A stretch of 64,000 nucleotides of DNA, taken from positions 1-64,000 of the forward strand of contig NZ_JOPJ01000004.1 in NCBI RefSeq assembly GCF_002153655.1. The letters are read 5' to 3'. How positions within the stretch are numbered: the stretch's first letter is position 1; each line of letters starts with the position of its first letter. Of the stretch, positions 1 through 64,000 are shown in pieces. Position numbers and translations under genes: made by a program. Source of the DNA: Acetobacter okinawensis. Its GTDB lineage: Bacteria > Pseudomonadota > Alphaproteobacteria > Acetobacterales > Acetobacteraceae. The notes below the pieces were generated by a model, which searched no databases, was not told where the DNA came from, and saw only the letters and a program-made list of their open reading frames with translations.

Positions 1-720
1 GGGCGCAATGCCGCCGGGGGGGAGAAACCCGCCCGCCACTGCATTAGCCAAGGAGCAGCGGTGGAACTCAAGCTCTGTGATGTCACGCACACTGCCGCCA
101 TGGCAGAATGGGTGCAGGGCACGGGTGGTCTGGACATGGTTCTGGCCTGTGCAGGCATTACCGGCGGCACCCGCAAACCCCTGCACCCCGACCACCCTGC
201 TGCTGAGCCAGAACTCCAGATACGCCGGATTTTTGCAACAGACCTGCACGGTGTGCTCAACACCGTGCTCCCCGCACTGGAGTTGATGGAACGCCAGCCC
301 CGCGCCGCAGATGGCATGCGGGGGCGGATTTGCGCCATTTCCTCCGTAGCGGGGCTTGTCTCCTTCCCCGGCACTCCCTCCTACAGTGCGGCCAAGGCGG
401 CTGTGGACCGCTTTATGGTGGCAACCGGGGGCAACGCTAAAAAAGCGGGTATTCTGCTCAGTTCGGTTGTTTGCGGTTTTATTGATACGCCCATGGTGGC
501 GCGCAACGCCTTCCCCATGCCCGGCCTGACAGACGTGCAGAGCGCCAGCCGCAGGATCCTGCGCGGACTGGCCCGTAATGAGCGGCGCATTACGTTTCCG
601 CTCTGGCTGGCGGCTGGCTCGCGGCTGATGGACATGTTGCCCATCAGACTGGCCGAAGCCTATTATACCCACCAACCCGCCGGAGCTGCTGGCAGTATGC
701 CCGAACCAGACCTGACTTAA
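1..720 (+). CDS. Short-chain dehydrogenase/reductase, 5'-truncated by window edge
   Basis: The reading frame is open from base 1, so the N-terminal nucleotide-binding glycine motif lies outside the window and a GTG at 61 is internal. The first visible residues (GRNAA) match the segment after the first Rossmann strands of classical SDRs. Next come CDVT (adenine-ring pocket), CAGITGG in place of the usual NNAG, the ISSVAG strand with the catalytic Ser, and SYSAAKAA with the catalytic Tyr and Lys. The FIDTPM loop that follows is the usual cofactor-contacting segment. It is therefore an NAD(P)-dependent oxidoreductase of unknown substrate. The permease gene starts 26 bases downstream on the same strand, so the two may be co-transcribed. 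Confidence 0.85.
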   Translation, partial: GRNAAGGEKPARHCISQGAAVELKLCDVTHTAAMAEWVQGTGGLDMVLACAGITGGTRKPLHPDHPAAEPELQIRRIFATDLHGVLNTVLPALELMERQPRAADGMRGRICAISSVAGLVSFPGTPSYSAAKAAVDRFMVATGGNAKKAGILLSSVVCGFIDTPMVARNAFPMPGLTDVQSASRRILRGLARNERRITFPLWLAAGSRLMDMLPIRLAEAYYTHQPAGAAGSMPEPDLT

Positions 721-746
721 CCCCCCATTTGCAGAAAGCCCCCGAC

Positions 747-2093
747 ATGACGCAGGCCCCCGCCCCCCGCGCGCATGCCATGATGGAAGACATGTCCGCC
801 GCAGCCGTACGCGAGCCCGTACCCGCACGGCTGAAAACCATGAAAATGGACCGCGTATTCTGGAGCCATTTTGCCCCCAATCTGGGGCCGGGAGGCTGGG
901 TCACGGGGGCACTTCTGGCCAGCATGGGGCTGGATTTTAAAACAGGGGTCGCGGCTGTTATTCTGGGCAACCTGATTGGAGCACTGCCCGTAGCCCTTGC
1001 AGCAGCCATTGGCCCGGCCACCGGGTTGACGCAAATGGAGGCATCGCGCCGCGCGCTGGGGCAAAAGGGACTGCGCCTGCCTGCATTCCTGAACTGGATT
1101 TATTGCGTGGGGTGGGATGCGGTGAACAACGTACCCGCTGCCACCGCCCTGATTGCCCTGCTGTTTGCAGGTGGCATACACACCCCGTTCTGGGCGGCAC
1201 TGGGTGTGCTGGCTGGTGTGCAGATGCTGGCCTCTATCTACGGCCACCATGTGGTGCAGGCCTTGCAGAAATATCTTGGAGCGTTCCTGCTGCTGGCCTT
1301 TGCGCTGATCGGCATTGTTTTTGCCATACGCGGTCAGGCCCCCCTTGCCACGCACCACCCCGTGGGGGTGAGCACCTTCTTGCTTGCTGTGGGGGTTCTG
1401 GTCAGCTTCAACCTCTCATGGGCGTCGTATTCATCGGATTACACGCGTTACCTGCCTGCCAGTTCCAGCCCCACAAAAGTGGTGCTGCTTGCGCTGGCGG
1501 GCCTGCTGGCCTCGGCCATTCCCTTCCAGATTCTGGGGCTGATTTCCGCCGGAAGTGTGGTGGACGCCTCCCCCACAGCGGTTATTGCATCGCTCCAGCA
1601 GACACTGGGGCCACTGGGTACATTTGCCCTTGGGGCTATTGCGCTGTCGTCCATTACCGGCAACTCGTTCAATGACAACACGGCAAGCTACAGCCTGATT
1701 TCCGCCGGGTTCCATATACCCCGCGTGGCCGCCGCAATCCTGACCGCAACACTTGGCTACGGGCTGGCCGTTGCCGGGGCGGGGCAGTACACCACCTTTT
1801 ACACAGACTACCTGATGCTCACCATGTACTGGATTGCGCCGTGGACAGGCATTGTGCTGGCGGACTGGTACTGCACCGCGCATACCCCACGCCCCACACC
1901 TGCGGGGTGGACACGCGGTGCAAGCATATTCACCATAACCACCGCGCTGACCATTGGCCTGTTCTCCACCAGCAGCGTGTACACCGGCCCCATTGCCCGC
2001 TGGCTGGGGGGAGCCGACATTGGCTATTATGTTGGCTTTTTTGTTGCCGCAGGCTGTTACGCTGCGGGCATGCCGCGCCGCACCAGTTCATAA
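747..2093 (+). CDS. NCS1 family purine/cytosine-type permease
   Basis: This 448-residue, very hydrophobic protein has about 12 predicted membrane segments. It fits the nucleobase:cation symporter-1 family (cytosine, purine, allantoin or thiamine-type substrates). The first membrane segment carries the family-like pattern FAPNLGPGGWVTGALLA, followed by a conserved-looking WIYCVGWDAVNN stretch near residue 120. The ATG at 747 is preferred to an in-frame TTG at 729. The C-terminus overlaps the 3' end of the convergent rlmB by 37 bases. Substrate cannot be read from sequence alone. The preceding SDR gene may belong to the same transcript. Confidence 0.8.
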   Translation: MTQAPAPRAHAMMEDMSAAAVREPVPARLKTMKMDRVFWSHFAPNLGPGGWVTGALLASMGLDFKTGVAAVILGNLIGALPVALAAAIGPATGLTQMEASRRALGQKGLRLPAFLNWIYCVGWDAVNNVPAATALIALLFAGGIHTPFWAALGVLAGVQMLASIYGHHVVQALQKYLGAFLLLAFALIGIVFAIRGQAPLATHHPVGVSTFLLAVGVLVSFNLSWASYSSDYTRYLPASSSPTKVVLLALAGLLASAIPFQILGLISAGSVVDASPTAVIASLQQTLGPLGTFALGAIALSSITGNSFNDNTASYSLISAGFHIPRVAAAILTATLGYGLAVAGAGQYTTFYTDYLMLTMYWIAPWTGIVLADWYCTAHTPRPTPAGWTRGASIFTITTALTIGLFSTSSVYTGPIARWLGGADIGYYVGFFVAAGCYAAGMPRRTSS

Positions 2094-2881
2094 AGCCCCA
2101 GAGCCGCCGCTACAGACACATTCAGGCTTTCCATCTCTCCGGGCATGTAAAGACCTGCAATTTCATCACAGCTTTCCCGCGTCAGGCGGCGCAGGCCGCG
2201 CCCCTCCGCCCCCAGCACAAGCGCAACACGCCGCCCGTCAAAGCCAGCACCGTTCAGGATTGTCCCCCCGGCATCCAGCCCTACGGTCCAGCACCCGGCC
2301 TTCTGAAGCATTTCTATGGCGCGGGAGAGATTGACCTCGCGCACAAAAGGCACTGTCTCCAATGCTCCGGATGCAGCCTTGGCCAGCACGGCGGTTTCTT
2401 CCGGCGCGTTGCGGTCCTGCACCACAATGCAGGCCGCCCCAAAGGCTGCGGCAGAACGCAGAATGGCCCCAACATTGCGTGGGTCTGTCACCTGATCCAG
2501 CACCAGCACAGGGCCGGGGCGCTCCAGCGCCTCCTCCAGCGAGAGGGAGGGCAGAATATGTGCCAGCATGGCCACGCCCTGATGCACGGCATCCGGGCCA
2601 AGCAGGTCATCCAGCCGCGCACGCTGCACCAGCTCGGGGGCAACCCGCAGGCTCTTCCCCCCCGCACGGGCGGCTTCCTCCAGCGCGGGGTGTTCTGCCT
2701 CGGTCACCAGCAGGCGTTCATACACGCGGCGTGGGTTGGCCAGCGCCGCCGCCACAGCATGCGTGCCAAACAGCCAGCATTTGCCCGCAGCCGCTGCTGG
2801 CGCGCCCTCCCTGCCCGCGCCACCATGGCCGGAGGAGCGGGAACGGCGTGCGGGACGCGCGGCTTTACGGGGATTCTGCAT
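2057..2881 (-). CDS. rlmB: 23S rRNA (guanosine-2'-O-)-methyltransferase RlmB / TrmH family
   Basis: This 274-residue SpoU/TrmH (SPOUT) methyltransferase uses SAM to methylate a ribose 2'-OH of rRNA. An Arg/Lys-rich tail comes first, then the substrate-binding domain beginning GTHAVAAAL near residue 40. The three SPOUT motifs follow in order: DPRNVGAILRSAAAFG near residue 133 with the key Asn and Arg, VLGAEGRGL near 222, and ESLNVSVAAALGLYE near 252, which forms the knotted SAM pocket. ATG at 2881 is chosen over an in-frame TTG at 2887. The exact target position (G2251 in E. coli RlmB) is inferred from family only. It converges on the permease gene with a 37-base tail-to-tail overlap. Confidence 0.88.
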   Translation of the reverse strand: MQNPRKAARPARRSRSSGHGGAGREGAPAAAAGKCWLFGTHAVAAALANPRRVYERLLVTEAEHPALEEAARAGGKSLRVAPELVQRARLDDLLGPDAVHQGVAMLAHILPSLSLEEALERPGPVLVLDQVTDPRNVGAILRSAAAFGAACIVVQDRNAPEETAVLAKAASGALETVPFVREVNLSRAIEMLQKAGCWTVGLDAGGTILNGAGFDGRRVALVLGAEGRGLRRLTRESCDEIAGLYMPGEMESLNVSVAAALGLYELVRRGMPAA

Positions 2882-3085
2882 GGACAAACGGTTCCGGGTT
2901 GGGGTCTCTCTGCCTCTCCCCTAGCGCAAGAGCGGGGTCCTCGCCTATCCCCAGCATGGTCAGGCTCTTTACTTTAAGCGGCAGAAAGGTGCCTGAGCAC
3001 GCTGGGGAATGGACATTCCCCCCATGCGGCTGTAATCCGTCTGATGCAAAGCAGCCTAGACGCAACAGCAGAACAGGAGCGCCTC

Positions 3086-3745
3086 ATGTCCGCAGCTCAG
3101 GGCCCATGTGCTGGCGCCATTACCCTGTACAGAAATGACCTGCCCGACGGCCTGCGCTTTACCGGCTCCGTTGCTGTAGATACCGAGACCATGGGCCTTA
3201 ACCCCCACCGGGACCGGCTATGCCTTGTCCAGCTTTCCAGCGGGGATGGCACGGCCCATCTGGTCCAGCTTATCCCCCCCTCGCTTGGCGGCACGGGCTA
3301 TGCATGCCCCAACCTCAAGCGGGTGCTGGCGGACCCGACGCTTACCAAAATCATGCATTACGCCCGTTTTGACGTGCGCATTTTGCAGCATGCGCTGGGC
3401 ATTACGGTCAGCCCTGTCGTGTGCACCAAAATTGCTGCCCGCCTTGTCCGGACTTTTACTGACCGCCACGGTCTAGCCGCCCTGTGCCGCGACCTGCTGG
3501 GCGTGGACCTGAGCAAGCAGCAACAGAGCTCGGACTGGGGAACGCCAGAACTCAAGCCCGAACAACTGGCCTACGCCGCATCGGACGTGCTTTACCTGCA
3601 CGCACTCTGGCACCGGCTCTCTGCTCTGCTAGAGCGTGAAAACAGGCGCGATCTGGCACAGGCGTGCTATGAGTTTCTGCCCACACGGGCACGGCTGGAC
3701 ATGATGGGTTACGAAGACCCGGACATTTTCTCCCACCGCGCCTGA
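3086..3745 (+). CDS. Ribonuclease D-like 3'-5' exonuclease
   Basis: The 219-residue protein consists of a single DEDDy exonuclease domain. Motif Exo I is VAVDTETMGL near residue 30, Exo II is HYARFDVRIL near 92, and Exo III is YAASDVLYL near 165 with the catalytic Tyr and Asp. It lacks the C-terminal HRDC domains of full RNase D (about 370 residues), so it is the short alphaproteobacterial form, probably acting on tRNA or other RNA 3' ends. The ATG at 3086 is preferred to the one at 3044 because AGGAG sits 6-7 bases before it and the upstream 14 codons are not domain-like. It lies just before kdsD on the same strand, an arrangement I regard as common in alphaproteobacteria. Confidence 0.87.
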   Translation: MSAAQGPCAGAITLYRNDLPDGLRFTGSVAVDTETMGLNPHRDRLCLVQLSSGDGTAHLVQLIPPSLGGTGYACPNLKRVLADPTLTKIMHYARFDVRILQHALGITVSPVVCTKIAARLVRTFTDRHGLAALCRDLLGVDLSKQQQSSDWGTPELKPEQLAYAASDVLYLHALWHRLSALLERENRRDLAQACYEFLPTRARLDMMGYEDPDIFSHRA

Positions 3746-3791
3746 GCAACGGCACATCTGGCACGCCTTCGCCATCGGACCTATCTGACGC

Positions 3792-4805
3792 ATGACATCC
3801 TCCGCCCTACCCGGCCCAGACGCCCCGACCACCCCCGGCATGGATGCCGCAGCAACCGTGCGCGTGGAACAGGCCGGGCTGGACGCACTGGCCCGCGCGC
3901 TGGAAGACCCCGCAGGCCTTGGTGGTGCGTTTGAGCAGGCTGTGGCCATGCTGCTGGGTATTTCCGGTCGGGTAGTTATTACCGGCATTGGCAAGTCCGG
4001 CCATGTGGCGCGCAAAATACAGTCCACGCTGGCCTCTACCGGCACACCCTCCCTTTACGTCCACCCTGCCGAGGCCTCTCACGGGGATCTGGGCATGATA
4101 CTACCCGGAGATGCCATTCTGGCATTTTCCAACTCGGGGGAAACCACGGAACTGGGCGATATTGCAGCCCACGCCCTGCGCACCGGCCAGCCCCTGCTGG
4201 CTGTAACCAGCAAAGCCTCCTCCACACTGGCCAGCACGGCAACACTCGCCCTGACCCTGCCTGCCATGCCCGAGGCCTGCCCCATGGGGCTGGCCCCCAC
4301 CACCAGCACACTCATGCAACTGGCTTTTGGTGATGCACTGGCCGTAGCCCTGCTGCGCCAAAGAGGGTTTACCGCCACGGAGTTTGGTATCTTCCACCCC
4401 GGTGGCAGGCTTGGCGCACGCCTGCGCACGGTGGGCGAACTCATGCACACGGGGGCCGCCATGCCCCTGACCCAACCCGACACGCCCATGCGTGACGTGA
4501 TTATGGAAATGACGCACAAGGCGCTAGGCTGCGTAGGCATTGTGGGGCAGAATGGGGCGCTGGCAGGGCTGATCACCGATGGTGACCTACGGCGCGCGCT
4601 GGACCAAGACCTGACAACCACACTGGCTAAAGACATCATGAACCCACGGCCGCTGACCATAAACCCGGACGCGCTTGCCGCCGAGGCGTTGCAGGTCATG
4701 AATGCGCGCAAGCGGCCTGTTACGGCTCTTTTTGTGCTTGATCGTGCAGGCATACCCATTGGTGTTGTGCATCTGCATGACCTGATCCGGGCAGGCGTGG
4801 GATGA
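3792..4805 (+). CDS. kdsD: Arabinose-5-phosphate isomerase (KdsD/KpsF family)
   Basis: It interconverts ribulose-5-phosphate and arabinose-5-phosphate, the first step to Kdo for lipopolysaccharide. The 337-residue layout is standard: an SIS sugar-isomerase domain (roughly 45-185) with GIGKSGHVARKI and the phosphate-binding SNSGETTEL loop, the conserved HPGGRLGARL segment near 202, and two CBS domains (about 218-337). Its stop overlaps the lptC start in ATGA, so it heads a kdsD-lptC-lptA-lptB operon that couples Kdo supply to LPS transport. Confidence 0.93.
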   Translation: MTSSALPGPDAPTTPGMDAAATVRVEQAGLDALARALEDPAGLGGAFEQAVAMLLGISGRVVITGIGKSGHVARKIQSTLASTGTPSLYVHPAEASHGDLGMILPGDAILAFSNSGETTELGDIAAHALRTGQPLLAVTSKASSTLASTATLALTLPAMPEACPMGLAPTTSTLMQLAFGDALAVALLRQRGFTATEFGIFHPGGRLGARLRTVGELMHTGAAMPLTQPDTPMRDVIMEMTHKALGCVGIVGQNGALAGLITDGDLRRALDQDLTTTLAKDIMNPRPLTINPDALAAEALQVMNARKRPVTALFVLDRAGIPIGVVHLHDLIRAGVG

Positions 4806-5539
4806 CCGACACCTCCGACAAACGCCCCCAGCGCGAAGATTACGCCCGCTCCGGAGTGGATATAAAACAGCAGCGCGAGCGCCTTGTTGCGCCATCCATC
4901 AAACGCAAGCTCCCCAACCCCGCCAATCTGGCACGCAGGCGAGCACTCTTGCGCTGGGCCAAATGGCTGCTCCCTGCCACGGCCCTGCTGTTGCTGGCCG
5001 CCATAGCCATATGGCCGGAAATGGAACACCTGATCAGTGCCAGCCAGACCACCATACGCGCGCTCAGCAAGGTCAAGATAGAAAGCGGGAACTTGATTGG
5101 CGCCACCTATCGCGGCGTGGATGAGCACAACCGCCCGTTCACAATCACGGCGGACACGGTACATCAGGCAACTGACAGCAGGCTGGACCTGAGCCACCCC
5201 ATAGCCGATATTCTGACACAGGGCGGAGAGTGGCTTATGGTCCGCTCGGAAAAAGGCGTTTACATGCAACACGCACAGATTCTTGACCTGACGGGAGAAG
5301 TCACCCTGTACCGTGATGATGGCCTGATGATGCATACGCCCGTTGCCGATATTGATGTCAGAACCAGCATTGTCGCCTCCGACTCATGGGTACGGGCGGA
5401 AGGTCCGTTTGGCGTGCTGGATGCACAGGGTTTTGTGCTCAGCCAGCATGACGGCATAACCCAGTTCCGTGGTCCCGGCCGACTGATCCTTAATGATGAC
5501 CGCCACAGCGATGCCGCAGCCGGCAAAAAGGCGTCCTGA
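4802..5539 (+). CDS. lptC: LPS export ABC transporter periplasmic protein LptC
   Basis: LptC is the bitopic inner-membrane component that passes LPS from LptBFG to LptA. The 245-residue protein has a basic cytoplasmic N-terminus, one transmembrane helix at about residues 52-71 (WAKWLLPATALLLL), and a periplasmic domain with the LptC-type patterns GATYRGVDEHNRPFTITAD and GVYMQHAQILDLTGEVTLYR. It starts inside the kdsD stop codon (4-base overlap) and is followed by lptA after 3 bases. The longer cytoplasmic arm and overall size suit the alphaproteobacterial form rather than the 191-residue E. coli protein. Confidence 0.88.
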   Translation: MTDTSDKRPQREDYARSGVDIKQQRERLVAPSIKRKLPNPANLARRRALLRWAKWLLPATALLLLAAIAIWPEMEHLISASQTTIRALSKVKIESGNLIGATYRGVDEHNRPFTITADTVHQATDSRLDLSHPIADILTQGGEWLMVRSEKGVYMQHAQILDLTGEVTLYRDDGLMMHTPVADIDVRTSIVASDSWVRAEGPFGVLDAQGFVLSQHDGITQFRGPGRLILNDDRHSDAAAGKKAS

Positions 5540-5542
5540 AGC

Positions 5543-6643
5543 ATGATGACACCCTCCCCCACCCTTTCTACACGCATGCGTTCTTTTGTGCGGCGGGCCT
5601 GCGCGCTGGCCTGCCTGCCTGCGGCCAGCCTGGCATGGCACCACGCGGCACAGGCGCAGGCCATTGATCTGTCCCATGGCGGGCAGATTACGGTGACAGC
5701 TCTGGGCGGGTTTGACTGGGACCAGAACCAGAAAAAGGTGACCGCCTACAATCAGGCCAAAGCCGTGCGCAACAATGTTACGGTCACCGCCGACAAGCTG
5801 ATTGCCTACTACCGCAAAAAACTGCCGGTCGGTGCCACCACCCCGGCTGCAACACAGCCCGGACAGGCTCCACCTGCTGTCCAACCTGACCAACCACCCG
5901 CCGAACCGGCCCTGACCACCGCCTCCCCACCGCACGCCAGCACGGCAGCACCGGGTAGCCCTGCGCCCACCACAACAGAGACCAAGGCAGGCGATGAGCA
6001 GGATTCTGGTGCGAACGAAATTTACCGGCTGGAAGCCATAGGCCACGTCCACATCTATACCCAGACCGATCAGGCCTGGGGGGACAAGGCCGTGTACGAT
6101 ATGGATCAGGCCGTTCTGGTCATGACCGGCAAGGCCCTGCGGCTGACCACGCCACAGGATGTGCTGACTGCGCGTGATTCCATGGAATATTATTCGCAGC
6201 AGCATATTTCCATCGGGCGGGGCAATGCGACCGTCACCACCAACGACCACCGGCAGATTCGGGCCGATGTTCTTGTGGGCTACAGCGCTCCAACAGCCCC
6301 TCCCCCGCAAACCGGAACACCCGCCACCGCCAAAGCGGACGACACGGCAGGCGACCCCTTGACCTCGGGGGGGAACAAGCTGGAAAAGGTCAATGCCTTT
6401 GGCCATGTCTGGGTCCGCACCCAGACGGAAATTGTAACAGGCGAACGCGGGGTGTATGTGCCTGATACAGGAATCGCCCGCGTTGTTGGCAATGTGCACA
6501 TCACACGTGGGCCAAACCAGATTCAGGGGGCTGCGGCCATTATCAACATGCACACAGGTATTGCCACCATGACCGAACGCCCCGGCAGCAGGGTCAGTGG
6601 GCTGGTAGTGCCCGGCAATGGCGATACATCGGACAGGAAGTAA
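5543..6643 (+). CDS. lptA: LPS transport periplasmic protein LptA, enlarged form
   Basis: This periplasmic OstA-like beta-jellyroll protein would form the LPS bridge to the outer membrane. A signal peptide is visible (basic RMRSFVRR, hydrophobic core, HHAAQAQA cleavage region near residue 36). OstA-type repeats follow: GGQITVTALGGFDWDQNQ and NVTVTADKLIAYYRK (about 42-93), then a Pro/Ala/Thr-rich insert of roughly 60 residues (about 94-155), then LEAIGHVHIYTQTDQAWGDKAVYDM, and after a second short Pro-rich insert, LEKVNAFGHVWVRTQTEIVTGERGVY. At 366 residues it is about twice the length of E. coli LptA (185). The assignment rests on repeats plus position between lptC and lptB. Confidence 0.82.
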   Translation: MMTPSPTLSTRMRSFVRRACALACLPAASLAWHHAAQAQAIDLSHGGQITVTALGGFDWDQNQKKVTAYNQAKAVRNNVTVTADKLIAYYRKKLPVGATTPAATQPGQAPPAVQPDQPPAEPALTTASPPHASTAAPGSPAPTTTETKAGDEQDSGANEIYRLEAIGHVHIYTQTDQAWGDKAVYDMDQAVLVMTGKALRLTTPQDVLTARDSMEYYSQQHISIGRGNATVTTNDHRQIRADVLVGYSAPTAPPPQTGTPATAKADDTAGDPLTSGGNKLEKVNAFGHVWVRTQTEIVTGERGVYVPDTGIARVVGNVHITRGPNQIQGAAAIINMHTGIATMTERPGSRVSGLVVPGNGDTSDRK

Positions 6644-6645
6644 CA

Positions 6646-7467
6646 ATGAACCGGGAAGTAAACTGGACGTCCGAGGAAATCGTGCAAGAAGAGGTCATTG
6701 GTCTTGGCCCGGAACCTGTTGACCTGAACGCCCCGCACCAGCCGGGTCATGGGCTGATCGCCCATAATATTGGCAAAAGCTATAAAAAGCGTCAGGTCGT
6801 CAAGGATGTCTCGATCGAGGTGCACCGGGGCGAGGCCGTGGGGCTCCTCGGGCCCAATGGCGCAGGCAAGACCACCAGTTTTTACATGATTGTCGGGCTG
6901 GTCCAGCCTGATACCGGCACCATTACGCTTGATGGCGCGGACATTACACAACTCCCCATGTACCGGCGCGCACGCCTTGGCATTGGCTACCTGCCGCAGG
7001 AAGCCAGTATTTTTCGGGGCCTGAACGTGGAGCAGAACATTATGGCAGCGCTGGAGGTGGTCGAACCCGACCCCGACCAGCGTCAGGTCATGCTGGATGG
7101 ACTGCTGAACGAGTTTGGCATTACCCGCCTGCGCCACTCACCCTCGCTCGCCCTGTCCGGCGGGGAGCGCAGACGGCTGGAAATTGCACGCGCACTGGCC
7201 AGCCAGCCACACTACGTCCTGCTTGATGAACCACTGGCCGGGATTGACCCCATTGCGGTGGGTGAAATCCGCGACCTTGTTTCCCACCTCAAGGACCGCG
7301 GGATCGGGGTGCTGATTACCGACCACAATGTGCGCGAAACGCTTGAAGTGATTGACCGCGCCTACATCATGCACAGTGGGCAGGTGCTGATGCAGGGCGT
7401 ACCCGAGGAAATTGTGGCGCATGAGGACGTACGCCGCGTTTATCTGGGGGACAGCTTCTCGCTCTGA
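6646..7467 (+). CDS. lptB: LPS export ABC transporter ATP-binding protein LptB
   Basis: LptB is the cytoplasmic ATPase that powers LPS extraction by LptFG and transfer through LptC and LptA. ABC motifs are complete: Walker A GPNGAGKTT at 69-77, Q-loop in GYLPQEASIF near 114-122, signature LSGGERRR at 170-177, Walker B LLDEPLAGID at 192-201, and the H-loop in LITDHNVRET. A non-conserved N-terminal extension of about 35 residues, absent from the 241-residue E. coli protein, precedes the domain. It is the last gene of the lpt operon, two bases after the lptA stop. The usual alphaproteobacterial next gene, rpoN, is not here, although hpf lies 1.6 kb further on. Confidence 0.94.
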   Translation: MNREVNWTSEEIVQEEVIGLGPEPVDLNAPHQPGHGLIAHNIGKSYKKRQVVKDVSIEVHRGEAVGLLGPNGAGKTTSFYMIVGLVQPDTGTITLDGADITQLPMYRRARLGIGYLPQEASIFRGLNVEQNIMAALEVVEPDPDQRQVMLDGLLNEFGITRLRHSPSLALSGGERRRLEIARALASQPHYVLLDEPLAGIDPIAVGEIRDLVSHLKDRGIGVLITDHNVRETLEVIDRAYIMHSGQVLMQGVPEEIVAHEDVRRVYLGDSFSL

Positions 7468-7559
7468 CCCACGCCTGACTGGCGCAGGGCACGGGGGTAC
7501 GGTGGGGGTAAACAGGCCCGGCACTTCCGCCCCCTTCCGGCAATTGCCCTCCGGGCAAC

Positions 7560-8429
7560 TCAGGCCAGTTTGCCCGGCACCTCCAGCAGGTTGGAAGCTC
7601 CTTCTTCCAGCACACTCACCCGGTCGCCCACGCTAATCAGCCCGGCTTTTTCCACAACCGCGTTCTGCGCAAACATCACCCCACCCTGAGCGCGCCGAAA
7701 ACTGGCCAGCGTGGCCAGAGGCTCCTTGGGGAAAGGCACCTGCGCGCTCTCCTGATCAATGGATGTGACCACGCAGCGCGAGCACGGGGCAAGCACGCGC
7801 ACAATGGCACCGCCCCCGTTGGCCCCATCGCCAATAGCCAGACGCCGCCACCCATCCTCCGCCCAAGGTATATGCCCACCCAGCACGATATTGGGCCGGA
7901 ACCGGCTCATGGGAACAGACTGCCCCGTAGGCAGGCGGGCATTCAGATCATCCAGAGAGGCCGTGTTGGCCAGAAGCAGCGGGTATCCATCTGCAAAAGA
8001 GACGGGGCGTTCCTGCTCTCCCAGATGGCGGATACGGGCAAACTCCGGCCGGTGCATCCACACCAGACGGCACGGTTGCCCAAGCGCCTGCTCCAGCCAG
8101 ACCGCCGCCAGATCGCCTGCATCGCGCGCCTGCACCTGATCCTTCCAGACCGTGGTCAGAAGCACAGGGGCCTCCTGATCGGGAAAGCGCACCGGACAGG
8201 GCCGCATGCCTGCACGGGTCAGGGTCAGCCCTTCCGCCGTGGGGATGGGGGTTATCAGGGCCATGGAACGGCAGGTGCGCTGGGTTATAAACCGCCCTGT
8301 GGTGTCCACCACCATCCACCGGCGGTCTCCCTCCAGCCCCCACGGGCTGACCATGGCTGTGGGAGGGGAGAGAGCATGCAACCCCTTGACCGGGTAAATA
8401 TGCAGGCTGGTGACACACAGTGCGCTCAC
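7560..8429 (-). CDS. MOSC domain protein (YcbX/mARC-like, without ferredoxin domain)
   Basis: The 289-residue protein begins with a MOSC N-terminal beta-barrel domain (LHIYPVKGLHAL near residue 8) and ends with a MOSC domain carrying the family's conserved cysteine context, LAPCSRCVVTSIDQ, near residue 220. Such proteins bind the molybdenum cofactor through that Cys and reduce N-hydroxylated compounds, or act in sulfur transfer. Unlike E. coli YcbX, no C-terminal 2Fe-2S domain is present, so an external electron donor would be needed. The GTG at 8429 with AGAGG upstream is chosen; the frame extends further but that part is Cys/Pro-rich and coincides with the next gene. It lies 23 bases after the small membrane protein. 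Confidence 0.82.
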   Translation of the reverse strand: MSALCVTSLHIYPVKGLHALSPPTAMVSPWGLEGDRRWMVVDTTGRFITQRTCRSMALITPIPTAEGLTLTRAGMRPCPVRFPDQEAPVLLTTVWKDQVQARDAGDLAAVWLEQALGQPCRLVWMHRPEFARIRHLGEQERPVSFADGYPLLLANTASLDDLNARLPTGQSVPMSRFRPNIVLGGHIPWAEDGWRRLAIGDGANGGGAIVRVLAPCSRCVVTSIDQESAQVPFPKEPLATLASFRRAQGGVMFAQNAVVEKAGLISVGDRVSVLEEGASNLLEVPGKLA

Positions 8430-8452
8430 GCCATACCTCTGTTCTGTAATTT

Positions 8453-8746
8453 TCAGGGCCGGTGCCCGGTATTCCCCCGCAATGCAGGAGGAGCAGGCGC
8501 AACCAGCGGGGGCGCAGGCTCCATGGCAATGGGGGGAGCTGGCGGCGCAGGTGGCTTGGGGGGCGCGACAACAGTGACGGGAATATCCACCCGCTCCATA
8601 ACGGGGCGTATCTTCTGGTGGGTCACATGCCACATAAAGCCGCCATACACCCCGGCAAGAGCGAGCAGGCACCCCAGCTTGATCTGCCAACCCCAGCCAT
8701 TGGGCATTTTAGGCATATCCTTGGGGGGTGCTGAACGTAAAAGCAT
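8453..8746 (-). CDS. Small membrane protein with TonB-like proline-rich tail
   Basis: This 97-residue protein is not recognised as a named family. It has a short cytoplasmic N-terminus, one membrane helix at about residues 22-40 (IKLGCLLALAGVYGGFMW), and a long tail rich in Pro and Ala (repeated PPAPP-type units from residue 60 on). The layout resembles the membrane anchor and periplasmic spacer of TonB, but the C-terminal TonB domain is absent. It is upstream of, and probably co-transcribed with, the MOSC gene. The ORF could be incorrect because Pro/Ala codons are easily produced in GC-rich DNA, but the membrane helix argues for a real protein. Confidence 0.55.
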   Translation of the reverse strand: MLLRSAPPKDMPKMPNGWGWQIKLGCLLALAGVYGGFMWHVTHQKIRPVMERVDIPVTVVAPPKPPAPPAPPIAMEPAPPLVAPAPPALRGNTGHRP

Positions 8747-9069
8747 GGTGGCCGGGTATCCAGATTATAACACGTAGAGGTTTACCGTCCTGTGTAGGCA
8801 TAGGGTGGGGCGGGCGACAAGCCTGCCATGCGCTTTATATTTCCGTCGTCCTTACTGGCCATGCAACCTCGGGGTAAAGCTCTGCATTATATCTGTAACA
8901 AAGGCGTGGACATGAACACCTCACCCATGCCCAAATACACAAAGCGCGTTGCAGGCCTGGCCTGCAACGTAACAAAGGCAAACCCGTTAACCCGCAATGC
9001 CGTCCGGACAGGCACGAACGCCATTCGGGTTTGACAGGCCCGCCTGCCAGTCGCAAGGAACGCTGTCCT
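8747..9069. other. Intergenic region between the divergent MOSC unit and hpf
   Basis: This 323-base gap holds the promoters of the divergent units. I see no tRNA and no convincing gene. A 40-codon ORF (8911-9034, plus) exists but its translation is non-descript. The one structured element is a 23-base palindrome, listed separately. No clear sigma-70 or sigma-54 promoter for hpf could be picked; a TTGACA at 9031-9036 has no matching -10 box. Confidence 0.6.
8947..8969. repeat. 23-base perfect palindrome (11-base arms) upstream of hpf
   Basis: Arms CGTTGCAGGCC and GGCCTGCAACG are exact reverse complements flanking a single central T. A spacer this small disfavours an RNA hairpin with full pairing and suits a dimeric protein-binding site. 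It lies about 100 bases before the hpf start. No known operator was recognised. Confidence 0.55.
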
Positions 9070-9687
9070 ATGCATATTCAGGTTTCCGGTAAACAGATTG
9101 ATCTTTCCGACGCCTTGAAACATCGGGTCAACACCCATCTGGGCAATCTTGCAGAACGATATTTTGATACAGGGCTACAGGCACAGGTGACCTTTGGCAA
9201 AGCCCGCTCGTTTTTTACGTGCGACATCAACGTCAAGGCTGCCCGTGGCCTGATCCTGCGTGGGGAAGGCGAAGCCGCAGACGCCAACGCCGCCTTTGAT
9301 GACGCCGCCGAGCATATTGCCAAGCGCCTGCGCCGTTACCACAAACGCGTCACCACCCACGCCCGCTCCACCACAAGGCAGGAGCAGCCAGAACGCGCCC
9401 GTTCCTATGTTTTGCAACCCGTAGACGACCACGAACCGGGTGATGCCAGCCCCACTCTCCCCCCCAAAACGGAGGAGGAGGAAACCTTTGCCACCATTAT
9501 TGCCGAGCAACCCGCTGACATTCCCGTCCTGTCCGTGGGCGAGGCGGTAATGCGGCTGGACCTTGCAGGCCAGAATTTTCTGTTATTCCGCAACACGGCC
9601 AGCCGCCACATCAGCCTTGTGTACCGGCGTGATGATGGCAACATCGACTGGCTGGACACCGCCCCGCTGGATACGCCAACCCCATAA
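9070..9687 (+). CDS. hpf: Ribosome hibernation promoting factor, long form
   Basis: It binds the 30S decoding region in stationary phase and joins ribosomes into inactive 100S dimers. The 205-residue protein has the N-terminal RaiA/HPF domain (residues 1-105, starting MHIQVSGKQIDLSDALKHRV), a charged linker, and a C-terminal HPF domain (about 150-205) with the pattern PVLSVGEAVMRLDLAGQNFLLFRNT, which in long HPFs mediates dimerisation. ATG at 9070 has AAGGA about 10 bases upstream. In many alphaproteobacteria hpf sits just after lptB and rpoN; here rpoN is missing and two minus-strand genes lie between. A strong terminator follows. Confidence 0.92.
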   Translation: MHIQVSGKQIDLSDALKHRVNTHLGNLAERYFDTGLQAQVTFGKARSFFTCDINVKAARGLILRGEGEAADANAAFDDAAEHIAKRLRRYHKRVTTHARSTTRQEQPERARSYVLQPVDDHEPGDASPTLPPKTEEEETFATIIAEQPADIPVLSVGEAVMRLDLAGQNFLLFRNTASRHISLVYRRDDGNIDWLDTAPLDTPTP

Positions 9688-9728
9688 GCACCCCGCCCGG
9701 CACAGCCCGCAACGGCATGCCCCAACAA

Positions 9729-9758
9729 AAAAAGGACCGGCACAAACCGGTCCTTTTT
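9729..9758 (+). terminator. Rho-independent terminator after hpf (probably bidirectional)
   Basis: A 12-base-pair stem, AAAAAGGACCGG with CCGGTCCTTTTT, closes a 6-base loop and runs into a T tract. The A-rich left side means it could also serve the convergent DUF1150-hsp20 unit on the minus strand. Confidence 0.9.
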
Positions 9759-9780
9759 CTTTGAGTCAGCAGAACTGCCC

Positions 9781-10047
9781 CTACTGGAGAGAGGCAGGCA
9801 CCATGTCATTTTGCACAATGGCACCCCATGCCGTTTCCATATCATCCACTACGGCCAGCAAAGACCCATCGGCGGCGTAAATGGCGCAGCCTTCCTCCCC
9901 GTCATCCATGGTGGCGGGGCGGGTGTAGGCAACCTTGCTCAGCCCAAGGGAGCGGAACTGCATATCGGAAAGTTGCCGCACATCTGCCACACGTTCGGCC
10001 TGCGGCAGACCAGCTGGCATGTAACCACCCTGCATGCTGCTTTTCAT
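9781..10047 (-). CDS. DUF1150 family protein
   Basis: This 88-residue acidic cytoplasmic protein has the pattern LPQAERVADVRQLSD, then GEEGCAIYAADGSLLAVVDD and ending near AIVQNDMVPASLQ. This matches the DUF1150 family as I know it: small alphaproteobacterial proteins of unknown function commonly encoded directly after small heat-shock genes. The ATG at 10047 has a strong GGAGG upstream; the open frame to 10161 is overlap with hsp20. Placement 19 bases after hsp20 suggests co-expression on heat stress and a helper role with the chaperone, which is inference. Confidence 0.8.
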   Translation of the reverse strand: MKSSMQGGYMPAGLPQAERVADVRQLSDMQFRSLGLSKVAYTRPATMDDGEEGCAIYAADGSLLAVVDDMETAWGAIVQNDMVPASLQ

Positions 10048-10066
10048 TGCGTCCTCCTTCCGGGTT

Positions 10067-10567
10067 TTAACGACCATCCACATCCATAACCGGATGCAGC
10101 ATTCGTGGCGTGGGGCGGGGCTTAACGCCCGATGCCGGGGCAACCTGCCCCTTTTGCCCACCTTGCATGATCTCGATCTGTTTGACCCGAACCTCCGGCT
10201 GCGGGCGAAAGAGGTCTATGTGCAAAAGCCCGTTATCCAGCCAGGCTCCGCCTATCTCTATCCCTTCGGCCAGCACAAACGCTTTTTGGAACTGGCGGGA
10301 GGCAATGCCACGGTGCAGGTAAACCCGCTCCTCCCCCTCTTCCACCTGACGACCACGGATAACAAGCTGGTTGTCCTCCTGCGTGATCTGGAGGTCTTCC
10401 ATCCTGAAACCGGCAACGGCAAGAGTAATGCGCAGGCCGTTAGGGGCTATCTGCTCAATGTTGTAGGGTGGGTAACCATCGCCCGAACCCTTGCTGGCAC
10501 GTTCCAACATCTGTTCCAGATGATCAAAACCCAAAAACATGGGCGAGCCAAAAAGCCTGCCTGACAT
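10067..10567 (-). CDS. Small heat shock protein Hsp20 (IbpA-like)
   Basis: This ATP-independent holdase binds unfolding proteins under heat or acid stress. The 166-residue protein shows an N-terminal arm, then the alpha-crystallin domain from about residue 35 (PPYNIEQIAPNGLRITLAVAGF, DNQLVIRGR, VYLHRGIASRQFQKAFVLAEG, GLLHIDLFRP), and a C-terminal tail. In that tail the family's I-x-I anchor appears to be represented by IEI near 130. ATG at 10567 is preceded by GGAGG. A heat-shock-like -10 box and a leader hairpin lie upstream. The DUF1150 gene follows in the same unit. Confidence 0.92.
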   Translation of the reverse strand: MSGRLFGSPMFLGFDHLEQMLERASKGSGDGYPPYNIEQIAPNGLRITLAVAGFRMEDLQITQEDNQLVIRGRQVEEGEERVYLHRGIASRQFQKAFVLAEGIEIGGAWLDNGLLHIDLFRPQPEVRVKQIEIMQGGQKGQVAPASGVKPRPTPRMLHPVMDVDGR

Positions 10568-10603
10568 TGTTCAAGCCTCCTCCTTCCTGAGCGAGACATA
10601 AAA

Positions 10604-10668
10604 ACCGGACCCGCCACGGCATCCGGTCTCTTCACGATATGGGATAGAGGCAGGCACACGCAACCCTG
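10604..10668 (-). promoter_or_regulatory. Candidate heat-shock promoter and leader hairpin of hsp20
   Basis: On the minus strand TCCCATAT (10637-10644) resembles the RpoH -10 box CCCCATAT, with a GGTTGCG element about 16 bases upstream as a weak -35. The transcribed leader contains a hairpin formed by ACCGGA and TCCGGT (10604-10627) followed by a T run, shortly before GGAAGGAGGAG. RNA thermometers are common in leaders of such genes, but a ROSE or fourU pattern is not clear. Confidence 0.35.
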
Positions 10669-10816
10669 TGTCCCGCTTCATTCTGGTCTGGAGGGTGGCT
10701 CAGTGTGGTTTGCATGCCATATTGTGGCCCTCGGGAGACAGATTTTTTACGTCACAAACACTTTTCATGCTGTTTTCTTCTGGCATCCGCTACAGCGGGA
10801 CGCTAAATCGGGCTGT

Positions 10817-11377
10817 ATGACACACCCAGCCCTGACAGACGCCGCATTTTCCGCTGCCTCGGACACTGCCGCCCCCCTTAACATCCTGACGCCACCGCAC
10901 CCCGTGCTGCGCCAGAAGGCAAGACTGGTCAAACCTGAAGACATGGCCGAAATCCAAAAGATTCTGCCCGGCATGTTTGCCGCCATGTATCAGGCCCCCG
11001 GCATTGGGCTTGCCGCCCCGCAGGTTGGTCTGAGCCAGCGCTTTGTCCTGATTGATCTGGGTGAAAAAGACACGCGCGACCCCATGATCCTGATTAACCC
11101 CGAGATTGTGGCCGAAACAGAGGAAATGAGCACGCGCGAGGAAGGCTGCCTGTCCCTGCCCAGCCAGTATGCCGAGGTTGTCCGCCCCGAAAAAGTGCGC
11201 GTACGCTGGCAGAACATGAGCGGACAGGTGCAGGAGCGTGATGTGGACGGCCTGCTGGCCACCTGCGTACAGCACGAGCTTGACCACCTTGATGGCGTTT
11301 TGTTCGTGGACCACCTTTCCGCCCTGCGCCGCAACATGATCCTGCGCCGTCTGGCCAAGGACCTGAAGCGCAACTAA
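10817..11377 (+). CDS. def: Peptide deformylase
   Basis: This Fe/Zn metallohydrolase removes the formyl group from N-terminal methionine of new proteins. All three family motifs are present in the 186 residues: GIGLAAPQVG near residue 61, EGCLSLP near 109 with the metal-binding Cys, and HELDHLDGVLF near 151 with the two metal His and the catalytic Glu. ATG at 10817 is chosen because the additional upstream frame (to 10703) encodes no conserved sequence. The stop is followed at once by fmt, which adds the formyl group, so the two opposing steps are made from one transcript along with truA. Confidence 0.95.
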   Translation: MTHPALTDAAFSAASDTAAPLNILTPPHPVLRQKARLVKPEDMAEIQKILPGMFAAMYQAPGIGLAAPQVGLSQRFVLIDLGEKDTRDPMILINPEIVAETEEMSTREEGCLSLPSQYAEVVRPEKVRVRWQNMSGQVQERDVDGLLATCVQHELDHLDGVLFVDHLSALRRNMILRRLAKDLKRN

Positions 11378-11395
11378 GTGGAAAAACCTCGCCCG

Positions 11396-12403
11396 ATGCG
11401 TCTTGTGTTCATGGGTACGCCAGATTTTGCCGTACCGGCCCTTAAGGCCCTCCATGCCGCTGGGCATGAGATTGTTGCCGTATACTCCCAGCCTCCCCGT
11501 CCGGCCGGGCGGGGCAAGGCCCTGCGTGCCTCCCCCGTGCAGCAGGCGGCACAGGAACTTGGCCTGCCGGTCCACCACCCGCTGAGCCTGCGCAACAACC
11601 CCGAGGCATGGCAGGCGTTTGCCGCGCTCAAGGCCGATGCCGCCATTGTTGCCGCTTACGGGCTGATCCTGCCGCAGGTCATGCTGGATGCACCCCGTCT
11701 GGGCTGCCTGAACATCCATGCCAGCCTGCTGCCACGCTGGCGGGGTGCATCGCCCATCCAGAGTGCCATTCTGGCAGGCGATACGCAAAGCGGGGTGACC
11801 ATTATGCAGATGGAGGCCGGGCTGGACACAGGCCCCATGCTGCTGCGTGAAGCTGTACCCATTACCGCACAGACAACCGCCACCACCCTGCATGATGCCC
11901 TGAGTGCGCTGGGCGGGAGTATGGTGCTGCGTGTACTTGCCGACTTCCCCCCCCAAACGCCCGACACGGCAGACCATGAGGCCCGCCTGAATGCCGGACG
12001 CCCCGCACGCCAGACCCAGCCAGAGGACGGCGTAACCTACGCGCCACGCCTAACGCGCGAGGATGGGCGGATCGACTGGACGCATGACGCCACCGCCATA
12101 GACCGCCAGATCCGCGCCCTAACACCGTGGCCGGGTACATTTACCACGCTGGCAGACGGCACGGTTATCAAGATCGGGGCGGGTGTGATTGCGGCAGATA
12201 CTCCTCCCTGCCCCCCCAACACTGCCCCCGGCACGGTGCTGGATGAACGCCTGAGTGTCGCGTGTGGCCAAGGGGTTATTCGCCTGACAAGCCTGCAACG
12301 CCCTGGTCGTGGCATGATGGAGGCAGACGCCTTCCTGCGCGGGCAGGCCCTGCCCGCAGGCACATGCCTTGGCACCCAGCCCCCCGGCAGCAACACCCCA
12401 TGA
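11396..12403 (+). CDS. fmt: Methionyl-tRNA formyltransferase
   Basis: Fmt formylates initiator Met-tRNA with 10-formyl-tetrahydrofolate. The N-terminal Rossmann domain starts MRLVFMGTPDFAVPAL and includes the active-site stretch NIHASLLPRWRGASPIQ (Asn, His) and the Asp-containing MEAGLDTGPML. A C-terminal OB-fold tRNA-binding domain begins near residue 215 (TYAPRLTREDGRIDW, PWPGTFT). Length is about 335 residues. ATG at 11396 is preferred; a GTG at 11378, directly after the def stop, is the alternative. The 3' end overlaps truA by ATGA. Confidence 0.93.
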   Translation: MRLVFMGTPDFAVPALKALHAAGHEIVAVYSQPPRPAGRGKALRASPVQQAAQELGLPVHHPLSLRNNPEAWQAFAALKADAAIVAAYGLILPQVMLDAPRLGCLNIHASLLPRWRGASPIQSAILAGDTQSGVTIMQMEAGLDTGPMLLREAVPITAQTTATTLHDALSALGGSMVLRVLADFPPQTPDTADHEARLNAGRPARQTQPEDGVTYAPRLTREDGRIDWTHDATAIDRQIRALTPWPGTFTTLADGTVIKIGAGVIAADTPPCPPNTAPGTVLDERLSVACGQGVIRLTSLQRPGRGMMEADAFLRGQALPAGTCLGTQPPGSNTP

Positions 12404-13197
12404 CCGAGCCCGCCATTCAGCGCTGGGCCGTTCAACTCGAATATGATGGGCGCGGGCTTGTCGGCTGGCAAAAGCAGGCCTCCGGCCTGTCCGTACAGGC
12501 TTTGTTGGAAGAGGCGGCTTTTCGCCTTGCCGGTGGCAGGCCCGTATCCAGCATTACAGCGGGGCGTACGGATTCGGGCGTACATGCTCTGGCACAGGTC
12601 GCCCATCTGGACTTCCCCGCAGATGTCCGCTTTTCCAGCTACTCCGTGCGTGAGGGGCTCAGCTACCACCTTAAACCCCACGCTGTCGTGGTGCTGGATG
12701 CAGCGCCAGTCAGTCTGGACTGGAGTGCGCGGTTTTCCGCCACATGGCGCTCGTACCGCTACCGCATTCTCAACCGGCGCACGCGGCCTGCTCTGGCCGA
12801 AGGCCATGTCTGGCACGTCAAATCTCCGTTGGACGTGCTGCGTATGCAAGAGGCAGCAACGTGCCTGCTTGGTCAGCATGACTTTACATCGTTCCGCGCC
12901 GTAGCCTGTCAGGCCAACAGCCCCATTCGTACGCTGGACCAGTTGGACATTACACGTGTGGGGGATGAGGTGCATGTTGTTGCCAAGGCGCGGTCTTTTC
13001 TGCACCATCAGGTCCGCAACATGGTCGGCACGCTCAAAAAAGTTGGCACCGGCGCATGGGAGCCAGAACGGGTTGCCCATGCCCTTGCTGCATGTGACCG
13101 CAGTGCCGCAGGCCCCACAGCCCCGCCTGACGGATTGTACCTGACCGGGGTCGGGTATGAACCCGATCCGTTTGGCACGCCCACCAGCCTGCCATAA
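12400..13197 (+). CDS. truA: tRNA pseudouridine(38-40) synthase TruA
   Basis: TruA converts uridines 38-40 of the anticodon stem-loop to pseudouridine. The 265-residue protein contains the catalytic motif AGRTDSGVHALAQVAH (nucleophilic Asp near residue 56), the YDGRGLVGWQKQ start segment, RSYRYRILNRR, and the C-terminal FLHHQVRNMVGTL signature near 200. It begins inside the fmt stop (ATGA overlap), so def-fmt-truA is a translation-related operon. It converges with the minus-strand membrane protein gene 57 bases away. Confidence 0.95.
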   Translation: MTEPAIQRWAVQLEYDGRGLVGWQKQASGLSVQALLEEAAFRLAGGRPVSSITAGRTDSGVHALAQVAHLDFPADVRFSSYSVREGLSYHLKPHAVVVLDAAPVSLDWSARFSATWRSYRYRILNRRTRPALAEGHVWHVKSPLDVLRMQEAATCLLGQHDFTSFRAVACQANSPIRTLDQLDITRVGDEVHVVAKARSFLHHQVRNMVGTLKKVGTGAWEPERVAHALAACDRSAAGPTAPPDGLYLTGVGYEPDPFGTPTSLP

Positions 13198-13254
13198 CGC
13201 CTGAGTGCAAGGGGCCCCCTCTGCCACGGACTGGCATATTCGGGGCTGCTGCGT

Positions 13255-13878
13255 TCAGTTGCTTTTCACGTTCACCATAGGCTGAAGCAAATCCGTGATA
13301 ACCATGTAATGCGGGGGCAACAGTGCGGCCAGCCCGTAGAGGGTAATGGACGCAAGCAGAATGGATACATAAAGCAGCGCTGCCCGACCGCCGGACACAC
13401 CCAGCCCTACCTTGGCCACAAACCACTGCAACCATAGCTCATACGCCGCAGCACACAGGGCCAGAGCCCCAATAAAAGCCTGCTGACGAGCAATGTCTGG
13501 CGTAAACACAGCAGCAATAAGCGCACAGGCCAGCGAGATCAGCACCACAACCCAGCCGCACCACGTCGCGGCCGTGATATAGCGCAGCCAGAGCGCGCCA
13601 CGCCCCCAGCGCTGGGCATAAAAATGGGAGACTACAGCAGGCAGAAACAGCACACACAGGGAAAGCAGTAGCTTTGTGGCGGACATAATCTTGTCCGGCA
13701 GCAGAAAAATCTGCATGCCACCCACCAGTATGCAGGCCATCTGCGGGGCAAGTGCCGCACCAAAGGCATCGGGCGTGCCTTCAAAATAAGCCAGCCCTTC
13801 CCGCTTACCACCCGCGAGCAGCAGCATACCCTGTATTATGCGCCGCACTGCGCCAAACTTGCCTGTTTGTGGAATCAC
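13255..13878 (-). CDS. Uncharacterised multi-pass membrane protein
   Basis: No family assigned. About 207 residues with five predicted hydrophobic helices (near residues 45-65, 67-85, 100-125, 133-155 and 165-190) and a soluble N-terminal part (GKREGLAYFEGTPDAFGAAL). The arrangement resembles Yip1-type or DUF-type small integral membrane proteins, but no diagnostic motif is seen. It starts with GTG overlapping the dapE stop by four bases (GTGA), so it is translated with dapE as the last gene of the unit. A role linked to lysine/peptidoglycan precursors would be guesswork. Confidence 0.7.
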   Translation of the reverse strand: MIPQTGKFGAVRRIIQGMLLLAGGKREGLAYFEGTPDAFGAALAPQMACILVGGMQIFLLPDKIMSATKLLLSLCVLFLPAVVSHFYAQRWGRGALWLRYITAATWCGWVVVLISLACALIAAVFTPDIARQQAFIGALALCAAAYELWLQWFVAKVGLGVSGGRAALLYVSILLASITLYGLAALLPPHYMVITDLLQPMVNVKSN

Positions 13879-15050
13879 ACCCCTACCCCTTTAAAGAAGG
13901 CCTCATAAATCCGGGTCAGTTTTTCCATGTCAGCAACGGCTGCATGTTCATCCACCTTATGAATACTCGCCCCGACCAGACCAAACTCCGCAACCGGGCA
14001 GTAACGGGCAATAAAGCGCGCATCCGATGTGCCACCCCCCGTATCCAGTTTGGGGGTCAGCCCCGTTACATCCGTAATGGCCTGTTGCAGCACCGCCATC
14101 TCCTGACCCGGAGGGGCAAAAAACGACTCACCGCTAATCCTGCTCTCAACACGCGCGCGCGGCGCATGCTGGGCGCACACAGTCTCGATCCAGCCTTTAA
14201 GGGCTGCACCTGTATGTAGGTCGTTAAAACGAATGTTCAGCCGCGCTTCGGCCCGGGCGGGAATAAGATTGGAGGCGGTATTGCCCACATCCAGACTGGT
14301 CACCTGCAGGCTGGAAGATTCAAAATATTCCGACCCATGATCCAGCGGTATCGCGCGCAGGGCATCAAGCACGGCAAGCAGACGATGCACCGGATTGTCC
14401 GCACGGTGCGGGTAGGCCACATGCCCCTGCGTGCCTTCAACAACAATACGGGCGTTCAGGCTGCCACGGCGGCCGACCTTGACCATCTCGCCCAGTGTCT
14501 GGGGGTTTGTTGGCTCCCCTACCAGACAGTAGTCGGGTATCTGGCCCTGCACAGCCATCCACTCCAGCACTTTTTGGGTGCCATAGGTGGCCGGGCCTTC
14601 CTCATCACCAGTAATCAGCAGGCTGATGGAGCCATGGCCCAGACCGGTATTCACCCGGCGGGCAATGGCCGCCACACAGGCGGCTATGCCGCCTTTCATA
14701 TCGCACGCACCCCGACCGTAGAGCACACCATCCACAATCTCGGCGGCAAAGGGTGGGTATGTCCAGTCGGCCTCATGACCAACCGGAACCACATCCGTAT
14801 GCCCAGCGTAGCAGATATGAGGCCCCCCTGTGCCCAGACGGGCAAACAGGTTGGGCGTACGCTCCGCACCCTCGCCAAAAGGCAGGTGCGTGACCGTAAA
14901 CCCCATACGCTCCAGCATGGCTCCAAGCAGAAGCTGGGACGCGCCGGGGTCGGGGGTGACCGAAGGCTGACGAATGAGCAACCGGGCCACGGCCACCGGG
15001 TCTGTCAGCGCCAGATCAGCGGGGAGTGCTCCGGTGGTGCCTGTTGTCAT
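13875..15050 (-). CDS. dapE: Succinyl-diaminopimelate desuccinylase
   Basis: DapE hydrolyses N-succinyl-LL-diaminopimelate in the succinylase branch of lysine/DAP synthesis. This 391-residue M20 metallopeptidase shows the di-zinc motifs: HICYAGHTDVVPVG (His and the adjacent Asp, near 80), YGRGACDMKGGIA (bridging Asp), TGDEEGPATYGTQK (catalytic Glu pair), GEPTN, and a late His in GLVGASIHKVDEHA. The substrate-binding TGGGTSDARF is present. dapD lies 32 bases upstream on the same strand and supplies the preceding acyl step. Confidence 0.95.
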   Translation of the reverse strand: MTTGTTGALPADLALTDPVAVARLLIRQPSVTPDPGASQLLLGAMLERMGFTVTHLPFGEGAERTPNLFARLGTGGPHICYAGHTDVVPVGHEADWTYPPFAAEIVDGVLYGRGACDMKGGIAACVAAIARRVNTGLGHGSISLLITGDEEGPATYGTQKVLEWMAVQGQIPDYCLVGEPTNPQTLGEMVKVGRRGSLNARIVVEGTQGHVAYPHRADNPVHRLLAVLDALRAIPLDHGSEYFESSSLQVTSLDVGNTASNLIPARAEARLNIRFNDLHTGAALKGWIETVCAQHAPRARVESRISGESFFAPPGQEMAVLQQAITDVTGLTPKLDTGGGTSDARFIARYCPVAEFGLVGASIHKVDEHAAVADMEKLTRIYEAFFKGVGV

Positions 15051-15082
15051 GCGTCCGCCTCGTCCTTTAACAACCGCTCTGA

Positions 15083-15931
15083 TCAGTCACGCAGCAGTTC
15101 GTTGATGGATGTTTTGGAGCGGGTCCGCTCATCCACACGCTTGACGATAACCGCGCAGGCCAGAGCGGGGTTGGGGCGGCCATCGGGGCCAACCGGGTTG
15201 GAGGAGGGCATGGTACCCGGCACAACCACGGAATAGGCGGGCACGCGGCCCATGTAGATTTCGCCGGTTGCGCGGTCCACAATCTTGGTGGACGCACCAA
15301 GGAACACACCCATGGACAGGACCGAGCCCCGCTCCACAATCACGCCCTCGGCCACTTCCGAGCGGGCACCGATAAAGCAGTTGTCCTCGATAATAACCGG
15401 GGCAGCCTGCAACGGCTCCAGCACGCCACCAATACCTGCGCCACCGCTAATGTGGCAGTTTTTGCCAATCTGCGCACAGCTCCCAATGGTGGACCATGTA
15501 TCCACCATGGTGCCGCTATCAACGCGGGCACCAACATTGACAAAGCTCGGCATCAGCACAGCACCGGGCGCAATAAAGGCCGAACGGCGGACCACAGCAC
15601 CTGGCACAACCCGGAACCCGGCCTGATCAAACCGTGCCTGATCCCAGCCAGCAAACTTGAGGGGCACCTTGTCATAAGCCGGAGCGCCCGCTGCACCACC
15701 GGGAATGACAATGCTGTCATTGAGGCGGAAAGACAGCAGCACCGCTTTTTTCAGCCATTCATGAACAACCCATCCATCTTCCTGCGGGGCGGCCACGCGC
15801 AGGCGACCAGAATCCAGCGCTTCGAGCGCGGTCTCAATGGCGTCACGGTCTTTGCCCACGGTTGCGGAAGAAATGCGGTCGCGTTCTTCCCACAGGTTTT
15901 CAATATGAGCGCGGAGGGTTTCGTCTGTCAT
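15083..15931 (-). CDS. dapD: Tetrahydrodipicolinate N-succinyltransferase
   Basis: DapD transfers succinyl from succinyl-CoA to tetrahydrodipicolinate, committing it to the succinylase route to DAP and lysine. The 282-residue protein has the helical N-domain, then left-handed beta-helix hexapeptide repeats from about residue 105 to 245 ([40 protein letters not shown]). The conserved loop [17 protein letters not shown] and the C-terminal [15 protein letters not shown] are also visible. It is flanked by dapE downstream and argB upstream. The true aminotransferase step (DapC) could be the gene at 55890-57050, but that is speculation. Confidence 0.96.
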
Positions 15932-16062
15932 GGCACACCAATCAGCAACAATGATAATACAGACCGGACGACAGGCCCGCCCGGCAACAAAAGAGGAAAA
16001 AGACCATGCGGACAGGGGCCTATCCTGTCAACGTGGGTCATTACTCCAGCACGCGCGCGGGG

Positions 16063-16980
16063 TTATTCCGCGCGGATAAGCGTACCCGACCCGGAGGCCG
16101 TAAACAGTTCCAGCAGACAGGCGTGGGGCATGCGGCCATCAATAATAACCGCCCCTCTGGCCCCGCCCTGCACAGCCTCAATGCAGGTTTCCACCTTGGG
16201 GATCATACCGCCAGTAATCACACCGTCCTCAATAGCCTGCCGGGCCTGCGCCGCAGTCAGTTCGGGGATGAGCTGCCCCTGCTTATCCAGCACACCAGGT
16301 ACATCCGTCAGCATCAGCAGGCGGGTGGCGTGTACGGCACCGGCAACGGCACCAGCGGCTGTATCGGCGTTGATGTTATAGGTCTCACCGTCCTCACCAA
16401 GGCCCACGGGCGCTATAACCGGAATCAGCCCAGAGCCGGACAGCGCATAGATCACCCGCGGGTCAACCTTGACAGGCTCACCGACAAAACCAAGGTCCAG
16501 CACCCGCTCGATCTGGCTGTCCATGTCCCGCACGGTCCGGCGCAGCTTGCGGGCCGTGATCAGCTTGCCATCCTTGCCCGAAATACCAACGGCCAGCGCC
16601 CCGGCCTCGCAGATCAGTTCCGCCACCTGCTTGTTGACCGAACCGGCCAGCACCATCTCGATCACATCGACCACATTGGCGTCTGTTACGCGCAGCCCGT
16701 CAATGAAGTGGGAGGGGATGTCCAGCCGCTTGAGCATCTGGTTGATCTGCGGCCCCCCGCCATGCACCACAACTGGGTTGATACCAACCTGCTTGAGCAG
16801 GGCAATATCGCGCCCGAAGGTTTTGGCCAGACCAGCATCGCCCATGGCGTGTCCGCCATATTTGACCACGATGGTGTCCCCCGCGTAGCGCCGCAGGTAT
16901 GGCAGGGCGTTCGCCAGCACGGCGGCCTCATGCACGGCGTCATGCGGAGCGCTGGAAGGGGGGAGTCTGGGTTCAGTCAT
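16063..16980 (-). CDS. argB: Acetylglutamate kinase
   Basis: ArgB phosphorylates N-acetylglutamate in arginine synthesis. The protein (305 residues from ATG 16980; a second ATG at 17010 adds ten) has the amino-acid-kinase signatures [13 protein letters not shown] near residue 33, [14 protein letters not shown] near 70 for N-acetylglutamate binding, [14 protein letters not shown] near 200, LTDVPGVL near 220, and [17 protein letters not shown] near 250. The N-terminal helix [20 protein letters not shown] is typical of arginine-inhibited hexameric enzymes, so feedback inhibition by arginine is likely. It lies between engB and dapD on the same strand. Confidence 0.95.
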
Positions 16981-17019
16981 GCTCTGAAAATCCTGCCGTC
17001 TTCTGTCCATGTTCCCCGA

Positions 17020-17691
17020 TCACGTCAGGGCAAATTCTGCCAGTTCCGCCCGCAATGCCTCAATGCCCTGCCCGGTCTGGCTACTGGTGAGAGAGAGATG
17101 CGGAAAAGCCGCAGCATGGCGTGCGATCTCGGCCTCCACATCGGCCTGTTTGCGTGCCAGTGCCGTGGGTTTGACGTCATCACACTTGGTCAGCACGACC
17201 TGAAAGCTGACAGCCGCGCGGTCAAGCAGCTTCATGACCTCCTGATCATGCGCTTTCATTTCCACCCGTGCATCCAGCAGCAGAACAACCCGGCGCAGGC
17301 AGGGGCGCCCGCGCAGATAGTCGAACATCATCTCCTGCCAGTCTTCCTTTACGGATTTGGCGGCGCGGGCAAACCCGTAACCGGGCATGTCCACCAGCAT
17401 CAGGCGCTGGGCGAGATCAAAAAAGTTGAGCTGCTTGGTGCGCCCCGGTTCGGACGAGGCACGCGCCAGCGTCTTGCGCCCCGTCAGCGCGTTAATCAGG
17501 CTGGACTTACCCACATTGGAGCGTCCCGCAAAAGCAATTTCGGGCAGCGTCTGGGGGGGGAGCTGGCCCAGCTTCTGGGCACCAAACACAAACTCGCATG
17601 AACCGGCAAAAAGCCGCCGCCCTTCCTCCAGAGCGGCGGCAATGTCTGCCTTGTCCTTCAGTTCACGGAAAGAAGGCGCTTGATCCATCAT
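17020..17691 (-). CDS. engB: Ribosome biogenesis GTP-binding protein EngB (YihA/YsxC)
   Basis: This essential small GTPase is needed for late 50S ribosomal subunit assembly. In 223 residues the G motifs are complete: G1 GRSNVGKSSL near 56, G2 region SSEPGRTKQLNFF, G3 VDMPGYGFA, G4 TKCDDVK, and G5-like SLTSSQTG. It starts four bases inside the yidC stop (ATGA), so yidC and engB are translationally coupled, an arrangement I regard as usual in alphaproteobacteria. Confidence 0.95.
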   Translation of the reverse strand: MMDQAPSFRELKDKADIAAALEEGRRLFAGSCEFVFGAQKLGQLPPQTLPEIAFAGRSNVGKSSLINALTGRKTLARASSEPGRTKQLNFFDLAQRLMLVDMPGYGFARAAKSVKEDWQEMMFDYLRGRPCLRRVVLLLDARVEMKAHDQEVMKLLDRAAVSFQVVLTKCDDVKPTALARKQADVEAEIARHAAAFPHLSLTSSQTGQGIEALRAELAEFALT

Positions 17692-19457
17692 TTTTTAGCA
17701 ACCAGTTGGGGCTTGGCGTCAGCAGCCTTGAGACGCCCCATAATGATAATCTGCTGGATGGCGGTCAGTACGTTACTCCAGCAATAGTAGATGACCAGAC
17801 CAACCGGCTGATGCGCCATGAAGAAGGTGAACAGCAGCGGAATGAACATCATCACCTTCTGCTGTGCGGGATCAATGCTGGTGGAGCTTGCACTGATTTT
17901 CTGCATGATAAACATGCTGGCACCATACAGGATGGGCCATGCCCCCAGCGTAAGCACCGGCAGGATATGCGTCGGGTCAAAGGGAATAAGGCCGAACAGG
18001 TTGAAGATGTTGGTCGGGTCCTGTGCCGACAGATCCTTTACCCAGCCCACAAAAGGCGCATGCCGCATTTCAATTGTGACATACAGGTCCTTGTACAGGC
18101 ACCAGAAAACCGGGGCCTGAATGAACAGGGGCAGGAAGCCGCCAAACAGACTGACCTTTTCCTTACGGTACAGCATCATGATCTGCTGCTGCATAACCAC
18201 CGGGTCATCCTTGTGGCGCGCACGGATCAGGTCCACCTGCGGCTTCAGGCGCGATGTCTTCCATGTCATGCGCATCTGTTTGATGGTCAGCGGCAGGAAC
18301 GCAACCTTGACGATAACCGTAAAGGTCAGCAGAGCCATGCCAAAGCTGCCCAGATGGCTGTTCAGCCAGTCCAGCACAAAAAACACAGGACGGGTCAGGA
18401 AGGAAAGCCACCCGAAGTCCACGGCCTTCCAGAACATGGGAATGTGCAGGTCGTGCTCATACTGCTCTAACAGCCGCACTTCCTTGGCACCAGCAAACAC
18501 ATGGGCCTGCGTGGAGGCACTCTGCCCTGCACCAACCTGCACCGGAGCGGTGGCGGTAAAGCCTACCTGATACTGCCCCTGAGCGGCCTGCCACGCATAA
18601 GTACCCACAACACTGGCGGTCTGGTCAGGCACAATGGCCATCAGCCAGTATTTATCGGTAATGCCGGCCCAGCCACCTGTACCCTGATGGCTCCATGCCA
18701 CGTTTTCAGGCGGAACCCCATCATTACGGACAGATTTGTAGGACCCTTCGTTCAGGCGGTCATCAATGACCGCAATCGGGCCTTCATGCACCAGCATGCC
18801 GCCGGTTTCTTCCGGCGTGTAACCACGGTTCACACGGTAATAGGGGTAAAGGGCCACACTCTGCCCCGTGGCGTTATGCACGCGCTGGGTCACGGTGAAC
18901 ATGTAGTCCTTGTCCACCCCGAGTGCGACTTCAAACGTCAGCCCCTGACCGTTATCCCAGCTCAGTGTCAGCGGGTGGTCCGCATCCAGTACCGTGCCGG
19001 AGGCTTTCCACAATGTACGGGCGTTAGGAAGGGCAAGCGGCACATCCGAGGTTGCAGCGCGCCAGCCAAAGTCCACAAAATCAGCCCGCTTGGTGTCCAC
19101 GGGGCTGAGCACCCGCACATCCGGGCTGTCAGGCTTTACGGTCTCACGGTACTGCTTGAGCACCAGATCATCCAGCCGTGCGCCGCGCAGGTTGATGCTC
19201 CCCTGCACAGAAGGGGCGTTAATGGCAATGCGGGTATCTGGCCCATCAGACGTATCTGCCGGAGTTGCGGACGCGGAATCCCGTGGGACGACCGCCTGCC
19301 CTGCACCTGTAGCAGAAGCCGGAGCGCTCTGGCTGGCCGCAGTCTGCGCCACCTGCTGAGAGGGCTGGTGTGCCGGAGCCTGGGGAAAGAAATAATCAAA
19401 CCCGATAAGAACCAGAGCTGACAGCAATGTTGCCAGTATGAGACGTTTTGAATCCAT
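17688..19457 (-). CDS. yidC: Membrane protein insertase YidC
   Basis: YidC inserts and folds inner-membrane proteins with or without SecYEG. The 589-residue protein begins with a membrane helix (MDSKRLILATLLSALVLIGFDYFF), followed by a linker rich in Ala, Gln and Ser, and a large periplasmic domain (about 70-335). Five conserved helices follow (about 350-560), including the cytoplasmic hairpin MRMTWKTSRLKPQVDLIRAR and the GGFLPLFIQAPVFWCLYK segment. ATG 19457 is preferred over an in-frame GTG at 19484. It lies downstream of rpmH and rnpA, but no yidD is found between. Confidence 0.95.
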   Translation of the reverse strand: MDSKRLILATLLSALVLIGFDYFFPQAPAHQPSQQVAQTAASQSAPASATGAGQAVVPRDSASATPADTSDGPDTRIAINAPSVQGSINLRGARLDDLVLKQYRETVKPDSPDVRVLSPVDTKRADFVDFGWRAATSDVPLALPNARTLWKASGTVLDADHPLTLSWDNGQGLTFEVALGVDKDYMFTVTQRVHNATGQSVALYPYYRVNRGYTPEETGGMLVHEGPIAVIDDRLNEGSYKSVRNDGVPPENVAWSHQGTGGWAGITDKYWLMAIVPDQTASVVGTYAWQAAQGQYQVGFTATAPVQVGAGQSASTQAHVFAGAKEVRLLEQYEHDLHIPMFWKAVDFGWLSFLTRPVFFVLDWLNSHLGSFGMALLTFTVIVKVAFLPLTIKQMRMTWKTSRLKPQVDLIRARHKDDPVVMQQQIMMLYRKEKVSLFGGFLPLFIQAPVFWCLYKDLYVTIEMRHAPFVGWVKDLSAQDPTNIFNLFGLIPFDPTHILPVLTLGAWPILYGASMFIMQKISASSTSIDPAQQKVMMFIPLLFTFFMAHQPVGLVIYYCWSNVLTAIQQIIIMGRLKAADAKPQLVAKK

Positions 19458-19588
19458 GAGCTCTGGCCTGCTGGCCCCCTGCACTTAACAAAAATGGAAA
19501 ACTCAACGACCGCATAAAACGGTGGTCTTGAGCGGCACAACCGTGTTCCAGCGCAGGATCGGCAGAACTACAGAAATCAGGGCATGCC

Positions 19589-19915
19589 CTAATCCCGTAA
19601 ACAGAGTTTCAACGCTTTCCGAAAATCGGCCACCAGTGCGTCAAAGGCGCGCTCCCGCGTGGAGCCACGTCCTATAAGCACCAGATCCAGCCCATTCAGC
19701 GGTGTATCGGCTTCCACTCTGCGCACAACCTCACGCAGTCTGCGGCGCACCCGGTTACGCACCACGGCATTACCGACTTTTTTGGTCACCGTGAAGCCAA
19801 CACGCGCGGGGTCCGAATCGGGCCGCCTGAAAAGCTGAAGGACAAGACCAGACACCGGAGCTTTACGCCCCTTGGCTGCCATGAAGAGAAATTCTTTTCT
19901 CTTTTTGAGCCGCAT
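19589..19915 (-). CDS. rnpA: Ribonuclease P protein component
   Basis: RnpA is the protein subunit that helps the RNase P RNA cut tRNA 5' leaders. The conserved RNR-type signature is seen as [15 protein letters not shown], preceded by [13 protein letters not shown]. The start is uncertain. [11 protein letters not shown] at 19915 matches where homologues begin and gives 108 residues. In-frame ATG 19966 or GTG 19990 (directly after the rpmH stop) would add 17 or 25 residues of non-conserved sequence. The gene is part of the rpmH-rnpA-yidC-engB transcript. Confidence 0.88.
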
Positions 19916-19990
19916 GGACGTACCCGCCCCTGCTGCTGGCTGCTCCTGACCTTCAGACCAGTCCATCAAAACCGGACTGCCGGACAACAC

Positions 19991-20125
19991 TTACGCGGAA
20001 AGGCGCTTGCGGCCCTTGGAGCGACGGTTTGCCAGGATACGACGGCCGCCAACAGTAGCCGAACGGGTGCGGAACCCGTGACGACGCTTGCGGACCAGCC
20101 GGGACGGTTGATAAGTGCGCTTCAT
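19991..20125 (-). CDS. rpmH: 50S ribosomal protein L34
   Basis: L34 has 44 residues, all strongly basic, with the family pattern [29 protein letters not shown] and the closing [11 protein letters not shown]. The ATG at 20125 has AGGGAG about nine bases upstream. It is the first gene of the rpmH-rnpA-yidC-engB unit and is driven by an excellent sigma-70-like promoter at 20198-20226. dnaA, which neighbours rpmH in many bacteria, is not here. Confidence 0.97.
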
Positions 20126-20197
20126 GGCTGCACTCCCTTCAGTTTGAATATGCTTCGCCAGTGGCCACGTACGAGCCACTCTCTCTTGAAGTCGCGG

Positions 20198-20226
20198 CTT
20201 ATAAAGTTCAGATAGAAGAACGTCAA
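20198..20226 (-). promoter_or_regulatory. Sigma-70-type promoter for rpmH operon
   Basis: On the minus strand TTGACG (20221-20226) and TATAAG (20198-20203) are separated by exactly 17 bases. Each matches the consensus at five of six positions. The predicted start lies about 65 bases before the rpmH ATG. Confidence 0.75.
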
Positions 20227-20273
20227 TGTGCAGTGCAGAGTCGCATGACTATTCGCGCACGATCACCCACCTG

Positions 20274-20669
20274 ATGGAAAGCCGCATGCCCTCCTCATTC
20301 TCCCGGCTTCGCACCATTCTGGCCGTCACCTGCATGCCTGTTCTGAGCTATCTTCTGGGTATAGGCATTGGAGCATCACACCTGCTTACGGCCCTGCTCA
20401 TCGGCCTTGGCGCGGCATCTGCGGCGTGGGTCTGTACCCTTAATACCCCGCAGCCCGCCACAGTAGCCCCCCCTGCCAGCCCGACAGCGCCAGCAGCAGA
20501 CAGTGACCAGAAACTGCGGCATGACATACGGGGCATTGTCTCCCCCGCCATGCTGGCTGCAGAGCAGCTCTCGCTCCACAAGGACCCGGCCATTGAAAAA
20601 GCCGCAGCGACAATTAATGATTCGCTCGACAGGCTGACTGCCCGCCTTAAACAGCGCAAGACTGGTTAG
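20274..20669 (+). CDS. Membrane-anchored protein with orphan histidine-kinase-like dimerisation helix
   Basis: This protein of about 131 residues is not a recognised named family. Two adjacent hydrophobic helices (about residues 15-32 and 37-55) are followed by a Pro/Ala linker. The C-terminal helix begins KLRHDIRGIVSPAMLAAEQL near residue 85 and continues with KAAATINDSLDRLTARLK. The HDxRG...P pattern looks like the H-box region (DHp helix 1 and start of helix 2) of alphaproteobacterial sensor kinases, with a candidate phosphorylatable His, but no ATPase domain follows. ATG 20274 is chosen; 20286 is possible. It stands alone between divergent rpmH and convergent gloA. The DHp resemblance is inference from pattern only. 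Confidence 0.6.
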   Translation: MESRMPSSFSRLRTILAVTCMPVLSYLLGIGIGASHLLTALLIGLGAASAAWVCTLNTPQPATVAPPASPTAPAADSDQKLRHDIRGIVSPAMLAAEQLSLHKDPAIEKAAATINDSLDRLTARLKQRKTG

Positions 20670-20675
20670 CGGGCC

Positions 20676-21065
20676 TTACGCCTGCTCAATCAACTCGACC
20701 CGATAACCATCCGGGTCTTCCACAAAAGCAATAACTGTGGTGCCAAATTTGACTGGCCCAGCCTCGCGCACAATTTTGCCACCACCCGCACGAATACGCT
20801 CTACAGCCGCAGCCACATCAGGCACGCCAATGGCAAAATGCCCAAAGCCGGACCCCAGATCGTACCCATTGTCCTGCCCCCAGTTGTAGGTCAGCTCAAT
20901 TTCCGCCTGCCCGGCAGCGTTGTCCGCAAACCCGATAAAAACAAGCGTGTATTCACCTTCGGGCACATCCTTGCGGCGCAACTCATGCATGCCAAGCAGG
21001 GTGTAAAACGCCAGACTGCGCTCAAGATCACGGACGCGGACCATGGTGTGCAAAAAACTGGACAC
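20676..21065 (-). CDS. gloA: Lactoylglutathione lyase (glyoxalase I)
   Basis: GloA isomerises the methylglyoxal-glutathione adduct to S-lactoylglutathione for detoxification. The 129-residue protein has the two beta-alpha-beta-beta-beta modules of the family. The four expected metal ligands are visible: His in LHTMVRV, Glu in AEIELTYNWG, His in GFGHFAIGV, and Glu in DGYRVELIEQ. NWGQDNGYDLGSGFGH is the usual active-site segment. It is the last gene of the long minus-strand block, 39 bases after lpxI. Confidence 0.95.
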   Translation of the reverse strand: MSSFLHTMVRVRDLERSLAFYTLLGMHELRRKDVPEGEYTLVFIGFADNAAGQAEIELTYNWGQDNGYDLGSGFGHFAIGVPDVAAAVERIRAGGGKIVREAGPVKFGTTVIAFVEDPDGYRVELIEQA

Positions 21066-21104
21066 GGCATATTCTCCCTTAAACCAGATGGATGTGGCCT
21101 GTTC

Positions 21105-21956
21105 TTACGGTGTAGAGCCTAGGCAGACCTCTGGGTCTATAGCGATCAGGAACAGGCCCAACCGCTCGGCCTCAGCCTCGCAGGCATCTCTGTCGGTCAG
21201 GAGCGTATTCCCCGCCTCAAACGCAATTCCACGCAGGCCTGCGGCATGGGCGTTATGGAGTGTTTGCGGGCCAATGGTTGGCATATCCGCTCTTTTTTCC
21301 TGACCGGGCTTGAGCAGCTTGACCAGCACTCCGCCCTCGCCCGGCTGCTGGCAGGTACCTGCACGGGCAAGCATGGCATCCGTGCCCTCCATGGCCTCTA
21401 CAGCCAGAACAACACCGTTTTGCACCACGCAGCCCTGCCCTATGTCCAGCCTGCCAAGTGCCTGCACAACACGGACACCGTGCCGTATGTCCGCCATGGC
21501 CTGCGCATCAGGCGTAAACCGCCCCAGAACCCCGGGCTGTGCAATGGAATGGGACAGAAATTCATGCGCGCCACGCACGCAAAAGCCTTCCTCACCCAGA
21601 ATACGAACAAGGGCGGCCAGCAGCCCGTCATCCCCGGCAAACAAAGCCTTGCCAAGGCGCGCCAGAATACGCGCTCCCTCAGCATCTGGGCACAGACTGC
21701 GCAGGGATGGGCGGCGGATAGGCCCGATCAGCACCAGTTCGGTGCAGCGGTGCTCACGCAGCAGCGCCAGCATGCGCCCGGCGGCACCCAGACGTACATA
21801 TTCATGCGGCCATGGTGCCAGCACGTCAGGCTCGGCAAAACCTTCAAACCCGATGATAAAAACCGCCAACCCGGCAGCATGTGCTGCTTCGGCCACTCTG
21901 GCTGGCAGGGGGCCTCCCCCTGCCAGAATACCAACTGCGGCTGGCGCGGCTGTCAC
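21105..21956 (-). CDS. lpxI: UDP-2,3-diacylglucosamine pyrophosphatase LpxI
   Basis: LpxI hydrolyses UDP-2,3-diacylglucosamine to lipid X and UMP; it is the alphaproteobacterial replacement for LpxH. The 283-residue protein begins VGILAGGGPLPARVAEAA, contains TELVLIGPIRRPSL, then the C-terminal domain motifs IGQGCVVQNGVVLAVEAMEGTD and KPGQEKRADMPTIGPQTL, and GIAFEAGNTLL. Its start overlaps the lpxA stop by four bases, as expected for the lpxD-fabZ-lpxA-lpxI order. lpxB was not found in the window. Confidence 0.95.
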   Translation of the reverse strand: MTAAPAAVGILAGGGPLPARVAEAAHAAGLAVFIIGFEGFAEPDVLAPWPHEYVRLGAAGRMLALLREHRCTELVLIGPIRRPSLRSLCPDAEGARILARLGKALFAGDDGLLAALVRILGEEGFCVRGAHEFLSHSIAQPGVLGRFTPDAQAMADIRHGVRVVQALGRLDIGQGCVVQNGVVLAVEAMEGTDAMLARAGTCQQPGEGGVLVKLLKPGQEKRADMPTIGPQTLHNAHAAGLRGIAFEAGNTLLTDRDACEAEAERLGLFLIAIDPEVCLGSTP

Positions 21957-22813
21957 GCGCCGTCTGTTTCTGCCTGATCGGCAGCACCAGCGCGGGCAGG
22001 ACGTACCAGCCCCCGGTGGCTGGGCGCGTCAATAAAGGTCAGAATTTCCTGAATGCGATCATTCCCGGAAAAGTCCTTGCGCACCTGCTCAAGACGGGCC
22101 TGAAAAGACACATCGCCACACACTTTGGGGTAGAGGGTGAGAAAGGCTTTGCGCATCCGGTGAATTTCAGCCGACTGCACACCATTACGGCGCAGCCATA
22201 TCCAGTGCAGGCCAATCAACCGGGCACGATTACCCAGCACACTACCATAGGGGATAACATCAGCCTCAACCCCGGCCACCCCGCCCACAAGGGCAGCATG
22301 ACCAATCCTGACAAACTGATGAATGGCAGCCGAGCCCATGACACGCGCATCGTTACCGATGGTCACGTGGCCACCCATGACCACATTATTAACAATGATC
22401 ACCCGGTCGCCCAAAACGCAGTCATGCGCAACATGGGCATTGGCCATGATCAGCACATCCTGACCAACCTGCGTCAGGCCCGAACCTGTGGCTGTTCCCC
22501 TGTGAATGGTTACATGCTCGCGCACAACCGTACGGGCACCGACCTCGCACCGGGTTGGCTCGCCTTTATATTTCAGGTCCTGTGGCGCCATACCCACCGT
22601 ACAGAACGGAAAATAACGCGAATGCGCCCCCAGATGCGTATGCCCATCCACAACAACGTGGGAGATCAGCTCCACCCCGTCATCAAGAACGACATTCGGC
22701 CCCACAGTGCACCATGGGCCAATCACCACGCCACGCCCCAGCACAGCCCCCGGAGCAACCAAAGCCGTTGGGTGAACACGGGTCTGCCCGGCTTCCTCTA
22801 CTGCGTGCACCAC
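21953..22813 (-). CDS. lpxA: UDP-N-acetylglucosamine acyltransferase
   Basis: LpxA adds a 3-hydroxyacyl chain from ACP to UDP-GlcNAc, the first lipid A step. The 286-residue protein is a left-handed beta-helix of hexapeptide repeats up to about residue 190, with the catalytic His in MANAHVAHDCVLGD near 127 and the substrate-contact sequence GSAAIHQFVRIG. A helical C-terminal domain follows (EIHRMRKAFLTLY). The start is GTG at 22813 with AGGAA upstream; a second in-frame GTG follows directly. The last 20 residues are a poorly conserved tail. fabZ lies 126 bases upstream. Confidence 0.95.
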   Translation of the reverse strand: MVHAVEEAGQTRVHPTALVAPGAVLGRGVVIGPWCTVGPNVVLDDGVELISHVVVDGHTHLGAHSRYFPFCTVGMAPQDLKYKGEPTRCEVGARTVVREHVTIHRGTATGSGLTQVGQDVLIMANAHVAHDCVLGDRVIIVNNVVMGGHVTIGNDARVMGSAAIHQFVRIGHAALVGGVAGVEADVIPYGSVLGNRARLIGLHWIWLRRNGVQSAEIHRMRKAFLTLYPKVCGDVSFQARLEQVRKDFSGNDRIQEILTFIDAPSHRGLVRPARAGAADQAETDGA

Positions 22814-22939
22814 TTCAGTTCCTTATATTCCGCCTGCCTGTAACACAGAGCATGGGCTCCTGCTTCAACGGCATCTGCCAGAAAAAGCAAAGAGAATTGA
22901 AGCATATATTGACCCGACCTACGCACCAAGCGCCAAAAA

Positions 22940-23416
22940 TCAGCCCATGATCATGGCGCTAAAGGTCGCTTCCGCCACCACAACGCCATCAACACGCGCC
23001 TCACCGCGGAATTTCCACACATTGGAGCGGTGCCGTTCCTTGACAACATGAATACGCAACTGGTCGCCCGGCTCAACCGGACGGCGGAATTTTGCGCCTT
23101 CTATGGTCATGAAATAGACAAGCTTGCCTTCAAATGCTTCGCCGAGCGACAGCACAACAAGCGTGGCCGCAGTCTGGGCCATGGCTTCCACAATAAGAAC
23201 ACCGGGCATAACGGGCCGCCCCGGGAAATGACCCGGAAAAAACGGTTCGTTGACCGAGACATTCTTGATACCAGTCGCCTCTTCCCCCAGGACAATATTT
23301 TCCATCCTGTCGATAAGAAGGAAAGGATACCTGTGAGGAATCGCCTGCATGATACGGTTGACATCAATACTTGCGATTGTCTGTCCGTCCTGCCGGGATT
23401 CTTGTTTTGTCTCCAC
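22940..23416 (-). CDS. fabZ: 3-hydroxyacyl-ACP dehydratase FabZ
   Basis: FabZ dehydrates 3-hydroxyacyl-ACP in fatty-acid elongation and competes with LpxA/LpxD for hydroxyacyl-ACP. The 158-residue hot-dog protein has HRYPFLLIDR, then the catalytic segment FFPGHFPGRPVMPGVLIVEAMAQ (His near residue 63, Glu near 77), and KFRRPVEPGDQL. The start is a GTG at 23416 in the current reading. Its place between lpxD and lpxA links membrane phospholipid and lipid A supply. Confidence 0.95.
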   Translation of the reverse strand: METKQESRQDGQTIASIDVNRIMQAIPHRYPFLLIDRMENIVLGEEATGIKNVSVNEPFFPGHFPGRPVMPGVLIVEAMAQTAATLVVLSLGEAFEGKLVYFMTIEGAKFRRPVEPGDQLRIHVVKERHRSNVWKFRGEARVDGVVVAEATFSAMIMG

Positions 23417-23456
23417 GTCCCCTAAACCACCCTTTATACCGGACCATAGCCCGCGT

Positions 23457-24542
23457 TCATACTTTGCCTGAATCGTCCTTGGCCGACCCAGACGCTTTTT
23501 TAGCCAGTTTGCGCAGCACCGCCACGTTACGGAAAAACTCCCGGAACGGCATGGCAGGACTACCTATGACATCTGCTCCACGCTCAACATCCGACATAAC
23601 ACCACACTGCGCACCAATGCGCGCCTTGGCGCCAATACGAATATGACCGATCAACCCGGCCTGCGCCGCAACCGTTACATAGTCTTCCAGCACGGTTGAG
23701 CCCGAAATCCCGGCCTGAGACACCACAATACAGCAGCGCCCCAGCTGGGCATTATGCCCGATCTGCACCAGATTATCGAGCCGCGAACCCGCACCAATAA
23801 CCGTATCATTGACCGAACCGCGATCAATGGTCGAGTTGGCACCAATTTCCACGTCATGCTCGATAATGACACGACCAAGCTGTGGTACAGTCTCAAACCC
23901 TTCTGGCCCCACGGCAAAACCAAAACCATCCTGCCCGATGCGCGCACCCGGCAGAATAGTCACCCGGTCCCCCACAAGAGCATGGGAGAGTGTGACCATG
24001 GCACCAATACGGCAATCCGCCCCAAGGCGCACACCGTCCGCCACAACGGCATGGGAACCGACAATACAGCCCGGCCCCACTTCCACCGCAGCACCAATCA
24101 CAACAAATGGCCCCACCTCAGCTGTAGGGTCAACCACGGCGGACGGGTCCACCACGGCAGACGGGTGGATACCAGCCTTGCTACGGGATTGTGGGTGAAA
24201 CAGCCGCGCAATCCGCGACCATGCCAGGTAGGGGGTAGCCGTCACCAGAGCTGCGGAATGAGGAGGCACTTTTTCGGCAAATGCCGGGGCCACAATCACC
24301 AGCCCTGCCTCTGTATGCTCCAGCAGATGCGCATACCGGCGGTTATCGAGAAAGCTGACATCGCGCGCACGGGCGGCCTGCAAGGGGGCTATGCCTGCAT
24401 AGCCCTCCTGCGGGAAGCTCCCCTGCCGGGGAGGACGCAGATCAGCACCGGCGGCTTCGGCCAATGCTGCGGCATCAAATGGCCCGACACGCGCAAAAAA
24501 ACGCGGATCAGCCGGGCCGGAAGAAGCCCTGCACTCCACCAT
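23457..24542 (-). CDS. lpxD: UDP-3-O-acylglucosamine N-acyltransferase
   Basis: LpxD adds the second hydroxyacyl chain to UDP-3-O-acyl-GlcN. In 361 residues there is an N-terminal uridine-binding domain, then a beta-helix of hexapeptide repeats starting with the internally repeated DPSAVVDPSAVVDP near residue 130. The acyl-pantetheine and catalytic segment is GQDGFGFAVGPEGFETVPQLG near 200, with LVQIGHNAQLG (catalytic His) near 255. A charged C-terminal tail (KKASGSAKDDSGKV) follows. The ATG at 24542 lies two bases after the skp stop. Confidence 0.95.
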   Translation of the reverse strand: MVECRASSGPADPRFFARVGPFDAAALAEAAGADLRPPRQGSFPQEGYAGIAPLQAARARDVSFLDNRRYAHLLEHTEAGLVIVAPAFAEKVPPHSAALVTATPYLAWSRIARLFHPQSRSKAGIHPSAVVDPSAVVDPTAEVGPFVVIGAAVEVGPGCIVGSHAVVADGVRLGADCRIGAMVTLSHALVGDRVTILPGARIGQDGFGFAVGPEGFETVPQLGRVIIEHDVEIGANSTIDRGSVNDTVIGAGSRLDNLVQIGHNAQLGRCCIVVSQAGISGSTVLEDYVTVAAQAGLIGHIRIGAKARIGAQCGVMSDVERGADVIGSPAMPFREFFRNVAVLRKLAKKASGSAKDDSGKV

Positions 24543-24544
24543 TC

Positions 24545-25417
24545 TTATTTTTTCCCGGCGGGAGCCGGAGTAACCGCAGGAGCAGGCCCGGAAGCAACCA
24601 CGGACTGATCACCATCAGCCGTTGTGGGCATCTTGCCAGACTTGGCAAGTTCTTCAGGGTCCACATTCGCGTCAGGAATAAAGACACTGGGCAGAACCTT
24701 GTTCAGGTTTGTCGCCACTTCGTTGGTGATGTCCTGACCATCCACATGCAGGGCCACCTGCTCGCTGTGCAGCACAAGGTTCATACCATGTGCGGAGGCC
24801 ACTTTCTGGATCACCTGCACCAGTTCACGCTCGATCTGCCCCAGAGAGACCTGCGCGGCTTCCTGAATAATACGGTTGCGGTTACGGAAATCCCGCTGCG
24901 CTTTCATCACCTTGGCCTGCAAGCTCCGCTCGCGGGTCTGGATCTGGTCTGATGTCAGGGATTTTGCCTGAGCCTGCAAGGTCTGCTGCTCATCACGCCA
25001 GCCAGCCTGTTCGCGCTGCAGGTCCTGAGCCAGAGCATCGCGGCGGCCACCCAGCACACGCTCCACCTGCATGGCAGCGGACGTCTGGCGCATAACGCCC
25101 GGCACGCTGATAACACCGATAATGGTTGTCGGCGGAGGCGCTTCCTTGGCAATTTCAGGAGCATTGGGAATGGGGGGGAGCGGCAGAACAGGGGGAGCCT
25201 GCTCAGCGGCTTCCTGACTATCCGCCGCAGGAGCAGGGAGCGCTACCGGGGCAGGTGCCGCGTTACGTGCAGCAGGATGCGGAGCCTGTGCCGCAGGCTG
25301 GCTTTTGGGCACAAACCAGCCACTCCCGCCTTCTGCCTGAGCAGCAGGAACAAGAGCCACAGAAAAAGAAAGGCAAACAGCCCCAAGAAGGGCGGCTTTG
25401 GAACAGAAACGCATCAT
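24545..25417 (-). CDS. skp: Periplasmic OmpH/Skp-family chaperone, enlarged N-terminal linker
   Basis: Skp holds unfolded outer-membrane proteins on the way to BamA. A signal peptide is clear (MMRFCSKAALLGAVCLSF...AAQAEG). A Pro/Ala-rich segment of about 90 residues follows, and only then the Skp core: IIGVISVPGVMRQTSAAMQVERVL, long coiled helices (QREQAGWRDEQQTL, RDFRNRNRIIQEAAQ) and the closing strand HGMNLVLHSEQVALHVDGQDIT. The Pro/Ala linker and a second Pro/Ala tail are not in the 161-residue E. coli protein. The start is one of two adjacent ATGs after GAGGTA, four bases after the bamA stop. Confidence 0.88.
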   Translation of the reverse strand: MMRFCSKAALLGAVCLSFSVALVPAAQAEGGSGWFVPKSQPAAQAPHPAARNAAPAPVALPAPAADSQEAAEQAPPVLPLPPIPNAPEIAKEAPPPTTIIGVISVPGVMRQTSAAMQVERVLGGRRDALAQDLQREQAGWRDEQQTLQAQAKSLTSDQIQTRERSLQAKVMKAQRDFRNRNRIIQEAAQVSLGQIERELVQVIQKVASAHGMNLVLHSEQVALHVDGQDITNEVATNLNKVLPSVFIPDANVDPEELAKSGKMPTTADGDQSVVASGPAPAVTPAPAGKK

Positions 25418-25421
25418 TACC

Positions 25422-27878
25422 TCAGAATTGCTGGCCGAAGCCGAAGCGAAGGAGCTGTGTGCGGTCATTATAGCTGCGTCTGATCGGCACACCAAGGTCA
25501 ATATTCAACAACCCAAACGGACTTTTCCACGAAAAGCCTGCGCCCGCACTAACGCGTGGGCTGACCATATCACCCGAGATTGCCGTGTAGTTCGCGCCAT
25601 CGGTTGCTGGGTTGGTGTACAAGTGTTTGACACGTACGCCAGCCACACTCCCCATATCCACGAATGTACGACCACCCACCCCCATATCCGTCAGGAAAGG
25701 AATGGGGAAGTTCAACTGGGCGGAGGCATTATACATAAACCGCCCACCGATCAGATCTTCGGACTGATGGGCTGCATTCCCAACACTTCGTGGGCCAGCG
25801 CCCCCATCAAGGAAGCCGCGCAGACTTGTGCCACCCAGATAGAAGTTATCAATCACGTCACGGCGGCCATGGTTGCCCCAGTCGGCCAGATACCCGGCAC
25901 CACCACGGAAAGCCAGCGTCCAGTTATGGCTGTTGGTCAGATCATCAAGAGGGATGTAATACCCGCCGTTGATCTTACCACGAACGTAGTTTTCATCCCC
26001 GCCGATACCGGCAAAATCCCCACCTACGGACACGAAGTAACCACTATGCGGCTGCATGCGGTTGTCGCGCCTGTCATACATGATGGTTGTCCCGATCTGG
26101 GACAGCAGGGACTTGCCAATCTGGTCCTGAATATAGGGCGAGGATTCACTCCACGCGTTGCTCACCCAGCGGCGGATCAGGCTGTAATTCCAGGACTGGG
26201 AAAGATAACGGTTATACGAATACCCCATACGCAGGGTAATCCCGTAACGCCCTTCCGAGTAGTTCTGGTACGTCTGATAGTTATTTTCGATGAAGAAAAT
26301 ATCTGCCCCGACAACCATGTTCCGCCCGAGGAAGACCGGATCTGTCACGGAGAGGTCTGCCTGCTTCTGGTAATACGAAACAGTACCCGAGAACCCGGCG
26401 TCAATCCCCGTACCCAGCAGGTTGTGCTGCTTGAGCCCGACGTTACCGATAATACCAACGTCGGTTGAGTACCCGCCGCCGAGGGAGAATTCACCCGTTG
26501 GTTTTTCTACAACATTGACAGACACGTTTGCGCGGTCAGGGGAGGAGCCGGGCGCATCCTTGACGTCCACCGTTTTGAAGTAGCCCAGATCCTGGACCCC
26601 TTCCTTGGCGTATTTTTTGTAGCTGCTCGTATAGGGATCACCCTCTGCAAATGGCAGCTGACGACGGATGACATTGTCCTGCGTAATGGTGTTGCCGTTA
26701 ATATCGATCCGCTCAATGTAACGGCGCGGGCCTTCACTAACGTCAAAGAGCAGATTGACAATGCGCTTTTCAGGGTTACGCGCAATGGTCGGGCGCACCA
26801 CCGCAAACGGATGGCCCTGCGACTGGAGCAGTTCCTCTATATCCGTCGCATTATCCTGCACGGCCTTGCCATCATACCACTGGTGCGGAAACAGCTCGAC
26901 GTATTTACGCAGGGATTTGGCAGGCACGTGCCGCAGGCTGGAGCGGATATCCACCTTACCCAGACGGTAGCGTATGCCCTCGTCCATGGTGATGGTGATG
27001 TAGAAGGATTTGCGATCCGGCGACAGCTCACCCTTTACGTCCTTGATCTGGAAATCCACATAACCGTTGTGCAGATAAAAACGCCGCAGCAGTTCCCCGT
27101 CATATTTTACGCGTTCGGGATTATATTCATCTGACGAACCGAGAAAGTGATACCAGGCCGTCTCCTTGGAGGACACAACACCAGCAAGTTCGGCTTCGCT
27201 GTACGCTTTGTTCCCGACAAACGCGATTTTACGAATTTTTGTGTTCGGGCCTTCATTGATCTGGAAGATCACGTCCACACGGTTGTGGGCCAGACGGACA
27301 ATCTGAGGCGTGACCACAGCCGCAAAGCGCGACTTCTGGGCATAAACCTCCAGAATATGCTGCCGGTCATCCGCCGTTGTTTCTGCCGAGAACACCGCAC
27401 GTGGGCGCAGGGAGAGCACCTTGCGCAGGTCCTCATCCTTGGCGGCGTGGTTACCCTCAAACACGATCCGGTTGACGATCGGGTTTTCCTTCAGCTTCAC
27501 GAGCAGCGTACTGCCCTCGCGCCGCAAGGTCACGTCTTTGAACAGCCCTGTTGCGTACAGGGTCTTCAAAGACCGGTCGAGGTCATCCTGCGTGAAGGGG
27601 TCCCCCGGACGGACAACCATGTAGGACAGAACCGTATTGGTCTCGATACGGGTATTGCCTGAGACACGGATCTCATCAATCACGCCAACTGGGGCTGGCT
27701 GTGCGGGTGCGGCATCGGGTTGTGGCCCGGCACCTTCGGAATCGCCCTGAGGCGATGCAACAACAGCTGCTGGTGCCTGTGTGTCCGGGTTCTGGGCGGC
27801 CATAGCCCCCCGTCCCTCGATCAGGAAAAAAGGCAACATGCAGACAGAAACGAACAGGGCCGAACGTTTACCCGCCAA
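25422..27878 (-). CDS. bamA: Outer membrane protein assembly factor BamA
   Basis: BamA is the core Omp85 channel that folds beta-barrel proteins into the outer membrane. The 818-residue protein has a signal sequence, an Ala/Pro/Gln-rich region, and five POTRA domains from about residue 65 (VIDEIRVSGNTRIETNTVLSY is the first) to 430. The 16-strand barrel from about 450 includes the Omp85 lid-loop motif VRGKINGGYY/LRGFLDGG type (SLRGFLDGGAGP). It ends in the C-terminal phenylalanine of the outer-membrane signature (FGFGQQF). rseP is upstream and skp immediately downstream. Confidence 0.96.
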   Translation of the reverse strand: MAGKRSALFVSVCMLPFFLIEGRGAMAAQNPDTQAPAAVVASPQGDSEGAGPQPDAAPAQPAPVGVIDEIRVSGNTRIETNTVLSYMVVRPGDPFTQDDLDRSLKTLYATGLFKDVTLRREGSTLLVKLKENPIVNRIVFEGNHAAKDEDLRKVLSLRPRAVFSAETTADDRQHILEVYAQKSRFAAVVTPQIVRLAHNRVDVIFQINEGPNTKIRKIAFVGNKAYSEAELAGVVSSKETAWYHFLGSSDEYNPERVKYDGELLRRFYLHNGYVDFQIKDVKGELSPDRKSFYITITMDEGIRYRLGKVDIRSSLRHVPAKSLRKYVELFPHQWYDGKAVQDNATDIEELLQSQGHPFAVVRPTIARNPEKRIVNLLFDVSEGPRRYIERIDINGNTITQDNVIRRQLPFAEGDPYTSSYKKYAKEGVQDLGYFKTVDVKDAPGSSPDRANVSVNVVEKPTGEFSLGGGYSTDVGIIGNVGLKQHNLLGTGIDAGFSGTVSYYQKQADLSVTDPVFLGRNMVVGADIFFIENNYQTYQNYSEGRYGITLRMGYSYNRYLSQSWNYSLIRRWVSNAWSESSPYIQDQIGKSLLSQIGTTIMYDRRDNRMQPHSGYFVSVGGDFAGIGGDENYVRGKINGGYYIPLDDLTNSHNWTLAFRGGAGYLADWGNHGRRDVIDNFYLGGTSLRGFLDGGAGPRSVGNAAHQSEDLIGGRFMYNASAQLNFPIPFLTDMGVGGRTFVDMGSVAGVRVKHLYTNPATDGANYTAISGDMVSPRVSAGAGFSWKSPFGLLNIDLGVPIRRSYNDRTQLLRFGFGQQF

Positions 27879-28005
27879 GATCTGCCTCCCTCCATCCGGG
27901 TCGGTTCAGCACGGAAGCCCATCCCCCGTTTCTGTCGCGCCCGCAAGGGACGTATCCGAATTTACCCTTGTCACGCAAGCCTTACCCTTCCAGTCCAGTT
28001 CACTA

Positions 28006-29124
28006 TCAACCCGCGAGCGATGCAACCCACCTGAACAGCCCGAAGCTGGACAGATCATTGAACGTCGAAAACAGAAACAGACCCGCCAGCAAGGCAAACC
28101 CGGTCTGGAAACTAACCTCTTGCACCCGCTTGGAAACTGGGCGTCCTCTTATTGCCTCTATGGCATAAAAAACCAGACGTCCACCATCAAGAAGTGGAAC
28201 GGGAAAGAGATTGATAAGACCCAGATTAACCGACAGCAACGCCATGAAGGACAACAGGCTGGCAAAGCCATATTGCGCGACCTGACCCGAGAGCTGGGCG
28301 ATCTTGAGTGGACCACCCAAATCCCGCGCCGTGTGCTGGCCGCTAAAGATTTGCCACACCCCATTCAGGGTTTGCGTAACCGTCTTCCACGTGGCCTGTG
28401 CGCCTGCGCCAATGGCCTGCGGCAAAGGCAGCGCCTTACCCGGCTCCACCGCAAACACCACCCCAAGCAGGCCACGGGCAGCACCACCTGCGTGCGAATC
28501 CTGCGTGGTGCCAATGGTAATGGGAATATCCATCTGCTGGCCATTACGCTGCACCAGCAGTGTTGTCTTCTGCCCCGGCTCCTGCGCTACAGTGGCCTGC
28601 GCATCCTCCACACTGGAGACATCATGCGTGCCAATGCGCAGGATTACATCGCCCTTCTGCAAGGCCGCACTCTGCGCCGCGCTACCGGGCATGACGGAAG
28701 AAACCTCGTTACGCACATGGGGCTGACCGGCTGTCGCAAACAGCAGCACAAACAGCGCAAAAGCCAGAATGAAATTGAAAACAGGCCCAGCCAGAATAAC
28801 AATGGCCCGTGACCAGACCGACTTATCATGGAAAGTCCGGCCCGGAATCCATGCGGCTTTCTGCTCCGGTGTTGCGTCCTCGGGGTCATCAAACCCGTGC
28901 GGGCGCACGTAGCCGCCCAGAGGAATCGGGCAGATGCGCCATTCTGTCCCGCTTCTGTCCTGCCATTTGAACAGGGCGGGGCCGAACCCGAGAGAGAATA
29001 CCTCCACATGCACACCGCGCCAGCGTGCAGCAAGGTAGTGCCCGAGTTCGTGGAAGGTGACCAGAACGCCCAGCACAAAAACGAAGGAAATCAGGGTGCG
29101 TAGATAATCGTGTATCATCATCAT
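28006..29124 (-). CDS. rseP: RIP metalloprotease RseP (site-2 protease)
   Basis: RseP is an intramembrane zinc protease that cuts anti-sigma factors in envelope stress and clears signal peptides. The 372-residue protein has the zinc motif FHELGHYLAAR in the first membrane helix (residues about 24-34), and one recognisable PDZ domain around 140-230 (NEVSSVMPGSAAQSAALQKGDVI). The second metal-site motif is NLFPVPLLDGGRL near 325 with the Asp ligand. Compared with E. coli RseP (450 residues, two PDZ domains) it is the shorter alphaproteobacterial form. ATG choice among three adjacent Met codons is open. It lies between dxr and bamA. Confidence 0.95.
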   Translation of the reverse strand: MMMIHDYLRTLISFVFVLGVLVTFHELGHYLAARWRGVHVEVFSLGFGPALFKWQDRSGTEWRICPIPLGGYVRPHGFDDPEDATPEQKAAWIPGRTFHDKSVWSRAIVILAGPVFNFILAFALFVLLFATAGQPHVRNEVSSVMPGSAAQSAALQKGDVILRIGTHDVSSVEDAQATVAQEPGQKTTLLVQRNGQQMDIPITIGTTQDSHAGGAARGLLGVVFAVEPGKALPLPQAIGAGAQATWKTVTQTLNGVWQIFSGQHTARDLGGPLKIAQLSGQVAQYGFASLLSFMALLSVNLGLINLFPVPLLDGGRLVFYAIEAIRGRPVSKRVQEVSFQTGFALLAGLFLFSTFNDLSSFGLFRWVASLAG

Positions 29125-29155
29125 TCCTCCGATATCGGGAGTGAAGGCCGCTTTC

Positions 29156-30313
29156 TCAAGCGACTGCGGGGGAAATCAGGTGCAGGGCAACCCGGCGGGC
29201 CTCCGCATCCCAGTGCAGGACCGCATCCAACGTATCGGCCGGAGGAGCGCCCAGAGTGTCCATGGTCTCTTCCACCACACGTGCGATGTCCAGAAAACCG
29301 ATCCGTTCCGCAAGGAATGCCTCAACCGCAATCTCATTAGCAGCAGACAGGATGGCCGGAACCGCCTTGCCCGCCCGCAAAGCCTGCCGCGCAAGACGGA
29401 GAGCAGGAAAGCGCACCTCATCCGGTGCAATAAACTCCAGCGTTCCAAAAGCGGCAAGGTCCAGACGGGAGGATGTGGTGGGCATGCGCTGGGGCCAGGC
29501 CAATGCATGAGCAATAGGGATGCGCATATCGGCCGAGCCCATCTGGGCGATCAGGCTGCCATCGGTGTACTGCACCATGCCGTGCACAACAGACTGGGGG
29601 TGCACCAGCACGTCAATCCGGTCTTCCGTCAGGTCAAAAATACGGGCAGCCTCAATCACTTCCAGCCCCTTGTTGAACATGGTGGCGGAATCGATGCTGA
29701 TTTTGGCCCCCATGCTCCATGTCGGGTGTTTGAGCGCCTGAGCAGGTGTTGCAGCCCGCATGACATCAAGCGAAGCATTGCGGAAGGGCCCACCTGAGGC
29801 CGTAAGGATGATTTTTTCTACCTGATCAGCCTGCCGGTCCGCCATAGACTGGTAAACGGCGTTATGCTCGGAATCGACCGGGAGCAGCGTGGCCCCGGCA
29901 TCGCGCACCGCACGGAGCATCACGTCCCCTGCGCAGACCAGCGCCTCCTTGTTAGCCAGCGCTATGCTGTTGCCGTTCTTAACCGCAGCAAGGGTGGGTT
30001 CCAGACCGGCTGCCCCCGTAATGGCGGCCATGGTCCAGTCCGCAGGCAGGGCGGCGGCCTCAATAACCGCCTTGCGGCCACAGGCGATCTCCACACCACT
30101 CCCGGCCAGAAGGGCCTTGAGTTCGGGGTATGCGCTCTCATCCGCCAGAACTGCCAGTTCCGCCTTCAGACTCCGTGCCTGCTCGGCCAGTTTGGCGGCA
30201 TTTTTGCCCCCCACAAGCGCACGCACCCGGAACTGCTCCCGCGCCTGCTCCAGCAGATCCACGGTGGAGCAGCCAATGCTGCCGGTAGTCCCCAGAACGG
30301 TTACGGTTCTCAT
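29156..30313 (-). CDS. dxr: 1-deoxy-D-xylulose-5-phosphate reductoisomerase
   Basis: Dxr makes 2-C-methyl-D-erythritol 4-phosphate with NADPH, the committing step of the MEP isoprenoid pathway. In 385 residues: the NADPH-binding start TVTVLGTTGSIGCSTVDLLE, ALANKEALVCAGD near 115, the metal-binding and substrate loop VDSEHNAVYQ near 146, LTASGGPFRN near 178, the flexible-loop segment HPTWSMGAKISIDSATMFNKGLE, and HPQSVVHGMVQY. Products feed UppS, encoded just upstream in the same unit. Confidence 0.96.
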   Translation of the reverse strand: MRTVTVLGTTGSIGCSTVDLLEQAREQFRVRALVGGKNAAKLAEQARSLKAELAVLADESAYPELKALLAGSGVEIACGRKAVIEAAALPADWTMAAITGAAGLEPTLAAVKNGNSIALANKEALVCAGDVMLRAVRDAGATLLPVDSEHNAVYQSMADRQADQVEKIILTASGGPFRNASLDVMRAATPAQALKHPTWSMGAKISIDSATMFNKGLEVIEAARIFDLTEDRIDVLVHPQSVVHGMVQYTDGSLIAQMGSADMRIPIAHALAWPQRMPTTSSRLDLAAFGTLEFIAPDEVRFPALRLARQALRAGKAVPAILSAANEIAVEAFLAERIGFLDIARVVEETMDTLGAPPADTLDAVLHWDAEARRVALHLISPAVA

Positions 30314-30379
30314 GCTTTGTCTTCCACACCCAAAAATAACAGATGCCCTGACAGCCTAGGCCACAGAGCCATAACGCGA

Positions 30380-31210
30380 CTAACCCGGCATGCCAGCAAC
30401 AAGGGCATGGACAAGGTCATGCAGACCAGCGCTCCAGAATGGTGCTCCCGGCACAGCAAGGGAGATGGCCGCGGCAACAGGTGCTGCAATGACCAGACCA
30501 TCAAACCGGTCAAGCAGACCACCATGCCCGGGCAGCAGCTTACCGGAGTCCTTGACCCCCAGAGCCCGCTTCATCGCACTTTCCACCAGATCACCGGTCT
30601 GGGCGGACAGACCCAGAAGCCCCCCCCAGACCAAGGCGGAGCCAGCCCCACCAAACCCGGACAGGAGCGCAACCGCCCCCCCCATAAGCACGGCCCCCAC
30701 AAGGCCGCCAAGCGCACCAGATCGGGTTTTGCCGGGGGAGATGCGCGGCGCAAGCTTTGGTCCACCAATCATCCGCCCGGCCATATAGGCCGAGGTATCG
30801 CTCGCCACCACAACGGCCACAACAAACAGGACAGGCCACACGCTGTCCTGCCGGAGCCAGAGCAGAGCCGTACCTGCCATGATGATCACACTCATGACCG
30901 CGCAAAGCGGTGCGCCAAACACGCAGGCGCTGATACAGAACAGGATAAAATAACCCCAGTGCCCCGCCGCAGCAGACAGGCCGGCACAAACCGCCCACAG
31001 CACATACAGCCCGCCACGCAGGCTTTGAACCCGTAGCCTGAAAAGACCCGCAGCTTCTGCCGCCATCCCCCCCATGGCCAGCAGAACCATGAGTGTATAG
31101 GCAATGCCACCAAGGCCAATACAGCCCCCGGCGACCACCACCATGACCAGAGCAGAAAGAACACGCGGCCGCAGGTCACGCCATGCGCTGGATTGCCCGC
31201 CCCCCGTCAT
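30380..31210 (-). CDS. cdsA: Phosphatidate cytidylyltransferase
   Basis: CdsA makes CDP-diacylglycerol for all phospholipids. The 276-residue membrane protein has about eight helices and the family signature near the C-terminus, beginning SAQTGDLVESAMKRALGVKDSGKLLPGHGGLLDRFD, which carries the metal-binding Asp residues. Its ATG overlaps the uppS stop by four bases. The uppS-cdsA-dxr-rseP order is standard in proteobacteria. Confidence 0.95.
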   Translation of the reverse strand: MTGGGQSSAWRDLRPRVLSALVMVVVAGGCIGLGGIAYTLMVLLAMGGMAAEAAGLFRLRVQSLRGGLYVLWAVCAGLSAAAGHWGYFILFCISACVFGAPLCAVMSVIIMAGTALLWLRQDSVWPVLFVVAVVVASDTSAYMAGRMIGGPKLAPRISPGKTRSGALGGLVGAVLMGGAVALLSGFGGAGSALVWGGLLGLSAQTGDLVESAMKRALGVKDSGKLLPGHGGLLDRFDGLVIAAPVAAAISLAVPGAPFWSAGLHDLVHALVAGMPG

Positions 31211-31947
31211 GCGGATGCCGATGGCCGGGCGCCAAAACGCCGCTCGCGGCGCGCATAAAGGTCAAGCACCGTTGCAAAATGCCCTTCGTTAAAATCAGGC
31301 CAGAACACGTCAAGAAAAACAAGTTCGGCATATGCACTCTGCCAGAGCAGAAAATTGGAAAGCCGATATTCACCACTCGTGCGCACCATCACATCGGGGT
31401 CGGGCACGCCTGCGGTCCACAGGTGGTTGGTAAAAAGGTCTTCGTTAATCTGGTCTGGGGTCAGCCAGCCGTCGCGCACTTCCTGCGCAACACGCCGCAC
31501 CGCCTGCATAATATCCCCCCGTCCACCGTAGGAAAGGGCGAGCAGCAGAACCAGCCGTTTGTTATTGCGGGTCATGGCCTCAGCCCGCGACAGTTCATCA
31601 CGCAAGGCAGGCTCAAACCGGCTCAGGTCACCAATAAAGCGCAGACACACGCCTTCTGTATGCAGTTCCTTCACCTTATGGCGCAGGTAGTAGCGCAGGA
31701 GGCCGGTCAGGTCCGATACCTCCTTGGGGCCACGCGACCAGTTTTCGGATGAAAACGCATACAGGGTCAGGTAGGGAACACCCCGCTGAATAGCCGCCCT
31801 GATGCACCGCCCCACAGCCTCTGCCCCGGCACGGTGCCCCGCCAGACGCGGCAACCCCCGCTCGCACGCCCAGCGGCCATTGCCATCCATGATAATGGCG
31901 ACATGCGAAGGTACCGACGGCTTTTTGTCGGCTAACTGGAGAGACAT
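31207..31947 (-). CDS. uppS: Isoprenyl transferase (undecaprenyl diphosphate synthase)
   Basis: This cis-prenyltransferase makes the C55 carrier lipid for peptidoglycan and O-antigen. The 246-residue protein has the catalytic-Asp motif AIIMDGNGRWA at residues 17-27, then HRAGAEAVGRCI, the TLYAFSSENWSRG segment near 70, ALSYGGRGDI near 143, and the C-terminal PDVMVRTSGEYRLSNFLLWQSAYAEL region that binds the diphosphate. Cell-wall and LPS neighbours agree with the role. Confidence 0.96.
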   Translation of the reverse strand: MSLQLADKKPSVPSHVAIIMDGNGRWACERGLPRLAGHRAGAEAVGRCIRAAIQRGVPYLTLYAFSSENWSRGPKEVSDLTGLLRYYLRHKVKELHTEGVCLRFIGDLSRFEPALRDELSRAEAMTRNNKRLVLLLALSYGGRGDIMQAVRRVAQEVRDGWLTPDQINEDLFTNHLWTAGVPDPDVMVRTSGEYRLSNFLLWQSAYAELVFLDVFWPDFNEGHFATVLDLYARRERRFGARPSASA

Positions 31948-32010
31948 AGCAGGAAAAAATCCACCGTTTCAGTTCAGCGGGGCAAGGGGCAGCCCAAGCC
32001 GGGCAGGCCC

Positions 32011-32574
32011 TTAGACCTGTTTAATTTCCTTCTCTTTTTCAGCCAGCATGTCATCCACTTTTTTCACATACTGATCTGTCGTTTTCTGTATGGCGTCAGA
32101 CCATGCCTTGACGTCATCCTGGCTGATGTCGCCCTTTTTTTCAAAACCCTTGGCTTTGTCCATGCCATCACGGCGCACACCGCGCACGGCAATTTTGGCA
32201 CCTTCGGCATAGCGGGCTGCGGCTTTTGCCAGCTCGTTACGGCGCTCTTCCGTCAACTGCGGGATCGGCACGCGGATGGTCTGCCCCTCACCCGCCGGGT
32301 TCAGCCCCAGACCGGCATCCCGAATGGCACGTTCTACCGCACCCGCCAGAACACGGTCCCAGACCTGCACGGTAATCATCCGCGCTTCCGGCACTGCAAT
32401 GGAGGCAACCTGCGTTAGCGGCACTTCACCACCATAGGCTTCCACCCGCACGGGTTCGAGCAGCGCGGGGCTAGCGCGCCCAGAGCGCAGGCCCGAAAAA
32501 TCCCGGCGCAGGCTTTCCAGTGCGCCATCCATGCGGCGCTTGAGGTCATCAAGCAGGTCATTCAAGTCAGACAC
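32011..32574 (-). CDS. frr: Ribosome recycling factor
   Basis: RRF releases ribosomes from mRNA after termination, with EF-G. The 187-residue protein starts with the helical LKRRMDGALESLRRDFSGLRSGRASPALLEPV. It continues with the domain II segment (LTQVASIAVPEARMITVQVWD) and ends with the two long helices of domain I (RVPIPQLTEERRNELAKAAARYAE; KKVDDMLAEKEKEIKQV). pyrH is 36 bases upstream, uppS downstream. Confidence 0.97.
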   Translation of the reverse strand: MSDLNDLLDDLKRRMDGALESLRRDFSGLRSGRASPALLEPVRVEAYGGEVPLTQVASIAVPEARMITVQVWDRVLAGAVERAIRDAGLGLNPAGEGQTIRVPIPQLTEERRNELAKAAARYAEGAKIAVRGVRRDGMDKAKGFEKKGDISQDDVKAWSDAIQKTTDQYVKKVDDMLAEKEKEIKQV

Positions 32575-32610
32575 GGTGGTTTCTCCCGTTTTTTTCTCAG
32601 AGGCTGTGCG

Positions 32611-33348
32611 TCAGGTTGCTTCGATAATGCGCGTAAAAGCGCCCTCGCCACGCATAACGCGGCCGAACGAACCTTCCTCGCCGATATTGAACACAATGAT
32701 CGGCAACCGATTTTCCCGCGCAAGGCTGATGGCTGCTGCGTCCATAACACTCAACTGGTTGGAAAGAACTGTCATATATGTCAGCTCATCATACCGTGTA
32801 GCGCTGGGGTCCTGCTTGGGGTCAGCGGAATAGACACCATCAACCTGTGTGCCTTTAAGCAGAATATCGCATTCCATTTCCGCAGCACGCAGGGCGGCCG
32901 CCGTATCCGTGGTAAAGAAGGGGTTGCCGGTCCCGGCGGCAAAAATAACCACCCGCCCCTTTTCCATATGCCGCACGGCCCGCCGCCGGATGTAGGGCTC
33001 AGCTACGGATGACATATGGATAGCGGACATAACCCGCGTTGTTATAAGCTCACGCTCAAGCGCGTTCTGGAGCAGCAGCGCGTTAATCACGGTTGCCAGC
33101 ATGCCCGCGTAGTCACCCTGCGCGCGGTCCATGCCCTTGGCGGCAGCCGCCACCCCACGAAAAATGTTGCCACCGCCCACAACAAGGCACACTTCCGTGC
33201 CGCTGCGAACGACCTCGGCAACATCCTTGGCAATACGCTCGACCGTCTTCTGCTCCACTCCAAAGGCGCCATCGCCCATCAGGGCTTCGCCTGACACCTT
33301 GAGCAAAACACGTTTACGGTTTGGCGTTTCAGCGACAGAAGCAGTCAT
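32611..33348 (-). CDS. pyrH: UMP kinase
   Basis: PyrH phosphorylates UMP to UDP and is usually activated by GTP and inhibited by UTP. The 245-residue amino-acid-kinase-fold protein has [18 protein letters not shown] at the start, [29 protein letters not shown] near 57, [17 protein letters not shown] near 140, and [13 protein letters not shown] near 165. The ATG has GAGGG upstream. In many genomes tsf precedes it; here era does, separated by 119 bases containing competing hairpins (listed separately). Confidence 0.96.
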
Positions 33349-33373
33349 AGGCCCTCAATCATGCAAAGTCCGA

Positions 33374-33409
33374 CAAAAAACAGACCTGCGCCACGCAGGT
33401 GTCGTGGCG
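33374..33409 (-). promoter_or_regulatory. Possible attenuator or terminator with mutually exclusive hairpins before pyrH
   Basis: Read on the minus strand, an upstream hairpin (arms CGCCACG and CGTGGCG, 33389-33409) shares its 3' arm with a second hairpin (arms ACCTGC and GCAGGT, 33384-33400). The second is followed within two bases by TGTTTTTTG (33374-33382). Only one can form at a time, the geometry of an antiterminator and terminator. It could instead simply be the terminator of era. Confidence 0.45.
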
Positions 33410-33467
33410 TCTCAGATCGCTCTCTCTTATCCTCCAAGGCGGATGGCCACAAGCGCCAAGCCGTGCT

Positions 33468-34367
33468 TTATGGCACGTCATCCAACCCGATCGCACGCAG
33501 GCGGGCCCGCTCCTCGTCCCACCCGGAACGCTCCTTGACGTTCAAAAACAGGTGGCAGGGCCGTTCCAGCAGACTGGCAAGCTGCTTGCGTGCGCGCTCG
33601 CCAATCTGTTTGATTTTCTGCCCGCCATTCCCGATAAGAATGGCTTTATGCCCGGTGCGCCCGACGTAAATGGTCACCTCAATCCGCACGGACCCATCGG
33701 GGCGTTCCTGAAAACTCTCCGTTTCCGCCGTGGTGCCATAGGGCACTTCCTCATGCGTCTGCATAAAAATCTGCTCGCGCACCAGCTCTGCGGCCAGCAG
33801 GCGGTCAGGCAGGTCGGTCAGGTCATCCTCGGGATACAGATACGGCCCTTCGGGCAGGCTGGAGGCCAGCTTGTCCAGCAGATCCTCTACCCCGCCACCT
33901 GTGCGCGCGCTGACCATAAACACATGCTCAACCGGCAGTTTTTCCGTAATTGCTGCGGTCAGGGGCAGTAGTGCGGAGGCAGGCACAAGGTCTGTCTTGT
34001 TCAGCACAAGCCATGTGGTGCGGCCAGTCTGGGCCAGACGATCGATGATCTCCTGCACCGCTTCAGTCAGGCCCGAGCGGGAGTCGACCAGCAGCAGGGT
34101 AACATCCGCATCATCCGAACCATTCCATGCGGCCGCGACCATGGCCCGGTCCAGCTTGCGCCGGGGTTTGAAAATTCCCGGCGTGTCCACCAGCAGAATC
34201 TGGCTGGCCCCGCGCATGAGAATACCCAGCACCCGGAACCGCGTTGTCTGCGCCTTGGGAGAAACAATGGAAAGTTTTGCACCCGCCATACGATTAAGCA
34301 GTGTGGACTTGCCAGCGTTTGGTGCACCCACCAGTGCCGCAAAGCCACAGCGTGTTATTTGTGTCAT
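33468..34367 (-). CDS. era: GTPase Era
   Basis: Era binds the 3' end of 16S rRNA and couples 30S maturation to growth. The 299 residues contain GAPNAGKSTLLNRM (G1, near 17), the TTRFRVLG switch, DTPGIFKP (G3), NKTDLVP (G4) and SARTGGG (G5). The C-terminal KH domain includes IGNGGQKIKQIGERARKQL near 245. The ATG at 34367 follows GAGG within the end of rnc; longer in-frame reading upstream is rnc overlap. The rnc-era pair links rRNA cleavage and 30S assembly. Confidence 0.96.
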   Translation of the reverse strand: MTQITRCGFAALVGAPNAGKSTLLNRMAGAKLSIVSPKAQTTRFRVLGILMRGASQILLVDTPGIFKPRRKLDRAMVAAAWNGSDDADVTLLLVDSRSGLTEAVQEIIDRLAQTGRTTWLVLNKTDLVPASALLPLTAAITEKLPVEHVFMVSARTGGGVEDLLDKLASSLPEGPYLYPEDDLTDLPDRLLAAELVREQIFMQTHEEVPYGTTAETESFQERPDGSVRIEVTIYVGRTGHKAILIGNGGQKIKQIGERARKQLASLLERPCHLFLNVKERSGWDEERARLRAIGLDDVP

Positions 34368-34377
34368 GCCTGTTGCC

Positions 34378-35118
34378 TCAGCCCTGATGGCTGCCTCCAA
34401 GTTTTTCCAGCAGGGTTGCTGCGGCAGAACTTTCTGCTGCCCGCTTGCTACCTGCGCATCCTTGCGCCGAATCCCCACCCGCGCTGACCTGCACCACAAA
34501 CTGCGGCGCATGCGAGGGGCCGTCGGCTCCTATTGTTTCATAATACGGCAGCCCCTGCCCGCGCCCTAGAACCCACTCCTGCAAGGCCGTTTTGGGGTCT
34601 TTGGGGGGGAGCGCCTGCGCGTCCAGTATGCGCTTCCAGCATGCGCGCACAATTTTGCGCGCCGGAGCCAGCCCACCATCCAGAAAGACTGCACCCAACA
34701 CGGCCTCCAGCCCATCGGCCACCACATTGGCTGCGGTCTGCACGCCTGCGCGGGCCTCATGCTCGGCAACGGACAGGGCATCGGCCAGACCAAGCTGATC
34801 GGCAATGTCGGCCAGTGTTGCACGTGAAACCAGATGGGCAAGTCTGGAGCCCAAAGCCCCTTCCTGCTCCCCGGGGAACCGCTCCAGCAGCAGTTCGGCC
34901 ATAAGCAGCCCCAGAACTCGGTCCCCGATAAACTCCAGCCGCTCGTTGGAGCCTGCCCCCTTGGCCTTGTTCCGCCTGCGCCCACCCGCCTTCTGATGTG
35001 CTGCAGAACGGTGAGTCAGCGCCTCCTGCAACAAGGAGGGGTTGGCAAAGCGGTAGCCCAGACGCTCCTGCAACGCCATGGATGCCTGATACTGGGGCGT
35101 GGAGGGGTCTGCACTCAT
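34378..35118 (-). CDS. rnc: Ribonuclease III
   Basis: RNase III cuts double-stranded RNA such as rRNA precursor stems. The 246-residue protein has the endonuclease domain with HRSA near 37, the signature NERLEFIGDRVLGLLMAELL near 58 (catalytic Glu and Asp), and VADGLEAVLGAVFLDGG near 135 with the second metal-binding acidic pair. A C-terminal double-stranded RNA-binding domain follows (TALQEWVLGRGQGLPYYE to the end, AAESSAAATLLEKL). Its ATG shares one base with the lepB stop. Confidence 0.96.
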   Translation of the reverse strand: MSADPSTPQYQASMALQERLGYRFANPSLLQEALTHRSAAHQKAGGRRRNKAKGAGSNERLEFIGDRVLGLLMAELLLERFPGEQEGALGSRLAHLVSRATLADIADQLGLADALSVAEHEARAGVQTAANVVADGLEAVLGAVFLDGGLAPARKIVRACWKRILDAQALPPKDPKTALQEWVLGRGQGLPYYETIGADGPSHAPQFVVQVSAGGDSAQGCAGSKRAAESSAAATLLEKLGGSHQG

Positions 35119-35948
35119 TACATCACGCCCTTGAGCAGACGCGCCCAGCGGATTTCCGCCGGCCAGTACCAGACCTGCCAGATGGGGTGTGCCGCTTCCA
35201 CGGAGAAGAAGATGCGCTGCGCCTTGCCCACAAGGTTTTCCATGGGCACAAATCCCAGATCCTTTGGTCCATCGCCCATAAAGCGGCTGTCTGCGCTGTC
35301 ATCACGGTTGTCACCCATGGCAAAAAAGTAGCCTGGCGGCACCACATATTCGGGCGTATCATTCTGCGGGCCATCATTGGTCAGCTTGAGAATGTCATGC
35401 CGGACCACGCCTTTGTCATCGCGCAATGGCAGCTCTTCCGTGCAGGCCTCGCCCTCCATGGGCATGCGCGTTTCATCCTGAGCCACATACGGGTGCGGCT
35501 GCACACAGGGTACCCGCGCGCCGTTAAGGTACAACTGCCCCCCAATGACCTGAATATGGTCCCCCGGCAGGCCGATCACCCGTTTGATGTAATCAATGGA
35601 CGTGTCCTTGGTAAAGCGGAACACAACCACATCGCCCCGATGCGGCTGCCCCGCCCAGACGCGGCCATTGAACAGGTCAGGCGAGAACGGCAGCGAAAAC
35701 CGTGAATAGCCGTAACTGTATTTGGAAACCCATATGTAATCCCCCACCTGCAAGGTCGGAATCATGGACCCCGAGGGAATGACAAAGGATTCAAACAGGA
35801 ACGTACGCACAAAAACAACGACGATCACCACCGTCAGAATTGTGCGCACATACTCCACCACAGCATGTCTGAGAGTAACAGCGTGCTGCGCTCCAGTAGG
35901 AGAAGTCTCCGGTTTACTCATGCGCTGCCCATCTGCTCCCATACTCAT
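35118..35948 (-). CDS. lepB: Signal peptidase I
   Basis: LepB removes signal peptides from exported proteins at the inner membrane. The 276-residue protein has one main membrane segment (about residues 33-55, TILTVVIVVVFVRTFLF). The catalytic Ser is in IPSGSMIPTL near 60, the catalytic Lys in DYIKRVIGLPGD near 120, and the box E motif GDNRDDSADSR near 215. Start codon is one of ATG 35948, 35942 or 35921; the first is taken. It lies between acpS and rnc. Confidence 0.95.
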   Translation of the reverse strand: MSMGADGQRMSKPETSPTGAQHAVTLRHAVVEYVRTILTVVIVVVFVRTFLFESFVIPSGSMIPTLQVGDYIWVSKYSYGYSRFSLPFSPDLFNGRVWAGQPHRGDVVVFRFTKDTSIDYIKRVIGLPGDHIQVIGGQLYLNGARVPCVQPHPYVAQDETRMPMEGEACTEELPLRDDKGVVRHDILKLTNDGPQNDTPEYVVPPGYFFAMGDNRDDSADSRFMGDGPKDLGFVPMENLVGKAQRIFFSVEAAHPIWQVWYWPAEIRWARLLKGVM

Positions 35949-35996
35949 GTCAGAAAAATAAAATCTGCCGGATCAAGCCGTGCGCTTGGTGTGATG

Positions 35997-36404
35997 TCAA
36001 CCCGCGCGGGCCGAGATAAACACCTGTGCAAACGCATAAGGTGGCTCATCGGTCATGCTCAGCATCAGTTCCGGCTCATAGCCCGCAGGCACCAGCTCCG
36101 CCAGTCTTTGGGCCGCAGCGCCACTGAGCACCAGCACAGGCTGGCCTGATGGCAGGTTTTCCACCCCGATCTGGCTTTGCGCAACCCCGTGGGCAAAACC
36201 CGTACCCAGCGCCTTGGCGCAGGCCTCCTTTGCGGCCCAGCGCTTGGCGTAGGTGCCTATTCTGGCAGCGCCAACCCGGCGCTCCGCCTTGGCACGCTCA
36301 TAAGGGGTAAACACACGGTCCAGAAAACGCTCACCAAAACGGGCTATGGTCCGTTCAATCCGCCGCATGTCGCACAGGTCCACACCCGTTGCCAGCAGGG
36401 TCAT
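35997..36404 (-). CDS. acpS: Holo-[acyl-carrier-protein] synthase
   Basis: AcpS transfers 4'-phosphopantetheine from CoA to acyl carrier protein. In 135 residues it has the metal-binding VDLCDMRRIE (Asp near 9), RFGERFLDRVFTPYE, and the helix KRWAAKEACAKALGTGF with the second acidic metal ligand. The start overlaps the stop of rsh by four bases. rsh-acpS-lepB-rnc-era is a recurrent alphaproteobacterial order tying stringent control to lipid and RNA processing. Confidence 0.95.
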   Translation of the reverse strand: MTLLATGVDLCDMRRIERTIARFGERFLDRVFTPYERAKAERRVGAARIGTYAKRWAAKEACAKALGTGFAHGVAQSQIGVENLPSGQPVLVLSGAAAQRLAELVPAGYEPELMLSMTDEPPYAFAQVFISARAG

Positions 36405-38734
36405 GACTTGGCCCGATCTGCCTGCATAATGCCCGAGACGGCGCGCAGGCCCGCAATAACAGAGGAGAGGTGGCGCAGGTCCCGCACCTCCACATCCAGC
36501 AGGATTTCCGTAAAGTCGAGCTGGCGATGCACGATCTTGAGGTTGACCATGGCCGCATCACATTTGGAAATCGTGTTGGTAATGGACGCCAGAACCGAGC
36601 CTTCGTTCCCCGCCACAATGGTAATCCGGCCAACCCGCATCTGCCCGGCACCACCCGTACGGGCCATGGCATCGTAGTCCCAGTCCACATCCAAAAAGCG
36701 CTCGGGCGTTGCGGCAAAGCTCTCCAGCGTCTGGCAGTTGCGCGTATGCACGGTCACGCCCTTGCCGGTTGCCACGACACCCACAATGCGGTCCCCCGGC
36801 AGGGGGTGGCAGCAGGCGGCATAATGCACGGCAACACCTGCCCCAAGCCCGACCAGCGGCACAGCCCCGCCTGACGGGCGGCGTGTTGCAGGCGCACCCC
36901 GGGGGCGTGGCCCCGCCGTGCCCAGAACACCCGGCAGACCGGCCAGCATACGGGGCACACGCTGCACACGCCGCAGTTCCGGGTAAGCCGCGTGCACCAC
37001 GTCACGCGCATTCAGGTTGCTGGTGCCAACAGCCACATACAGGTCTGACAAGGAACTCTGCTTGAGCGCCTTGAGTGTGGTCTCCATGATTTTTTCGGAG
37101 CCATCCACACCTTCCTGACGGAAAGCCTTGGCCAAAGCCGCACGCCCGTTATCCAACGAGACCTGACGCTGCTGCTGCGCCACATAACGGCGAATACGCG
37201 CGCGTGCCTTGCCCGTAACAACAAACCGCTCCCACGAGGGTGAGGGCGCGCCGCCACGGGCAGTCATGATTTCGACCTGATCGCCGTTTTCCAGCTCATG
37301 CCTGAGCGGCATAAGGCGACCATTTACCTTGGCCCCTACGCAGGTATCCCCGATCTGGCTATGCACCGCATAGGCAAAATCCACCGGCGTGGCTCCACGC
37401 GGGAGCGAGATAAGCTGCCCCTTGGGCGAAAAACAGAAAACCTGATCCTGATAAAGCTCAAGCTTGGTGTTTTCCAAAAACTCATCCGGCGCGGATGACG
37501 CTTCCAGAATTTCCAGCAGGTCCTGCACCCAGCGCGGACGGCGCACGCCACCGTAACCGCCTTCTTCGGGGCTGGTGCCCCCTTCCTTGTAAACCCAGTG
37601 CGCGGCCACACCGTTTTCGGCCACGTCATGCATGGCCTGCGTGCGGATCTGCACTTCTATCTTCTGGTTACGCGGGGAGCGCAGTGTCACACCCGTATGC
37701 AGGCTCTGGTAACCGTTGGCTTTGGGGGTGGAAATATAGTCCTTGAACCGCCCCGCAATCATGGGATAGGCGGCATGCACGGCCCCCAACGCCATGTAGC
37801 AGTCCTCGCGCGTGTCCACGATCATCCTGAACGCCATGATGTCGGACAACTGCTCGAACGCCACATTCCGGCGTTGCATTTTTTCCCATATGGAATAGGG
37901 CGATTTTTCCCGCCCCGAGACCTGGGCATCCTTCAGCCCGGCTTCATGGCACAGACGCAGCAGTTCACGCCGCACATCCTCGATCACATCCGCCCCCTGA
38001 CCGCGCAGGTAGTTCAGGCGTGTGCGGATGGTGGTATCAGCCTCAGGCTCAAGCTGGGCAAACGACAGGTTCTGGAGCTCGGTCTTAACCCGGTCCATAC
38101 CAATACGCTCAGCCAGTGGCGCGTAAATATCGAGGGTCTCACGCGCAATGCGCTGCCTGCGGTCCTGCCGCTCCACAAAATGCAGCGTACGCATGTTGTG
38201 CAGGCGATCCGCCAGCTTGACCAGAAGAACACGAATATCCTTGGACATGGCCAGCACAAGCTTGCGAAAATTCTCAGCCTGCTTGGTACGGTCGGACTGG
38301 AGTTCCAGCCGTGTCAGCTTGGTAACCCCGTCCACCAGATCGGCCACAACGGGGCCAAAGCCAGCCTTCAGCGTGTCATACGTCACGCCGGTATCTTCAA
38401 TAGTATCGTGGAGCAGAGCGGTGCAGATGGACTGCACATCCAGCCTGAAGCGCGCCAGAATCATGGCGACAGCCAGAGGGTGGGTTATGTAGGGATCGCC
38501 ATTATCGCGCATCTGGGTCTGATGGGCCTTGTAGGCCACATCAAACGCCCGACGAATGGCTTGTACATCGGCCTGCGGTGCGTAGCTGAGCACTTTGGCA
38601 ACCAGCCGCTCGCAGCCAATTTCCCCCATCCGGTCCATGGTGGACACGGGGGTGGCAGATACCTCAACCGGGGCACCCCCCTCTCCTTGCGAGGAGGAGG
38701 TGTGAACGGGAATATCGCCGCCCGGTTGGTCCAC
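36401..38734 (-). CDS. rsh: Bifunctional (p)ppGpp synthetase/hydrolase, RelA/SpoT homologue
   Basis: This is the single long Rsh typical of alphaproteobacteria, making and degrading (p)ppGpp. Order of domains in 777 residues: HD hydrolase (about 60-205) with HPLAVAMIL and the key HDTIEDT, so hydrolysis should be active; synthetase (about 270-400) with RFKDYISTPKANGYQSLHTGV and ENGVAAHWVYKEG; TGS (about 440-500, FCFSPKGQLISLPRGATPVDFAYAV); the helical and RIS regions with CCHPLPGDRIVG; and a C-terminal ACT domain (RITIVAGNEGSVLASIT). rpoZ lies seven bases upstream of its start, as in E. coli rpoZ-spoT. Confidence 0.96.
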   Translation of the reverse strand: MDQPGGDIPVHTSSSQGEGGAPVEVSATPVSTMDRMGEIGCERLVAKVLSYAPQADVQAIRRAFDVAYKAHQTQMRDNGDPYITHPLAVAMILARFRLDVQSICTALLHDTIEDTGVTYDTLKAGFGPVVADLVDGVTKLTRLELQSDRTKQAENFRKLVLAMSKDIRVLLVKLADRLHNMRTLHFVERQDRRQRIARETLDIYAPLAERIGMDRVKTELQNLSFAQLEPEADTTIRTRLNYLRGQGADVIEDVRRELLRLCHEAGLKDAQVSGREKSPYSIWEKMQRRNVAFEQLSDIMAFRMIVDTREDCYMALGAVHAAYPMIAGRFKDYISTPKANGYQSLHTGVTLRSPRNQKIEVQIRTQAMHDVAENGVAAHWVYKEGGTSPEEGGYGGVRRPRWVQDLLEILEASSAPDEFLENTKLELYQDQVFCFSPKGQLISLPRGATPVDFAYAVHSQIGDTCVGAKVNGRLMPLRHELENGDQVEIMTARGGAPSPSWERFVVTGKARARIRRYVAQQQRQVSLDNGRAALAKAFRQEGVDGSEKIMETTLKALKQSSLSDLYVAVGTSNLNARDVVHAAYPELRRVQRVPRMLAGLPGVLGTAGPRPRGAPATRRPSGGAVPLVGLGAGVAVHYAACCHPLPGDRIVGVVATGKGVTVHTRNCQTLESFAATPERFLDVDWDYDAMARTGGAGQMRVGRITIVAGNEGSVLASITNTISKCDAAMVNLKIVHRQLDFTEILLDVEVRDLRHLSSVIAGLRAVSGIMQADRAKS

Positions 38735-38741
38735 GCGCGCT

Positions 38742-39113
38742 TTACCGCCGTGCGCGACCGGTCAGGGCCGCCTCGATGGCGCGCACGTCGTCCGCTGCTT
38801 CTTCCTCGGCGGAGACTTCCTGCAGACCGAAAATATTCTGTTCGGTCGGCACCAGATCCTGCACTTCCTCTTCCACGGGCTCGGGCTCGGGCTCGCGGGC
38901 CTGCGAGCGGATCAGGTCGCTCCGCAGCGCAGGAAGTTGCACGGTTTCATCCGCAATTTCACGCAATGCAACGACGGGGTTCTTGTCGTTGTCGCGGTCA
39001 ATGGTCAGCTCCTCGCCACGGGAGATGTTGCGGGCGCGCTGCGCGGCGTACACCACCAGTTCAAAGCGGTTTGGAACCTTTTCAACGCAGTCTTCGACGG
39101 TGACGCGGGCCAT
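38742..39113 (-). CDS. rpoZ: RNA polymerase omega subunit, with acidic C-terminal extension
   Basis: Omega stabilises the beta' subunit and forms part of a ppGpp site. The core (1-70) is clear: [48 protein letters not shown]. The remaining 50 residues are an acidic, Pro/Glu-rich extension ([12 protein letters not shown]) not present in the 91-residue E. coli subunit. rsh starts seven bases after, so ppGpp enzyme and target subunit share a transcript. Confidence 0.95.
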
Positions 39114-39203
39114 TACGAAGAGCCTCCAGACAGTTCAGCACAGAAATACAATAAATAAAGACAGAAAGGTCTTATTACCGCATCCACCCACAACAGGAAA
39201 GGT

Positions 39204-39722
39204 TTATTCCCCAATCACCCTGATTTCCTGCCCCTGCACGGCCCTGAGCATCTGCTCCATGGTGTGGTGGGTCAGCGGGTGCACCCAGTCTGGGCACACA
39301 TCGTGCAAAGGCCGCAGCACAAAAGCGCGCTCATGCGCACGGGGGTGCGGCAGGCTCAGGCGCTGCGTATTAAGATGAACACCCTCCATGGCAATGATAT
39401 CCAGATCAAGCGTGCGCGCAGCATTAGGCACGGAACGCACACGCCCCTGATGCGTTTCTATGGCCTGAAGCTGATCCAGCAGAGCCAGAGGAGGCAGACT
39501 CGTCACACCGCGCACAACACCATTCACATAGACCGGCTGCCCGGAAGGCGGGACAGGTGCGCTCTCATACCAGCGGGAGACAGCCTTTAGTTCCAGCCCC
39601 GGCACACAGCGCAGAGCCTGCACGGCCTGCTCGCAGCTTTTTAGGGCGCTGCGCTCCCCCAGAGGCAGATTTGCACCTATTGCTATCAGGACTGTTCTGG
39701 TATGATTTTGCTCTTCCGCCAT
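39204..39722 (-). CDS. folK: 2-amino-4-hydroxy-6-hydroxymethyldihydropteridine pyrophosphokinase
   Basis: HPPK makes the activated pterin for folate synthesis. The 172 residues show IGANLPLGER at the start, VSRWYESAPV and VYVNGVVRG, and the signature ARTLDLDIIAMEG with the two Mg-binding Asp residues near 100, then LPHPRAHERAFVLRPL. ATG at 39722 has GAGG upstream and is preferred to an upstream in-frame start at 39734. It is a stand-alone folate gene here, upstream of rpoZ with a 90-base gap. Confidence 0.95.
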   Translation of the reverse strand: MAEEQNHTRTVLIAIGANLPLGERSALKSCEQAVQALRCVPGLELKAVSRWYESAPVPPSGQPVYVNGVVRGVTSLPPLALLDQLQAIETHQGRVRSVPNAARTLDLDIIAMEGVHLNTQRLSLPHPRAHERAFVLRPLHDVCPDWVHPLTHHTMEQMLRAVQGQEIRVIGE

Positions 39723-39906
39723 GTGTTGCCTCACACCTGAGTGGACTATCTTGTTTTAGACACAATTGGGGCTTTTCTTATAAGAACGCTCCGCAAACAA
39801 ACAGTCAGAGGGGCCTTAATATTCCGAACCGTATGAAAAAAATTTCATTCCAAGATAATCGAAACCCAAAAGAAACAACTTTGAATTTATTTAGAGGACT
39901 AAATCC

Positions 39907-40524
39907 ATGAACCTTAAAAAAGACGAAAAAACCTGTCTTTTTATTGACGGATCAAGCCTGTATTCAACCTCCCGCAGCTTGGGGTTTGATGTCGATTATA
40001 AAAAATTACTCGAATTTTTTGCCGCCAAAACCCATGTGATCCGCGCCTATTACTATGCCGCCATTCTGGATACCGAGGACTACTCCCCCCTCAAGCCCCT
40101 GACTGACTGGCTATCGTACAACGGTTATTTTCTGGTGACCAAACCCGCGCGTGAATTTACGGATTCGACAGGAAAACGCCGTGTCAAAGGCAATATGGAC
40201 ATAGAGATTGCCGTGGACATGATGGAAATGGCCCCCCACATCGACCACGCCATCCTGTTCAGTGGTGATTCGGATTTCCGCCGGGTGGTGGAAGCCGTGC
40301 AGCGGCAGGGTACGCGCGTATCCGTTGCGTCTTCCATGCGCTCCTCCCCACCGCTGATCGGAGATGACCTGCGCAGGCAGGCCGACCAGTTCCTTGAACT
40401 GGCATCCCTTGGCGCCAACTTTACCCGCCGGCAGACCGAACCAAGCCGCCCACGCGCCAACCCGGCCCCTGTCCGCCACCCGGCAGACCAGATGAGCGAA
40501 CCCGAGGATGACCCGCTAAACTGA
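39907..40524 (+). CDS. NYN-domain (LabA/DUF88-type) putative ribonuclease
   Basis: This 205-residue protein has a PIN-like NYN fold: FIDGSSLYSTSRSLG near residue 13 (first catalytic Asp), VKGNMDIEIAVDMMEMA near 95, and AILFSGDSDFRRVVEAVQRQG near 115, giving the acidic metal cluster of this family. The last 45 residues are a disordered, Arg/Pro/Glu-rich tail without the LOTUS domain some relatives have. NYN proteins are thought to act on RNA; substrate is unknown. The leader and first 60 codons are noticeably AT-rich compared with neighbours. An AGAGGA ribosome site precedes the ATG. A terminator follows, so it is monocistronic. Confidence 0.85.
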   Translation: MNLKKDEKTCLFIDGSSLYSTSRSLGFDVDYKKLLEFFAAKTHVIRAYYYAAILDTEDYSPLKPLTDWLSYNGYFLVTKPAREFTDSTGKRRVKGNMDIEIAVDMMEMAPHIDHAILFSGDSDFRRVVEAVQRQGTRVSVASSMRSSPPLIGDDLRRQADQFLELASLGANFTRRQTEPSRPRANPAPVRHPADQMSEPEDDPLN

Positions 40525-40557
40525 GCAAAATGTGACAAAACAGAATTTTGCTCTTTT
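40523..40557 (+). terminator. Rho-independent terminator of the NYN gene
   Basis: Stem GAGCAAAAT with ATTTTGCTC (9 base pairs) overlaps the stop codon, has a 13-base loop and is followed by TTTTG. Confidence 0.65.
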
Positions 40558-40659
40558 GCCCCGAACGTATCTGTTCCTCACGCGTTTGGCATAGCACAAT
40601 CCCCTTGCAGCCCTGGGGTTAGCCTTAGGTCAAACGTCAAGGTTTTCCGGAGTTAACTG

Positions 40660-41358
40660 ATGCCGACATGTTCCGAAGCCAGAAGCAACCTGCTTTCTCT
40701 CCTGCGCGGTGTTGAGCACTTCAACACCGAAGTATTCCCCGCAAAGGAAGCCCTGTTTGCCAGTCTGGCCAAAGGGCAGGCTCCCGGCGCGCTGTTCATT
40801 GCCTGTGCCGACAGCCGCATCAACCCCAACCTGATTACCCAGACAGAACCGGGTGATCTGTTCATTCTGCGTAACATTGGCAATCTGGTTCCCGCTTATG
40901 GGGAAATGCTTGGTGGTGTTTCCTCAGCCATTGAATATGCGGTCATGGGGCTTGGGGTGTCTTCCATTATTGTCTGCGGCCATTCCGACTGCGGCGCCAT
41001 GAAGGCCCTGCTCGACCCGGAAAAAGCCGGACTGGACAAAATGCCCACAGTGCGTAGCTGGCTGCGTAATGCAGAAGCCGCACGCGCAGCAACACTGAAC
41101 ACATTCCGCTCTGACGATGCAGGACCGGCAACGGTGCGGTGTCTGGCCGAACAGAATGTGCTGCTCCAGCTGGCCCACCTGCGCACCCACCCTGCCGTTG
41201 CCGCAGGGCTGGCACGTAATACGCTGTTCCTGCAAGGATGGTTTTACGATATTGGCACGGGTGAAGTCTCTGTGCTGGATGAGCAGACCCGGACCAGTGT
41301 TCCAATCAACAGCATTATTGAACAGATGCAAAAGCAGACCGAGCAGGAAACTGCATAA
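40660..41358 (+). CDS. Beta-class carbonic anhydrase
   Basis: It interconverts CO2 and bicarbonate in the cytoplasm, supplying bicarbonate for carboxylations and buffering pH. The 232-residue protein carries the zinc ligands in CADSRINP (Cys near 49, Asp, Arg) and in CGHSDCGAMKA (His and Cys near 108-111), with NIGNLVPAYG between. The family's GWFYDIGTGEVSVLD closing strand is present. The ATG at 40660 lies after GGAG. Bicarbonate-handling could matter to an acid-producing organism, but that is inference. Confidence 0.94.
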   Translation: MPTCSEARSNLLSLLRGVEHFNTEVFPAKEALFASLAKGQAPGALFIACADSRINPNLITQTEPGDLFILRNIGNLVPAYGEMLGGVSSAIEYAVMGLGVSSIIVCGHSDCGAMKALLDPEKAGLDKMPTVRSWLRNAEAARAATLNTFRSDDAGPATVRCLAEQNVLLQLAHLRTHPAVAAGLARNTLFLQGWFYDIGTGEVSVLDEQTRTSVPINSIIEQMQKQTEQETA

Positions 41359-41404
41359 CACACTCCGTGTCTGCTTAACGGCGCGCCATCTTGGCCTTGT
41401 GGCT

Positions 41405-42274
41405 ATGATGGGCGCCGTTTTTTTTGTGGTTGGCAGCCCCCCATCCCATGCTCTCCCACCTGTGCAGACTTTTAAAATCAGCACATGGAACATGGATTGG
41501 CTGCTCAGCAGCCCGGCACAGAATGCACCCGATGTTCCGCCTGACATTCCACACAGATCAGCCAGTGACCTGACCACTCTGGCCACCTATGCCCAACGCC
41601 TGCACCCGGACCTGATCGGCTTGCAGGAGGTGGGGGACAGCACAACACTGGGCCGCCTGTTTGCCCCACAGGACTACCAGCTACTCCTCTCCAATGATGC
41701 GATTGCCCAGCATACAGCCCTTGCCGTGCGGCGCGGCCTAACCGTGCAACGCAACCCCGATGTTAGCGCACTCGCTACAAACACAGCCGCTGCGCACCAC
41801 CTGCTACGCAGTGGGCTGGACATTAATGTGCTCATCGGCCGCATGACCCTGCGCGTTTTAGTCGTTCATCTTAAAACTGGCTGCTGGGATAACCCGGTAT
41901 CGGAAACCCGCTACGCCTGCCCAATTTTGTTCCAGCAGTTCCACGCCCTGCGCGACTGGCTGGCAGAGAGAACAAAAAACGGGGAAGCTTTTGCCATTAT
42001 AGGCGACTTTAACCGCCGCATGACGCAAACGGACCCTTTGTTCGTTAGCCTGAATCAGGTTACGCCACTGCTCCTGACCACTGCCGGGCGGGCCAGCCCA
42101 TGCCTGAATGGCAGTTACTTTATTGACCATATTCTACTCGGAGGTGCCGCCCAGAAGTGGGCAGACCCAAACTCCCTGCGGGTAATGACCATTCCACAAA
42201 ACAGCACACGGGTTCTCAGCGACCACTGCCCCGTATCCATCACACTGCGTGTGCCACAGGACGCACCGCCATAA
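41405..42274 (+). CDS. Secreted endonuclease/exonuclease/phosphatase-fold hydrolase
   Basis: The product belongs to the DNase I-like EEP superfamily: FKISTWNMDWLL near 20 (Asn), DLIGLQEVGD (metal-binding Glu), RVLVVHLKTGCW, IIGDFNRRM (Asp, Asn) and DHILL/LSDHCPVSI (catalytic His). Substrate could be nucleic acid, phospholipid or inositol phosphate. The N-terminus is hydrophobic with ALA-type cleavage (SPPSHALPP), suggesting export, but lacks a basic segment before the core when started at ATG 41405 or GTG 41399. No better in-frame start exists between here and the carbonic anhydrase stop. The start is the weak point of this entry. Confidence 0.78.
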   Translation: MMGAVFFVVGSPPSHALPPVQTFKISTWNMDWLLSSPAQNAPDVPPDIPHRSASDLTTLATYAQRLHPDLIGLQEVGDSTTLGRLFAPQDYQLLLSNDAIAQHTALAVRRGLTVQRNPDVSALATNTAAAHHLLRSGLDINVLIGRMTLRVLVVHLKTGCWDNPVSETRYACPILFQQFHALRDWLAERTKNGEAFAIIGDFNRRMTQTDPLFVSLNQVTPLLLTTAGRASPCLNGSYFIDHILLGGAAQKWADPNSLRVMTIPQNSTRVLSDHCPVSITLRVPQDAPP

Positions 42275-42311
42275 AAAAAGGACCGCTACGTAACCGCAGC
42301 GGCCCTTTTTA
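42275..42311 (+). terminator. Rho-independent terminator after the EEP hydrolase, probably bidirectional
   Basis: Imperfect stem AAAAAGGACCGCT with AGCGGCCCTTTTT (one mismatch) just after the stop codon, ending in a T run. The A-run on the left may serve the convergent helicase gene. Confidence 0.8.
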
Positions 42312-42326
42312 CCATACTCTGCCCGA

Positions 42327-43625
42327 TCAGGCGTGTGCGCCAGACCTGTGCGAGGCCCCGGAACGCCCACCACCAGAACGGCGCGGCGGGCCACCACGGC
42401 CACCACCATTACGCGGCGGACCACCACGGCCCCGACCACCACCGCCACCCAGAACAGGCGGACGCTGGGTCGAAAACTCGGCCTCTTCCGAATGCCAGGG
42501 ATGATCGCGCACAACCGGAATGGATTTTCCGATTGTTTTTTCAATATCTTTCAGCCACGCCCGCTGTTCCGCATCGCAGAAAGACACAGCCCAGCCATCA
42601 CGCCCGGCACGGGCGGTACGGCCAATACGGTGCACATAGCTTTCTGGCACATTCGGCAGGTCGTAGTTGAACACGTGGCTGACTTCATCCACGTCAATAC
42701 CACGCGCGGCAATATCGGTCGCCACCAGAACCTTGACCGATCCGGCACGGAAGCCCTTCATCGCCCGCTCACGCGCGCCCTGAGACTTGTTGCCGTGAAT
42801 GGCCTCGGCTGTCACGCTGTTCTTGTTAAGGAACTCAGCCACTTTATTGGCTTCATGCTTCATCAGCGTAAACACGACGGCACGGGCCACCTTGTCGGAT
42901 TCCACCATGGTCAGCAGGGCGTCGCGCTTGTCGCTCGTCCCATTCACAAACATGATGGCCTGCTGAATACGGTCAACCGTGCTGGAGGGCGGAGCCACTT
43001 CCACGCGTGCGGGGTTGCTCAACAGGGATGCAGCAAGGTCTTCAATGCTTTTGGGCATTGTCGCCGAGAACAGCAGAGTTTGCCGCTGCGCTGGAACATA
43101 GCTCATAATCCGGCGGATATCGCGCACAAACCCCATGTCCAGCATGCGGTCGGCTTCATCAAGCACCAGAACTTCAAGCCCGGACAAGTCAATATAGCCC
43201 TGACCAATCAGGTCCAGCAGGCGGCCTGGAGCTGCCACAAGCACGTCCACACCACGGCGCATGGCGTCCACCTGCCTGCCCTGCCCGACACCGCCGAACA
43301 CAACAGCCTGCGAAAATTTCATGTATTTTGCGTAGGCTTTAAAGCTGTCGCTAATCTGGGCAACCAGCTCACGCGTGGGGGCCAGCACCAGAACGCGCGG
43401 CTGCTTGGGGGCCGTGGCCTTGGGGGTGTTGTGCAGGTGCTGCAAAATCGGCAGAGCAAAAGACGCGGTCTTGCCTGTTCCGGTTTGTGCCAGACCCAGC
43501 AGGTCCCGCCCTTCCAGCAGATGCGGAATAGACCCCGCCTGAATGGGAGTAGGTATTTCGTACCCTTGGTCGGCCAGTGCCTGCAACAGAGGTGCAGCGA
43601 GTTTCAGATCCGAAAAAGTAGTCAT
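42327..43625 (-). CDS. rhlE: DEAD-box ATP-dependent RNA helicase (RhlE type)
   Basis: This 432-residue RNA helicase remodels structured RNA in ribosome assembly or decay. Motifs in order: Q motif (FSDLKLAAPLLQALADQGYEIPTPIQ), I AQTGTGKTASF, Ia PTRELVAQI, II VLDEADRMLDMG, III FSATMPK, IV to VI with VVFTLMKHE, TDIAARGIDVD and HRIGRTARAG. The C-terminal 60 residues are a Gly/Arg-rich RGG tail (GGGGGRGRGGPPRNGGGRGG), typical for RNA binding. A long AT-rich leader precedes it (43626-44120), suggesting control at the RNA level. Confidence 0.94.
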   Translation of the reverse strand: MTTFSDLKLAAPLLQALADQGYEIPTPIQAGSIPHLLEGRDLLGLAQTGTGKTASFALPILQHLHNTPKATAPKQPRVLVLAPTRELVAQISDSFKAYAKYMKFSQAVVFGGVGQGRQVDAMRRGVDVLVAAPGRLLDLIGQGYIDLSGLEVLVLDEADRMLDMGFVRDIRRIMSYVPAQRQTLLFSATMPKSIEDLAASLLSNPARVEVAPPSSTVDRIQQAIMFVNGTSDKRDALLTMVESDKVARAVVFTLMKHEANKVAEFLNKNSVTAEAIHGNKSQGARERAMKGFRAGSVKVLVATDIAARGIDVDEVSHVFNYDLPNVPESYVHRIGRTARAGRDGWAVSFCDAEQRAWLKDIEKTIGKSIPVVRDHPWHSEEAEFSTQRPPVLGGGGGRGRGGPPRNGGGRGGPPRRSGGGRSGASHRSGAHA

Positions 43626-44120
43626 TTAGGGGCAACCTCTCCATGCACCTGAAAATGAGTCACATCCACCTTATTTTCAGTCACGCACTACCAAACCTAT
43701 TATTGAGGACAGAGCAAAACCGTCTCTAAGCCAGACCAGACGGGCAGGTCAGCATGAATTTTATTACATTACAGACAGAATAAGATGTTTTCGGAATCAT
43801 GCATTCCGCGCATACTGTCTTGGAAGAATTATATAAAAGCAGTCTGAGTGCCCTGCAAGGGTTCCGTACCATATTGGTCCGAAAATAAGCGGCTCGCAGA
43901 ACTGATGCGACATCTGCAAATCACGATCATCAGACAGGTGATATATACAGGTTTTTTATCATATAACTAGTATTTTTAATATATTTTTTGCACAGGGCCT
44001 GTATGCATCCCGCTCTGCCCATACCCAAATGTAGCTTTGAAACCTAACTTATTTTTTAGGCCGCTGTTAATAATCGCCCATAATTCCAGCTGTTTGCACA
44101 ACGCCCATTCCTCGACTTAC
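43626..44120 (-). other. Long AT-rich intergenic/leader region upstream of rhlE
   Basis: The 495 bases between metW and rhlE hold no gene and no tRNA, and are far richer in A+T than the surroundings, especially 43930-44000. On the minus strand a possible promoter is TATATA/TATAAT (43828-43835) with TTGCAG (43853-43858) 17-19 bases upstream, giving a leader of about 200 bases. Just before the rhlE ribosome site, CTGAAAAT and ATTTTCAG (43649-43680) can pair. The pattern suits a cold- or stress-regulated RNA helicase leader; this is inference. Confidence 0.5.
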
Positions 44121-44720
44121 CTAGCGCCTGCGTAACAAAAACAGGGCCTGCTCGCCAAACAGATTGGCCAGACGAATGGAGCGCCGCCACGGTGCACGCT
44201 CGCCCTCCTCATCCACCGCCATCCATTTTTCCACGATATATCCATCCTGGCGACAGAGTTCGAGAAAGTCCCGAATCGTACAGGGGTGAATATTCGGCGT
44301 CTCGTACCACGGTGTGTGCCACACGGCGGTCATGGGCATGCGTCCCCCCAGCAACAGGCGCAACCGAAGCTGCCAGTGGCCGAAGTTGGGAAAAGAGACA
44401 ATGGCATACCGCCCGATGCGCAACATCTGCCGCAGCACCTCCTGCGGGCGCTCCACAGCCTGCAAGGTGCGCTGGAGCACCACATAATCGAATGAATGAT
44501 CGGGGTAATAAGCCAGATCGTGGTCCGCATCCCCATGCACCACGGGCAGACCGTGGGCTACGGAGCGGGTCACCAGTTCCATATTCAGTTCAATACCACG
44601 GGCATCGCACCCACGCTCGCGGTATAAATGCCCGATCAGCGTGCCATCACCGCTGCCAATATCCAGCACGCGGGTCCGGGGTTCGATCATGTCGGCAATC
44701 AGGTGCTGGTCAAGGCGCAT
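44121..44720 (-). CDS. metW: Methionine biosynthesis protein MetW
   Basis: MetW is a SAM-binding methyltransferase-fold protein that works with MetX in homoserine acylation. The 199-residue protein has the SAM motif VLDIGSGDGTLIGHL near 21 (motif I), the acidic GIELNME, HGDADHDLAYYPDHSFDYVVLQRTLQAV, and the MetW-type stretch VSFPNFGHWQLRLRLLLGGRMPMT and TPNIHPCTIRDFLELC. The start codon shares one base with the metX stop (TGATG), so the pair is translationally coupled. Confidence 0.95.
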   Translation of the reverse strand: MRLDQHLIADMIEPRTRVLDIGSGDGTLIGHLYRERGCDARGIELNMELVTRSVAHGLPVVHGDADHDLAYYPDHSFDYVVLQRTLQAVERPQEVLRQMLRIGRYAIVSFPNFGHWQLRLRLLLGGRMPMTAVWHTPWYETPNIHPCTIRDFLELCRQDGYIVEKWMAVDEEGERAPWRRSIRLANLFGEQALFLLRRR

Positions 44721-45895
44721 CAGGACAATCCCGCATGTTCGGCAACACCGCACAAAAAGCCCCGTACGGTCCGGTCAAAATCCGGCTCGTCGAGCAAAAA
44801 GGCATCATGGCCCTTGTCTGTTTCAATCTCAACAAACGAGACATTGGCTGCGGCCCGATTAAGTGCCCGCGCAAGCGTGCGTGCAGCAGACGTGGGGAAA
44901 AGCCAGTCCGAGGAAAAAGAAACAACGCAGAACCTGACCGCAGTGTCCGCAAAGGCGGGCGTCAGGTCTCCGTCATGGTCTGCGGCAATATCAAACCAGT
45001 CCATGGCCCGCGTAATGCTCAGGTAGGAATTGGCGTCAAACCGTCGGACAAAGCTGGAACCCTGATACCGCAGGTAGGATTCCACCTCAAAAATATCTCC
45101 AAAGGTGGAGACCGGCCCTTCCGGCCCCTGCCCGCCCACTGGCCCACGGCGCATCCGCCGCCCAAACTTGCGGGTCAGCGCTTCCTCCGACAGGTAGGTA
45201 ATATGCGCCATCATACGGGCGACAGCCAGCCCACGCGCGGGAATAACCCCTTCCTCCCAGTACCGTCCGCCACGCCAGTCCGGGTCAGCAATAATGGCCT
45301 GACGCCCGACCTCATTAAACGCAATGTTCTGGGCAGAATGGTAGGGGGCTGTGGCAATGGGCATAACAGCCAGCATCATCTGCGGGTAGGTCACAGCCCA
45401 CTCCAGCACCTGCATGCCGCCCATGGAGCCGCCAACCACGGCAAAAAGCCGCTCTATGCCAAGACTACGCACCAATTTGTGCTGCGCGCGCACCATATCG
45501 CGGATGGTAATGGGCGGGAACGCAGTACCCCATAATTCCTGCGGAGCCCCCTGCCCATCGGTCCGTGGGGAACGCGGGCCGGTGCTCCCCATGCACCCAC
45601 CCAGAACATTGGAGCAGATCACAAAAAAGCGGTTTGTATCAATCGGCTTACCCGGCCCGACCATACGGCCCCACCAGCCCGGCTTGCCTGTAAGGGGGTG
45701 CGTTTCCGCCACATACTGGTCGCCCGTAAAGGCATGGCAGATGAGAATGGCATTGTCCCTTTGGGCAGAGAGCTGCCCATAGGTACAATACGCAATATCA
45801 ACCGGTGCCAAGGTTACCCCGCAGTCCAGTTCCACCCCTTCGGGGAAGCTGGCATGCGGATGTTCACCAACACCAAGGGGCGCTGTGCTGTTCAT
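44720..45895 (-). CDS. metX: Homoserine O-acyltransferase MetX
   Basis: MetX acylates homoserine (acetyl- or succinyl-CoA) to start methionine synthesis. The 391-residue alpha/beta-hydrolase has [10 protein letters not shown] near 58, the oxyanion region [12 protein letters not shown], the nucleophile [10 protein letters not shown] (Ser near 165), and the Asp/His pair in SSDWLFPT and [13 protein letters not shown] 45895 is chosen; a more upstream frame to 45952 has no conserved residues. Whether acetyl or succinyl is used cannot be decided from what I see. No SAM riboswitch was recognised upstream. Confidence 0.94.
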
Positions 45896-46017
45896 AAACC
45901 CGCTGCATTCTCCAACCCGGACAGGCCGGGCAAAAAACCGTTGAGGTCCCACTTAACACAGGAACTGCCAGACCGGGGCGCTCCGGGTCATGGTCAGGAC
46001 CAAGCCGGTGTTGAAGA

Positions 46018-47823
46018 CTAGTGCTCCATCTTGAGCGCGGCAAGGAAGGCGCTTTGTGGAATTTCCACCTTACCAAACTGGCGCATGCGCTTTTTACCTT
46101 CTTTCTGCTTTTCCAGCAGCTTGCGCTTACGCGAGATGTCGCCACCATAACATTTGGCCGTCACGTCCTTGGACAGGGCACCTATGGTCTCACGCGCAAT
46201 AACGCGGCTGCCAATGGCCGCCTGAATGGCGATCTTGAACAACTGGCGCGGGATCAGGTCCTTGAGCCGGGCACAAATGGAGCGCCCCCGTGTTTCGGCG
46301 GCTGAGCGGTGGGCGATAAAGCACAGCGCATCAACCGGCTCCTGATTGACCAGAATGGAAATACGCACAAGGTCGCTCTCCTCGTACCCATCCATCTGGT
46401 AATCAAAGCTGGCGTACCCGCGGGTGAGCGACTTGAGCCGGTCATAGAAGTCGAACACCACCTCATTGAGTGGCAGGCGGTAAACGGCCATGGCTCTGCT
46501 GCCAACATAGGTCAGATCGACCTGAATACCGCGCCGCTCCGTGCACAGGGTCAGAACCGCGCCCAGATATTCGTCAGGCACCATAATGTTGGCTTTGATC
46601 CATGGTTCCTCGATTTTTTCAATCAGGGAACCATCGGGCATGTCGGCCGGGTTATGGAGTTCTTCCATCTCTCCATTGGTACGATAGATTTTGTACACAA
46701 CGGAGGGCGCTGTTGCGATCAGGTCCAGATCGAACTCGCGGGAGAGACGTTCCTGAATAATTTCGAGGTGCAACAGACCAAGGAAGCCACACCGGAACCC
46801 AAAGCCAAGTGCTGCCGATGTTTCCGCCTCATAATGGAAAGACGCATCATTCAGGCGCAGCTTGGCAAGGCTGTCACGCAGTTTTTCAAAATCATCGGAG
46901 ACAATGGGGTAAAGCCCGCACCACACAACCGGAATGGACGGCTTAAAGCCCGGCAGGGGCGTAGCTGCTGGGCGGCGGTCATCCGTTATGGTGTCCCCCA
47001 CATTACAGTCCGCAACGGTTTTGATGGCGGCGTTAATGAACCCCATCTCGCCCGGCCCAAGGCTTTCCACCGGTGTCATGCGCGGGGCAAACACACCCAC
47101 CTGATCCACCTGATGCACCGCACCAGAGGACATCATGCGGACCTTCATCCCCCGCTTCAGGCGGCCTTCCTTGATCCGCACAAGCACAATCACGCCTAGG
47201 TACGGGTCATACCAGCTATCCACCAGCATGGCCTGCAGGGGCTTTTCCGCATCCCCGACCGGTGGAGGCAGACGGGTCACTACGGCTTCAAGCACCCCTT
47301 CAATATTCAGCCCTGTCTTGGCCGAAATCTCGACCGCATCATCTGCGGGAATGCCGATGACTTCCTCGATCTGTGCCTTAACACGCTCCGGCTCTGCTGC
47401 GGGCAGGTCCACCTTGTTGAGCACGGGCACAATTTCGTGGTTGGCATCTATGGCCTGATACACGTTGGCAAGGGTCTGGGCTTCCACCCCCTGAGAGGCA
47501 TCCACCACCAGAAGCGAGCCTTCGCACGCGGCAAGGGAGCGGCTGACCTCGTAAGCGAAGTCAACATGTCCGGGCGTGTCCATCAGGTTCAGGACATAGG
47601 TCTTGCCATCCTTGGCAGGATAGGTCAGCCGAACGGTCTGCGCCTTGATGGTAATGCCACGCTCGCGCTCCAGGTCCATGTTATCCAGAACCTGATTGGT
47701 CATCTCACGCGCAGTCAGGGCGCCACACGCCTGAATCAGGCGGTCTGCCAAAGTGGACTTTCCATGATCGATATGTGCGATGATGGAAAAATTGCGGATG
47801 AGCGAAAGGGGTACATCGGTCAT
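46018..47823 (-). CDS. lepA: Elongation factor 4 (LepA)
   Basis: LepA is a translational GTPase back-translocase and ribosome-assembly factor. The 601-residue protein has [16 protein letters not shown] (P-loop), [20 protein letters not shown] (switch region), [16 protein letters not shown] and [11 protein letters not shown]-like domains follow, then the LepA-specific C-terminal domain with [22 protein letters not shown] at the end. It stands between metX and the MHYT-GGDEF-EAL gene; no operon partner is obvious. Confidence 0.97.
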
Positions 47824-47898
47824 GCTGCCCCTTTACGGTAAATCGACAGAAAAGTCAGCCTGTTCCTCTGCTTCGGACACCACTTTCGCGCAATTTTT

Positions 47899-49995
47899 TC
47901 ATGCACGGGAGCATTGCTCTGCCAGAACCCCATTGGCAGGGGGCAGAACAGCCCCGTTTACGGCTGTTGCATGCATGCTGATCTGCCCATCCTTGACGAT
48001 CTCTGCCAACGGAGTAGGCCGCCCCAGCAAAAAGCCCTGTGCCTCATCACATCCAGCGGCGTTGAGCATGCTCAACTGCTCCGAGGTTTCTATCCCCTCA
48101 GCCATGACCGGAATATCAAACGCCTTGCCCAGCGCCAGCACGGCACGCACAACTGCCTGCGTGTGCTGGCTGCTCTGCGATGCTCCAAAAAAGGAACGGT
48201 CGATTTTTATAAGATCAAAAGGAAAGCGGCGCAGCGTATCAAGCGACGAATAGCCCGTACCAAAATCATCCAGCGCCAGACTGACCCCCATGTCCCTGAT
48301 CTGGTGCAACACCTGCAGGGTGCGGGTCTGGTCGGCAATAACGGTCGACTCTGTCAGCTCCAGTTCAAGCCGCTTTGGGGGGAGCCCCGTTTCCTCCAGA
48401 ACATTGGCCACAATCTGGGCAATGTCGGTATGGACAAACTGCATGCCCGACAGGTTGACCGCTACCTTGTAAGGCTGCTGCCACTGCACGGCCTGCATAC
48501 ACACGCTGCGCAGCACCCACTCACCGATCTGGAGAATAAGATCACTCTCCTCCGCTAGCGGAATAAACTCATCGGGCATGATGGTGCCCCGCGTGGGGTG
48601 CTGCCACCGCACGAGCGCCTCATAACCCCGGATTTCCCCCGTAGCGATGACCCGTTGCACCTGATAGCAGACACTCAGTTGCCCGGCCTTGAGCGCGCCG
48701 CGCAAATCCGCTGCGAGCTTGCGCCGGGTGCGCACCTTTTCATCCATTGCAGGCTCATAAAAGCAGGGCTTGCGGGCCGGGTCGGCCTTGGCGCGGTACA
48801 TGGCCAGGTCGGCGTTGTTAATCAGTGTCTCCTTATCCGCCGCATGGTCGGGCCAGATGGCCACCCCCAAGCTGGCGCCGGGCAGCACCTCGGAGTCCTC
48901 AAAACGGATCGGCTTGAACAGAACCTCCTCCAGCCTGCGCAGGAAGGTCCGGATCTGCTCCCCCGATCCGGCACGGCACAGGGCCAGAAACTCATCCCCA
49001 CCCGTGCGGGCAATAAATTCGCCGGTGTTGTCCTGTAACAGTCCACGCAGCCTGCGCCCCAGAATACGCAGGACCTCGTCCCCCGCCCTGTGGCCACGCA
49101 GATCATTGATTTCCTTGAACCTGTTCAGGTCAATCCCGATCAGGGCCAGCCGCGCGTTGTTCTCCCGCGCCCAGTCCAGCTCCAGATCAAGGCGCTGATG
49201 GAAGTTCAGCCGGTTGGGCAGGCCTGTCAGTGTGTCATTCAGGGCCATACGCCGCAGTTTTTCCACCGACTCCGCGCGTGAGCTGTCGTCGATCATGCCG
49301 CTGACCAGCCCGCCACTCAAAATCAGGAAGGACATGATGGCAATAGCGACCGCCAGCACAAGGGAATCGTGCGTGCTGGCCACGACCCCTGTCTGCTGCA
49401 TGCCCTGCACATGGTAGGCGGCCATACCAATAAAATGCACACACAGCACCGCCAGCGCGAGCACTCCCGCCATATAGGAAACCCCATGGCGGCCCGACCG
49501 CACACCCGCACGCACTGCCAGCACGCTCAACACAACTGCGGCCACGACTGAGAGCACCAGACAGGGCATGTTCCATGTCGTCTGCCCCTGCACCCGGTAG
49601 GCCAGCATGCCGGTGTAATGCATGGCAACAATAGACAGACCGACAATAACGCCGCCTGTTTCTGGCAAAAAACGCACAAAACGGCATGTTGCCAGCATAA
49701 ACCCGATGGTGCTGCCTAACACCGCAATCAACAGGGATACGCTTGTCAGCAGCGGGTCAAACCGCGCGGGGGTGCCCGCAGCATATCCCAGCATGGCCAC
49801 AAAATGCGTGCACCAGATTGCAACACCGCTTGAAAGGGCGGTGAGAAAAAGCCACGCATACCATTGGTTGTTTTTAGCGCGAAGAGCATGCCGGAACAGG
49901 GACGCCGTAACCCCCGACCCGCAAAAACACAGCAAGGCAGCGACAAAGACCAACCAAAGATTATGCTGGCCAAGAATGCACCTTACAACCATCAT
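47899..49995 (-). CDS. MHYT-GGDEF-EAL membrane protein (c-di-GMP turnover)
   Basis: This 698-residue sensor and enzyme has seven membrane helices (about 1-245) forming an MHYT domain, with three repeats carrying THFVAML, AMHYTGMLAY and HFIGMAAYHVQG, thought to bind a metal and sense gas or redox. A GGDEF domain (about 250-410) has intact RTGGDEFLAL, so c-di-GMP synthesis is possible. The EAL domain (about 430-690) has YEALVRW, LELTEST, LDDFGTGYSSL, IKIDRSF and EGIETSEQ, so hydrolysis is also plausible. The net direction cannot be told. In acetic acid bacteria c-di-GMP controls exopolysaccharide and motility, which is family knowledge. Confidence 0.93.
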   Translation of the reverse strand: MMVVRCILGQHNLWLVFVAALLCFCGSGVTASLFRHALRAKNNQWYAWLFLTALSSGVAIWCTHFVAMLGYAAGTPARFDPLLTSVSLLIAVLGSTIGFMLATCRFVRFLPETGGVIVGLSIVAMHYTGMLAYRVQGQTTWNMPCLVLSVVAAVVLSVLAVRAGVRSGRHGVSYMAGVLALAVLCVHFIGMAAYHVQGMQQTGVVASTHDSLVLAVAIAIMSFLILSGGLVSGMIDDSSRAESVEKLRRMALNDTLTGLPNRLNFHQRLDLELDWARENNARLALIGIDLNRFKEINDLRGHRAGDEVLRILGRRLRGLLQDNTGEFIARTGGDEFLALCRAGSGEQIRTFLRRLEEVLFKPIRFEDSEVLPGASLGVAIWPDHAADKETLINNADLAMYRAKADPARKPCFYEPAMDEKVRTRRKLAADLRGALKAGQLSVCYQVQRVIATGEIRGYEALVRWQHPTRGTIMPDEFIPLAEESDLILQIGEWVLRSVCMQAVQWQQPYKVAVNLSGMQFVHTDIAQIVANVLEETGLPPKRLELELTESTVIADQTRTLQVLHQIRDMGVSLALDDFGTGYSSLDTLRRFPFDLIKIDRSFFGASQSSQHTQAVVRAVLALGKAFDIPVMAEGIETSEQLSMLNAAGCDEAQGFLLGRPTPLAEIVKDGQISMHATAVNGAVLPPANGVLAEQCSRA

Positions 49996-50170
49996 TCAAT
50001 ACGCACCCCATTACTCAACCGCTTGAAAAACAAACCATTTTGAAAAAACTACTTCAAAATTCCCCAACCCGGTCCGGCCTGCGCCGCCAGCAGCGCCGGA
50101 GTCTGCTCCATTATTCAGAATATTTCCTGTGAAAATCCAGCCCTCTGTTTACCTTTTAATAACGATTTGT

Positions 50171-50827
50171 CTAAACAGTCATCATGACAATCCTGTGTAA
50201 CCAGGCTCCGTCCCCCTGTGCGGGCAGCACATGCATGTCCGCCCCCCGAAAAGAACAGATAACGCGCTCCGCCTCTCCGGCCTCAATCAGCAGGCCCATA
50301 ACAGGTGTACGCGCCGGGGCGTGCAGCAACACCCTATCCCCCTCCCGCAGGGGGAGCGAGGGCGCCACCACAACAGACCCGCCATCCCGCACAACTGGCT
50401 CCATGGCGTCAGTATCCACCCTGACCACGTAAGTACCCGGCTCACTCCACCACTGGCCGGGAGAGTTCTCCCACTCCCACACAGGACCACACGGCAACCC
50501 GTACTGGTCAAACACCCCCTCCTGACCCAGCATGGAATAGGACAGAGCGCGGAGCTTGCCTGCCTGCTCCGCCAGAGGAGCGTGGCCGACCTCCTCCCCC
50601 GCAACATGCCGGGCAAAAACAGCCAGCGGCACCTGCAAAACATCAAGAATGCCCAAAAGGGTTGGCAGGGATGGCCAGCGCATACCACCACCTGCCACAA
50701 CCCGACGGGACGGGTTGAGCGCCGTTGCATCCAACCCGGCTGCACGTGCCAGAGCGGAAGGCGTAAACCCACGCTCACGCCCCAATGTGTCCAGCACCTG
50801 CCAGACCCGTTGTGGCTGCGCGATCAT
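50171..50827 (-). CDS. XRE-type regulator with S24-like domain lacking protease residues
   Basis: The N-terminal half is a helix-turn-helix (FTPSALARAAGLDATALNPSRR near 20, then RWPSLPTLLGILDVLQV). The C-terminal half (about 125-218) follows the LexA/CI S24 fold: TYVVRVDTDAMEPVVRDGGSVVVAP and REGDRVLLH. Peptidases have GDSM with a nucleophilic Ser; here it reads TDAM, with Ala. The segment that normally carries the general-base Lys reads APARTPVMGLLIEA with no Lys. Self-cleavage is thus unlikely and the domain probably only dimerises or binds a signal. It overlaps the preceding 82-residue gene by ATGA and lies in the gcd downstream cluster. Confidence 0.78.
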   Translation of the reverse strand: MIAQPQRVWQVLDTLGRERGFTPSALARAAGLDATALNPSRRVVAGGGMRWPSLPTLLGILDVLQVPLAVFARHVAGEEVGHAPLAEQAGKLRALSYSMLGQEGVFDQYGLPCGPVWEWENSPGQWWSEPGTYVVRVDTDAMEPVVRDGGSVVVAPSLPLREGDRVLLHAPARTPVMGLLIEAGEAERVICSFRGADMHVLPAQGDGAWLHRIVMMTV

Positions 50828-51072
50828 GATCTTGGGGGGGCGGAGTGTGCGGGTGTGCCTTTGAGCTTCAACACCTCAAGCCCATGGCGGGCCTGACCGG
50901 CATCCGTTGCCACAAAGCGTCCATCAGGGTTCCGCGCCACCAGCCCCATACGCTCCAGCCGTTCAAGGCAGGGGTCATCCTTCAGCCCGGCCGGGCGTCC
51001 GCCCGGGCCAGCAAGGTAGAGCCTGTGCAAGGCGGAGCGGCAGCATGTCTGAAGGTAAGGTTCGTTCCACAT
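50824..51072 (-). CDS. Small protein of unknown function between gcd and the S24-like regulator
   Basis: The 82-residue protein starts MWNEPYLQTCCRSALHRLYLAG. A short helix-rich middle (KDDPCLERLERMGLVARN) follows, with a strand-like PDGRFVATDAGQARHGLEVL that looks like a winged-helix wing. It might be a tiny DNA-binding or accessory protein. I cannot name it. It begins 63 bases after the gcd stop and overlaps the regulator start by four bases, so gcd, this gene and the regulator may be one transcript. The upstream frame could extend it to 51108. Confidence 0.5.
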   Translation of the reverse strand: MWNEPYLQTCCRSALHRLYLAGPGGRPAGLKDDPCLERLERMGLVARNPDGRFVATDAGQARHGLEVLKLKGTPAHSAPPRS

Positions 51073-51135
51073 TCCATGCACGATCACCGATCCCGCATGG
51101 AACTGCAAGGCTTACCCACTCTACCGCACCGGTTG

Positions 51136-53547
51136 TCAGTGCGTGCCCGGGGGAAGGGCATAAGCAACAATATAATCCCCCTCCCGCGTGCCAAAGGAGC
51201 CGTGCCCGCCGTCAACCGTCACTACATACTGGCGGGCATTGGCCTCGTAGGTCATTGGGGTGGACTGTCCCCCTGCGGGCAGGCGGTCCTCCCACAGGAC
51301 CTTGCCGGTCGTCACATCATACGCACGGATATAATAATCCGATGTGGAGGTCAGAAACGCCACCCCACCTGCGGTCATGATCGGCCCGCCAAGGGAAGGT
51401 ACTCCGACCTTGAAGCCAAAAGGCAGAGGGGAACTGTCCCGCGTTGTGCCATTGCGGTGCTGCCACGCAATGGTGTTGGTCTTCAGGTCCACCCCGGCCA
51501 CAAAGCCCCACCCCGGCTGTTTGCACGGAATCCCGAAGGGGGAGAGGAACGGGTGCAGGTCCACCCCAAAAGGCGTGCCATACTGGGGCTGCAAACCGTT
51601 CTCCCCACCAGATGCTGCCGTGTCGTGCGTGGTGGGGGGCACCACCTGATTCTCCGTTGGCCGCGGCACAAGGCGGGACACAAAGGGAATCCCTATAGGG
51701 TTTGCAAACGCTATCTGCCGCACCGGGTCCACGGCCAGCCCACCCCACTCAAACATGCCCAGATTACCGGGGAAGACCAGCGTCCCCTGCACAGATGGTG
51801 GGGTAAACGGCCCTTCGTAACGCAATTGCTTGAACATGACCCGGCAAACCAGCTGGTCCAGCATGGTCGCCCCCCACATATCCTTATCCGTCAGTTTGTT
51901 TTTGGGGCGGAAGGTCAGTTGCGAGAACGGCTGGGTGGCCGAGACATGGTCCCCCATGGCCGCGCCCTGCGGCACCGCCTGCTCTGGGGCGGGTACCAGC
52001 AACTGCCCGTTCCTGCGGTCGAGCACAAAAATATTGCCGGTTTTGGCGGGCGCGTACAAGGCTGGCACCACCGTGCCATCGGGCTGGGTAAAGTCGATCA
52101 AACTCGGCTGGGCAGGCACGTCCATGTCCCACAAGTCGTGGTGAACAGTCTGGTAAAACCAGACTTTGTGGCCCGTATTGGCATCCAGCGCCAGAATGCC
52201 CGATGCGTAGCGCTCCTGCACATCCGTGCGCTTACCACCCCATATGTCGGGCGTGGCAACCCCTGTGGGAATATAGATCAGGCCCAACTTTGCATCATAA
52301 GCGGAAACAATCCACGAGTTGGGAGAATTGGGGGTGTACTGGTGCGTGCTCGAAGGCAGCATATTGGGGTCCGGGTTGCCCGGGTCAAACGCCCACACCA
52401 GTTGGCCACTGTACAGGTCGTATGCCCGCATGACCCCTGATGGTTCATGCGTGGAGTAGTTATCTGTCACAGCGCCTGAAATAATAACCAGCCTGTCTGT
52501 CACAACAGGGGGGGAGGTCGGCTCATAAAAGCCGAGAACACGCATGGGCATGCCCTCGGTCAGGTCCACAGTGCCCTTATTCCCAAACGCCGGGCACAAC
52601 TGGCCTGTCCGGGCATCCAGCGCCATCAGCCGTCCATCATTGGTTGGCAGAAAAATACGCTCCGCACAGGGCTGCGGTGCAACCGGCCCACCAGCTTCCG
52701 CCGTGGAGGAGCGCGCTGGTGTGGCGGCATAGGAGACGCCACGGCAGGTCAGGTGCTGAAAAGTCGGGTTTACCAGCAACTGAGGGTCAAACCGCCACAC
52801 CTGCCTGCCTGTTGCTGCATCCAGAGCAAACACGATCTGATGCGGCGAGCATAGGTACAGCGTGTTGCCGATTTTGATTGGTGTTGCCTCATCCGTAATT
52901 TCCACCGGATCATCAGGCCCGCGCATGTCGTGGGTTCTGAACGTCCATGCGACCTGAAGGTGGCTCACATTCCCTGCGTTAATCTGGCTTAAGGGGGAAT
53001 AACGGTCCCCCGCCTGTGTGCGGCCATATGCGGGCCAGTCCTGCGCAGGCACAGCGGCAGCATCTCCGGGGAGTTGCATGCCGTTATAGGCTGTTTGCAC
53101 GCGGGGCAGCGCCCCGGCCATATCCTGCGGGTCCTGGGTAAGTGCATAACCATACACCCCAAGCCCGGCCAGAATGACCACCAGCAGGGGAATGCGGTTC
53201 CATACCGAGACCGGGTGCAACTCCCGGGCCACAAAAGGCAAAAGCAGCCATACCCCCAGAGGCAGCACAACATCCCCTCTAGGCGCCAGCGCCCAGAAGT
53301 CAAACCCCACCTCGGCCATGGACCAGAAGAGCGTAGCCGCAGCCACCGCCGCGTAAAGCCACAAGGCCTCGCGCCGTTGCCGCCAGAGCAGCAGGCCGGT
53401 CCCCACAATTCCCAGACCGCAGATTACATAAAAACCGGAACCACCCAGTATGGCCAGCCAGCCACCGCCCCCTACCAGACCGGCACCGAGTATGATGCAG
53501 ATCAATGCCGTGATTTTTGACAGAATATGGGAACGGCCGCCTTGCAT
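51136..53547 (-). CDS. gcd: Membrane-bound PQQ-dependent glucose dehydrogenase
   Basis: This quinoprotein oxidises D-glucose to gluconolactone in the periplasm and passes electrons to ubiquinone. The 803-residue protein has about five N-terminal membrane helices (roughly 10-150), then the eight-bladed beta-propeller with WPAYGRTQAGDRYSPLSQI near 168. PQQ- and substrate-site regions include HDLWDMDVPAQPSL, LYAPAKTGNIFVLDRRNG and MTAGGVAFLTSTSDYYIRAYD. ATG 53547 is chosen because GGAGA at about ten bases fits it, whereas ATG 53556 would abut that site. Acetic acid bacteria use this enzyme for incomplete sugar oxidation. No pqq genes are in the window. Confidence 0.95.
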   Translation of the reverse strand: MQGGRSHILSKITALICIILGAGLVGGGGWLAILGGSGFYVICGLGIVGTGLLLWRQRREALWLYAAVAAATLFWSMAEVGFDFWALAPRGDVVLPLGVWLLLPFVARELHPVSVWNRIPLLVVILAGLGVYGYALTQDPQDMAGALPRVQTAYNGMQLPGDAAAVPAQDWPAYGRTQAGDRYSPLSQINAGNVSHLQVAWTFRTHDMRGPDDPVEITDEATPIKIGNTLYLCSPHQIVFALDAATGRQVWRFDPQLLVNPTFQHLTCRGVSYAATPARSSTAEAGGPVAPQPCAERIFLPTNDGRLMALDARTGQLCPAFGNKGTVDLTEGMPMRVLGFYEPTSPPVVTDRLVIISGAVTDNYSTHEPSGVMRAYDLYSGQLVWAFDPGNPDPNMLPSSTHQYTPNSPNSWIVSAYDAKLGLIYIPTGVATPDIWGGKRTDVQERYASGILALDANTGHKVWFYQTVHHDLWDMDVPAQPSLIDFTQPDGTVVPALYAPAKTGNIFVLDRRNGQLLVPAPEQAVPQGAAMGDHVSATQPFSQLTFRPKNKLTDKDMWGATMLDQLVCRVMFKQLRYEGPFTPPSVQGTLVFPGNLGMFEWGGLAVDPVRQIAFANPIGIPFVSRLVPRPTENQVVPPTTHDTAASGGENGLQPQYGTPFGVDLHPFLSPFGIPCKQPGWGFVAGVDLKTNTIAWQHRNGTTRDSSPLPFGFKVGVPSLGGPIMTAGGVAFLTSTSDYYIRAYDVTTGKVLWEDRLPAGGQSTPMTYEANARQYVVTVDGGHGSFGTREGDYIVAYALPPGTH

Positions 53548-53692
53548 GACCGGCATTCTCCTTACGTTACAAAGAGCACTTCCTTGGACCTGAAATGCTC
53601 ATTCAGGGTTCATCAATATCATTTCCGTACAAATGTATCATATTATACTTAAAAATCGAATAAGTTTTCCGGCAGGCATATTGTGCATAAAA

Positions 53693-53733
53693 AAAACGCG
53701 GTCCCAACAAAGGGGCCGCGTCTTTTATTATCC
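53693..53733 (-). terminator. Rho-independent terminator of glnA
   Basis: On the minus strand, downstream of glnA: stem GACGCGGCCCC with GGGACCGCGTT, six-base loop, then a run of eight T. The stem is GC-rich with one mismatch. Confidence 0.9.
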
Positions 53734-53761
53734 GCCGTAACAGCCCCGAAGGGCTGTACAA

Positions 53762-55207
53762 TCAGACAGAGTAGTACATTTCGAACTCAATCGGGTGGGG
53801 CGTGTGTTCAAAGCGATACACATCGTTCCACTTCAGCGTGATGTAGCTGTCGATCTGGTCTTTGGTGAACACACCGCCAGCAAGCAGGAACTCATGGTCA
53901 GCCGCCAGAGCTTCCAGCGCTTCACGCAGGGAGCCAGCAACCGTGGGGATCTGCTTCAGTTCTTCGGGCGGCAGGTCATACAGATCCTTGTCCATGGCAT
54001 CGCCCGGATGGATCTTGTTTTTAATGCCGTCCAGACCAGCCATCAGCATTGCGGAGAATGCCAGATAGGGGTTTGCCGTCGGGTCGGGGAAGCGAACTTC
54101 AACGCGCTTGGCTTTGGGGCTGGTCGCGTACGGAATACGGCAAGAAGCGGAGCGGTTGCGGGCAGAATAAGCCAGCAGCACCGGAGCTTCAAAACCCGGA
54201 ATCAGACGCTTGTAGGAGTTGGTGGACGGGTTGGTAAAGGCGTTCAGCGCCTTTGCGTGCTTGATGATACCGCCGATGTAATACAGCGCCGTATCGGACA
54301 GGTCAGCATAACCGTTGCCAGCAAAGGTGGACTTGCCGTCTTTCCAGATGGACTGGTGGACATGCATGCCCGAGCCGTTATCGCCAAAGATCGGCTTCGG
54401 CATGAACGTGGCGGTCTTGCCATAGGAGTGCGCCACGTTGTGCACACAGTATTTGTAGATCTGCATGAAGTCGGCGGAGCGGACCAGCGTTTCAAACTTG
54501 GTGCCAAGTTCATGCTGGGACTGCGCAACCTCATGGTGGTGCTTTTCAATGGCTAGGCCCATTTCGCCCATTGTTGCCAGCATTTCAGCGCGCAGGTCGC
54601 TTTCGCTGTCAACTGGAGCAACGGGAAAGTAGCCACCCTTCACGCCCGGACGATGGCCCATGTTGCCTTCGGGGTAGTCCTTGAGGGACGCATCGGGGCC
54701 TTCAATGCTGTCAAGCTGGTAGGTGCCGTAATTCGGGCCTGTGCCAAACTGGACGTTGTCGAAGATGAAGAACTCGGCTTCGGGGCCAAAAAAGGCCGTG
54801 TCGCCCAGACCGGAGGACTTGAGGTACTGCTCGGCCAGCTTGGCGGTGGAGCGCGGGTCGCGGTTATAGGGCTGCCCGGTGGACGGTTCGATAATATCGC
54901 AGAACAGGATCAGCTGCGGACGGGCAGAGAACGGGTCCATAACAGCGGACGTGGCGTCGGGCAGCAGAACCATGTCGCTTTCGTTAATGGCTTTCCACCC
55001 TGCGATGGAAGACCCGTCGAACATAAAGCCGTCGGTAAAGCTGTCTTCCTCAATGGTGCTGACGTGCTGGCACGTGTGCTGCCATTTGCCGTGCGTATCC
55101 GTAAAACGCAGGTCAACCAGTTCGACCGAATGTTCCTGAATCAGGTCAAAAACCTTGGCAATTGCAGCAGCCTTGCTGTCGCCCGCCGAAGCTGTTTTCT
55201 TCACCAT
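53762..55207 (-). CDS. glnA: Glutamine synthetase type I
   Basis: GlnA makes glutamine from glutamate and ammonia, the main assimilation route. The 481-residue protein shows [25 protein letters not shown] near 130, [15 protein letters not shown] (metal ligands), [14 protein letters not shown] near 255, and [18 protein letters not shown] near 320. The adenylylation site is [20 protein letters not shown] near 390, with the target Tyr present, so it should be controlled by GlnE. ATG 55207 is chosen; upstream frame to 55255 is not conserved. glnB lies 102 bases upstream. Confidence 0.97.
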
Positions 55208-55309
55208 GCTCTCTTCACCTAAAAGCCTGTTGTGTTCCGCACCTTGCGGAAACATGCCGTGGAATTATGGAACGCGCCCTGCCAGAACCTGCCGCCACGC
55301 GGCAGACCG

Positions 55310-55657
<348 letters not shown>

Positions 55658-55759
55658 TCAACACACCGTTGCTGGACCCCTACGGGGCCTGTACTCTCTT
55701 GCCCTCCTGCCCGAGCTGTTACAAACCTCGGACACCAAGCTGAAACACACTTGCACGGC

Positions 55760-55860
55760 TTGCCCCTTCGGGCAATCGGGTAGATGTGAATTTGTATCGG
55801 TAAAGCATTAAACAGAACTTTCATCACCGGGCGCTGCGGTGGCGCCTTCCTCTTTTTTCC
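55760..55860 (+). promoter_or_regulatory. Intergenic region with two hairpins before the aminotransferase gene
   Basis: Between divergent glnB and the aminotransferase, TTGCCC and GGGCAA (55760-55775, loop CTTC) form one hairpin. GGCGC and GCGCC (55830-55846) form another, followed by TTCCTCTTTTTT. On the plus strand the second resembles a weak terminator or attenuator about 30 bases before the start codon. No glnB promoter or NtrC/sigma-54 site was recognised. Confidence 0.35.
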
Positions 55861-55889
55861 TACGGATCTGCCGGGCAAGGGAATTTGCA

Positions 55890-57050
55890 ATGACAAAAGC
55901 ATTTAACAGCCAGCTTGCCGACCTGCCTGTGACCATTTTTACGGTCATGTCCGCGCTGGCCCGCCAGCATGACGCTGTAAACCTCGGGCAGGGCTTTCCC
56001 GATCAGGAAGGTCCACAGGACATGATTCGCCTTGCAGCCGATGCTCTGCTTGACGGGCAGAACCAGTATGCGCCGCTCACAGGACTGCCCGAACTGCGGA
56101 CAGCCGTGGCACAGGCCAACCTGCGTTTTCAGGGCATTACGGTCGATGCCGATTCGGAAGTGATCGTCACCTCCGGCGCAACAGAAGCGCTGGCCGCATC
56201 CCTTATGGCGTTGATTGAGCCGGGGGATGAGGTGGTGCTGATGGAACCGCTATACGACACCTACCTGCCTGTTATACGCCAGCTCGGCGGTATTGCGCGC
56301 ATTGTGCGGCTACAAGCGCCAGACTGGGCGCTGCCACGGCAGGCGCTGGCCGATGCCTTCTCCCCCCGCACCAAAGCAATCCTTGTCAATTCTCCCATGA
56401 ACCCGACCGGCAAGGTGTTCACGGCGGAGGAACTGGCCTTTATCGCCACCCTTGTGCAAAAGCACGACACCTTCGCCATCTGCGACGAGGTCTATGAGCA
56501 CCTTGTCTTCAACACGCCCCACATCTCGCTCATGTCCCTGCCGGGCATGCGTGAGCGCTGCGTGCGGATCGGGAGTGCTGGCAAGAGCTTTTCCCTGACC
56601 GGGTGGAAAGTCGGATACGTCACCGCCCCCGCCCCGCTGGCCGCAGTCATTGCCAAGGCCCACCAGAACCTTGTGTTTGCCACCCCGCCCAACCTGCAAC
56701 GCGCCGTGGCCTTTGGCCTGAACAAGGATACAGATTATTTTGCAACTCTGGCGCAGGACATGGCCACGCAGGGCACCCTCCTTGCATCCGGCTTGCAGCG
56801 GCTGGGTTTTGGCGTGCTACCGTATCAGGGCAGCTACTTTGTCATGGCTGACATTACCCCTCTGGCCAACGGGCTGGATGATGTGGCCTTTACCCGCCTG
56901 CTCAGCGAGCAGGCCCGCGTAACAGCCATTCCCGCTTCTGCGTTCTATCATGCTGACCCACCACGCAACCTGATCCGCTTTGCCTTTTGCAAACGCCCCG
57001 AAGTGTTGCGCGAAGCACTGAACCGGCTGGAGGCGTGGAAAAACCGGTAA
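55890..57050 (+). CDS. PLP-dependent class I/II aminotransferase
   Basis: This 386-residue fold-type I aminotransferase has VNLGQGFPDQEGPQDM, YAPLTGLPELRTAVA, SGATEALAASLMALIEPGDEVVLMEP near 92, NSPMNPTGKVFT near 167, DEVYEHLVF (Asp/Tyr PLP contacts) and the lysine site SAGKSFSLTGWKVGY near 232. Sequence style is that of methionine/kynurenine-type aminotransferases (YbdL-like) and of DapC-type enzymes. A DapC role would complete the dapD-dapE branch in this window, but neither choice is supported beyond family level. ATG 55890 has AAGGGA about eight bases upstream. It is followed by a terminator. Confidence 0.85.
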   Translation: MTKAFNSQLADLPVTIFTVMSALARQHDAVNLGQGFPDQEGPQDMIRLAADALLDGQNQYAPLTGLPELRTAVAQANLRFQGITVDADSEVIVTSGATEALAASLMALIEPGDEVVLMEPLYDTYLPVIRQLGGIARIVRLQAPDWALPRQALADAFSPRTKAILVNSPMNPTGKVFTAEELAFIATLVQKHDTFAICDEVYEHLVFNTPHISLMSLPGMRERCVRIGSAGKSFSLTGWKVGYVTAPAPLAAVIAKAHQNLVFATPPNLQRAVAFGLNKDTDYFATLAQDMATQGTLLASGLQRLGFGVLPYQGSYFVMADITPLANGLDDVAFTRLLSEQARVTAIPASAFYHADPPRNLIRFAFCKRPEVLREALNRLEAWKNR

Positions 57051-57065
57051 AACGGTTTTTTCCAC
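57035..57065 (+). terminator. Terminator of the aminotransferase gene
   Basis: Stem GTGGAAAAACCG with CGGTTTTTTCCAC (one bulge) spans the stop codon with loop GTAAAA and ends in a T run. Confidence 0.75.
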
Positions 57066-57126
57066 CCAACACGCAATTATCTAATTGACGGACCACACTC
57101 TTTTCTCTAAACGTCCGCTTGCTGTG

Positions 57127-57203
57127 CGGCGGACGTAGCTCAGTTGGTAGAGCGCCGGTTTGTGGTACCGGTGGTCGCGGGTTCAAGTCCCGTCGTTCGC
57201 CCC
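57127..57203 (+). tRNA. tRNA-His (anticodon GTG)
   Basis: The acceptor stem is GCGGACG with CGTTCGC (57128-57134 and 57193-57199, one G-T pair), D-arm AGCTCAGTTGGTAGAGC, anticodon stem CCGGT/ACCGG with loop TTGTGGT (anticodon GTG), and T-arm GCGGG TTCAAGT CCCGT. The identity signature of tRNA-His is present: an extra encoded G at -1 (57127) facing discriminator C73 (57200), followed by encoded CCA (57201-57203). A TTGACG at 57085-57090 with a weak -10 (CTAAAC) may be its promoter. It is a single-gene tRNA locus. Confidence 0.96.
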
Positions 57204-57405
57204 AGCCTCACATCTCCTTGTAAAAATATTGCATCAGCACTTCTCCCAGCTTCGGCTGGCAGGGCTATGCCTGTGCTTTACCCTCAGCCGAAGGCCAGAG
57301 CGCACATGACGAATTGCATGGCAAACCGCAGATAACGACAGCGTTCAGGCCAGAATCCCTCTATGGTGTATTCTCCAACCCTGTCGTCATGGCATAAAAC
57401 ATACC

Positions 57406-57846
57406 ATGCAACGCATTCTCCCCTTCCCATGCCTGCTCGCCCTGTTAGCACTCTCCGCCTGCTCTGCCGCCACGGCACCGCCCAACACACCGCTGGCGGA
57501 ATCCGCATTGTATCAGGCCAAGCAGAGTTGTGTGGACACCTACCAGACACGCCCCGGTCAGGTAGCACAGGGAAATATGGAAAAGCTGATGAACTGCTTA
57601 GCCAAAGCCACACAAAAATATGGGCGGCAGGCTTACGGGCCTTATGCCCCCATTTACATGGAAGGCGCATCTGAGGGAGTGGAAGCGGCACGGCACCTGA
57701 AGGAGGGGCTCTACACCCCCGACCAGTTCGGCAGTGAGATCGGGTTGATTGAAGAGCAGGAAAACTCGGCCATCTTGCAAAAAAAAGCTCAGATGAACGC
57801 CCCACTCGACCCCATTTTACAGCCCGTTCCTGCCGCATCACACTAA
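57406..57846 (+). CDS. Small lipoprotein of unknown function
   Basis: This 146-residue protein has a clear lipoprotein signal: hydrophobic core then LSACS (lipobox, Cys near 19). The mature part has two Cys (SCVDTYQ and LMNCLAKATQKYG) spaced about 25 residues apart, which could form a disulfide. It then runs through acidic/helical segments (EGASEGVEAARHLKEGLYTPDQFGSEI) to a Pro/Ala tail. I do not recognise a family. It is monocistronic, between tRNA-His and icd. Confidence 0.65.
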   Translation: MQRILPFPCLLALLALSACSAATAPPNTPLAESALYQAKQSCVDTYQTRPGQVAQGNMEKLMNCLAKATQKYGRQAYGPYAPIYMEGASEGVEAARHLKEGLYTPDQFGSEIGLIEEQENSAILQKKAQMNAPLDPILQPVPAASH

Positions 57847-58119
57847 CGCCCGAGCACACCACAGGCAGAGACCGACGGCACGCAGAACACGAACGCATCT
57901 GCCTGACCGGAATGTGATAACATGAACACATCGGCGCAAAACCGGCCATTTTAGCCAGATACCGCTCCAAAACCGACTATTCCTGTCCCGAATGTGAAGT
58001 GCCGGGCGCTTTACGGTCGGGGTAAGCTGTTCAATCCATAAGATGCATAACGCTCATACACATTGCGTAGCATTCGTGAGAACAAACAAGAAAACCATGT
58101 CGGAAATGGATTGGTAATC

Positions 58120-59340
58120 ATGGCTAAAATCAAGGTCAAAAACCCGGTCGTAGAAATGGACGGGGATGAAATGACCCGTATTATCTGGCACTTCATCCGC
58201 GAACGGCTGATCCTGCCTTATCTGGATATTGACCTCAAATACTACGATCTGGGCATTGAACACCGCGACGCCACGAACGATCAGGTCACTGTGGATGCTG
58301 CCGAGGCGACCAAGCGGTACGGGGTTGCGGTCAAATGCGCCACCATTACCCCTGACGAAGCGCGCGTGGCGGAATTCGGCCTGAAAAAAATGTACCGCTC
58401 CCCCAATGGCACCATCCGCAACATTCTGGATGGCACCATTTTTCGTGAGCCCATCATCTGCTCCAACGTCCCCCGTCTGGTGCCCCACTGGACCAAGCCG
58501 ATTGTCATTGGCCGCCATGCTTATGGAGACATCTACCGCGCGGCGGAAACCAGAATTCCCGGCCCCGGCAAAGTCACCCTGAATTATGTGCCAGACGATG
58601 GGGGCGAGCCAATTACGCTGGATGTGCACAACTTTACAGGTCCGGGTGTTACACTGGGCATGCACAACACGCGCGCATCCATCGAAGGCTTTGCCCGTGC
58701 ATCGCTCTCCTACGGGCGGGACCGCAAACTGCCAGTTTACCTGTCCACCAAAAACACCATTCTCAAAGCCTATGACGGCATGTTCAAGGATGTGTTCGCC
58801 GAAGTCTATGAAGCTGAGTTCAAGGCCGAGTTTGAAAAACTGGGCCTGACCTACGAACACCGCCTGATTGATGACATGGTGGCCTGTGCGCTCAAATGGC
58901 CCGGTGGCTACGTCTGGGCATGCAAAAACTACGATGGCGACGTAGAGAGCGACATTGTCGCTCAGGGCTTTGGCAGTCTGGGCCTGATGACATCCGTCCT
59001 GCTCAGCCCCTCTGGCGATGTGGTGGAGGCCGAGGCCGCCCACGGCACGGTGACCCGCCACTACCGCGAACACCAGAAAGGCAAACCCACCAGCACCAAC
59101 CCCATTGCCTCCATTTTTGCATGGACTCGGGGGCTGGCCTATCGCGGACGCTTTGATAACACCCCCGATGTGGTGCATTTTGCCAACACGCTGGAAAAAG
59201 TGTGCATTGATACGGTTGAAGGCGGTCAGATGACCAAAGACCTTGCCCTGCTCGTTGGCAAGGACGCCCGCTGGCTGGATACACAACCCTTTTTGGACGT
59301 GCTGGACGAGCGCCTTAAAAAGGAACTGGCAAAAGCCTGA
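58120..59340 (+). CDS. icd: NADP-dependent isocitrate dehydrogenase
   Basis: Icd oxidatively decarboxylates isocitrate to 2-oxoglutarate in the TCA cycle. The 406-residue enzyme is of the eukaryotic-like homodimeric class ([21 protein letters not shown] at the start), not the 416-residue E. coli type. It has [18 protein letters not shown], a [10 protein letters not shown] loop, the metal-binding [28 protein letters not shown], and [35 protein letters not shown] 58120 is preferred to upstream frame to 58063. Its product 2-oxoglutarate is sensed by PII. Confidence 0.96.
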
Positions 59341-59347
59341 CTTTACC

Positions 59348-59376
59348 GTGCAGGCCCGTATACTGCGGGCCTGCAC
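59348..59376 (+). terminator. Strong hairpin after icd, no T tract
   Basis: Perfect 11-base-pair stem GTGCAGGCCCG with CGGGCCTGCAC around a 7-base loop lies seven bases after the icd stop. It lacks the T run, so it may be a 3' stabilising hairpin or a Rho-dependent terminator element rather than an intrinsic terminator. Confidence 0.55.
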
Positions 59377-59511
59377 ACCACTTTACCTCCACATGCCGCA
59401 CTCCTTGCCAAATATGCGCAAAACCCTGCCATTTGCCATTGCGTCCAAACCGGCGCTGACGCAAAACAGGGCCTTAAATATGAGCATAACCTTAAGAGCA
59501 GGACCCTGCGC

Positions 59512-60531
59512 ATGTCAGACTTCCCCGCAGAAACAGACGTTGCCATTATAGGGGCAGGCCCGGCCGGGCTGTTTGCCGCTTTCCAATGCGCCATGCTGCG
59601 CCTGCGTTGTGTGCTGATAGACGTCCTGCCCGAAGTGGGCGGCCAGTGTGCGGCTCTCTACCCCGAAAAACCGATTTACGACATTCCCGCCTGCCCCGCC
59701 GTGGAAGGGGCCGAACTGATTGCCAATCTGGAACGCCAGATTGCCCCATTCAACATCCCCCGCCTGCTCAAACACCGGGTGGAAGGACTGAGCGGACAGC
59801 GTGGAGACTTTACGCTGACCACCGATCAGGGGAGCAGCCTGCACGCCAAAGCGGTAATTATTGCCGCAGGGGCAGGCGCCTTTGGTCCCAACCGCCCCCC
59901 GCTGGACGGACTTGGCGCGTATGAAGATAGCGGCGCAGTACAATACTATGTCCGCCGTAAGGCAGATTTCAAGAACAAGCGCATCGTCATTGCCGGTGGC
60001 GGAGATTCCGCGCTGGACTGGGCGCTCTCGCTCAAGGACGCGGCTGCCAAACTCTATCTGGTCCACCGCCGTGACCGCTTCCGTGGCGCGCCAGAAAGCC
60101 TGCGCCAGCTTGATGAGGCAGTCGCTGCCGGACAGATTGAAAAAGTCGTCCCCTACCAACTCCATGGCCTGCGCGGGGCAGATGGTGCTTTAAGCGGTGT
60201 GGATGTGATTGACATGGATGGCACCACCCGCACGCTGGATGCAGATGTGCTGCTGCCATTTTTTGGCCTTGCAACAGACCTTGGCCCTGTTGCCCGCTGG
60301 GGCATGGATACCCAGCGCTCCACCATTCCCGTCTCCCCCTCCAATTGCGAAACAAGCCTTGCAGGCGTTTTTGCCATTGGTGACGTGGCAACCTATCCGG
60401 GCAAACTCAAGCTGATCCTGCAAGGCTTTAGCGAGGCGGCAATGGCCGCACATGCCATTCACCCCATTATTTACCCCGAACAGGCCCTGCACTTCGAATA
60501 TTCGACCAGCAAGGGTGTGCCTGCGGCGTAG
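59512..60531 (+). CDS. Thioredoxin reductase-like ferredoxin-NADP reductase
   Basis: This FAD/NADPH flavoenzyme passes electrons between NADPH and ferredoxin or flavodoxin. The 339 residues have AIIGAGPAGLFAAFQCAML (FAD dinucleotide motif near 11), GGQCAALYPEKPIYDIPA near 43, an NADPH-domain GGGDSALDWALSL near 162, and the FAD-binding GVFAIGDVATYPGKLKLILQGF near 285. The redox CxxC of true thioredoxin reductases is absent, which points to the YumC/TrxR-like FNR group. ATG 59512 has AGGA about nine bases upstream. Confidence 0.92.
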   Translation: MSDFPAETDVAIIGAGPAGLFAAFQCAMLRLRCVLIDVLPEVGGQCAALYPEKPIYDIPACPAVEGAELIANLERQIAPFNIPRLLKHRVEGLSGQRGDFTLTTDQGSSLHAKAVIIAAGAGAFGPNRPPLDGLGAYEDSGAVQYYVRRKADFKNKRIVIAGGGDSALDWALSLKDAAAKLYLVHRRDRFRGAPESLRQLDEAVAAGQIEKVVPYQLHGLRGADGALSGVDVIDMDGTTRTLDADVLLPFFGLATDLGPVARWGMDTQRSTIPVSPSNCETSLAGVFAIGDVATYPGKLKLILQGFSEAAMAAHAIHPIIYPEQALHFEYSTSKGVPAA

Positions 60532-60673
60532 CCCCTCCCTTTTGGCCTGCGGGGCCGACTGCCATAATACCACCTCCTTTAAGGGATAGGCGTGTCAGGG
60601 CAGGGTGCCAGCAGGCCCCGCTTCCATACTGCGGGAGAGTCTGTTCTCCCATCCCTTTACTAAGGATGAAGCC

Positions 60674-61930
60674 GTGAAAATCATTATCCTTGGCGCAGGT
60701 GTTGTGGGCGTTACGTCTGCTTGGTATCTGAACGCTGCGGGGCATGACGTTACGGTCATTGACCGCCAGCCCGCCCCTGCGCAGGAGACATCCTTTGCCA
60801 ACGCGGGGCAGGTCTCGCCCGGCTATTCCACACCGTGGGCCGCACCGGGTCTGCCCTGGCAGGCCATGAAGTGGATGACACACCCACGCCACAGCCCGCT
60901 GGTCATACGCAAACGGCTGGACATGGCCATGCTGCGCTGGATTGGGCAACTGCTCAAAAACTGCAATGCACAGTCCTATGCGCTCAACAAAGCCCGGATG
61001 CTGCGCGTGGCCGAATACAGCCGCGACTGCCTGGACGCCCTGCGTGAGGAAACCGGCATAACCTATGATGACCGCCAGCAAGGGCTGATCCAGCTTTTCC
61101 GCACCGATGGGCAGATCAGCAAAATCCAGCGTGACATGCGCCTGCTGGATGAGAGCGGCATTCCCCACCTGTTATTGAGTGTTGATGACATTCTGGAGCA
61201 TGAGCCGGGGCTGCGCCATGCGGCCCATCTGCTCAAGGGCGGGCTGTTCCTCCCCCATGACCAGTCGGGGGATGCGCATATTTTCACCCAGAGGCTGGCC
61301 CGCATGGCAGAAGCCAAAGGGGTCCGCTTTCTTTACAACACCACCATACAGGGGCTGGATGCAACGGGGGATAGTGTTGTCTCCGTCCGCACCAGTGCGG
61401 GGCATCTGAGCGCGGACAGCTATGTTATGGCACTGGGGAGCTACAGCGCACGCCTGCTGCGCCCGCTGGGCCTGCACCTGCCCGTCTACCCCGTTAAAGG
61501 GTACTCCCTGACCCTGCCCCTGACGGATGAGAGCCACGCACCCGCCGCCACGGTGAACGATGCAACCTACAAGGTCTCCATCACACGACTGGGCAACAGA
61601 ATAAGGGTTGGTGGCACGGCAGAGCTGACGGGCTACAACCTTAAACTCAGCCCGGACAGGCGCGAAACACTGGAACTCTCTTTTTCCGAACTGTATGGCG
61701 GTGGGGATATGAGCGCTGCCACATACTGGACCGGCCTGCGCCCCTGCACACCCGATGGCACCCCCGTTATTGGCCCGGCAGCACCCTTTGGCAATCTATG
61801 GCTCAATACCGGCCATGGCACCCTTGGCTGGACCATGGCGTGCGGGTCTGGCCGCCTGATTGCCGACATGATCCTTGGCCGCAAGACCGACATACCCGCT
61901 CTTGATCTGGCTTTGAGCCGATACGGCTGA
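60674..61930 (+). CDS. dadA: D-amino acid dehydrogenase (DadA family)
   Basis: It deaminates D-amino acids, feeding electrons to the respiratory chain. In the 418-residue protein, KIIILGAGVVGVTSAWYLNAAGHDVTVID at the start is the FAD motif. Then come ETSFANAGQVSPGYSTPWAAPGL (DadA hallmark, near 43), a SVDDILEHEPGLRHAAHLLKGGLFLPHDQSGD segment, and the C-terminal GHGTLGWTMACGSGRLIADMI. GTG 60674 with AAGGA upstream is the start. No alanine racemase (dadX) is adjacent. A long hairpin terminator follows. Confidence 0.93.
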   Translation: MKIIILGAGVVGVTSAWYLNAAGHDVTVIDRQPAPAQETSFANAGQVSPGYSTPWAAPGLPWQAMKWMTHPRHSPLVIRKRLDMAMLRWIGQLLKNCNAQSYALNKARMLRVAEYSRDCLDALREETGITYDDRQQGLIQLFRTDGQISKIQRDMRLLDESGIPHLLLSVDDILEHEPGLRHAAHLLKGGLFLPHDQSGDAHIFTQRLARMAEAKGVRFLYNTTIQGLDATGDSVVSVRTSAGHLSADSYVMALGSYSARLLRPLGLHLPVYPVKGYSLTLPLTDESHAPAATVNDATYKVSITRLGNRIRVGGTAELTGYNLKLSPDRRETLELSFSELYGGGDMSAATYWTGLRPCTPDGTPVIGPAAPFGNLWLNTGHGTLGWTMACGSGRLIADMILGRKTDIPALDLALSRYG

Positions 61931-61950
61931 ACTAGCGGCGCACCGCATAT

Positions 61951-61990
61951 AACAAAAGGGCCAGAGAGTTCCCTCTCTGGCCCTTTTGTT
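61951..61990 (+). terminator. Perfect hairpin terminator after dadA, bidirectional
   Basis: An 18-base-pair perfect stem, containing AAAAGGGCCAGAGAG and its complement, around loop TTCC, with T-rich sequence at the 3' side. It can end dadA and also the convergent small exported peptide gene on the minus strand. Confidence 0.92.
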
Positions 61991-62058
61991 TAAGGCACTC
62001 ATGCCTCCGTCACTCACGGCGGCGGACTTAAGCCCACCGCCCCATAAGTGCGGAAGAT

Positions 62059-62325
62059 TTACTGAGCGGATTCAGCAGCCGGAGCAGCTTCGCTCTTGGC
62101 AGCTTTTTTGCCGTGGTGCTTGCCACCATGCTTTGCATGCTTTGCGTGCTTTTCGGCTTTTTTGCCTTCTTCAGCAGCAGGAGCTGCAGGAGCAGCGGCT
62201 TCAGAAGCGGCGGGGGCAGCAGCAGCCGGAGCGGCAGGAGCAGCAGCTTCCTGAGCGAAAGAAGGAACAGCAGCGCCCATCAGGGCAACGGTGGAAAGAG
62301 CTGCGAGCAGACGACGAGAAATCAT
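62059..62325 (-). CDS. Small exported Ala/Pro/Lys/His-rich protein
   Basis: This 88-residue protein has a clear signal peptide (MISRRLLAALSTVALMGAAVPSFAQE, cleavage after AQ). The mature part is made of Ala/Pro/Glu repeats (APAAPAAAAPAAS type) and then a basic segment EKHAKHAKHGGKHHGKKAAK. No globular domain is likely. The His/Lys clusters could bind metal, nucleic acid or acidic polymers, but I know no function. Similar low-complexity exported peptides are frequent in acetic acid bacteria, in my general knowledge. It starts with an ATG after AGAAATG-type sequence and is monocistronic. Confidence 0.7.
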   Translation of the reverse strand: MISRRLLAALSTVALMGAAVPSFAQEAAAPAAPAAAAPAASEAAAPAAPAAEEGKKAEKHAKHAKHGGKHHGKKAAKSEAAPAAESAQ

Positions 62326-62532
62326 TTCTTAAATCTCCAATACAACCGACCAGAATTACCAGGATACCACTTTGGTCAGACCTGCTGTGGAACCTTTAGC
62401 CGGTTTCTGATTCAAGTCATATCACGGCATAAACAGACCGTCTGCGTTTAAAATTTGCGCAATAATTACACATATTATGGCTTTAACGCACTCGCGCCGC
62501 ATTTTTGCCTTATTTGCCGAGGCGAAAACGAA

Positions 62533-62557
62533 AAAACCGCCCAAAAACGGCGGTTTT
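62533..62557 (-). terminator. Hairpin with T run on the minus strand, separate from the typA terminator
   Basis: Minus strand: AAAACCGCC, loop GTTTTTG, GGCGGTTTT, then TTCGTTTTC. It is a credible intrinsic terminator 90 bases beyond the typA terminator. It either backs up typA or ends a small transcript starting between them. Confidence 0.6.
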
Positions 62558-62648
62558 CCTTGGAATAGAGGCTGTGCGCAAAGTTTTCAAAGCTGTAATG
62601 CATGCTAAAAAAATGCATCGTGCCACATATTGCTCAGCCCCATTGACC

Positions 62649-62687
62649 AAAAAACAAGGGCCACGCTTGCGCGTGGCCCTTGTTTTT
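62649..62687 (-). terminator. Rho-independent terminator of typA
   Basis: Perfect stem AAACAAGGGCCACGC with GCGTGGCCCTTGTTT and loop TTGC, just after the typA stop on the minus strand, followed by a T/A-rich run. Confidence 0.9.
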
Positions 62688-62689
62688 AA

Positions 62690-64000
62690 TCAGCCTTCGC
62701 GGCTTTTGGAGCGCTTTTTGCGTTCATTCGGATCAAGGTAACGCTTACGCAGACGAATGGCCGACGGGGTCACTTCCACCAGCTCATCATCTTCAATGTA
62801 AGCAATAGCCTGTTCCAAAGACATACGGCGCGGGGGGGTCAGCATCAGAGCTTCGTCCTTGCCCGATGCGCGCATGTTGGTCAGCTTCTTTTCACGAACC
62901 GGATTCACTTCCAGATCGTTTTCACGCGAATGCTCACCAATAATCATGCCGACGTAGACTTTTTCGCCCGCATCCACAAACAGCGTCCCACGGTCCTGCA
63001 GGGAGAACAGGGAGTAGGTTGTGGTGTTGCCGTCTTCAGCCGAGATCAGCGACCCGTTGCGGCGCCCTTCAATGGTGCCAGCATACGGCTGATACCCAAA
63101 GAACAGACGGTTCATAATGCCCGTACCGCGCGTGTCGGTCAGGAATTCACCATGATAGCCGATCAGCCCGCGTGAGGGGATGATGAAGGTCAGACGCACC
63201 TTGTCGCCACCGGAGGGGCGCATATCCTGCATCTGGCCCTTACGCAGAGACATCTTCTCCACGACCACGCCAGAATAGGGTTCGTCCACGTCAATGGTGA
63301 CTTCTTCGTACGGTTCTTCACGCTCACCGGTTTCTTCGTTCGTGCGGAACAGCACGCGCGGACGACCGATGGTCAGTTCAAACCCTTCACGGCGCATGGT
63401 TTCAATCAGCACGCCAAGCTGAAGTTCACCACGGCCTGCCACTTCAAACGCTTCGCTTTCGGGGCTGTCGGTCACGCGAATAGCAATATTGCTTTCGGTT
63501 TCCTTGAACAGACGGTCACGAATCTGGCGCGATGTGACCTTTTTGCCTTCACGACCACCCAGAGGGCCGTCATTGAGGCGGAAGGTCATGGACAGGGTCG
63601 GCGGGTCAACCGGAATGGCGTGCAGGGGCTCGCTCACTTCGGGGGCTGCGATCGTGTCGGGAATGGTCGCTTCGGACAGACCTGCAACGGCCACAATGTC
63701 CCCGGCTTCAACTTCCTCAACCGCCACGCGCTCAAGGCCACGGAAGGAGAGCAGCTTGGTCAGGCGGCCCGTTTCTACCACGGAGCCATCGGCGCGCAGC
63801 ACCTTGACCGGCATGTTCACACGGGCACGCCCCTGCTCAACACGCCCGGTCAGCACGCGACCAAGGAAGTTGTCGTTTTCCAGGATTGTAGCCGTCATGG
63901 CGAACGGCTTGTCCTTGTCCAGCACGGGGGCCGGCACATGCTTGAGGATCAGGTCAAACATGGGGCTGAGGTCCTTACGGGCCCCTTCCAGCTCCAGATC
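62690..64000 (-). CDS. typA: GTP-binding protein TypA/BipA, N-terminus beyond window
   Basis: TypA is a ribosome-associated GTPase acting in 50S assembly and stress or cold growth. The visible 436 residues are the C-terminal two thirds: the tail of the G domain up to DLSPMFDLILKHVPAP, EF-Tu-like domain II (NDNFLGRVLTGRVEQGRARV), LSMTFRLNDGPLGGREG, AFEVAGRGELQLGVLIETMRREGFEL, the FIIPSRGLIGYHGEFL stretch and the C-terminal domain ending RKKRSKSREG. The frame is open to the window end, so the GTPase motifs lie upstream. Confidence 0.95.
   Translation of the reverse strand, partial: DLELEGARKDLSPMFDLILKHVPAPVLDKDKPFAMTATILENDNFLGRVLTGRVEQGRARVNMPVKVLRADGSVVETGRLTKLLSFRGLERVAVEEVEAGDIVAVAGLSEATIPDTIAAPEVSEPLHAIPVDPPTLSMTFRLNDGPLGGREGKKVTSRQIRDRLFKETESNIAIRVTDSPESEAFEVAGRGELQLGVLIETMRREGFELTIGRPRVLFRTNEETGEREEPYEEVTIDVDEPYSGVVVEKMSLRKGQMQDMRPSGGDKVRLTFIIPSRGLIGYHGEFLTDTRGTGIMNRLFFGYQPYAGTIEGRRNGSLISAEDGNTTTYSLFSLQDRGTLFVDAGEKVYVGMIIGEHSRENDLEVNPVREKKLTNMRASGKDEALMLTPPRRMSLEQAIAYIEDDELVEVTPSAIRLRKRYLDPNERKKRSKSREG

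Follow-up and report, generated by a model that had tools for sequence, protein, structure and literature searches.

An S24-like regulator without self-cleavage residues, paired with a small partner gene, in Acetobacter okinawensis and its relatives

The locus and the family of its regulator

The window analysed here, a 64,000-nucleotide stretch of the Acetobacter okinawensis genome, carries on its minus strand a gene for an S24-like regulator that lacks the residues for self-cleavage. The start of this gene overlaps by 4 bases the end of the gene for a small protein, here called P2, and 63 bases lie between the ATG of P2 and a gcd-type gene (Table 1); these reading frames and distances are all as given in the preliminary description of the locus. 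The gcd-type gene scores 1084.7 bits against TIGR03074 (cut-off 832.65), and two further gcd-type paralogues are present in the same genome (G000:C76:969-3383, 43% identity; G000:C22:29196-31568, 40% identity). On the other side of the regulator, an open reading frame with GGDEF and EAL motifs occupies this 3' position only in the window and in loci L068-L072 of the flank comparison. Among the four loci found, the closest named genome is that of A. okinawensis JCM 25146 (96% protein identity), and the genus label of the window seems, judging by divergence and genome sizes, to span the acetic acid bacteria.

Table 1. Genes and sequence features around the regulator, in window coordinates.
Feature	Coordinates	Strand	Basis
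S24-like regulator without catalytic residues, 218 aa	50171..50827	-	ORF, orthologue alignments, hhalign to the intact family
P2, predicted winged-helix protein of 82 aa, constant partner	50824..51072	-	ORF, structure model, relatives
PQQ membrane dehydrogenase, glucose/quinate/shikimate family (gcd-type), variable neighbour	51136..53556	-	TIGR03074
XRE-type HTH domain of the regulator, residues 1-75, family signature GLDATALNPSRR	50603..50827	-	signature count, structure model
Residues 98-101, SMLG, at the former cleavage loop (intact relatives: AQAG)	50525..50536	-	alignment columns
TDAM replacing GDSM, residues 139-142, Ala141 in the nucleophile column	50402..50413	-	orthologue alignments
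VMGLL, residues 176-180, Gly178 in the Lys column (VMAK in intact relatives)	50288..50302	-	orthologue alignments
Conserved promoter-like element: TTGCAG 51103-51108, 17-base spacer, GATCGT 51080-51085	51080..51108	-	upstream regions
Operator-like palindrome over the putative -10, GCACGATCACCGATCCCGC, 12/14 of GCAGGAT-N5-ATCCTGC	51078..51096	.	motif scoring
glnA		-	by translation
ORF with GGDEF and EAL motifs, 3' of the regulator	47899-49995	-	motifs by eye
lepA	46018-47823	-	by translation

Judged by its sequence, the regulator is a member of an Alphaproteobacterial family that combines an XRE-type HTH domain with an S24 domain. Homologues were found in 67 of 100 genomes of relatives (E <= 0.001), nearly always in single copy, and a profile of 13 intact orthologues, which keep the catalytic Ser and Lys, matched 90 of 289 genomes of the class at E <= 1e-20; the fetched loci do not include four of these 90, which match in the N-terminal part only. 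A total of 148 loci were aligned. The counts given below for 139 family rows omit nine of these, namely five duplicates, L063 (broken frame) and L173-L175 (N-terminal matches only), and the 45 same-genus rows come from the 46 genomes of the genus label that carry the gene, without G029 (L063). Both Ser and Lys are present in 62 of the 139 rows, here termed intact (including L176, which is doubtful as it has no HTH signature), Ser alone in five, Lys alone in five, and neither in 67. The HTH signature GL[DN]xTxxNxS[KR]R is kept in 136 of the 139 rows and is carried by the window protein.

The S24-type relationship proposed earlier for the window protein holds through its orthologues and not through its own Pfam score, which, at 20.5 bits against S24, lies under the cut-off of 23.3. 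The assignment nevertheless stands because homology to the intact orthologues is full-length: in hhalign, the window clade can be aligned with its intact relatives along the whole length (212 columns, E 1.8e-53). The profile of intact orthologues in turn matches the solved structures of lambda CI (E 1.6e-6) and LexA (E 5e-6), and two intact orthologues match the phage repressor family phrog_4. For the window regulator itself, no PHROG match was found and no NCBIfam match at E up to 1, so that the cut-off of TIGR00498 (LexA) is not reached; sequence-only PDB searches, started either from the window protein or from a profile of the degenerate clade, found no S24 structure. The structure model of the regulator has a mean pLDDT of 53, with residues 79-158 below 50 and low confidence in the C-terminal half. 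Its HTH part matches XRE-type and restriction-controller proteins (2b5a_B, Z 9.0, rmsd 2.0 over 69 residues), and the first Foldseek match of this weak model is the lambda repressor 3bdn_A (E 1.2e-3, TM 0.23, rmsd 22.8).

P2 and the sequences upstream of the pair

The unit that is conserved at this locus is the pair of P2 and the regulator. P2 was found in 46 of the 49 genomes of the genus label, the same 46 that carry the regulator, although in G010 it is in two broken pieces. Neither gene was found in G012, G016 and G025, the three smallest genomes among the 49; a P2 match in G025 (E 0.29) is at chance level. The 4-base overlap is readable in 26 of 44 rows, although some rows allow more than one start, and the window's value comes from its ORF list. 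Nine of 11 other genomes of the same taxonomic family carry the regulator, which is intact in seven (G050-G054, G058 and G059) and degenerate in two (G049 and G057), and it is likewise degenerate in a further Acetobacteraceae member, G350. The degenerate Acetobacteraceae that were examined, G049, G057 and G350 among them, have P2 directly upstream of the regulator. P2 is adjacent to the regulator in none of the seven intact ones: it is found about 0.8-1 kb upstream in G050 and G054, about 12 kb off in G051, G053 and G059, and on another contig in G058, and was not found in G052. A P2 homologue with 55% identity is also present in G056 (G056:C2:255947-256180), a genome without a regulator match, and P2 may, given this occurrence, also function without the regulator.

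P2 is predicted to be a winged-helix protein of the MarR/PadR type. Its model (pLDDT 73.8) consists of two helices, a two-strand wing and a further helix, and a top VIA-align match is the MarR protein 3vb2_B (Z 9.0, rmsd 3.3 over 75 residues). The top rows include MarR, VanR and PadR-type proteins at Z 9.0 to 8, a modest score at which many families are tied, and the best Foldseek match has an E value of 0.05. The predicted topology resembles that of MarR/PadR regulators, but P2 has only 82 residues and no sequence family match over threshold.

The pair has a conserved promoter-like element of its own. Among 45 upstream regions (44 from the genus label and that of G057), 39 have TTGC at -37 to -33 relative to the P2 start. 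In the window the element ends 7 bases from the ATG; the putative -10 is placed just before the ATG because of the 17-base spacer from TTGC, and would be arranged as for a leaderless transcript. A scan for sigma-70 consensus sites did not list this element; of the four sites that it did give, versus 1.4 expected, one is at 51194-51167, in the last part of gcd. A terminator-like site is present at 51199-51178, and promoter-like and terminator-like sites are both frequent by chance. Only some loci have the palindrome over the putative -10: its ATCCTG half stands where expected in 18 of the 45 regions, and the window score of 12/14 is reached at three positions of the window.

A different dyad was found upstream of the intact orthologues. 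Here 55 of the 62 intact rows were used, with six near-duplicates and L176 left out. TTCCTA is present in 37 of the 55 regions versus 4.7 expected, and the commonest 6-mer in any of 60 shuffles reached 22. The dyad ATAGGAA-N4-TTCCTAT, a consensus derived from these same sequences, scores at least 11/14 in 27 of 55 regions versus about 0.6 expected. In an independent set of nine loci, taken from 24 plasmid-collection records with a match, it reaches at least 11/14 in two versus 0.05 expected, and TTCCTA is present in five; L215 and L217 in this set are near-identical, and L216, L222 and L223 are without an intact Ser motif by a simple pattern. In several Alphaproteobacterial families, such dyads are probable operators of the intact orthologues. 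Dyads of this kind, sometimes in more than one copy, are seen for instance upstream of L051, L103, L119, L122, L129, L138 and L143. In Sinorhizobium meliloti Ak57 (L215:5998-7993; the record is named pSymB), genes of the thermonuclease and TerB families come after the intact orthologue and may offer a clue to its function.

Genome-wide searches were made with two patterns. GCAGGAT-N5-ATCCTGC, with one mismatch allowed, has matches in 39 of the 49 genomes, and the pattern read backwards in 1 of 49. Among the matches listed, 31 sites were read with a crude gene caller: three are P2 promoters (L186, L190 and L193), a further 21 are within called frames, some of them recurring between genomes, and seven are intergenic and away from P2 (L194, L199, L200, L201, L206, L209 and L210). 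No second target was identified among these 31 sites; however, since the palindrome is far commoner than its reversed control, further targets, and thus a wider regulon, are possible. For TTCCTA-N4-TAGGAA, three of 13 genomes have matches, all in one genus and each with one site beside the regulator, together with one other site, in G269.

The likeliest action of the regulator would be at the palindrome, as a repressor of its own operon. The palindrome could be bound by P2 instead, with the S24-like protein acting as a co-regulator or antagonist of P2. The predicted winged-helix fold of P2 is consistent with this, as are the difference between the clade palindrome (N5, ATCCTGC) and the dyad of the intact relatives (N4, TTCCTAT) and the separation of P2 from the regulator in the seven intact Acetobacteraceae. 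Against it, the HTH signature of the regulator is kept throughout almost the whole family, and the half-sites of the two motifs have, by eye, the core TCCTR in common. Binding by P2 is rather unlikely, and the regulator itself is the better candidate for the palindrome.

The preliminary description had proposed that the regulator may control gcd, and with it glucose oxidation, from a shared transcript. In the window strain, read-through from gcd into P2 is possible. The two genes are close and on the same strand, and the only same-strand promoter-like scan match near P2 is the one within the end of gcd. In addition, 14 of 45 loci have a gcd gene (>55% identity) whose end is no more than 500 bp upstream of P2. 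However, it is 0.5-6 kb upstream in another seven and outside the fetched flank (5-8 kb, shorter in some) in the remaining 24, in which the regulator and P2 are kept, so that gcd and the regulator do not form a conserved unit. In several genomes (e.g. G007, G013, G018 and G032) the best gcd copy is on another contig or far off, and glnA can stand immediately upstream of P2 in loci without gcd (e.g. L075, L079 and L082). Upstream of gcd, at 53557-53761, neither motif rises above background, the best score being 8/14, which hundreds of window positions attain. Together with the promoter-like element of P2, these observations do not bear out the proposal, and control of gcd from a shared transcript is improbable.

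Loss of the self-cleavage machinery

In all 13 intact members compared, Ser and Lys are exactly 37 residues apart, and AQAG is present upstream, with its Ala 39-40 residues before Ser. The window regulator has neither catalytic residue, reading TDAM for GDSM and VMGLL for VMAK, and the earlier observation to this effect is confirmed. Misalignment is excluded by the 212-column hhalign alignment and by the absence of Lys from columns 174-182 in 45 of 45 same-genus rows. In these rows the Lys column itself has Gly in 34, Ala in eight and Arg in three. The Ser column has 13 different residues, and Ser in three rows, none of which has Lys. The observation is also larger than first described, in that the loss extends to the Ala-Gly cleavage site and to the whole clade: the cleavage-site column has Ala in 0 of 45 same-genus rows versus 61 of 62 intact rows, the window reading Leu100-Gly101, and an AG pair elsewhere in the cleavage stretch is seen in four of 45 rows, out of register. 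The absence of Ser and Lys is genuine and extends across the clade; therefore, release by RecA-stimulated self-cleavage is very unlikely, which supports the earlier suggestion that release occurs in some other way.

Other positions have become fixed. Ser98 and Leu100 are present in 45 of 45 same-genus rows, at positions where 97-98% of intact rows have Ala, and Arg136 and Asp138 are nearly fixed (96% and 98% of same-genus rows), where intact rows have mostly E and S.

Elsewhere in the family, intact and degenerate states are both found within at least five family codes (f1, f66, f86, f96 and f117; compiled by hand), and therefore repeated loss is favoured. Lys alone is lost in f86 and Ser alone in f117. 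A tree built without the catalytic stretches requires at least eight changes between the intact and degenerate states, although its resolution is poor and the starred branches by themselves demand a single change.

The regulator gene is under purifying selection. Compared with four named Acetobacter, dN/dS is 0.063, 0.158, 0.211 and 0.146 for the whole gene, and 0.077-0.219 for the C-terminal part; with values this low, the loss of the catalytic residues looks like repurposing rather than decay. The regulator of the draft genome G029 is divided between two reading frames (L063:4926-5534), through either sequencing error or loss. A LexA-family match elsewhere in the genome scores 181.4 bits against TIGR00498 (curated cut-off 110.95), and therefore SOS need not depend on the S24-like regulator.

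Decay of the gene after loss of self-cleavage, to which the freely varying Ser column, the broken frame in G029 and the three genomes without the gene might point, is very hard to reconcile with the low dN/dS, the new residues fixed in every same-genus row and the presence of the gene in 46 of 49 genomes. Equally improbable is continued self-cleavage with other residues: some relatives have Asp or Arg in the Ser or Lys column and three of 45 rows have Ser in the Ser column, but that column has no conserved replacement, Lys is missing from columns 174-182 and Ala from the site column in every same-genus row.

Interpretation and relation to known systems

Overall, the regulator is probably a non-cleavable protein that controls the two-gene operon to which it belongs, with a signal other than RecA, perhaps P2, as its switch. 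It would descend from self-cleaving, CI/LexA-like repressors of the Alphaproteobacteria, with Ser, Lys and the Ala-Gly bond lost in an ancestor of the window's clade, which presumably corresponds to the acetic acid bacteria. New residues would then have become fixed at the former cleavage loop (Ser98 and Leu100) and at or near the active-site strand (Arg136 and Asp138). The present protein would be permanently non-cleavable, DNA-binding and probably dimeric, and would be made from a translationally overlapped operon with P2, whose start-proximal promoter with its palindrome would be the site of autorepression. Release would require something other than RecA-driven cleavage, for which P2 is the first candidate.

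S24 proteins have in common self-cleavage, with a Ser-Lys dyad and an Ala-Gly site, as described in the parts of two articles that were available (PMC7101444, PMC13148647). Like lambda CI and LexA, the proteins of this family join an HTH domain to an S24-like C-terminal domain, and the intact orthologues keep the Ser, the Lys 37 residues away and the Ala-Gly site; unlike them, the window clade is without the Lys and an in-register Ala-Gly, and nearly always without the Ser. The nearest precedent for the loss is LexA of Synechocystis PCC 6803, in which, according to the available portions of the reports, the catalytic Ser and Ala-Gly have likewise disappeared and which regulates genes outside the SOS response (PMC7567884, PMC3091678). 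That protein is a diverged LexA of one cyanobacterium, for which those portions report the loss of Ser and Ala-Gly only, whereas here a whole clade of a CI-type family is affected, the Lys is lost too, new residues are fixed and there is a partner gene. IrvR of Streptococcus mutans is a LexA-like regulator described as freed from the RecA paradigm; unlike the window regulator, it still cleaves itself between Ala and Gly, as stated in the section of the article consulted (PMC7101444). FddR of Francisella, in the part of its description that was seen, is an autoregulatory, CI-like protein of the S24 type that has become fixed in a bacterial lineage, but it keeps the catalytic residues and Ala-Gly and responds to DNA damage (PMC13148647). 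A partial literature search found no study of the XRE-S24 family described here. The main text of a study of Gluconobacter oxydans knockouts, as far as it was accessible, does not mention S24 (PMC8602642), and another candidate article was rejected, as 'S24' in its available text is a figure number (PMC10754441).

A broader scenario, which is doubtful as a whole, is that in acetic acid bacteria a RecA-dependent self-cleavage switch was converted to a protein-protein switch. P2 would have become the translationally coupled first gene when self-cleavage was lost, Ser98, Leu100, Arg136 and Asp138 would form a docking or sensing surface, and full or partial loss of catalysis would have occurred separately in several other Alphaproteobacterial families.

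Genes such as this one are a warning against annotation as RecA-mediated autopeptidases. For a regulator on which no study was found, the predicted operators of the intact family offer a direct way to its function. A conserved clade without self-cleavage, alongside intact relatives from the same taxonomic family, illustrates how the rewiring of a one-way DNA-damage switch can come about.
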